In this document: positions 1-32,498 of the stretch, one piece after another | Numbering within the stretch: position 1 is the first letter of the stretch | Layout of the letters: every line of letters starts with the position of its first letter | Assembly (NCBI GenBank): GCA_031274495.1 | Contig: JAISQB010000012.1 | Coordinates: forward strand, 1-32,498 | Origin: Campylobacteraceae bacterium | Lineage (GTDB): Bacteria > Campylobacterota > Campylobacteria > Campylobacterales > Campylobacteraceae | DNA: 32,498 nucleotides | Reading direction: 5' to 3' | Program-made: the position numbers and the translations under genes | The notes under the pieces: model-generated | Databases searched by the model: none | What the model was told of the DNA's origin: nothing | What the model saw: only the letters and a program-made list of their open reading frames with translations

Positions 1-956
1 AAATTTTTGACGGGATTTTCTTTGTTGGTCAAAAATACAAACGCCTCTTTGCCGATAGGGGTAAAGATAAGCTCCACGCCTCTATCTTCGGCGTTTTGCA
101 GCTGCTCGTTTGAGGGTGCGCCGACAAATATCAACTCCGCTTCACCGGATATGATCCTATCGTAAGCCACGGGCGTTGTTGAGCAGTAGACATATTGTTC
201 GCCATTTTCAGGATAGATAGCCCTAAAAGCCGACATAAAAATCGGACAAAGCGCCGTTGCGCCGTTGATTTCGGGCAAGTTCTCTGTTATGTACAGGGTC
301 GGCTCGCCTCGAAGCTGGGTTTCGGTGTAATCATCTGTGTAAGTGCCGTAGTACCCATCACCCTCGTGGACGCTTTGGATGTCGGCGATAGAGGAGGGGA
401 GCATATGGCTACTTCTATATCCCCACTGCGCCCCAAACGCCAAAGCCAATATAAGCGTGATACTAAGCAGTATAAGGGCGGGTTTTTTGGAGAGTTTTAG
501 GGCATTTTTCTTTAAAGAGAGGGCAAACCCAACACTAAAGGCGCAGTAAAGCAGCTCGAAAACAAACATATAGATATACGCACCCGAAAATATAAACCAA
601 ACATTTAAAAATAAAAAGGTCGGATTGGAGTATAAAGCTATCATAAAAAAGTTCCCTTGCGATACATCGCCGCCCGAAATGATAAAGGCGATATTTGCAC
701 ACAAAAGAGTATAGATAGGGAGGGCAAAAAGGGCGAAATATGTCGAAAAACCGACCCTTTTTTCAAACTTTTTAGCCCAAAAATAGCCAAACGCGCCTAT
801 AACGGCAAACTCAATGATATAAACCAAAACACCAAGGTTATATTTATGCACCTCTTCAAATAGGAACAGCCCCGCGACCACTTGCACCAGTACGGGCACA
901 TATATAAAGAGAACTACATATATATTTGTGAAAATCTTTTTTAAAACGCGCAACAT
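1..956 (-). CDS. Membrane-anchored periplasmic substrate-binding protein, PstS/phosphate-binding-like (partial, C-terminus outside window)
   Basis: Manual minus-strand translation from the ATG at 956..954 (upstream GGAGGG) gives an open frame to the window edge: MLRVLKKIFTNIYVVLFIYVPVLVQ..., several hydrophobic segments, then ...YCSTTPVAYDRIISGEAELIFVGAPSNEQLQNAEDRGVELIFTPIGKEAFVFLTNKENPVKN, typical of PstS-like PBP domains. Absent from the ORF track because it runs off the edge. Confidence 0.75.
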   Translation of the reverse strand, partial: MLRVLKKIFTNIYVVLFIYVPVLVQVVAGLFLFEEVHKYNLGVLVYIIEFAVIGAFGYFWAKKFEKRVGFSTYFALFALPIYTLLCANIAFIISGGDVSQGNFFMIALYSNPTFLFLNVWFIFSGAYIYMFVFELLYCAFSVGFALSLKKNALKLSKKPALILLSITLILALAFGAQWGYRSSHMLPSSIADIQSVHEGDGYYGTYTDDYTETQLRGEPTLYITENLPEINGATALCPIFMSAFRAIYPENGEQYVYCSTTPVAYDRIISGEAELIFVGAPSNEQLQNAEDRGVELIFTPIGKEAFVFLTNKENPVKN

Positions 957-969
957 TTTCCCTCCTAAT

Positions 970-1590
970 CTACCAATTTACAGACTTTTTATCCCCGACT
1001 TTTCCTATGATACTCTCGCTCTCCCAGACGGCAAGTCCGTTTTTGAGGTTGGTGAGTGTGAGTTGAAAATAGTACTCGACAAGCTTGTTTTTATCCACCG
1101 TCTTTGTCTGCTGTATTATCTTGCCTGAGAGCGACAATTCAGGCGCTAAGAGAGTATTTTTCTCGGCTATCGTATCTTGTTGGAACTCATCATCCTCCCT
1201 TAAATCTCGCGTTTGGTAGATGAGCGCGTCGTCATTGCCGCCCGCGGTTATGGCTGATGTGACTATAGCCTTTTGCGACTCTAAGATAGATATCCTTATC
1301 TTTTTGATGAGTAGGTCGGTGTCTATCTTTTGTGTGGTGTCGTTGATGATACGGCTGATGGCTAAGATATATTTTGAGCCGTTTGGCTTATTTAAAACGC
1401 CCGAACGCAACAGCGAATCAACGGCGTCCGTCGCCGCTTTTTCAAAGTCTTGCCTATCAAGCCCCATCGATATGACGGCTTGCACCTCGGGGTTATCCAC
1501 CCCAACATAGCGTGGGGCTTGTTGTGTGCAGCCCGCGATCAAAGCCGCAAATGCGGCAAACAGTAGACCTTTTGATAGAACATTTTTCAT
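970..1590 (-). CDS. lpoB: LpoB-like penicillin-binding protein activator lipoprotein
   Basis: 206 aa, lipobox LIAGC, NPEVQAVISMGLDRQDFEKAA..LL.SG...KPNGSKYILAISRIINDTTQKIDTDLLIKKIRISIL resembles LpoB/PF13036; adjacent to a YcfL-like gene as in Enterobacteria. Confidence 0.75.
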   Translation of the reverse strand: MKNVLSKGLLFAAFAALIAGCTQQAPRYVGVDNPEVQAVISMGLDRQDFEKAATDAVDSLLRSGVLNKPNGSKYILAISRIINDTTQKIDTDLLIKKIRISILESQKAIVTSAITAGGNDDALIYQTRDLREDDEFQQDTIAEKNTLLAPELSLSGKIIQQTKTVDKNKLVEYYFQLTLTNLKNGLAVWESESIIGKVGDKKSVNW

Positions 1591-1591
1591 T

Positions 1592-2113
1592 TTATTCTCC
1601 TTGATACTCTTTTAGATTTGTGTTTTTATCTCTTAACTCATCTTCTTGCGATGGCGTGCCGACACGGATTTTGTAAGCGGCGGCGTTTTCACGGGGGCTG
1701 ATCGCGCGTATGACGACATTGCGCCCGCCCTCGACTGAAATTATCTTCCACTTTGACAAGATGGACTTTATGACAAGACCATCCTCATCATACCAGTCGA
1801 TCCTATATGTAAACTGCTTGGCGGACGAGAGCCTGTTGATGCCGATGAGCTCCAACTCTATCAACTTATCATTTCGCTTTTTTGCGGTGAAACTATCCAA
1901 AATCAGCCAATCTTTTACAATATCGTCTTCAAAAATTACATCTTGATAAGACTTTTGTACAAGAGCTATTTGCGGTCTTTGCAGCTGCTCTTGTGGCTGT
2001 TGCTGTTGCGGTTGTGGTCCCAGCCCCAAGTCTTGCCACAACTGCCGCACCTGCGTGCATCCGGTAAATAAAAACAGCCCCACCCCTAAAACAATATACA
2101 AAACACCCTTCAT
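1592..2113 (-). CDS. YcfL-like (DUF1425) lipoprotein
   Basis: 173 aa, lipobox LFTGC; FTYRIDWYDEDGLVI pattern typical of YcfL; neighbours an LpoB-like gene. Confidence 0.65.
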   Translation of the reverse strand: MKGVLYIVLGVGLFLFTGCTQVRQLWQDLGLGPQPQQQQPQEQLQRPQIALVQKSYQDVIFEDDIVKDWLILDSFTAKKRNDKLIELELIGINRLSSAKQFTYRIDWYDEDGLVIKSILSKWKIISVEGGRNVVIRAISPRENAAAYKIRVGTPSQEDELRDKNTNLKEYQGE

Positions 2114-2123
2114 CTTTTTCTCC

Positions 2124-3497
2124 TTAAAAATAGATTTTATGCACTGTGATTTGCCCTTTGAGGGCTGATTTTAGATATATGATTGCGTTTTTGTCGCTTG
2201 GTAAAAACTCCTTCAGCAATGTTACACCATTTTCGTCAATAATTTCAATATTCCCATCTTTTATCGGTATACTCGCCGCCTCAAATCTTTTAGGCAGCGC
2301 GCTCCACGAGCGTACATCCGCATCGGTGGTCACCCTTTGAAATATCGCCCCTAATATCCCAAGCAGCGGGTCTATATCGTGCAACTGTTTTTGCGAGATA
2401 GTCTTCACCGCCGCGCTTACCATCGCCTCCGCGGCAATGGCTGAAAATCGCTTGTTAAATTCCGCTCTTATAACGGCGTCCATATCGGCGACGATTTCGC
2501 TCTTCGCGCTATCCCCCGAACCATTTTTGATAAAAAGCGCCCCGTAAGAGCTGCCGCGCTCACGAAGAATTGGCAGCGCCACGCCTGTATATATAAGCGA
2601 ATCCGACACGATAAACAGCGGCAGATCGATCCTCGTCTCATCTTTAACCGCGCCCAGACCGTTTTCATATATAAGCCACACATACCCTTGGTCAAACTTC
2701 GCATTCATCGCACTTGCCATCGTCTCAGCCAGCGCGAAATCCTTTTTTATCTGGGGATTGTTCGGATTCATCTCGTAACTCTCCCGCATTAGATCTGCCG
2801 CCCTCTGGTAACTTCTGTCATTTAGCAAAAAAAGAGCGCTCATATAGAGGGCAAAGGGGTTGATAAAGTCCGCGTACGCCAAAGCCCCGCTATTTGGGGC
2901 GTATTTGCCCATCGCTATATCTACGGCTTTGGAGTTAAAGTTAAAATCCTGAGGCTTGTTGTTAATCGTTTTCAGATTTTTTTCGTTTCGCTCTTCTTGC
3001 TTTCTTATCTCGTTTGAAAAATACTCTTTGGCGATTCTTTGGCGCTCTAAGGCTCTATTGAACTCCACTCTGGCGTTATCTTTGTCGCCAAGATTTAAAA
3101 AGTTCAAAGCTTTGTAAGTATTGACCATAACTTTTTCGTAAACATTGCCCTCGTAGTCGTTGAGGTTGTTGTTGATAAGGATAGATTTTGTGCGATCTTT
3201 TGTCGTGATGAGGGGGTTTTTCAAGTCTACATCGAACTTATAACGCGTTTCGGCTTCGTCGAAAAATGAGATACTTTTTTTGTACTCTTTACAGTCTCTG
3301 GCAAGCGAGCCCGCTTGGATATTCCAGAGTATCGCGTCATCGCCGCTTTTTAACTTTTTGTCGATGAGCGAAAAATCACACTGCCCCTTTAAAAGGGTAT
3401 TTTCAAACTGTGCACTCTCTCGTAGCGTCGTTTTATACGCGCATCCGCCCAAAAAAAGCATAGTAACGGCAGGCAAAATCAGAAACAATCCGCGCAT
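2124..3497 (-). CDS. COG3014-type lipoprotein with TPR-like region
   Basis: 457 aa, lipobox FLGGC, VMVNTYKALNFLNLGDKDNARVEFNRALERQ (TPR-like), GYVWLIYENGLGAVKDETRIDLPLF; family commonly found beside LpoB/YcfL. Confidence 0.65.
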   Translation of the reverse strand: MRGLFLILPAVTMLFLGGCAYKTTLRESAQFENTLLKGQCDFSLIDKKLKSGDDAILWNIQAGSLARDCKEYKKSISFFDEAETRYKFDVDLKNPLITTKDRTKSILINNNLNDYEGNVYEKVMVNTYKALNFLNLGDKDNARVEFNRALERQRIAKEYFSNEIRKQEERNEKNLKTINNKPQDFNFNSKAVDIAMGKYAPNSGALAYADFINPFALYMSALFLLNDRSYQRAADLMRESYEMNPNNPQIKKDFALAETMASAMNAKFDQGYVWLIYENGLGAVKDETRIDLPLFIVSDSLIYTGVALPILRERGSSYGALFIKNGSGDSAKSEIVADMDAVIRAEFNKRFSAIAAEAMVSAAVKTISQKQLHDIDPLLGILGAIFQRVTTDADVRSWSALPKRFEAASIPIKDGNIEIIDENGVTLLKEFLPSDKNAIIYLKSALKGQITVHKIYF

Positions 3498-3654
3498 AAA
3501 CTCTCTTTTTATTTTGTAAACGCAAGTATATTACATTTTGAGTTAATGCCGTTTTATTCATTTATATGTAAAAATTCGCTAATCTACGCTTCTATGGTTT
3601 TGGGGTCAAAAGAGGTAAGGGTTTAAACAAAAATTATCTTTAATGGAGAGAGCG

Positions 3655-5046
3655 ATGGACAAAGAGGAGAAACTGCACAGGGGTTTGAAAAACAGGCATA
3701 TACAACTTATCGCGCTTGGCGGAGCTGTCGGGACGGGGCTATTTTTGGGGACCGGTTCGGCGATATTTTCAAGCGGTCCGTCTGTGCTTTTGGGGTATGC
3801 TATCGGAGGACTTATAGTCTTTCTTATAATGCGCCAACTTGGTGAAATGATGAGTGAAGAGCCTATGGCGGGTAGTTTTAGCTACTTTGCGTATAAGTAT
3901 TGGGGCAATTTCCCGGGCTTTTTGGCGGGATGGAACTACTGGATACTTTATGTGATGGTGAGCGTCTCGGAACTCACAGCTGTGGCGGCGTATATGCAGT
4001 TTTGGTTTCCTGAGCTTCCCACTTGGGTGACGGCTCTGATATTTTTCATCGTCATAAATGTCATCAATTTTTCAACCGTCAAAGTGTTTGGCGAGATAGA
4101 GTTTTGGTTCTCCATCATCAAAATATCCGCCATCATCGCTATGATAGTCTTTGGTCTTTATATACTTTTTTTAAATACAAGCTTAGTTCCTGGTGCCTCT
4201 ATAACCAATCTCTGGCAAGCTCCCGCAGGAGTGGAGGGCAAAAGCGGCTTTTTCCCTAACGGTCTATACGGGCTTGTTATGGCGATACCTATCATAATGT
4301 TCTCTTTTGGCGGGCTTGAACTGGTAGGCATCGCCGCAGCCGAGGCGGATGAGCCTCAAAAGACGATACCCAAAGCGACCAATCAAGTGCTGTTTCGTAT
4401 CTTAGTCTTCTACATAGGCACCGTCACCGTCCTACTCTCACTCCACCACTGGAGCAACCTCACAAAAGAGTCGAGCCCTTTTACGATGATATTTTCAGCC
4501 ATCGGCTTTAAAAACGTCGCGGGCGTTTTAAACTTTGTCATCCTAACCGCCGCGCTTTCGGTCTTCAATAGCGGCGTCTACGCGACGAGCAGGATGCTTT
4601 TTGGGCTCTCAAAACAGGGCAACGCGCCGCAGATTTTCTCTAAACTTAACACACGCGGAGTCCCCGTGGCGGCTATGGGTCTGGCGGCGCTTTTGACATT
4701 TACCGTTGTGCCGTTGAACTATTTTTTGCCAAAATGGGTGGACGCTTTCGGGCAGGCTATGTCTATAGTCGTGGCGGCTTTGGTGATAAATTGGGCGATG
4801 ATAAGCTTAGCTCACCTATTTTTCCGCCGTGCCAAAGATAAAGAGGGGACGCGGACTATCTTCCCAACTGTACTCTATCCCTTTGGCAATTACCTCTGCT
4901 TGGCGTTTGTAGTCTTTGTCTTATCCGTGATGGCGACTCCGCAGTTTGGTATGTTCTACTCCGTCCTTGCCGTGCCTGTCTGGATAATTTTTATGTACGC
5001 GATGTATAGATTTAACAACAAATACAAAAAAGGAAGCGAGGGTTGA
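3655..5046 (+). CDS. Amino-acid permease, APC superfamily (AroP/PheP/ProY-like)
   Basis: LHRGLKNRHIQLIALGGAVGTGLFLGTGSAI signature and about 12 hydrophobic segments. Start set at 3655 because GGAGAG lies just upstream (ORF track gives 3643). Confidence 0.85.
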   Translation: MDKEEKLHRGLKNRHIQLIALGGAVGTGLFLGTGSAIFSSGPSVLLGYAIGGLIVFLIMRQLGEMMSEEPMAGSFSYFAYKYWGNFPGFLAGWNYWILYVMVSVSELTAVAAYMQFWFPELPTWVTALIFFIVINVINFSTVKVFGEIEFWFSIIKISAIIAMIVFGLYILFLNTSLVPGASITNLWQAPAGVEGKSGFFPNGLYGLVMAIPIIMFSFGGLELVGIAAAEADEPQKTIPKATNQVLFRILVFYIGTVTVLLSLHHWSNLTKESSPFTMIFSAIGFKNVAGVLNFVILTAALSVFNSGVYATSRMLFGLSKQGNAPQIFSKLNTRGVPVAAMGLAALLTFTVVPLNYFLPKWVDAFGQAMSIVVAALVINWAMISLAHLFFRRAKDKEGTRTIFPTVLYPFGNYLCLAFVVFVLSVMATPQFGMFYSVLAVPVWIIFMYAMYRFNNKYKKGSEG

Positions 5047-6242
5047 AAAAGTATCTGGTAGGGGGTGCGGTGCGGGATATGATTTTAAGGCGCGCCAATA
5101 ACGACAAGGACTATGTCGTGGTAAATTCGAGCGTGGAGGAGATGTTATCTCTTGGCTTTAAAAGCGTGGGTAAATCGTTCCCCGTTTTTGTTCACGCCGA
5201 TATGAAAGGCGAGTATGCGCTTGCCAGAACCGAAAAAAAGAGCGGGAAAAAGCACTTTGATTTTGAGTGTTTTACTAAAGATGTTAGTCTGGAGGAGGAT
5301 TTAAGGAGGCGGGATTTGACGATAAACGCGATAGCTTATGATGAAAACAGCGAAGCGTTTATAGACCCGTTCGGCGGGCTGGACGATATAGAAGATAGAG
5401 TTCTGCGTCCTGTTTCGGCGGCGTTCAAAGAGGACGCTTTGCGCATTTTAAGAGCGGCTAGATTTAGGGCTGAACTTGGTGAGGGGTGGCGGTTTGACGC
5501 TATTTTGAAAGGATACGCCGAAGAGTTGAAAGAGGAGTTAGGCGAGATATCAAGGGAGAGGATATACAAAGAGAGCAAAAAGGCGATGCAGAGCAAAAAG
5601 CCCTCTTTGTATTTTAAATCTCTGCTGGAACTTGGCGTTTTGGAGACGGTTTTCCCTTGGATATATGAGCTTACGAAGATAGAACACGATAATGAGTATC
5701 ACAAAGAGGGGTCTGTTTTTAACCATACGATGATGGCTGTCGACTTGTGCGCTGACGAGAATGCGAAGTGGGCTGTTTTGTTTCACGATGTGGGGAAATA
5801 TCGGGCGTTTTTGGAGGATGGAAATTTTTACAGACACTATGACGCGAAGATTTTGCAGAGCGTTTTTAATGATGTGCAAAGTTCGCTTAGCCTTAGCCGC
5901 GAGGAGCTTGAGGTGTCGAAATTTTTTGCTCTAAATCACCATAATTTACAAAACATATTTAAAAACTCAATGAGAGCCTCAAAAATCGCAACACTTCTCT
6001 CAAAAATCAAAAGCAAAAAGCGGCTAAACAGCCTTCTTGAGGCGACTTTGGCTGATTTGGACGGCAGGATCGGCGCGAAAAACGAACTCTTTTTTACCAA
6101 AGAGCAGGTGGCAGAGCTTTGGGGGCAGCTAAAAGAGGCTGATTATGGCGTGGATAGCGAAACGATGAGTGTTGAGGCAATAAAGTCACGAATTATGCAC
6201 AAACAGATACAAATAGTGAGAAATTTTATCCAAATCAAGTAG
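5043..6242 (+). CDS. cca: CCA tRNA nucleotidyltransferase with HD domain
   Basis: KKYLVGGAVRDMILRRANNDKDYVVV, RRRDLTINAIAYD, FIDPFGGLDDIEDRVLRPV, HNTMMAVDLC..WAVLFHDVGK. TTG start overlaps the permease TGA. Confidence 0.85.
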   Translation: MKKYLVGGAVRDMILRRANNDKDYVVVNSSVEEMLSLGFKSVGKSFPVFVHADMKGEYALARTEKKSGKKHFDFECFTKDVSLEEDLRRRDLTINAIAYDENSEAFIDPFGGLDDIEDRVLRPVSAAFKEDALRILRAARFRAELGEGWRFDAILKGYAEELKEELGEISRERIYKESKKAMQSKKPSLYFKSLLELGVLETVFPWIYELTKIEHDNEYHKEGSVFNHTMMAVDLCADENAKWAVLFHDVGKYRAFLEDGNFYRHYDAKILQSVFNDVQSSLSLSREELEVSKFFALNHHNLQNIFKNSMRASKIATLLSKIKSKKRLNSLLEATLADLDGRIGAKNELFFTKEQVAELWGQLKEADYGVDSETMSVEAIKSRIMHKQIQIVRNFIQIK

Positions 6243-6294
6243 CATTTTAGCAACTACAAGGTAAAATTGCGGGAATTAAATAAGGAGTGTTGTC

Positions 6295-6891
6295 TTGAGG
6301 TATCTGGTAGCGGTTTTTTGTCTGCTTTTGATGCTCGGCTGCGATAGTAAAAAAGAGGATGTAGGTGTCCCCAAAAGCAGCGCGTTAAAGGTCGGCGAAA
6401 GCGTTGATTTGACGAGTGTACAGGGCGCTAAAATCACCATCAAAAGAGTGGAGGGCGGACTTGTGCAAGAGGGCAAAGAGGATGGGGTATTAATACTTGA
6501 CATTTTCGGTACATTTTGCGAGCCTTGCAAAAAAGAGGCGAGCGCTCTTATGAACTTGCAGATAAAACATATCTCCGATGTGACGCTGGTGGGGCTTAGC
6601 TACTTTGAGGATGTGGATGAGAAATATATCGTCGAAAACTTCGCCAAACCTTACAACGCGCACTATTTTATCGCTAAAAACTCGCCCGCCAATAAAGCTT
6701 TGGTAGACACAATAACGCAAGATATAAATTATAAAAATCTTATATCCCTACCTTTTAAGGTAGTTTTAAAGGGCGGCAGGTACCAAAATCTGACCGACAC
6801 TTGGGAAGGCAAAGCGGACAACAAGTACTATATCGGCGGCATCGGTACTGACGTCGTAGAGAACGATCTTAAAAGAATTTTGAAAGAGTAG
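6295..6891 (+). CDS. TlpA-like thiol-disulfide oxidoreductase lipoprotein
   Basis: 198 aa, lipobox LMLGC, redox motif GTFCEPCKKEA in a thioredoxin-like fold; TTG start. Confidence 0.7.
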   Translation: MRYLVAVFCLLLMLGCDSKKEDVGVPKSSALKVGESVDLTSVQGAKITIKRVEGGLVQEGKEDGVLILDIFGTFCEPCKKEASALMNLQIKHISDVTLVGLSYFEDVDEKYIVENFAKPYNAHYFIAKNSPANKALVDTITQDINYKNLISLPFKVVLKGGRYQNLTDTWEGKADNKYYIGGIGTDVVENDLKRILKE

Positions 6892-7197
6892 ATGATGGCA
6901 AAAGCGCAAAAAGATGTAGCTGAAAAAGTACGCGCACAGATAAAAACACCGAAAAGATATGTGGTTTATCTTCTAAATGACGACTATACGACGATGGAGT
7001 TTGTGGTAAAAGTATTAATGTTATATTTTGGGCATAATGCGCGGGCGGCATTTGATATAATGATGAAGGTACACGAAGAGGGCAGAGGGGTGTGTGGGGC
7101 ATATCCTTTCGAGATAGCCGAGACCAAAATCGCGCAGGTGCACACACACGCCAAAGCTAACAATTTTCCGCTTAGAGCGTTTATGGAGGAAGAGTAA
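6892..7197 (+). CDS. clpS: ATP-dependent Clp protease adaptor ClpS
   Basis: PKRYVVYLLNDDYTTMEFVVKVL..F..N...A..IMMKVHEEGRGVCGAYPFEIAETK; immediately upstream of clpA. Start may be the second ATG (6895). Confidence 0.92.
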   Translation: MMAKAQKDVAEKVRAQIKTPKRYVVYLLNDDYTTMEFVVKVLMLYFGHNARAAFDIMMKVHEEGRGVCGAYPFEIAETKIAQVHTHAKANNFPLRAFMEEE

Positions 7198-7199
7198 TT

Positions 7200-9374
7200 A
7201 TGTTAAGCCAAGAGCTCAGTCAAGTCTTTAACCGCGCCATAACTTACGCAAAGACACACCGCCACGAATTTTTCACCATAGAGCACGTCTTTTATATACT
7301 TTTGGAAAATGACGATATCAAGGCGCTCTTAAACTCTTTAAATATAAAAAATGACGATATCATCGATATAAAGTACTCTTTGGAGAGTTACTTTGAGATA
7401 AATTACAAAAAGATCCCCCCTGAGGAGAGTTACGAGCCCGTTGAGACCGTAGCCCTCTCCCGCGCGATAGAGCAGATGTTTTTGCATATCAACAAAGCCG
7501 ACAAACAAGAGGCGTCTTTGTACGATATGATCTATTTTCTGTTTGAAGAGAAGAGCTCTTACAGCGTCTATCTGCTTTGCGAAAAAGGGGCTGACAGAGA
7601 GGATCTGTTGGAAGCTATCGTAGAGCGCGCCGACAAAAGCGCACAAGAGGAGAACAGCGAAGTAAGCTTTTGCGTCAATCTTTTAGACCAAGCAAGACGC
7701 GGACTCATAGACCCGTTAGTAGGTCGCGCAGAAGAGCTTAGACGCGTAGAGCAGGTACTCTGCCGCCGCAAGAAAAACAATCCTCTGCTTTTGGGCGAAC
7801 CCGGAGTCGGTAAAACGGCGATAGTGGAAGGTTTGGCGCTCGCGATAAACGAGGGCAGGACGCCGCAGATACTGAAAAACTGCCAACTCTTTACGCTTGA
7901 TGTAGGCTCTTTGCTGGCAGGCACGAAATATAGGGGAGACTTTGAGAAGAGGCTAAAAGATACGATAGAAAAATTAGAGCGCATACCAAACGCGATACTC
8001 TTCATTGACGAGATACACACTATCGTAGGTGCGGGCTCCACAAGCGGCAGCAATATAGACCTCTCAAATCTTTTGAAGCCATCTTTGGCTAACGGCAAAT
8101 TACGATGCATAGGTGCGACCACATATCAAGAGTATAGAAGCAATTTTGATAAAGACAGAGCCTTATCGCGCCGCTTTGCGACGATAGATGTAAAAGAGCC
8201 CGATATCGACGAGAGTTATAGGATACTTTTGGGCTTAAAGAGCGTTTATGAGAAGCACCACGATGTCAAACTCCCCGACACAACGCTGAAAACCGCCGCC
8301 GAACTTGCGAAAAAATATATCAACGACCGCTTTTTACCCGACTCCGCGATAGATTTGATAGACGAAACTTGCGCGTCATTTCACCTCTTAGAAGATAGCA
8401 AAAAAAGCGTCGAAGTGACCGATATCGAAAAGACGCTCTCGCGTATGGCAAATATCCCCAATCCAAGAGCTTCAAGCGATGAGGAGGAGATATTAAAGAC
8501 GCTTGCCTCAAAGCTTAAGGCTAAGATTTTCGGGCAAGACGGCGCGATAGATCTTTTGACGCACGCGATAAAACGCTCCCGCGCAGGACTTGGCAACCCT
8601 ACCTCCCCGATAGGCTCATTTTTATTTGTAGGACCAACAGGCGTGGGCAAAACCGAAGCAGCAAAGCAACTGGCAAACGAGCTTGGCGTGCACTTTGAGA
8701 GATACGATATGAGCGAATATATGGAAAAACACGCCGTCAGCAGACTTATCGGTTCGCCTCCCGGGTATGTGGGATTTGAAGAGGGCGGACAACTTACAAA
8801 TAGCATCAAAAAGCACCCCTACACCGTACTTTTGTTGGATGAGGTCGAAAAGGCGCACGCGGATTTATTAAACATCCTGCTTCAAGTTTTCGACAGCGCT
8901 ATGCTCACAGACAATAGCGGCAAAAAGACCGATTTTCGCAATGTCATCATCATAATGACTTCAAATCTTGGCACAAAAGAGGCGCCGCAGGTGGGCTTTA
9001 CGAAGATAGAAAACGACCAGACGCTTAGAGCCGTAAAAGAGTTTTTCGCTCCCGAATTTAGAAACCGCCTTGATGCGGTTGTGGAGTTTAAGCCTTTGGC
9101 GACGGAGCAGATGGTGAGGATAGTGGAAAAGTTGCTGCGTGAGATTGAGGTGCAAGTGATGGATAAAAATATCAAAATTACAGCCTCACAAAGCGCAAAA
9201 GAGTATCTTGCGACAAAAGGCTTTAGCGCGGCGTTGGGCGCTAGGGAGATGAAGAGGGTCATACAAGAGGAGATAAAAACGCCTCTAACGGATGAGATAC
9301 TCTTCGGCAGACTAAAAAACGGCGGAGAGGTTAAGATAGGTTTCAAAAACAAAAAGTTGGAATTTAGATTTTAG
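7200..9374 (+). CDS. clpA: ATP-dependent Clp protease ATP-binding subunit ClpA
   Basis: Two AAA+ modules (LLGEPGVGKTAIVEGLA; FVGPTGVGKTEAAKQLA), Clp N-domain, preceded by clpS. Confidence 0.95.
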   Translation: MLSQELSQVFNRAITYAKTHRHEFFTIEHVFYILLENDDIKALLNSLNIKNDDIIDIKYSLESYFEINYKKIPPEESYEPVETVALSRAIEQMFLHINKADKQEASLYDMIYFLFEEKSSYSVYLLCEKGADREDLLEAIVERADKSAQEENSEVSFCVNLLDQARRGLIDPLVGRAEELRRVEQVLCRRKKNNPLLLGEPGVGKTAIVEGLALAINEGRTPQILKNCQLFTLDVGSLLAGTKYRGDFEKRLKDTIEKLERIPNAILFIDEIHTIVGAGSTSGSNIDLSNLLKPSLANGKLRCIGATTYQEYRSNFDKDRALSRRFATIDVKEPDIDESYRILLGLKSVYEKHHDVKLPDTTLKTAAELAKKYINDRFLPDSAIDLIDETCASFHLLEDSKKSVEVTDIEKTLSRMANIPNPRASSDEEEILKTLASKLKAKIFGQDGAIDLLTHAIKRSRAGLGNPTSPIGSFLFVGPTGVGKTEAAKQLANELGVHFERYDMSEYMEKHAVSRLIGSPPGYVGFEEGGQLTNSIKKHPYTVLLLDEVEKAHADLLNILLQVFDSAMLTDNSGKKTDFRNVIIIMTSNLGTKEAPQVGFTKIENDQTLRAVKEFFAPEFRNRLDAVVEFKPLATEQMVRIVEKLLREIEVQVMDKNIKITASQSAKEYLATKGFSAALGAREMKRVIQEEIKTPLTDEILFGRLKNGGEVKIGFKNKKLEFRF

Positions 9375-9481
9375 TTCTATAGTGCGGTTAAGTCTTTCTT
9401 TTTTGACAAAATATAGTATTTTAAGAAATATTTAAGCCAAATTGTTAACAAATCTGGACTATAATACACGCTTCGTAAAAA

Positions 9482-9497
9482 TGTAATCTTGATTACA
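9482..9497. promoter_or_regulatory. CmeR-box-like palindromic operator upstream of the RND efflux operon
   Basis: TGTAATCTTGATTACA: two perfect 7-bp arms (TGTAATC/GATTACA), 27 bp before the periplasmic adaptor ATG and downstream of a TATAAT at 9460-9465. Confidence 0.6.
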
Positions 9498-9524
9498 GTA
9501 ATTTAATACACTTGGAGTTTCACT

Positions 9525-10688
9525 ATGTGCTTGCATAGATTTTTATCACTTAAATACGGCGTTGCCATACTTATTTGTTCACTTTTCATCACGGGCTGCG
9601 ACAAGGGTGGAGCAGGTCAGAATGCCGCTGCGGGCGCACCGCAAATGCCGCCGTTGCCGGTCAATACTTTCACAGTGCAAAAGCGCGATGTACCGGTCAA
9701 TCTGGAGTACCCCGCCAGAATAAAAAGCGTCCAGCAGGTGCAAGTGGTCGCAAGAGTTCCCGGTACTTTGGAGAAAAAGTTTTTTAAAGACGGTTCATTT
9801 GTAAACGAAGGCACTCTTTTATATCAGATAGACCCAGCCAAATATCAAGCCGCTTACGATGTGGCAAGTTCGCAGGTTTTAGTCGCGGAAGCCTCTTTAA
9901 AACAGGCTGAACGCAACTGGCAAAGAAGTGAAAGGCTATATGAAAAAGTTGCCGTCAGCCAAAAAGAGTATGACCAAGCCTTAAGCGCGTTTGAGACGGC
10001 AAAAGCGCAGGTAGAAGCGGCGAAAGCGGCCCAAAGCAGCGCTAAAGTCGATCTTGACTATACACAAGTAAGAGCAACCGCGAGCGGTAGCATCGGACAA
10101 AGCATACAGGATTTGGGAAGTTATGTGGGTACAGCGGCGACAAATGCCGTACTTACCACTATCACGCAGACCAACCCCATATACGCGGAGTTTTCACTGC
10201 CCGATATCGAGCTTTTGAAAAAAAGATATACCTTAGCTCGCGGAAATTGGCAGACTATCACGAGTGCGAAACTGCCCGTGAAGATTTTCACGCCTGCGGG
10301 TGAGCCGTATGATAAGGTGGGCACATTTGACTTTTTGGATAATTTAGTAGACCCCCAAACTGCCACTATCAAAGCCAGAGCTACATTTGACAATAAAGAC
10401 GGCGTCTTGATACCGGGGCTATTTGTGAGAGTCTCCGTAGAGGGGCTTTTGCAAAAAGATATATTCACGATACCTCAAAGGGCGCTTTTGCAGGACCCTA
10501 TGGGCACTTATGTCTATCTCTTTAAGAACGGCAAAGCTGAAAGAACTTATCTAACGGTCGAAAATACGATAGCAAACAGTGAGATTATCATACAAAAGGG
10601 GTTAAGCGAGGGTGACGAGGTGATACTTGACAACCTCACCAAGTTAAAACACGGTGATGCCGTAACAGCTATCCCAAAGGCTAAATAA
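9525..10688 (+). CDS. RND efflux periplasmic adaptor lipoprotein (AcrA/CmeA-like)
   Basis: Lipobox FITGC, VNLEYPARIKSVQQVQVVARVPGTLEKKFFKDGSFVNEGTLLYQIDPAKYQAAYDVA, followed by acrB-like gene. Confidence 0.9.
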   Translation: MCLHRFLSLKYGVAILICSLFITGCDKGGAGQNAAAGAPQMPPLPVNTFTVQKRDVPVNLEYPARIKSVQQVQVVARVPGTLEKKFFKDGSFVNEGTLLYQIDPAKYQAAYDVASSQVLVAEASLKQAERNWQRSERLYEKVAVSQKEYDQALSAFETAKAQVEAAKAAQSSAKVDLDYTQVRATASGSIGQSIQDLGSYVGTAATNAVLTTITQTNPIYAEFSLPDIELLKKRYTLARGNWQTITSAKLPVKIFTPAGEPYDKVGTFDFLDNLVDPQTATIKARATFDNKDGVLIPGLFVRVSVEGLLQKDIFTIPQRALLQDPMGTYVYLFKNGKAERTYLTVENTIANSEIIIQKGLSEGDEVILDNLTKLKHGDAVTAIPKAK

Positions 10689-13600
10689 TGTTTTCAAAGT
10701 TTTTTATATACAGACCTATTTTCGCGACTGTACTATCTATAGTAGTGCTTATCGCGGGCGTTGTCTCTATCAACTCTTTGGGAGTGGAGGAGTATCCGCA
10801 AGTTACTCCGCCGCAAGTTATGGTAATGACAAGTTACACAGGTGCGAGCGCTGAGACTATCGCCAACACCGTAGCCTCTCCGTTGGAACAGCAGATAAAC
10901 GGCGTGGAAAATATGATGTACATAACATCCACATCATCCTCAAGCGGCACTATGTCGATGAATATATTTTTCAAGATCGGCACAGATCCCGACCAAGCTA
11001 CCATCAATGTCAATAACCGCGTTCAGCAGGTATTGCGCCTCTTGCCGGCGGAAGTTCAGGCAAACGGCGTTATGGTGATAAAGCGCTCTTCTACTATACT
11101 GAATCTGGTCGCTTTGTATTCGGATAACAATACATACGACCCGGGATTTATGGCAAACTACGCGCTTATAAATATTATAGATAACTTAAAGCGCGTCAAA
11201 GGCGTGGGTGACGCGGCGCTCTTTAGCAGACAAAACTACTCTATCCGTATCTGGATAAAGCCCGATATGCTCTCAAAATACAACCTCTCCCCGACAGATA
11301 TTTTAGCGGCTATCAGAGAGCAAAACAGCCAATTTGCCCCGGGTAAGTTTAACCAATCGCCCAATAAAGGCAACGAAGCTTTCACATACTCCATCACAAC
11401 TGACGGACGATTTACCAATGTAGAAGAGTTCAAAGATATCATACTTTTCACAAACGCCGACGGCTCGACTTTGAGGCTAAAAGATGTGGCTAATGTAGAG
11501 CTTGGTATCGAGTCTTACGATGCGCACGGCAAACTAAACGGACGCGACGCTGTCGCGATAGGCGTCTTTTTGCAATCAGGTGCGAACGCTCTTGAGACTG
11601 CCGAAGCTGTCAATAAAGCGCTTGAGGATTTGGCAAAAGAGTTCCCCGAAGGGCTAAAATACAATATCCCTTACGACACGACTAAATTTATCAAGATTTC
11701 CGTAGACGAAGTTACAAAGACTTTTATCGAAGCTCTGGCTCTTGTTATGCTTATCATATATATGTTTTTGGGCAACATCAGAGCGACCATCATCCCGATG
11801 CTGGCAGTCCCCGTCTCCATCATCGGCACATTTGCCGGTATGTACGCGTTTGGATTTTCTATCAACCTCTTGACGCTGTTTGGTCTGGTGCTTGCTATCG
11901 GTATCGTCGTGGATGATGCGATCATCGTTATAGAAAATATCGAAAGGATCATACACTCTCACCCCAAGATATCGGTCAAAGATGCCGCTGTGCAGGCTAT
12001 GGAAGAGGTGACGGGTCCTGTTGTGGCTATCGTTTTGATACTCTGCGCCGTCTTTATTCCCGTTTCGTTTATGGGCGGTTTTACGGGCGAGATATATAAG
12101 CAATTCGCCATTACGATAGTCATATCGGTCGTCATTTCAGGCATCGTAGCACTTACGCTCACACCTGCTCTTTGTTCTGTATTTTTATCCAAACACCCGC
12201 CAAAACCGTTCTGGATAGTGAGAAAATTCAACGAATTTTTCGACTGGTCTACGGGCGTATTTACCGAGGGTGTAAAATTGACGCTAAGATACGGACTTGT
12301 GGCGATTTTGTGCTTTGGCGTGATGATAGGCTTTATGGTTAAACTATTTCAAGTAGTTCCAAGTGAGCTTGTTCCTGCAGAAGATAAGGGTATGCTGATG
12401 GTTATGATGCAGCTGCCGCCTGCCTCTTCGCTTGATAGAACGCTTGCGGCGACGGATAAGTTTAACGCTATGGCAAGTTCGATGGACGAGATAAAACAGG
12501 TGACTACTATCTCTGGTCTTGATTTGGCTACATTCGGACTAAAGACAAGCTCCGCCGTTGGGTTTATAGAGCTGAAAGATTGGAGCGAACGTAAAGACGC
12601 CAACCAGACCTCTTTTGCTTTGGCGAACAGACTAAACGGTATGTTCTTTTTCGGTATGCCCGAAGCCACAGTCTACACGCTGAACCCACCCGCGATAATG
12701 GGACTTAGTATGTCGGGCGGATTTGAAATGTTTGTGCAGGATAAGACGGGCAGCAGCCTCAATAACCTAAAATCTTATGTAGATAGGATAGTAGATGAAG
12801 CTACGAAGACGGGTAGATTGACAAATGTGCGCACGACTTTTGACAACAACTTCCCGCAGTTCAAAGTGGAGATAGACAAAGAGAAAGCCAAAGCTTACAA
12901 TGTCGCGATAAACGACGCTTTTGCAGTTATGCAGTCTACATTTGGGGCATATTATGTGAACGATTTTGACCTATACGGCAGGTCGTACCGCGTCAATATG
13001 CAAGCCGAGCAGCAGTACAGACAAAAGCCCGAAGATGCCGGCAATGTCTTCGTACGCTCCCGCGGCGGCGATTTGATACCTTTAAGTTCGCTTTTGACAT
13101 TTCAAAAGATAGTGGGTCCCGACACCGTGGATAGATACAATGTCTTCCCTGCGGCAAAAATCACAGGCGAGCCCGCTGTCGGATACACCTCCGGAGACTC
13201 TTTAAATACGATAGAAGAGATAGCCAAAAGCATACTTCCAGAGGGCTACGATATCGGCTGGATCGGCACATCTTATCAAGAAAAAGAGATGGAGGGGACG
13301 GGAGCTAAGGCTTTTATATTCGGTATTATATTTATATTCCTTATCCTCGCCGCGCAGTATGAGAGATGGTTGATGCCGCTGGCGGTCGTCACAGCCGTGC
13401 CGTTTGCGGTATTTGGCTCTATACTTGCCGTGTGGTTAAGGGGCATAAGCAATGATATATATTTCCAGATAGGTCTTTTGGTGCTCATCGGACTTTCGGC
13501 GAAAAACGCTATACTTATAGTCGAATTTGCGATGCTCGCCCAAGAGCGCGGTAAGAGTATATTTGACGCGACCATAGAGGCGGCGAAGCTTCGCTTTAGA

Positions 13601-13852
13601 CCGATCGTTATGACCTCTTTGGCATTTACTTTGGGAGTTATACCGCTTGTAGTAAGCTCAGGTGCGGGAGCTGCGAGCCGCCACGCCATAGGTACGGGCG
13701 TCATCGGCGGTATGATAGCATCCACCACTATAGCGATATTTTTCGTGCCTCTGTTTTACAGCTGGCTTGCTAAATTAAATGAGAGATTTCTCGCTAAAAA
13801 AGAGAAATTTGAAAAAAAATCAGAAAGAAGGAGCGAAAAAGATGGGCAATAA
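10688..13852 (+). CDS. RND efflux inner-membrane transporter (AcrB/CmeB-like, HAE1 family)
   Basis: 1054 aa; MFSKFFIYRPIFATVLSIVVLIAGVVSINSLGVEEYPQVTPPQV, GLVLAIGIVVDDAIIVIENIERI. Confidence 0.95.
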   Translation: MFSKFFIYRPIFATVLSIVVLIAGVVSINSLGVEEYPQVTPPQVMVMTSYTGASAETIANTVASPLEQQINGVENMMYITSTSSSSGTMSMNIFFKIGTDPDQATINVNNRVQQVLRLLPAEVQANGVMVIKRSSTILNLVALYSDNNTYDPGFMANYALINIIDNLKRVKGVGDAALFSRQNYSIRIWIKPDMLSKYNLSPTDILAAIREQNSQFAPGKFNQSPNKGNEAFTYSITTDGRFTNVEEFKDIILFTNADGSTLRLKDVANVELGIESYDAHGKLNGRDAVAIGVFLQSGANALETAEAVNKALEDLAKEFPEGLKYNIPYDTTKFIKISVDEVTKTFIEALALVMLIIYMFLGNIRATIIPMLAVPVSIIGTFAGMYAFGFSINLLTLFGLVLAIGIVVDDAIIVIENIERIIHSHPKISVKDAAVQAMEEVTGPVVAIVLILCAVFIPVSFMGGFTGEIYKQFAITIVISVVISGIVALTLTPALCSVFLSKHPPKPFWIVRKFNEFFDWSTGVFTEGVKLTLRYGLVAILCFGVMIGFMVKLFQVVPSELVPAEDKGMLMVMMQLPPASSLDRTLAATDKFNAMASSMDEIKQVTTISGLDLATFGLKTSSAVGFIELKDWSERKDANQTSFALANRLNGMFFFGMPEATVYTLNPPAIMGLSMSGGFEMFVQDKTGSSLNNLKSYVDRIVDEATKTGRLTNVRTTFDNNFPQFKVEIDKEKAKAYNVAINDAFAVMQSTFGAYYVNDFDLYGRSYRVNMQAEQQYRQKPEDAGNVFVRSRGGDLIPLSSLLTFQKIVGPDTVDRYNVFPAAKITGEPAVGYTSGDSLNTIEEIAKSILPEGYDIGWIGTSYQEKEMEGTGAKAFIFGIIFIFLILAAQYERWLMPLAVVTAVPFAVFGSILAVWLRGISNDIYFQIGLLVLIGLSAKNAILIVEFAMLAQERGKSIFDATIEAAKLRFRPIVMTSLAFTLGVIPLVVSSGAGAASRHAIGTGVIGGMIASTTIAIFFVPLFYSWLAKLNERFLAKKEKFEKKSERRSEKDGQ

Positions 13853-15245
13853 AATTATCTCTTTAACGCTTTTGACGCTTTTGCTTGGTGGCTGCACGTT
13901 ATCTCCCAAACTCGACATCAGACCTGTCGAAATCAAAGAGATAAAAGCGTTGGGCTTTAATACGACCGATAAAAATTCGACCATCAGCCAAGAGTGGTGG
14001 AGAGAGTATCGCGACCCGGTGTTAAACTCCCTTGTAAGCGAAGCTTTGCAAAACAACAAAGATATCGAACTGGCACTTTTAAATATCTCCCTCTCAAGAG
14101 CCTCTTTAGCTCTTAGAGAGGCTGATAAATATCCGTCACTGTCGGCAAGCGGCGGCGCGTCAAGAACGGAAACAAGTAAAGAGACTTACACTTCAGGTGG
14201 CAGGAGCACGACTTTTAACGACTTCTCTTTAAGTGCGATTTTGAATTATGAGGTGGATTTGTGGGGCAGGGTGCGCGCTTCAAATGAAGCTGCAAAAGCG
14301 GCACTCCTTAGCTCCAAAGCCAGCGCGGACGCCGTTAAACTCTCGCTGACAAGCGCCGTTGTGGATAGTTATTTCGCGCTTGTGTCACTAAAAGAGCAGC
14401 TTGCCATCACGCAAAATGCTATTAAGACGCGTGAAAAGACACTTGCGTTGACAAAGATACGATTTGAAGAGGGTGCCGATAGAGAAAGCACGATGGTACA
14501 ACAACAGTCCCTCCTCACATCCGCGAAAATCACAAAAGTTAATATAGAGCAGCAAATAGCGCTTGCAAGCAGTGCACTGGGTATCCTCTTGGGGCGCGAT
14601 GTGAGCGGATTACTTGCCGATAAAAGCATCAAACTTGCCGCTTTACCAAAAGATATAGTAGTACCAAGCGATATACCCTCAAGTATACTCGCAAACCGCC
14701 CCGATGTTGAGGCGAGTTATCAACAGCTTGTCTCTTCAAATGAGCTCATAGGCGCGGCGCGCGCGGCATATTTTCCAAGTCTTAGTCTTTCAGGACTGTT
14801 TGGATTTGGCAGCGCTGATGTGGGCGATTTGCTTAAAACTACTGCCGGAACTTGGAATATGGGGGCTAATTTAGTAGCACCGTTGATTGATTTTGGCAGA
14901 ACAAGAGCCAATGTGGATGTGGCTTTAATCCAAAAAGATATCAATGTGGTAAATTATGAAAAGACAGTCTTAAACGCGTTTGGTGAAGTATATAACGCTC
15001 TATCTTCGCGCAAACTTTTAGGACAAAATCACAAAAACGCCCTTGAATACGAACGTGCGATAGCAAGAACGCTGGAACTTGTACGATACGAATATGACGC
15101 CGGAAATGTGGACTTTTTATCCGTACTCGACGCGGAACGCTCGCTTTTGAGTGCGCAATTAGCAAGAGTGCAGACGCACCAGTCACTACTTAGCAGCGGA
15201 GTATCCCTATTTAAAGCCCTCGGCGGCGGTTGGCGCAAAAACTGA
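13842..15245 (+). CDS. Outer-membrane efflux lipoprotein (NodT/OprM/CmeC-like)
   Basis: MGNKIISLTLLTLLLGGCTLSPKL, SQEWWREYRDPVLNSLVSEALQNNKDIELALLNI. Start placed at 13842 (AAGGAG at about 13828) rather than 13779; overlaps the upstream gene by 11 nt. Confidence 0.92.
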   Translation: MGNKIISLTLLTLLLGGCTLSPKLDIRPVEIKEIKALGFNTTDKNSTISQEWWREYRDPVLNSLVSEALQNNKDIELALLNISLSRASLALREADKYPSLSASGGASRTETSKETYTSGGRSTTFNDFSLSAILNYEVDLWGRVRASNEAAKAALLSSKASADAVKLSLTSAVVDSYFALVSLKEQLAITQNAIKTREKTLALTKIRFEEGADRESTMVQQQSLLTSAKITKVNIEQQIALASSALGILLGRDVSGLLADKSIKLAALPKDIVVPSDIPSSILANRPDVEASYQQLVSSNELIGAARAAYFPSLSLSGLFGFGSADVGDLLKTTAGTWNMGANLVAPLIDFGRTRANVDVALIQKDINVVNYEKTVLNAFGEVYNALSSRKLLGQNHKNALEYERAIARTLELVRYEYDAGNVDFLSVLDAERSLLSAQLARVQTHQSLLSSGVSLFKALGGGWRKN

Positions 15246-15252
15246 TTTTACG

Positions 15253-15289
15253 GAAGTTTTTATGAGAGAAAAACTCTTATAAAAACTTC
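15253..15289. terminator. Strong hairpin downstream of the efflux operon
   Basis: GAAGTTTTTATGAGAG-AAAAA-CTCTTATAAAAACTTC: 16-bp stem with one G-T pair. Confidence 0.75.
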
Positions 15290-15604
15290 TTAGTTTGATT
15301 GTCTGCTGCCTCTATCTATATTAATCACCTCCTTTTTATTTTCGCGAGCAAAGCCTTCAAAAACAACTTTTACATTTTTCGAGGAAATACTTTGCTTTTT
15401 TGATTTCCAACACCCCTTCGCTATTAGCGCACTTTACATTATAGTTTCGTGTCTGTATGTGTAGAAAAAGGGATACTACTAAACCCTATAAATACAAAAA
15501 ATAATCAAAAGATTTACTTAAGAAAATATATTTTATATTATTTATGATAAAATGGCGTAATTTATCTTTTCCATAAATATTTTATCAATACATGGAGGTC
15601 AAGT

Positions 15605-17353
15605 ATGTTTGATTGTGCAACAAACACTTTAGTGGCAAATCCGTCTGCAAATTTAGTGAAGCTTGCTTCATCGGCAGCTAAGAATAGGACATCTCTTGCA
15701 ATACTTCGCTCTATAGCCGCTATCTTTTTTGCATCGTTGCTGCTTGTGGGATGCAGTAGTTTCAAGAGAGAAATTTATACGGCTACATTTATCAGCCATA
15801 AAGATTCGCAGATCATAATAAGCGCAGCGGCCGGTTCTGATATTCCTATTCCTACCGCGAGCAGAGCGGGTTATCTTTTTACGGATTGGCAAGAGGATGA
15901 CACAGCGGAGGCGATAGCAGGCGGGACTTCGTACAAGTTGACAAAAAATACAACTTTCAAAGCGCGCTATACCGCCATAACTTATACCGTTATATTTGGA
16001 TCGGATACCTTCAAAGGAACGCAAGATTCACCCATAACAGCTCCCGCTATCGCGCCTAAAAAAGGCTATATCGGCGTTTGGCAAGAGGAGGGCGGGGACG
16101 TAAAAGTGTCAAACGGCACCCTATACGCACCGACAAAAAACGCAACCTTTCAAGTGCAGTATGAAGAGCCCGTCAGAGTTGCTTTTTTTGACGCGGATCT
16201 TAATCTTTTAACATCTGAAGATATTTTGAATGGTGAGACTGTGATGTTTTGCAATACATGCTGCACGCAAACTTGGTACGAAGCAAACAAGTCAAGCCCG
16301 ATAAGTATACCTTTTGCGGCAAACGGCAGTATCAACTTTTATGCGATTCCAAATGTTATAGAGGTAGCCGATCAGGTGGGATTGGACGATATGCGAAATA
16401 ACTTGACCGGCAAATATGTATTGACAAAAGATATAGCGTTAAGCGATAGAGCCGCCGGCGTTGATAGTAATGGGTGGTTTCCCATCGGGCATGATTATGA
16501 CAACCGCTTCTCGGGCGTTTTTAACGGCAACGGACACAAGATAACGAAACTTTGGATGGATAGAACATATGGTAACTATACGGGGTTGTTTGGTTTTATA
16601 CAGGATGCGACGATAAAAAACCTAAGCGTTGAGATAGACAATAGCAACGGCGGCATTAGAGGGCATGACCGTGTCGGCGGCATCGCGGGAGTAGCTTACG
16701 ACCGCTCAACGATCGCCAACAGCCGTACCACAGGAAAGATCAGTGGAAGAGATTATGTCGGCGGCATCGCGGGATATGTAAGTGCCGGTTCGATAACCAA
16801 CAGCTACTTTAAGGGAAATATCGACGCGAGCGGTAACTATATCGGTGGCATCGCGGGACTTGCCAACGCCAAATCGATAATAACCGGCAGTTACTCCAAA
16901 GCCGGTATCGACGGACTAAATAATGTCGGCGGCATCGCGGGATACATCTACAGCGGCAGCATAAGCAACAGTTACTCTACGGCAAATATCAGCGGGGCAA
17001 GCAATGTGGGCGGTATCACGGGAAGCGCTTATTACGGCTCGATCATCACCAATAATGCCGCGCTGAGCTCCCTCGTTTTGGGCACGGCAAACTCCAATCG
17101 TATCGTCGGATATATAGACGGCGTCAATACGGTATTAAACAATATCGCCAAAATCGATATGGCGACGGACTTTACCGATTTTGTCGAAGGCAACGGGTAT
17201 TCTGGAACAGGAAAGACTGATAGCGTTTTGAAGTCTAAAGAGACTTATGCCAACAATCCGGTTAGCGGTGGTCTTGGCTGGAATTTTGAGACGATTTGGA
17301 AGATGGAGGCGGATAAAAACGGCGGGCATCCATATTTTTACTGGCAAGAGTAG
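15605..17353 (+). CDS. Surface lipoprotein with InlB B-repeat (Listeria-Bacteroides)-like modules and GLUG-like repeats
   Basis: RBS GGAGG; lipobox LLLVGC; YTATFISHKD...AGYLFTDWQ; then VGGIAG...SITNSY.. repeats. DNA core GTCGGCGGCATCGCGGG recurs at 16673, 16757, 16841 (variant) and 16925 (84-bp period), then a variant at about 17006. Confidence 0.82.
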   Translation: MFDCATNTLVANPSANLVKLASSAAKNRTSLAILRSIAAIFFASLLLVGCSSFKREIYTATFISHKDSQIIISAAAGSDIPIPTASRAGYLFTDWQEDDTAEAIAGGTSYKLTKNTTFKARYTAITYTVIFGSDTFKGTQDSPITAPAIAPKKGYIGVWQEEGGDVKVSNGTLYAPTKNATFQVQYEEPVRVAFFDADLNLLTSEDILNGETVMFCNTCCTQTWYEANKSSPISIPFAANGSINFYAIPNVIEVADQVGLDDMRNNLTGKYVLTKDIALSDRAAGVDSNGWFPIGHDYDNRFSGVFNGNGHKITKLWMDRTYGNYTGLFGFIQDATIKNLSVEIDNSNGGIRGHDRVGGIAGVAYDRSTIANSRTTGKISGRDYVGGIAGYVSAGSITNSYFKGNIDASGNYIGGIAGLANAKSIITGSYSKAGIDGLNNVGGIAGYIYSGSISNSYSTANISGASNVGGITGSAYYGSIITNNAALSSLVLGTANSNRIVGYIDGVNTVLNNIAKIDMATDFTDFVEGNGYSGTGKTDSVLKSKETYANNPVSGGLGWNFETIWKMEADKNGGHPYFYWQE

Positions 17354-17381
17354 ATAAAACGCTTCGTTTGAGGAGAGCCAT

Positions 17382-17411
17382 AGGGCGGATTTAACAAGCC
17401 AAATCTGCTCT
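17382..17411 (+). terminator. Hairpin terminator after the GLUG-repeat gene
   Basis: AGGGCGGATTT-AACAAGCC-AAATCTGCTCT (11-bp stem, two G-T pairs) followed by T-rich GTCTGTTTTTGTTTG. Confidence 0.55.
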
Positions 17412-17430
17412 GTCTGTTTTTGTTTGCTTT

Positions 17431-17523
17431 TGTGGGAGAGTGCTTGAAATGTAAGTTGTCACTTGAAAAAAATTATTGTGGGGAGTGCTTGTGATGCGTT
17501 GTCTGTGAGAAGTTGTGCTTATG
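17431..17523. repeat. Repeated GTGCTT-core sites at the prophage left end (candidate transposase-binding sites)
   Basis: TGTGGGAGAGTGCTTGAAATG (17431-17451), TGTGGGGAGTGCTTGTGATG (17477-17496), AGTTGTGCTTATG (17511-17523). Confidence 0.5.
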
Positions 17524-17641
17524 TTTTATGTGCAAAAAGATTGCGGCAAAAGAGTTGAAAATTTCCAAAAAAGATTTTTTTAAAAGGCTTAAGTCCTATT
17601 TTATGGGCTTTTAAAAGGACTTTAAAAAGTGTCCTAAAGTT

Positions 17642-18346
17642 TTAAAAGATTACCTTTATGACCTTGCCTATGATCTGGAATACGCTTTGATCGTCCGGAT
17701 CTACTTCCCAGCTTTTATAATCAGCGTTTCGCGAAATAATCTCTAAAGTGCCTTTGTTTGATAGCTGTAAAATTTTGACCATAAGGACATTGCGCCAGTT
17801 TAGTACATACAGCCCATCTCCGCTGTAAGTGTTTTTTGTGATGTCAAAAATGACCCAGTTGTCGGGTAAAAGTATAGGGAGCATACTATAGCCGTCTACT
17901 TGGGTAGTACGCAAATTTGCAGCATTTGCCGGTGTTTTAAAGGCTATTTGAGAAATAACAAAAGTCTCATGTGTATCAAAAACTTCCGTATCTTCTATGC
18001 TTGATAATGTACCGGCTGAGGCACGCTGTGACAATATGTTTATGCGTACAGTCTCTTCTGTCTTGCTTGATGGATCTGCTGATTGATTGAACGTCTCCGA
18101 AATCTTTTTTATAGGACTTGGTGACACATTTTCCTGACTTAGTGACTCGTTCTCTTTTTCTAAAAAATAAGAGATATCTTTTTCGAGCGCTTTTGCAAGC
18201 TTTCCCAGAATAGAGAGAGTTATTTTTGCCTTGTCTATCTCGTAAGATTTAACGCTGTTTAGGGATACACCGGATTTTTTGGCAAGCTCTTCTTGATTCC
18301 AACCAAATTTTTGTCTGTGAAGTTTTATTTTTTGTCCTAAAGTCAT
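17642..18346 (-). CDS. Prophage repressor: HTH_3/Xre N-terminus with S24 LexA-like peptidase domain
   Basis: MTLGQKIKLHRQKFGWNQEELAKKSGVSLNSVKSYEIDKAKITLSILGKLAKAL; C-terminal VDGYSMLPILLPDNWVIFDI...GLYVLNWRNVLMVKIL. Confidence 0.9.
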   Translation of the reverse strand: MTLGQKIKLHRQKFGWNQEELAKKSGVSLNSVKSYEIDKAKITLSILGKLAKALEKDISYFLEKENESLSQENVSPSPIKKISETFNQSADPSSKTEETVRINILSQRASAGTLSSIEDTEVFDTHETFVISQIAFKTPANAANLRTTQVDGYSMLPILLPDNWVIFDITKNTYSGDGLYVLNWRNVLMVKILQLSNKGTLEIISRNADYKSWEVDPDDQSVFQIIGKVIKVIF

Positions 18347-18355
18347 ATTTTTTCC

Positions 18356-18384
18356 TTGACAAGTCTAAATATTTAGACTATAAT
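18356..18384 (+). promoter_or_regulatory. Rightward early promoter with embedded palindromic operator
   Basis: TTGACA (18356-18361), 17-bp spacer, TATAAT (18379-18384); perfect palindrome AGTCTAAATATTTAGACT at 18362-18379 fills the spacer; located between the divergent repressor and the early genes. Confidence 0.8.
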
Positions 18385-18447
18385 TTCAATAGTTTTAGAA
18401 AATTATTGCATTTAACTGCTTTAACTTTTCTTGTGTTTTTTAATTTA

Positions 18448-18542
18448 TTGGCCTCGAGATTGCCAAGAGGCTCCTACGTACTATCCTAATGGAGGGCAAA
18501 CGCCCGCCGTGAGCGCAATAATAAGCGGATAGTTATTTTTTT
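18448..18542 (+). ncRNA. Candidate structured leader RNA / attenuator ending in a terminator-like hairpin
   Basis: Alternative hairpins TTGGC/GCCAA vs GCCTC/GAGGC (18448-18471); outer stem ACTATCC (18480-18486)/GGATAGT (18527-18533) enclosing GGAGGGC-AAA-CGCCCGCC; then TA plus 7 T (18536-18542). Confidence 0.45.
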
Positions 18543-18667
18543 GGGTTTTTTAGGGCGGAGATTATTTCATTTCTGCCATTGCAGATATATATGTGGTATA
18601 TCCTTTTGATTTGCCTCCTCTTCCCTGAAAAGCCCATTTTTAGTTAATTTTTGTTTGGAGACAAATA

Positions 18668-18823
18668 ATGACAAAAATAGTTGAATATAAGCTTGAGTAC
18701 GGCACCGGCGCGTGCAATAAATGAGGCGGTTGGCGAGGGGAGCTTTGCGAACTCAATCGGCTTTTGGCAACTTATAAAAAGATGAAAGCAGTTAGGAGTA
18801 TAAGGCAACGTATGAGTAGATAA
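18668..18823 (+). pseudogene. Small early ORF interrupted by an in-frame TGA
   Basis: ATG at 18668 (GGAG upstream): MTKIVEYKLEYGTGACNK*GGWRGELCELNRLLATYKKMKAVRSIRQRMSR*; TGA at 18722-18724, frame continues to TAA at 18821. Confidence 0.4.
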
Positions 18824-18927
18824 AGGCAGACGTTTAACGCAAAGCGGGATTAAATTTGTAAAGATGTTTGAAGTGGTTATCGCAGGATAACAATTTGCGA
18901 AAACCCCTAATAGTCTGTATATAATAC

Positions 18928-18945
18928 TCTACGGTGATGTAGAGG
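18928..18945 (+). promoter_or_regulatory. Hairpin just downstream of a TATAAT element upstream of the transposase operon
   Basis: CTCTAC-GGTGAT-GTAGAG directly follows GTATATAAT (TATAAT 18921-18926). Confidence 0.3.
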
Positions 18946-19043
18946 ATATCAAGTAAATATATGCGTAATTGCGGATGGGTGCAAATGGTGAATTTTATTG
19001 AACAAAAATAACTGACTACTAAAAAAATTGAAAAGGAAAAAAT

Positions 19044-19271
19044 ATGAAATTTAAATCAGGGTCTCTATCTGAAAGATTGGCAAAGAGAGGTAAATCCATA
19101 ACCCTTTTAGGCAGGAGCGTAGGATTTACAACAAGCGAAATCGCCCTGCTTGGTAAATTCAGCAACGGCACTACTCGAGGAAAAAGAAACAGCATAACAA
19201 AAAGGCTGCTTAAGACGCTGCAAGAGTGCGATAAAGATGTAGATGAAGTGTTACGTGAAATGGAGTGGTGA
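19044..19271 (+). CDS. Small basic protein in the Ner position, possibly DNA-binding
   Basis: 75 aa, MKFKSGSLSERLAKRGKSITLLGRSVGFTTSEIALLGKFSNGTTRGKRNSITKRLLKTLQE; AAAGGA RBS; directly upstream of MuA. Confidence 0.6.
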   Translation: MKFKSGSLSERLAKRGKSITLLGRSVGFTTSEIALLGKFSNGTTRGKRNSITKRLLKTLQECDKDVDEVLREMEW

Positions 19272-19273
19272 CC

Positions 19274-21295
19274 ATGGCAGAATGGAAAAGCGCAAAAAAA
19301 TTTGCACAAGAAAAAGGTGTTAATTATGATGCTGTCAGGCAAGCTGTATCTCGCGCCAATAAGGCAGATAAAAAATTTTGCAAGATAGGGTCTAAATATT
19401 TGTACTTTAGGTACATTTATGGCATTGGACATGGTGGTAAAGTTCTGCAAATTTACTCCGAACCGATACAAAGTGCTACGCCCGAATGCGTAGAGGTGGG
19501 CGTGCCCATCCAAACTGAAGTTGTCCCCACGCAGGCTAATACTAAATCTATTACAGAGACTCCCGATATAAGCTATTTTACGCTTACAGCGGAGCAAAAA
19601 GAGGAGGCGAATAAAAAACTTTGCATCCTTAAAGAGTACGAAAAAGCCCGTAAGCGCGGTGTTTGTGTTGTGGATTTTTTAAAGGTCTGCGACATAGAAC
19701 ACCCTGAATATGCGCTGAATGAAGCGAAGCTGTTTAGATGGCGGCGCGATTACAAAAAAAGCGGTATAACCGCTCTTGCGGATAAGCGCGGTGTTGTTAG
19801 GGCAGGTTCTACAAGTTTGGATGAGTGGATGCAGGAGTTTGTGCTTACAAAGTTTCGCGCACACGGTGCAGGGAAGATGAATTTTTTACAACTCCGGGAT
19901 GCCTTGCATAAAGAGGCGCATTTTAGAGTTGGATACGACTACTACGGCTTTATAATGGGGGAAGTTAAATCTCTGTGCGGCTATGGCACTATTAAGAGAT
20001 TTATTGAAAATTATTACAAAGCGAACTCCCTTGAGTACTTAATGGTTACTAAGGGCGAGGATAAGGCTAAGAGCTATAGGCAACCCGCGATGGGCAACCA
20101 AAAAGAGATTGTAACCTACCGCAACCAAGAGTGGCAGATAGACAGCTCTCCTTTGGATGTTATAGTCTTAGATAAAGACGGCAAGCAGATACGCCCGTTT
20201 ATATTGTCTATTATTGATACATACTCGGGCAGATGTGTCGCGAGCCTCAATAAGACCTCCAACTCCCTTGCGCTTATAAGGCTTCTTTGGAAAGCGTTCT
20301 CTAAGCTCGGCAAACCTACCTACATAAAAGGCGACAACGGCAAGGATTATCTATCTAAACAATTTCAAGAACTTTTAAATGGCTTGGGGATTGATTACGA
20401 TAGGGCTATTGCTTACAGCGGCGATGAAAAAGGCAGTGTTGAGCGGCACTTTGGCGTTATGCAACACTCCGATATCTCTTTTGCACACGGCTATATAGGA
20501 TCTTGTCTAAGAGATAGAGAGGCTATCGAGCAGCGCACACCTAAACGCGAGCGCACGGGAACGGATAATAATGGCAACGCGATAAAAACGAACCAGAAAT
20601 TTTTAATGACCTTTGAGGAGGCGGAGGCATTGTTGGAAGAGACGGTCCTGAAGTGGGACATTATGAGAGTGCGCCGCAAGTCTGATTTATCTCCTTTAGA
20701 CAGATGGAACGCCTGCAACAAAGAGTTGGTGGGCGTGGACTATGCGAAGTTTTTGTTGTATGCCTCTGAGGGCGTTAATAGGATCGTTGGCAAAAAGGGT
20801 CTGAGTGTGGAAGCGATGGTCTATGTAAGCAAAGATCTGCCTCCTGTGGGTACGGAGGTAGTTACAAGACACAACATAGACAACTTACAAGAGATTTATG
20901 TTTTTGACGCTAAGGGCAATTTTCTATGTACTGCGTGGGATAGAGAGATAGCTGCCTTGAGCGCGGAAGATTATAAATTGGCTAAAAAGATGTTTAGAGA
21001 GGATGTGAAAGCCATAAGGAAGCTTATCCGAAGCGCACAAGCATCCGAATTTACGAAGTTGCATCTTGCTTATGACCTTGAGAAGATGCAAGATACGCAT
21101 AGAAAATCTCTTAAATCCGAAAGTATGGCAGAAGATGGCGACATAAGTGCACTTAAACAGCAGCTAAAGGAGGAGAGAGAGATAAGAGCTATCACGGGAG
21201 CGAATTTTGATGCCCCCGAAATTAAAAAACAGCCTAAGCAAAAACGGGTTACTTGGGAAGATGTGGTTAACGGCTACATCTCAGAGAGTGCTTAA
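19274..21295 (+). CDS. Mu-like DDE transposase (MuA)
   Basis: N-terminal HTH, WQIDSSPLDVIVLDKDGKQIRPFILSIIDTYSGRCVASL, GKPTYIKGDNGKDYLSKQFQELLNGLGI, GDEKGSVERHFG; followed by MuB-like gene. Start at ATG 19274. Confidence 0.92.
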   Translation: MAEWKSAKKFAQEKGVNYDAVRQAVSRANKADKKFCKIGSKYLYFRYIYGIGHGGKVLQIYSEPIQSATPECVEVGVPIQTEVVPTQANTKSITETPDISYFTLTAEQKEEANKKLCILKEYEKARKRGVCVVDFLKVCDIEHPEYALNEAKLFRWRRDYKKSGITALADKRGVVRAGSTSLDEWMQEFVLTKFRAHGAGKMNFLQLRDALHKEAHFRVGYDYYGFIMGEVKSLCGYGTIKRFIENYYKANSLEYLMVTKGEDKAKSYRQPAMGNQKEIVTYRNQEWQIDSSPLDVIVLDKDGKQIRPFILSIIDTYSGRCVASLNKTSNSLALIRLLWKAFSKLGKPTYIKGDNGKDYLSKQFQELLNGLGIDYDRAIAYSGDEKGSVERHFGVMQHSDISFAHGYIGSCLRDREAIEQRTPKRERTGTDNNGNAIKTNQKFLMTFEEAEALLEETVLKWDIMRVRRKSDLSPLDRWNACNKELVGVDYAKFLLYASEGVNRIVGKKGLSVEAMVYVSKDLPPVGTEVVTRHNIDNLQEIYVFDAKGNFLCTAWDREIAALSAEDYKLAKKMFREDVKAIRKLIRSAQASEFTKLHLAYDLEKMQDTHRKSLKSESMAEDGDISALKQQLKEEREIRAITGANFDAPEIKKQPKQKRVTWEDVVNGYISESA

Positions 21296-21401
21296 GGTAA
21301 GAGAAGTTGTAGGTATTGCGGTTGTCTTTGATTTTTTGTCTGAATGCAAAAAAGATACGGGGACGGGCGAATTATGACATATTTTGTTGGGAGTTTAAAA
21401 A

Positions 21402-22349
21402 ATGGAACTTAGAGATAGAATTAAACGGTATTTGGAGGAGAACGGTGTCTCTCAAAATAGGTTTGCAAAAACGATAGGCGTTAACGGCGCCTATCTTAGT
21501 AGGTATTTAGAAGAGGGATCCGGTTATCGCTATGCCGGTAAGATAGAAGGACCCGCTGCAAAATACATTGACAATTGCAGCACAAAAACGCAAGAGGGGG
21601 TAAGAGAGCCTATCCCTTTTATCGTTACAAGGGATGTTAATAACGCATTCTTTGTGATAGATGATGCCGTAGATATAGGTAAGATAGCGGTAATTACAGG
21701 CACTCCCGGGTGCGGAAAAACACGCACGATAAGGGAGTATGTACAAGAGAGGCCAAACGCTGTGCTTATAGAGGCTACTATCCGCACGCGCGGTAAAGAG
21801 CTGTTTGAAATGATAGCAAAGAGACTTGGCGTTAAGACGCTTGCAAGTCAGGATGCCATGGTAAGGGAGTGTGCCGAAGAGTTGACAAGAAGTGAAAAAT
21901 TTTTTATCGTGGATGAGGCTGAACATTTGTCTTACGCTGCTCTGGAGCTGCTTAGGCGCTTGCACGATTTTTCGGGGCGCGCACTAATCCTTGTGGGGAC
22001 GGAGCAATTAGTAGATAACCTAAGGGGAGCAAAAAGCTCTACGCGCAAGGCAAGAGAGTACAGACAGTTAAGCTCTCGAATTGTAGGTAAGTACGAGTTT
22101 AAGGGGCTTGCATATAAAAGAGAGGTTGCCGAGAAGATAGTCGAGGAGCAAAAGGATTTAATCGCATACTGCGAAGCTTTAGGGGTAAAGAACACCGGAG
22201 CGATAAAAACTACAAAACTCCTTGCACGTGGCAATGTACGCAAAATAGAGAATCTACTCGAGCGCGCTAAACGCCTTGCGCGTATCTCTAACGCACAGAT
22301 AGACGCAGAGTTGATAAAAGAAGCCTCCGCGATGGTTTTTTTAGATTAG
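21402..22349 (+). CDS. Mu-like transposition target-DNA activator ATPase (MuB)
   Basis: N-terminal HTH (ENGVSQNRFAKTIGVNGAYLSRYLEEG), Walker A GTPGCGKT, Walker B FFIVDEAEHL; downstream of MuA. Confidence 0.9.
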   Translation: MELRDRIKRYLEENGVSQNRFAKTIGVNGAYLSRYLEEGSGYRYAGKIEGPAAKYIDNCSTKTQEGVREPIPFIVTRDVNNAFFVIDDAVDIGKIAVITGTPGCGKTRTIREYVQERPNAVLIEATIRTRGKELFEMIAKRLGVKTLASQDAMVRECAEELTRSEKFFIVDEAEHLSYAALELLRRLHDFSGRALILVGTEQLVDNLRGAKSSTRKAREYRQLSSRIVGKYEFKGLAYKREVAEKIVEEQKDLIAYCEALGVKNTGAIKTTKLLARGNVRKIENLLERAKRLARISNAQIDAELIKEASAMVFLD

Positions 22350-22428
22350 GGAGGCGGCAAGATGAAAAAACCGGTTTGGATGGTTGCAGATGACATTGGA
22401 AAGCCGAGCTTGGCGGATGAGGTGGTGT

Positions 22429-22623
22429 ATGATAGTTAGGCTTACAAGAGCCTCTGTAGCTTTTGCCCTCGCACTGGGAGCTAAGAATATAGAGGAGTAT
22501 ATAAAAATTATGGAGGCGACAAATGGAGTGGGCTACGGCGTGTGTATTGTTAATAATCGTAATTATCGTGGAGGCGATACACGAAATATGGACGATAAAA
22601 AAGAGAGAAAGATGGAAAGGTAA
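22429..22623 (+). CDS. Small hypothetical phage protein
   Basis: MIVRLTRASVAFALALGAKNIEEYIKIMEATNGVGYGVCIV...; open frame, but its 3' half is overprinted by a better-supported ORF. Confidence 0.35.
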   Translation: MIVRLTRASVAFALALGAKNIEEYIKIMEATNGVGYGVCIVNNRNYRGGDTRNMDDKKERKMER

Positions 22624-22627
22624 ATGA
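22523..22627 (+). CDS. 34-aa single-pass membrane small protein (alternate frame)
   Basis: MEWATACVLLIIVIIVEAIHEIWTIKKRERWKGK*; GGAGG at 22512-22516, 6 nt before ATG; TGA overlaps the next ATG. Not in the ORF track (too short). Confidence 0.5.
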   Translation: MEWATACVLLIIVIIVEAIHEIWTIKKRERWKGK

Positions 22628-22712
22628 TTAAGACAGACAATAAGAACAGCACAAAAACCTTTATGTGCGATCGCCGCAAAGAACATTAGAGAAATTAAAA
22701 GGAGATAAAAAG

Positions 22713-22910
22713 ATGAAAACTAACGGCGGAATTAATTTTTTCGGACTGCTGACGATAGTGTTTATAACGCTGAAACTGACCGAAGTGATCAACTGGTCTT
22801 GGATATGGGTGCTGGTATTTTTTTGGCTGCCGTTTGCAATTGTTATAGTTGCGGCTATAGCCATTTTTGTATGGCACATACTGAAATATCTTTACCAAAA
22901 AATAAAATAG
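22713..22910 (+). CDS. Small membrane protein (TM Fragile-X-F-like)
   Basis: AAAAGGAG then MKTNGGINFFGLLTIVFITLKLTEVINWSWIWVLVFFWLPFAIVIVAAIAIFVWHILKYLYQKIK; two hydrophobic segments. Confidence 0.6.
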   Translation: MKTNGGINFFGLLTIVFITLKLTEVINWSWIWVLVFFWLPFAIVIVAAIAIFVWHILKYLYQKIK

Positions 22911-22956
22911 GCAGCGGCAGAGTTTAGAAATAAATAAAAAGCAAAGGAGAGACAAA

Positions 22957-23631
22957 ATGGCTAAGACGGACGGTAGAGGTTGGTGGTTTAACTACAGAGG
23001 AGATGCTGTACATCCTGACTTAATTAAGGCAGACGAAAAGCTCAAAGATGAGCTTGTAGAAAAGATCCTCGCGAGGGCGATAGAGGAGCGAGAGCGGATA
23101 GCACAGTTTGACAAATGGGTGGACGAAAGCGCAGGTAGCTTTATGAGCCTTTTGATGGATGTTTATGGTATAGACGCCAAAAGACAGACAAAAAAAGGAA
23201 ATCTAACGCTTGAGAACTACTCTAAAACAGCGAAATTAGAGATAAGAGCGCAAGATAGTGTCACGTTCGATGAAAAGCTGCAAATCGCAAAGATGAAGGT
23301 AGACGAATATCTTGAGGATATTACATCCAATTCTACGCCGGAAATCCGTACGCTTATAACAAGGGCGTTTGAAGTGGACAAAAAAGGCAAAATAGACGCT
23401 AAGCGGATTTTTGATCTTAAAAACTATGATATTCCCGACCTTAGATGGAAAGAGGCAATAGCGATTATAGACGATAGCAAACAGATAACACATACAACTA
23501 CTTACAAGCGTTTTTATATAAGAGACAGTGTAGATAAGCCTTATAAGTTTGTAGCGATTGATATAGCAAGTGTGGCAAATGTACAGGAGATGGATAATGG
23601 CGCAGAAAGGAGCTCCGCATTTAAGATTTGA
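22957..23631 (+). CDS. DUF3164 family phage protein
   Basis: GRGWWFNYRGDAVHPDLIKADEKLKDELVEKILARA...VTFDEKLQIAKMKVDEYLEDITSNSTPEIRTLITRAFEVDKKGKIDAKRIFDLKNYDI..RWKEAIAII; common in Mu-like early regions. Confidence 0.8.
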   Translation: MAKTDGRGWWFNYRGDAVHPDLIKADEKLKDELVEKILARAIEERERIAQFDKWVDESAGSFMSLLMDVYGIDAKRQTKKGNLTLENYSKTAKLEIRAQDSVTFDEKLQIAKMKVDEYLEDITSNSTPEIRTLITRAFEVDKKGKIDAKRIFDLKNYDIPDLRWKEAIAIIDDSKQITHTTTYKRFYIRDSVDKPYKFVAIDIASVANVQEMDNGAERSSAFKI

Positions 23632-23658
23632 CAAGATATTGATGGTTGAATATTTTCA

Positions 23659-23694
23659 GAGCTCTCTGCGGAGGGCTCCATAAAATATTTTTTT
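23659..23694 (+). terminator. Intra-operon terminator-like hairpin
   Basis: GAGCTCTC-TGCG-GAGGGCTC (8-bp stem, one G-T) then CATAAAATATTTTTTT. Confidence 0.45.
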
Positions 23695-23705
23695 GGAGGT
23701 AAAAA

Positions 23706-23771
23706 ATGGGCGCGGAGTTATGTCGTTTTGCTGCAGCGGCAATAAAAAAACAAAATACGGGGGCGGTATGA
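23706..23771 (+). CDS. 21-aa leader-like ORF translationally coupled to the RepA-like ATPase
   Basis: GGAGGT-AAAAA-ATG: MGAELCRFAAAAIKKQNTGAV*, terminating in an ATGA overlap with the ATG at 23768. Confidence 0.35.
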   Translation: MGAELCRFAAAAIKKQNTGAV

Positions 23772-24709
23772 GTACTATTTTTAATTTTCTGGAGGAGCAC
23801 AAATTAAACTCTAAGCACTTCATGGAGAAGGTAGAGTTTTATATTCCGAATTTTTTACCCCGCGGGCTGATAACAATGATATATGCAGACGGCGGACAAG
23901 GCAAGAGTTATCTATCCCTCTGTCTTGCAAAAAGGCTGCTTGCGATGGGCGTGGAGAGGCTTATATATCTGGATTTCGACAATCCCTTAAGTGTACTGAA
24001 AACAAGGGGAGTGGATACTCTTATAAAAATGCACAAAAATCTAAACTACATACAGCGCAGCTCTTTAGACCTGCAGCCGTTCGATTTGCTGCTTAAATTA
24101 GAGGAAAATGGTGTAAGCAGAGCTTATAACAACTGCGTCTTTATCGTGGACAGTATCAGAAACTTTGTAGATATCGGCAACGACGCTAAAGCAATGCGGC
24201 TTATGAATGCCTTTATGCGGATTAGAGATGCGGGCGCTACGATAATTCTTTTGCACCATGCAAATAAAGACGGCAGGAACTATCAGGGCAGCAACAATAT
24301 ACGAAATTCTTTAGACTGCATGTACAGCTTAGAGAAGCACTTATCCTTGCTTGGAGAGATAAATATAACCCTTGAAGTTATAAAAGAGCGCGCAGGTGTA
24401 AAAGATATAGGGTTTACTCTTTACACCTCTACTTTGGAGATGGTGGAGTTGGATATGCGCATTGCCAAGATGGAAGATAAGGATAGAGTATTTGTAGACA
24501 AAGCTCTGAAAATCCTTAATAAACCTATGAATAAGACGCAGTTCCTTAAGCGGCTTGGCTATGAAAAGGACGATAAGAGAGCGCGGGAGATGATAGAAAG
24601 GTTCGAGGGGGTATTTTGGGACAATAAAAAACAGAGTAATATATGTACCTATTATCCCCGTACAACTGTTACAACTTCTCCTATTGCGGGAAGTCATGAA
24701 ATTGCGTAA
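23768..24709 (+). CDS. RepA-like / AAA_25 RecA-fold ATPase
   Basis: MSTIFNFLEEHK...LPRGLITMIYADGGQGKSYLSLCLAKRL (Walker A), NNCVFIVDSI (Walker B), ATIILLHHANKDGRNYQGSNNIRNSLD. Confidence 0.75.
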   Translation: MSTIFNFLEEHKLNSKHFMEKVEFYIPNFLPRGLITMIYADGGQGKSYLSLCLAKRLLAMGVERLIYLDFDNPLSVLKTRGVDTLIKMHKNLNYIQRSSLDLQPFDLLLKLEENGVSRAYNNCVFIVDSIRNFVDIGNDAKAMRLMNAFMRIRDAGATIILLHHANKDGRNYQGSNNIRNSLDCMYSLEKHLSLLGEINITLEVIKERAGVKDIGFTLYTSTLEMVELDMRIAKMEDKDRVFVDKALKILNKPMNKTQFLKRLGYEKDDKRAREMIERFEGVFWDNKKQSNICTYYPRTTVTTSPIAGSHEIA

Positions 24710-24791
24710 AAAAGGAGATAAAAATAAGTATGCAAAACATAAAAGATAGAGTTATCCGACTTAATGAAAAAATTAACAAGGAGGGGGCGAA

Positions 24792-25280
24792 ATGAAAGAG
24801 CGTAAAACGCACGGTATGACACCGCGACAAAAAAAGCTACACGCCTATTATGTCAAACTTTGCCACACGATAAAGAAAAATCGTTTTGCGGATGATGAGA
24901 CGAGACGCGATTACTTATGCTCTGAATTTAATGCTACAAGCTTTAAGGAGCTTACTATAACTGAGTTGCAAGAGGTAGCTAAGTTCTTGGGCTTTACCCA
25001 TAAAGAGTACAAAAAAGAAGAGGAGGTCAAAAGGATACAGCCTCCTAAAGGCGCAAAAATGCCTCCCTTAAGCGCGACACAAGAGCAGGTAAAGACTATA
25101 GAGGCTATCTGGTTTAAGGTTGCAAGGGAAAAAACGGAGCTTGCTCTAAGGAGATTTATCAACCGCATTGTTAAAAAAAGTCCTGTTTATCTGAACTGTT
25201 TAACAAGAGCACAGGCGCAGAAAATTATAACTGCGCTAAGCGAAATGCAAAAAGATTGGAGTAAGGCACATGATAGCTAA
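24792..25280 (+). CDS. GemA / Mu gp16 family regulatory protein
   Basis: TPRQKKLHAYYVKLCHTIKKNRFADDETRRDYLCSEFNATSFKELTITELQEVAKFLG. Confidence 0.8.
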   Translation: MKERKTHGMTPRQKKLHAYYVKLCHTIKKNRFADDETRRDYLCSEFNATSFKELTITELQEVAKFLGFTHKEYKKEEEVKRIQPPKGAKMPPLSATQEQVKTIEAIWFKVAREKTELALRRFINRIVKKSPVYLNCLTRAQAQKIITALSEMQKDWSKAHDS

Positions 25281-25557
25281 CGAAGAGATATTTCTACAGA
25301 TGTTTAACGATATCAGAAGTGGTATGAGTATTGAAGGTGTTTGCAAGAATTATGGCGGCAGCAATATTTATATCCCCTCTTTTAAAACCATGGGGCGCAA
25401 TGAAGAGATTAGGACAGAATACAAAAAGCGCTTAAGCGAGGGCGCGGACACAGTAAGGACAATCCGCCTCCTCACAAGGGAGTACAATCTCTCCTATGCG
25501 CATATTTTTAAGATTGTAAACACCCCAAAAACTCCCACAGAACCTACACTTTTTTAA
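25270..25557 (+). CDS. Mor/C-family transcription activator-like protein
   Basis: GVCKNYGGSNIYIPSFKTMGRNEEIRTEYK......IRLLTREYNLSYAHIFKIV; GG..IYIP plus C-terminal HTH is typical of Mor; last gene of the early operon. Confidence 0.75.
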   Translation: MIANEEIFLQMFNDIRSGMSIEGVCKNYGGSNIYIPSFKTMGRNEEIRTEYKKRLSEGADTVRTIRLLTREYNLSYAHIFKIVNTPKTPTEPTLF

Positions 25558-25558
25558 T

Positions 25559-25591
25559 CATTTCAGCGCCCTTTAAAAAGGCGCTGAAATG
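25559..25591. terminator. Perfect 12-bp stem hairpin ending the early operon
   Basis: CATTTCAGCGCC-CTTTAAAAA-GGCGCTGAAATG immediately after the Mor-like stop. Confidence 0.7.
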
Positions 25592-25659
25592 TTTCTACGC
25601 GATTTAATTTCCAATACATTTATTCTTTTAATACTTTTTAAAACTCTTTTTAAATACAA

Positions 25660-26145
25660 TTGCGAAAATTCACTTTGCAAGGACTTACAATAAAACTCTT
25701 AGTACTATTGCTGCCTCTTACTCTCTTCGCTCTCGAGGGCAAGGTGATAAAGGTAACGGACGGCGACACCGTTAATATCCTTACGCCGGAAAACCGGACG
25801 ATTAAAATCCGAATGTACGGCATCGACGCGCCGGAGAAAAAGCAGGCGTTTGGGAATGCAAGCAGAAAAAACCTTGCAGACCTATGTGCTGCACAAAATG
25901 CTACGGTGCAAGAGAACGGCAGAGATAGGTACGCAAGAGTTGTGGGTGTCGTAACCTGCAATGGGGTAGAAGCAAACAGAAAACAGGTGCAAGACGGCTA
26001 CGCTTGGGCTTACATGCAATACGGCGGCAAAGAGTATGCGTCGGACGAAGCGGACGCACGAGCAGCAGAGCGGGGGCTATGGCATGATGCTAACCCTACA
26101 GCCCCGTGGGAGTGGAGAAAGAGACCTAAGGAAGATAAAAAATGA
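25660..26145 (+). CDS. Secreted thermonuclease (SNase/micrococcal nuclease family)
   Basis: Signal peptide IKLLVLLLPLTLFA; EGKVIKVTDGDTVNILTPENRTIKIRMYGIDAPEKKQAFG, RDRYARVVGVVTCNGVEANRKQVQDGYAWAYMQYGG. Start codon uncertain (TTG 25660 or ATA 25690). Confidence 0.88.
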   Translation: MRKFTLQGLTIKLLVLLLPLTLFALEGKVIKVTDGDTVNILTPENRTIKIRMYGIDAPEKKQAFGNASRKNLADLCAAQNATVQENGRDRYARVVGVVTCNGVEANRKQVQDGYAWAYMQYGGKEYASDEADARAAERGLWHDANPTAPWEWRKRPKEDKK

Positions 26146-26617
26146 AAACGAACACGGTAAAGTACATAATAGCCCTATTACGATTATAAGCGCGGTAGTC
26201 GACATCGCAGCCTGTCCCGCAAGCAAAACTATTGCTGCAACGAGCATAAAAGGGACAACAACAAAATACCTTAGCGAAGCGGAGGGCGACCTATTTACCT
26301 TTTATAGCACACATCCTACATTTGCCGGGGCGGGATATGCGTGTCGGAGTAAAAGTTTAACATCTCATCGGTTATGATGCCCTCCGCGTTCCGGGGCGGG
26401 ATATGCGTGTCGGAGTAAAAGGGCGTATGGCGAGTATTTTATCCGTTGCGCAGGTGTCGGCTACGAAAAGGGAGCTATATACGCTTACTCTGAAGATGAG
26501 CGGGAGTACAAACTGCAAGGCGTGTCGAGCTTAACTTTTGCGGCACACGGAGCAATACCCACATACGACGGCAGCGTAGCAACAGATGCAATATACAGAG
26601 CTTTCAATGTAGATTAA
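26142..26617 (+). pseudogene. Decayed gene, possibly a small phage lipoprotein (frameshift plus in-frame TGA)
   Basis: ATG at 26142 (ATGA overlap with nuclease): MKTNTVKYIIALL.., then continuity in another frame ..TIISAVVDIAACPASKTIAATSIKGTTTKYLSEAEGDLFTFYSTHPTFAGAGYACRSKSLTSHRL*CPPRSGAGYACRSKRAYGEYFIRCAGVGYEKGAIYAYSEDEREYKLQ...AFNVD*; TGA at 26375. Confidence 0.55.
26325..26421. repeat. 31-bp perfect direct repeat, 66-bp offset
   Basis: CCGGGGCGGGATATGCGTGTCGGAGTAAAAG at 26325-26355 and 26391-26421. Confidence 0.9.
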
Positions 26618-26863
26618 TAAGCAAAAACCTGCCTTTTAATTATCATCCGTTTTCAAACAGCTATATACCCTTTTAAAATGCTTTTAACCCTTTTTAAAAT
26701 CGTTTAAAAGGGTTGAGAGAGTACAAACCCTTACCCGAGATACTAAAAGGGTTTACAAGCTCTTTACGGCTTAATCCGAAAATAGAAAGTGGTTTGATTT
26801 CGGAAACAGTGCTTTACTATCAACTACAACTCCTGCAACATTTACAACTTCCCTTATTTTATA

Positions 26864-27292
26864 TTATTTGCCTGTTTCTACTGTCACATCTAAGGTGCGC
26901 TCATAAACAACTAAATATCCTATACCGCAAATGCCATCTTGCAGCTTTTTTAGGGTGCGCTGCTTAGGATATTCGCTTATTCCCGCACATTGGAATGTAA
27001 GAAACTTCGCATCTATCTTCTCTATTAGTTGTATAAGCTCGGATTTAGCTTTTTGTCTGTGAGCAGAGCTGTTGGAGGTAGTAGCGGATACGAAATAGAG
27101 GCTGTATTCCACGCGCTTTTTGAATTGGTGCTCCCAAGTATCACCTTTTAAGTCGTAGAAAATTATCTGCTTGCTGTCATTAATAATGCCCTCCATCGTC
27201 TCAGCACTATCAAGCTCCCCCAAATATGGTCGAATTTCTGCATCTGCTGTTTCCAAATGCACCCTAAAAGCAGTCTCAAACTCGCTTATCAC
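26864..27292 (-). CDS. Hypothetical phage protein, possibly Mu gp37/DUF1834-like
   Basis: 142 aa minus-strand ORF MISEFETAFRVHLETADAEIRPYLGELDSAETMEGIINDSKQIIFYDLKGDTWEHQFKKRVEYSLYFVSATTSNSSAHRQKAKSELIQLIEKID. Family assignment is a guess. Confidence 0.45.
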   Translation of the reverse strand: MISEFETAFRVHLETADAEIRPYLGELDSAETMEGIINDSKQIIFYDLKGDTWEHQFKKRVEYSLYFVSATTSNSSAHRQKAKSELIQLIEKIDAKFLTFQCAGISEYPKQRTLKKLQDGICGIGYLVVYERTLDVTVETGK

Positions 27293-27337
27293 GCTATTCC
27301 TTATAACTTTTTTGCAACATTAACTTAAAAGCACGCA

Positions 27338-27421
27338 CAAAATCTAATATCAAATCTATTTTAGATTTTTAGAGAAAATTTCTCTTCGAGATTTATAGAA
27401 TAGATTTGATATTAGATTTTG
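27338..27421. repeat. 23-bp perfect inverted repeat between divergent genes
   Basis: CAAAATCTAATATCAAATCTATT (27338-27360) / AATAGATTTGATATTAGATTTTG (27399-27421), with inner palindrome AGAGAAAATTTCTCT. Confidence 0.9.
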
Positions 27422-27468
27422 CATCCGCCTTTGCATTATGCTTACGAAAAATTTATAAGGCTTACGGG

Positions 27469-27825
27469 ATGCAAGGGCAGATAACAAAACACTTTAACGC
27501 CTCCGAATTTACCTGCAGGTGCGGGTGCGGTTTGAACAATATAAGCCTCCTCCTTGTAGAGAAATTGGAACGCGCACGGGTTGCTTGCGGATGTAAGTTT
27601 ATTATTACTTCAGGCTGCCGCTGCGAAAAGCATAACACTAAGGTAGGCGGCGTTGAAAACAGTGCACACCTTAAGGGCTACGCTGTAGATATTGCACTTC
27701 CGCAGATTGATAGAGTGGTAATTATCTTAGCGCTCAGAAAAGAGTTTAATCGTATAGGCATAGGCAAAACATTTATACATGTAGACATAGATCCTGCTTT
27801 GCCGATTGCGGAGTGGAGGTACTAA
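27469..27825 (+). CDS. Peptidase M15-family endolysin
   Basis: KHFNASEFTCRCGCG...KFIITSGCRCEKHNTKVGGVENSAHLKGYAVDIALP...GIGKTFIHVDIDP; zinc ligands of M15. Start at 27469 preferred over TTG 27406. Confidence 0.85.
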   Translation: MQGQITKHFNASEFTCRCGCGLNNISLLLVEKLERARVACGCKFIITSGCRCEKHNTKVGGVENSAHLKGYAVDIALPQIDRVVIILALRKEFNRIGIGKTFIHVDIDPALPIAEWRY

Positions 27826-27826
27826 G

Positions 27827-28189
27827 ATGTTTAACGTAAGAGCTATTATGGTTATGGTTGTAAGCTCGTTTTCCATCATCTTGCCCATAATAGTTGGATT
27901 TTACAGCAGGGGCAAAACTATAGACACTCTTAACGTGCAAGCAAACGCAAGCGCACAAGCTTATGCCCTGTGCGAACAAAAAACCAATCTCCTATTAAGA
28001 GAGACAGCCCTCCAAAACGCCGCCATTGAGGCGCAAAAAATCGACATGCAAAACGCCGCCGCCGACCTTTTACGTGAGCGCACGAAAATGATGGCAAAGT
28101 GGCAAGTGGTCGACAACGCGACTGCTTGTGAAGAAAAAATAACACAGATAGATACGCTGCAAAAGAGCTTTTTTAAGGAACGGCAGTGA
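27827..28189 (+). CDS. Rz-like inner-membrane spanin candidate
   Basis: N-terminal TM (IMVMVVSSFSIILPIIVGFY) followed by a helical, Ala/Gln-rich domain; between endolysin and a lipoprotein. Confidence 0.5.
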   Translation: MFNVRAIMVMVVSSFSIILPIIVGFYSRGKTIDTLNVQANASAQAYALCEQKTNLLLRETALQNAAIEAQKIDMQNAAADLLRERTKMMAKWQVVDNATACEEKITQIDTLQKSFFKERQ

Positions 28190-28536
28190 GTAAGTTTTTC
28201 ACAACGGCAAAAACCCCAAAGAGGTCAAAAATGCAGACAAAAAACGCAAAAAATCGACTTCTTAAGCTCTTTAGAGAGGTTTTAATTGCAGCAGGTATGG
28301 CTTTGGCATCTGTAATATTGTTTGCGTTTATTTCGTTTGCGTTTTCCGGATGCGCGACAAAAGAGTATATCGAAGTTGTAAAGACAGTAGAGGTAAAAAC
28401 GCCCGTGCGTTGCGATTTGCCAACCCCGAAACTTGCGCAATATAACAACACCTCTGCTATAAAAAACGAGGCAAATATTTATATATACACAGAAACTCTT
28501 GAGGCTACTCTAAGAGCGTGTAAGGGGCAAAAATGA
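28186..28536 (+). CDS. Rz1-like outer-membrane spanin lipoprotein candidate
   Basis: Hydrophobic segment plus lipobox FAFSGCATKEYIEVVKTVEVKTPVRCDLP; overlaps the preceding gene by ATGA-type coupling. Confidence 0.5.
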   Translation: MSKFFTTAKTPKRSKMQTKNAKNRLLKLFREVLIAAGMALASVILFAFISFAFSGCATKEYIEVVKTVEVKTPVRCDLPTPKLAQYNNTSAIKNEANIYIYTETLEATLRACKGQK

Positions 28537-28847
28537 ATGCATTCTTAGACAAGCTCGGCTTTTGGGTCTGGTTTTTTACGATAGCAATGGTAGGGGCTAT
28601 TGTCTCTATCATCACAAAAGCGGACTTTAGCGGCTTGGATAAAAAAAGCAAGCTGCGCAAGATAACGGCGGGCATTTTGGCGAGTATGTTCGTAGCTTAC
28701 ATAGTCTTTGAGCTTACGCTATATTTTTTCGGAGCTGAGAGGTTTTCCGTGGCTTGCGCGGGAATAGCAAGTTACATGGGAACGGACGCTTTAGTAGCTC
28801 TTACGAATGTGTTTATTACATTAATTATAAGGAATAAAAATATATGA
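28533..28847 (+). CDS. Phage holin (LydA/holin superfamily III-like)
   Basis: 104 aa, three hydrophobic segments, LDKLGFWVWFFTIAMVGAIVSIITKADFSGLDKKSKLRKITAGILASMFVAYIVFELTLYFFG...SYMGTDALVAL. Confidence 0.75.
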   Translation: MNAFLDKLGFWVWFFTIAMVGAIVSIITKADFSGLDKKSKLRKITAGILASMFVAYIVFELTLYFFGAERFSVACAGIASYMGTDALVALTNVFITLIIRNKNI

Positions 28848-29497
28848 ATAACTTAGCGCGATTTGGAACAATAACGGAAGTGCAAGGAGAAAAAGCAAGG
28901 GTAAAACTTGCCGAAAAGCTTGTTACCGACTTCCTTCCTGTTGTGCAGTTTGCAAACTCTTTTAAGCAAAAATGGGAACCTATCCGCCCGGGCGAGCAGT
29001 GCTTTGTATTGCCGAACTTAGGTGATATAAACGCCGGACTTATTATAAGAGGTGTCTATTTTACCGCACTTTCTGCGCCATCTACAAGCGAAAATGAGGA
29101 GGTAACAACCTACACGGACGGCACAACTATCTCCTACAACACAGAGGCGAAAGTGCTTAATGTTTCTCTTGCGGGCAATGCGACTATTAATGTTGCGAGT
29201 GACGCAAACATAACAGTTGGAGGCAACCTTAGCGTTAAGGCGGCAACGGCAAATATAGAATGCCCCGCAACCGCAATAAAGGGCAATGTAACAGTAGAGG
29301 GCATCGTAACAGCTGCAAGCGTTGTAGGTGCAACCGTAACCGTAGGCACGGGTGCAAACGCATCTAAACTTACATCTGCCGGCGGAGAGTTTACGATAGA
29401 GGGCAATCTTAAGGCAACGGGCAATGTCAAATCCGGCAACATCGTATCCGATAAATGGGGCGCACTCCGCACACAAGCTCCGTATGGAGGCGCATAA
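28844..29497 (+). CDS. Baseplate assembly protein V (P2 gpV/Mu gp45-like)
   Basis: RFGTITEVQGEKARVKLAEKLVTDFLPVVQFA...KQKWEPIRPGEQCFVLPNLGD; C-terminal beta-repeat region. Confidence 0.85.
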   Translation: MNNLARFGTITEVQGEKARVKLAEKLVTDFLPVVQFANSFKQKWEPIRPGEQCFVLPNLGDINAGLIIRGVYFTALSAPSTSENEEVTTYTDGTTISYNTEAKVLNVSLAGNATINVASDANITVGGNLSVKAATANIECPATAIKGNVTVEGIVTAASVVGATVTVGTGANASKLTSAGGEFTIEGNLKATGNVKSGNIVSDKWGALRTQAPYGGA

Positions 29498-29778
29498 TGT
29501 ACTTTGTATCCATACGAGAAAGCATCCAAGACATACTTATAACACCTATCGGCAGCAGAGTAATGCTACCCGAGTACGGTAGCCGCCTTTTTGAGCTTAC
29601 CGATAGAAAAATTGACGATGAATTCAGAGCGGATTTGACGACTTATGTTGCAGAAGCGATAGAGAGATGGGAGCCGAGAGTGCGTGTAAAAGAGGTGAGA
29701 TATAACTCTCTTGTAAACAGCAAGTTTAACTTTTCCATAGTGCTGGATAATAATACAACAGTGGAGGTAGCCGCATGA
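29497..29778 (+). CDS. GPW/gp25 family baseplate protein
   Basis: IRESIQDILITPIGSRVMLPEYGSRLFELTDRKID. Confidence 0.9.
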   Translation: MYFVSIRESIQDILITPIGSRVMLPEYGSRLFELTDRKIDDEFRADLTTYVAEAIERWEPRVRVKEVRYNSLVNSKFNFSIVLDNNTTVEVAA

Positions 29779-30854
29779 GCTTTTTAACCAATCTCCCCAA
29801 GCCCGAAATTATTGAAAACATTAATTACGAGGCAACTAAACAAGATATTGTAGATAAATTTCGGGCGCAATTTCCCGATTATGAATTGCTGGAGAGCGAT
29901 CCTTACATAAGCGTGCTTGAGGCGATAGCGTACCGCAAAGTCCTATTAAAAAACAGGATTAATGACAGCATATACAGCATGCTGATTAACTACGCAACGG
30001 GCGCAGATCTCGATAACCTTGCAGCGCTCTACGGTGTGGCAAGACTACAAGGCACGAAGCCGCAGGCGCAAGTAAATTTTAGCCTCACGATTGCACTTAG
30101 TACGGATGTAACTATCCCCGCGGGCACGATATTTCGCTCCGATAGGGGAGACATTTCGACGCTTAAGAGCAGTGTAACTATCCCTGCAGGAGAGACAACG
30201 GCGTTTGGAATACTTATCTTAGAAGAGTATACAAAACAGAGTGCCGTAAAAACAGAATATATTCAAAATCCGCTCCCTTTTGTCATCAAGGCTTCGCAGC
30301 CCGACTCCTACATAGGCGGCGCGCCCGTAGAGAGTGACGATGCGTTCCGCGAGCGAGCTATCCTATCCTTAGATAGGTTTTCTACAGCCGGGTCTGTGCA
30401 GGCATACAAGTATTACACGCTTACGGCTAACGCGAAGATAGAGGAGGCGGCGGTAACAACACCTGCGGCAGGTACCGTTAAAGTGTTTATTAAGGTAAGC
30501 GATGATGCAGATGTTAAGGCAGATGTACTTGCTGCCCTTAACGCCGATAAAGTTAGACCATTGACAGACCTTGTAGAAGTTGATATGGCAGAGCAACAAG
30601 AGCTTAAAGTAGAGGCAACTTTAGAGTTGTTAGACATATCCCGACAAGCGGAAATCGACGCGAAGATAAGGGCAAGTACTAAGCGTTTTGCACTCGGGGA
30701 AGATGTAAATCTCAGCTACCTGTATAAGACTTTACACCAAGAGGGCGTTTATCGTGTAATTTTAACAAATCCGGACGCAGACAAAATAGCGGCGGACAAC
30801 AAATTTTACGAGATAACAGAATGGCGATTAACCTATCAGGAGGCGACATGGTAG
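29775..30854 (+). CDS. Baseplate assembly protein J (gpJ)
   Basis: DPYISVLEAIAYRKVLLKNRINDSIYSMLINYATGADLDNLAALYGVAR; ESDDAFRERAILSLDRFSTAGSVQAYKYYTLTA. Confidence 0.92.
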   Translation: MSFLTNLPKPEIIENINYEATKQDIVDKFRAQFPDYELLESDPYISVLEAIAYRKVLLKNRINDSIYSMLINYATGADLDNLAALYGVARLQGTKPQAQVNFSLTIALSTDVTIPAGTIFRSDRGDISTLKSSVTIPAGETTAFGILILEEYTKQSAVKTEYIQNPLPFVIKASQPDSYIGGAPVESDDAFRERAILSLDRFSTAGSVQAYKYYTLTANAKIEEAAVTTPAAGTVKVFIKVSDDADVKADVLAALNADKVRPLTDLVEVDMAEQQELKVEATLELLDISRQAEIDAKIRASTKRFALGEDVNLSYLYKTLHQEGVYRVILTNPDADKIAADNKFYEITEWRLTYQEATW

Positions 30855-31477
30855 AGACACTATTACCCGCACATAAAAGCGCGATAGAAAAAGCCTTAGA
30901 CATCCTTGCAAAAGAGGAGTTTGAAAGTATAGACTTAAGCGCCATATCTATCTTGCCCGCTACCTGCCCCGCAAAGATTTTGCCGCACCTTGCGGAGAGT
31001 TTTGATGTGGATATTGCGGGGCTTAACGAGGCGGAAACAAGAGAGTTGCTGCAAGATGCATTTTTGCTGCACTATTACGCAGGCACGCCTTACTCTATCA
31101 ACCGAGCTCTTGCGATTATATTTGCGGAAGCAAAGGCGCAGGAGTGGTTCGATTATGGCGGTGAGGCGTATTATTTCCGCATTTTAATTAACTCCGGCTT
31201 TGATATTACGGGGATAAATCAGGAGCTCTTCGCAAGGCTTATCAAAACGGCAAACCGATATAAAAATGCAAGGAGTCTTATCGATAAGTTCTTGATAGAC
31301 GCTGAAATTAAGGGCAACATTTACATAGGAAGCGCAGCACAAAGCGGCATAACAACAACTATCTACCCCTCTAACTCTGCGGATATTCTTACAGAGGGTG
31401 AGATATTTTTCGCCGGTGTGGTGCACACAGCATATAACATAACAATAGAGGCAGACAAGCAATGGATTACAATATAA
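30848..31477 (+). CDS. Phage tail protein I (gpI)
   Basis: VETLLPAHKSAIEKALDILAKEEF...LPATCPAKILPHLAESFDVD...TPYSINRALAII; RBS AGGAGG before ATG 30848. Confidence 0.87.
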   Translation: MVETLLPAHKSAIEKALDILAKEEFESIDLSAISILPATCPAKILPHLAESFDVDIAGLNEAETRELLQDAFLLHYYAGTPYSINRALAIIFAEAKAQEWFDYGGEAYYFRILINSGFDITGINQELFARLIKTANRYKNARSLIDKFLIDAEIKGNIYIGSAAQSGITTTIYPSNSADILTEGEIFFAGVVHTAYNITIEADKQWITI

Positions 31478-32498
31478 TTTTAACAGATAAAGGTAAGGCA
31501 AAAATAGCGGCTGCGATAGCAAACAGCACAACTATAGAGCTTAAAAAGATAGCTTTCGGAGATGGCAACGGTAGTGTCTATATGCCTACAGCAACCGCTA
31601 CGGCACTAAAAAAGAAGAAGTACGCAACCGACCTAAACAGTGTAACAATCCACCCCGACAACAAAAACTGGATTGTCTGCGAGGGCTACATCCCCACAGA
31701 TGAGGGGGATTTTTGGATTAGAGAGATCGGTGTGTTTGACGAGGCGGGTGATCTTATCGCTATAGGAAATTACCCCGAGACTTACAAACCTCTGCTTACT
31801 TTAGGCATAGGTACAGACCTTGTACTTAGGGTAGTTATGGAGGTCTCCGACGCCTCAGTAGTTAATCTCACAATCGACCCCTCTCTCACTATGGCAACGC
31901 AAGAGTGGGTAAAAGAGGAGATAAAAAAGAATCCGAGCGGCACATATATAGGTATGCTCAGCAGCTCTACACGCCGAGATCTTCCTGCAGGCTGGATCCG
32001 CTTAGACGGCGCGACCTACACGCAAGAGACTTTCCCGCAGTTTTATGCATTGCTTGAGGGCGGGAAATTTCCTACCTGCACGGCAGCGCAATACAGTAGT
32101 TATCTCTCCACACAAAAGGGGAGCTGCGGATTTTTTGTACTTGATACAAGCGCAAAAACCTTCAGAGTACCTACAATAACAGACGGCGCAGCTCTTACGC
32201 AAGCTCTTACAACAGGGGAGCTTACCAAGTTTTATGAAGGCGCGATAGAAAACATTAAGGGCTTCTTTGAGGCGCAGACTTATCCAGGCTGCGATAATGT
32301 AGATGGGCAGCTATTCCGTAAGACTTACGCAGGCAGAGCTAATCGAAACACGAATGATACAAGCTATAGATTTGACTTCGACGCTTCCAGAGTTGTAGCT
32401 ACCGCCTCAGAAACACGCACAAGGCAGATACGCTACCCATTTGTTATGTGCATCGCTCACGCAGGAGAAAAAGAGGTAAGCGAAGTAATTTGGAACGG
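31462..32498 (+). CDS. Phage tail-collar fibre protein (gpH-like, partial, runs off window)
   Basis: Manual translation: MDYNIILTDKGKAKIAAAIANSTTIELKKIAFGDGNGSVYMPTATATALKKKKYATDLNSVTIHPDNKNWIVCEGYIPTDEGDFWIREIGVFDEAGDLIAIGNYPETYKP...GTDLVLRVVMEV...; open to the window end. Confidence 0.88.
   Translation, partial: MDYNIILTDKGKAKIAAAIANSTTIELKKIAFGDGNGSVYMPTATATALKKKKYATDLNSVTIHPDNKNWIVCEGYIPTDEGDFWIREIGVFDEAGDLIAIGNYPETYKPLLTLGIGTDLVLRVVMEVSDASVVNLTIDPSLTMATQEWVKEEIKKNPSGTYIGMLSSSTRRDLPAGWIRLDGATYTQETFPQFYALLEGGKFPTCTAAQYSSYLSTQKGSCGFFVLDTSAKTFRVPTITDGAALTQALTTGELTKFYEGAIENIKGFFEAQTYPGCDNVDGQLFRKTYAGRANRNTNDTSYRFDFDASRVVATASETRTRQIRYPFVMCIAHAGEKEVSEVIWN

Follow-up and report, generated by a model that had tools for sequence, protein, structure and literature searches.

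A conserved, folded RNA in the early leader of a Mu-like prophage of Campylobacteraceae

Early leaders of described phages and the prophage under study

In phage Mu, the interval between the repressor gene and ner holds operators and the transpositional enhancer, and we know of no large folded RNA at the start of the lytic transcript of Mu or its relatives. The PL leaders of lambdoid phages carry a nut or put site followed by an RNase III stem, and put suppresses termination through the zinc-binding domain of the RNA polymerase beta' subunit, with no phage protein required. In a limited literature search we met no account of Mu-like phages whose early leader is a structured RNA. The put element of HK022, about 70 nt long, forms two stem-loops just after PL (PMC9378689). 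The leader described here resembles it as a structured nascent RNA of similar size lying just past an early promoter that is probably repressor-controlled, with its first hairpin, P1, at about +60; it differs in being multibranched and probably pseudoknotted, in having a long stem after it, and in that its antitermination activity is only predicted. A search of the HK022 genome with the RNA model of the element (R1), at E up to 10, gave no match. With lambda nut and the rrn boxA the leader shares a boxA-like block about 7 nt ahead of a hairpin near the early transcript start, and clear boxA sequences occur in related Mu-like leaders; in the present case, however, the box is degenerate, an 11-nt loop in P1 takes the place of boxB, and no ORF for an N-like basic (arginine-rich) protein lies between leader and ner. 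The Gifsy-1 prophage produces IsrK as a short sRNA and a read-through mRNA (PMC4825925), a comparable arrangement of prophage promoter, structured RNA and mRNA beyond, whereas the leader studied here has no conserved terminator between RNA and mRNA. The CI RNA of satellite P4 is also an untranslated structured RNA of an immunity region, but our locus lacks complementary repeated targets and has a protein repressor.

The window (the whole stretch of DNA analysed, 32,498 nucleotides) is one entire contig of a 1.8-Mb genome and contains a Mu-like prophage with a rightward gene order of Ner-position gene, MuA-like transposase, MuB-like ATPase, GemA and Mor. The folded leader occupies the repressor-to-Ner interval of about 700 nt (Table 1). 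Since a perfect sigma-70 promoter here holds an 18-bp operator-like palindrome, early lytic transcription most likely starts from it, and near-consensus promoters stand at the equivalent spot in most related Mu-like loci. The palindrome is probably the operator to which the repressor would bind; at the equivalent position the sister phage described below has GACAAAAA..TTTTTGTC. No tRNA or tmRNA was found, and a search with filters off detected no second copy of the element inside the prophage. Just left of the repressor, an ORF of 582 aa (15605-17353) contains GLUG motifs and shows weak similarity to the Listeria-Bacteroides repeat and the M26 N-terminal region, and its product is probably a surface protein. 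Past the leader, at 18668-18790, two overlapping short frames (MTKIVEYKLEYGTGACNK and INEAVGEGSFANSIGFWQLIKR) look like the remains of a small early gene disrupted by a frameshift.

Table 1. Genes, promoter elements and RNA features of the prophage early region (window coordinates)
Feature	Position	Strand	Details
Phage repressor, HTH_3 + S24 peptidase	17642..18346	-	Divergent from early operon; Pfam HTH_3 2.7e-13, Peptidase_S24 5.6e-14; PHROG transcriptional repressor 9.6e-33
Early promoter TTGACA-17-TATAAT	18356..18384	+	Sigma-70 consensus 12/12; predicted start near 18391
18-bp perfect palindrome AGTCTAAATATTTAGACT	18362..18379	.	Within promoter spacer; candidate repressor operator
Conserved block CTTGTGTTYYTTAAYTTA	18430..18447	+	Precedes P1; 15/18 identical to L129; resembles degenerate boxA (UGYGUUYYUUA)
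P1 hairpin	18450..18472	+	Stem 18450-18455/18467-18472; 11-nt loop GAGAYUGCMAA 18456-18466
Loop pseudoknot, candidate	18460..18518	+	UUGC 18460-18463 with GCAA 18515-18518
P2 stem	18480..18533	+	18480-18486/18527-18533; encloses P3 and segment GCGCARYAAUAAGC 18513-18526
P3 hairpin, variable	about 18489-18510	+	Inside P2
U7 run	18536..18542	+	T7 in DNA; in the window only the last U (18542) joins P5
P5 long stem	18542..18636	+	18542-18555 with 18623-18636, 18557-18560 with 18618-18621; then UUUUU 18637-18641
Ner-position small protein gene	19044..19271	+	First clear ORF beyond leader; tblastn to same position in L066, L074
MuA-like transposase	19265..21295	+	Pfam rve, Mu-transpos_C; PHROG transposase 9.2e-79

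Conservation of the folded domain in a sister prophage

The initial annotation had drawn attention to a dense run of complementary segments downstream of the promoter, and every one of them was located in the window: TTGGC (18448-18452) with GCCAA (18462-18466), GCCTC (18451-18455) with GAGGC (18467-18471), ACTATCC (18480-18486) with GGATAGT (18527-18533) around GGAGGGC-AAA-CGCCCGCC, GGCGGAGA (18554-18561) with TTTCTGCC (18570-18577), and GATATA (18584-18589) with TATATC (18597-18602). The folded element runs on to about 18641, past the end at 18610 given to it earlier. Its folding energy is ordinary, both over 220 nt (z = -1.15; 24 of 200 shuffles equally good) and over the 100-nt core (z = -1.28), so that the single-sequence evidence for structure is no better than chance.

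The comparison with a sister prophage carries the case for a folded RNA. The nearest transposase, 63-64% identical, comes from a genome of the same genus, and a scan of the genome collection identified the sister contig L129 as belonging to Campylobacteraceae bacterium isolate Cd354_bin72. The same element lies there at 2709-2812, between repressor and Ner gene and 62 nt past an equally perfect promoter; the counterpart of the Ner-position gene matches a PHROG HTH family. In P1, three of the six pairs are changed on both sides and one on one side with none broken, the stem passing from GGCCUC/GAGGCU in the window to ACUCCC/GGGAGU in L129 around an unchanged loop. P2 shows one double and one single change and again no broken pair (CUAUCC/GGAUAG to CAAUCC/GGAUUG). 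The candidate pseudoknot segments read CUGC/GCAG in the sister phage (a double change in one of the four pairs and no break), and the YUGC/GCAR complementarity suggests that a pseudoknot of the P1 loop is probably kept in both phages. Over all 19 pairs, five double and two single changes leave no pair broken, while sliding the partner by 1-3 columns gives no double changes and only 29-50% pairing; a shuffle control, limited by the alignment of two sequences, reached the observed values in 20 of 500 shuffles. RNAalifold recovers P1 and P2 unprompted, and L129 folded alone adopts the same topology. Because compensatory changes keep P1 and P2 paired in the sister prophage, these stems are beyond chance, and a conserved, genuinely folded RNA in the early leader is well supported by this comparison, for a P1-P2 domain known from two sequences only. 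The proposal that the immunity region contains, past the early promoter, a structured RNA is thus borne out by the covariation in a homologous prophage that had been suggested as its check. In the same comparison the alternative hairpin TTGGC/GCCAA, one of two P1 hairpins that had been described as mutually exclusive, is not kept and was rejected: at these places L129 reads CCACT and GCAAA.

Searches for further relatives covered families, genomes and phages. With Rfam 15 (4227 models) there were no matches at the gathering cut-off in the window and four related loci and chance-level matches only at E up to 10, in agreement with the earlier statement that the element fits no named RNA family. 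A covariance model run on 153 genomes of the family returned the window and L129 only; no third copy was found in about 400 genomes of the order, nor in pattern scans of viral and genome collections, in which the genome scan returned just the known sister copy. Comparison of the leader by blastn with phages, plasmids and family genomes yielded short A/T-rich matches only, and MuA searches of viral contigs revealed no relatives. Weak model matches in genomes of the order (L208-L220) contain at most P1-like fragments and were set aside as chance. A pattern match in Helicobacteraceae (L172) has no matching structure.

The long stem P5 and the boxA-like blocks

Beyond P2, the 14-nt arms of P5 in the window, UGGGUUUUUUAGGG (18542-18555) and CCCUGAAAAGCCCA (18623-18636), form a duplex of -28.6 kcal/mol, compared with a shuffled-partner mean of -16.4 (sd 2.9), and its equivalents in L129, L141, L145 and L146 each lie 3-5 sd below their own controls. 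A U-run with the P5 stem, just before the first Shine-Dalgarno sequence, is common to five leaders of the host genus. L141, L145 and L146 are Mu-like prophages of this genus whose MuA is only about 25% identical to that of the window, and they share a layout in which a strong promoter and a folded domain are followed by TTTTTT(T)GAGGRGGAT and, at a distance, by its complementary arm (ATCCTCCTCTTCAAA or similar); the ORFs beside the L145 promoter do not encode an S24 repressor. In these leaders a Shine-Dalgarno sequence follows the distant arm within 0-15 nt. The first hairpin stands at about +64 in L141 and L145, and the P1 start lies 60-65 nt past the predicted start in four leaders, those of phages with distant MuA included. 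Upstream of P5, the folded domains of the L141 and L145 leaders are larger and, read by eye, appear to include an H-type pseudoknot with compensating stems: CCCUU/AAGGG and GACUUAU/AUAAGUC in L145, AGUCCG/CGGAUU and GCUUAU/AUAAGC in L141. A GC-rich dispersed repeat (TCTGGATTGCCGCGCTGACGCTCGCAATGACAG-like) is present at L145:4236-4273 and recurs dozens of times in some genomes of the genus (61 matches in G003, 72 in G009).

These leaders also bear on the terminator that the initial annotation had placed at 18542. A terminator scan finds no site there. In L129 the U-run lies 7 nt from P2, as against 2 nt in the window, and is for this reason too far away to be a terminator tail, while in the other four leaders (L129, L141, L145 and L146) it is found inside the P5 5' arm. 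The U-run is most readily taken as a part of P5 or as the lead-in to it, and an intrinsic terminator or attenuator at 18542, formed by a G+C-rich stem with an adjoining conserved U-tract, was rejected after the L129 comparison. Of the earlier description, stems P1 and P2 thus stand, through the compensatory changes in the sister prophage, while the alternative hairpin and the terminator tail do not.

The block preceding P1 was compared with known boxA sequences. The gamma-proteobacterial boxA consensus is GYTCTTTAANA, and the boxA of E. coli suhB was inactivated by a double change that includes C4T (PMC5725501). Against this gamma-proteobacterial consensus, the window (GTTTTTTAATT) and L129 (GTTCCTTAACT) each have 2 mismatches in 11 and L067 is perfect; C4 is absent from the window block. 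Because two consensus positions are missed in each, the window and L129 blocks are candidate boxA sequences only. The window block is boxA-like at 8 of 9 positions at +45, with a borderline shuffle frequency of 0.05, and the boxA-like 11-mer is expected 0.37 times by chance in the window, so that its weight rests on position and conservation: in both the window (UGUGUUUUUUA) and L129 (UGUGUUCCUUA) the block lies 7 nt before P1, the order of a nut site. A genome of the same genus has an rrn leader (UGCGUUCUUUA) that also fits the pattern UGYGUUYYUUA, a fit that is descriptive because the pattern was written from these very sequences. Related Campylobacterota Mu-like leaders carry a boxA at +46 to +59 (GTTCTTTAACA in L067; GTTCTTTAAAT in L059, L060 and L148) that is perfect or near-perfect, with shuffle frequencies of 0.002-0.018, and that resembles host rrn leaders, suggesting Nus-factor antitermination of the early transcripts of these four prophages. 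Such rrn-boxA-like boxes favour antitermination, although the window's own box is degenerate. Another conserved leader type follows the early promoter in five Campylobacterota Mu-like prophages (L066, L068, L074, L076 and L077); it combines a G-rich block (GGGTGGGCGGG) with a short ORF for a basic peptide (e.g. MQILKCKKVVVRLKVWKFKITFKLELL), and a hairpin precedes Ner.

Possible roles of the leader

The early lytic transcript of the Mu-like prophage probably has this element as its 5' leader, which would exert in-line control in cis, a reading favoured because the U-run is tied to a long stem before the Shine-Dalgarno sequence in five leaders. As to how it may act, we place antitermination first, because the succession of folded RNA, long hairpin and first gene reproduces the lambdoid PL layout; our tentative hypothesis, to which we give somewhat less than an even chance, is a nut- or put-like leader combined with a processing or attenuation hairpin. 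According to this hypothesis, release of the palindromic operator by the repressor would start early transcription, and the nascent domain of P1, P2 and the pseudoknot would fold behind RNA polymerase. The folded domain could then modify or monitor the polymerase, either alone, as put does, or together with Nus factors at the boxA-like block, as in nut, and the modified polymerase would pass putative termination signals before reaching ner, A and B. The role of P5 would be that of an RNase III-type processing or attenuation hairpin that splits the leader from the coding part, the leader itself acting in cis.

It is also possible, though rather unlikely, that the leader is an attenuator or riboswitch, in which the pseudoknotted domain acts as sensor of a protein or metabolite and the choice between P5 and a local hairpin containing the P5 5' arm governs either termination past P5 or the accessibility of the first Shine-Dalgarno sequence. 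Such a role would suit the conservation of a fold with a fixed loop and a probable pseudoknot. In four of the five leaders, read by eye, a nearby CUCCU-type segment (UUUCUGCC in the window) offers the P5 5' arm a second partner, so that two pairings compete, and 4-7 U follow the P5 3' arm; in L129, ACTCCTT and TCCTTAA are each complementary to its own Shine-Dalgarno region. L145, however, has neither a U-tract after P5 nor a local partner, no known aptamer in Rfam matches, and the gene after the leader varies among the phages.

An IsrK-like sRNA, stand-alone or of dual function, seems improbable: an end after P2 and the T7 run (about 18542), or cleavage at P5, would have to release a stable, trans-acting RNA of about 150-240 nt. 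The strong promoter, the compact structured RNA and, in the window, a T7 run 2 nt beyond P2 agree with it, as does the Gifsy-1 precedent (PMC4825925), but the terminator scan is without a site here and the U-run of the sister phage, 7 nt from P2, fits better as a component of P5. We consider it very unlikely that the region works solely as a DNA site (repressor operators or a MuA transpositional enhancer) with incidental RNA pairing. The operator-like palindrome in the promoter and the unexceptional folding energy would accord with such a site, yet it is pairing rather than DNA sequence that the compensatory changes preserve, and in P1 a constant loop sits on a stem that changes. P4-type RNA immunity, raised by the initial annotation, in which a processed leader RNA would pair with flanking copies in the leader, terminate early transcription and keep the prophage silent, is hardly credible in spite of a structured RNA between repressor and early genes, as a complete S24 repressor and a probable palindromic operator are present in this phage, and 18350-19044 contains no repeated complementary targets, only T-rich or distant imperfect pairs.

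Returning to antitermination, a more specific and doubtful proposal is that the leader represents an RNA-only or Nus-assisted element of new architecture, made up of a boxA-like block, a hairpin with an 11-nt loop, a pseudoknot and a long processing stem, which would head the early operon of Campylobacterota Mu-like phages, its layout being shared within one host genus whatever the transposase. If the leader does modify the host polymerase, RNA-based antitermination would reach beyond the lambdoid coliphages, and the element may provide a compact tool for termination control in Campylobacterota. Even as a plain attenuator, it would be an RNA motif so far undescribed, whose structure can be put to the test.
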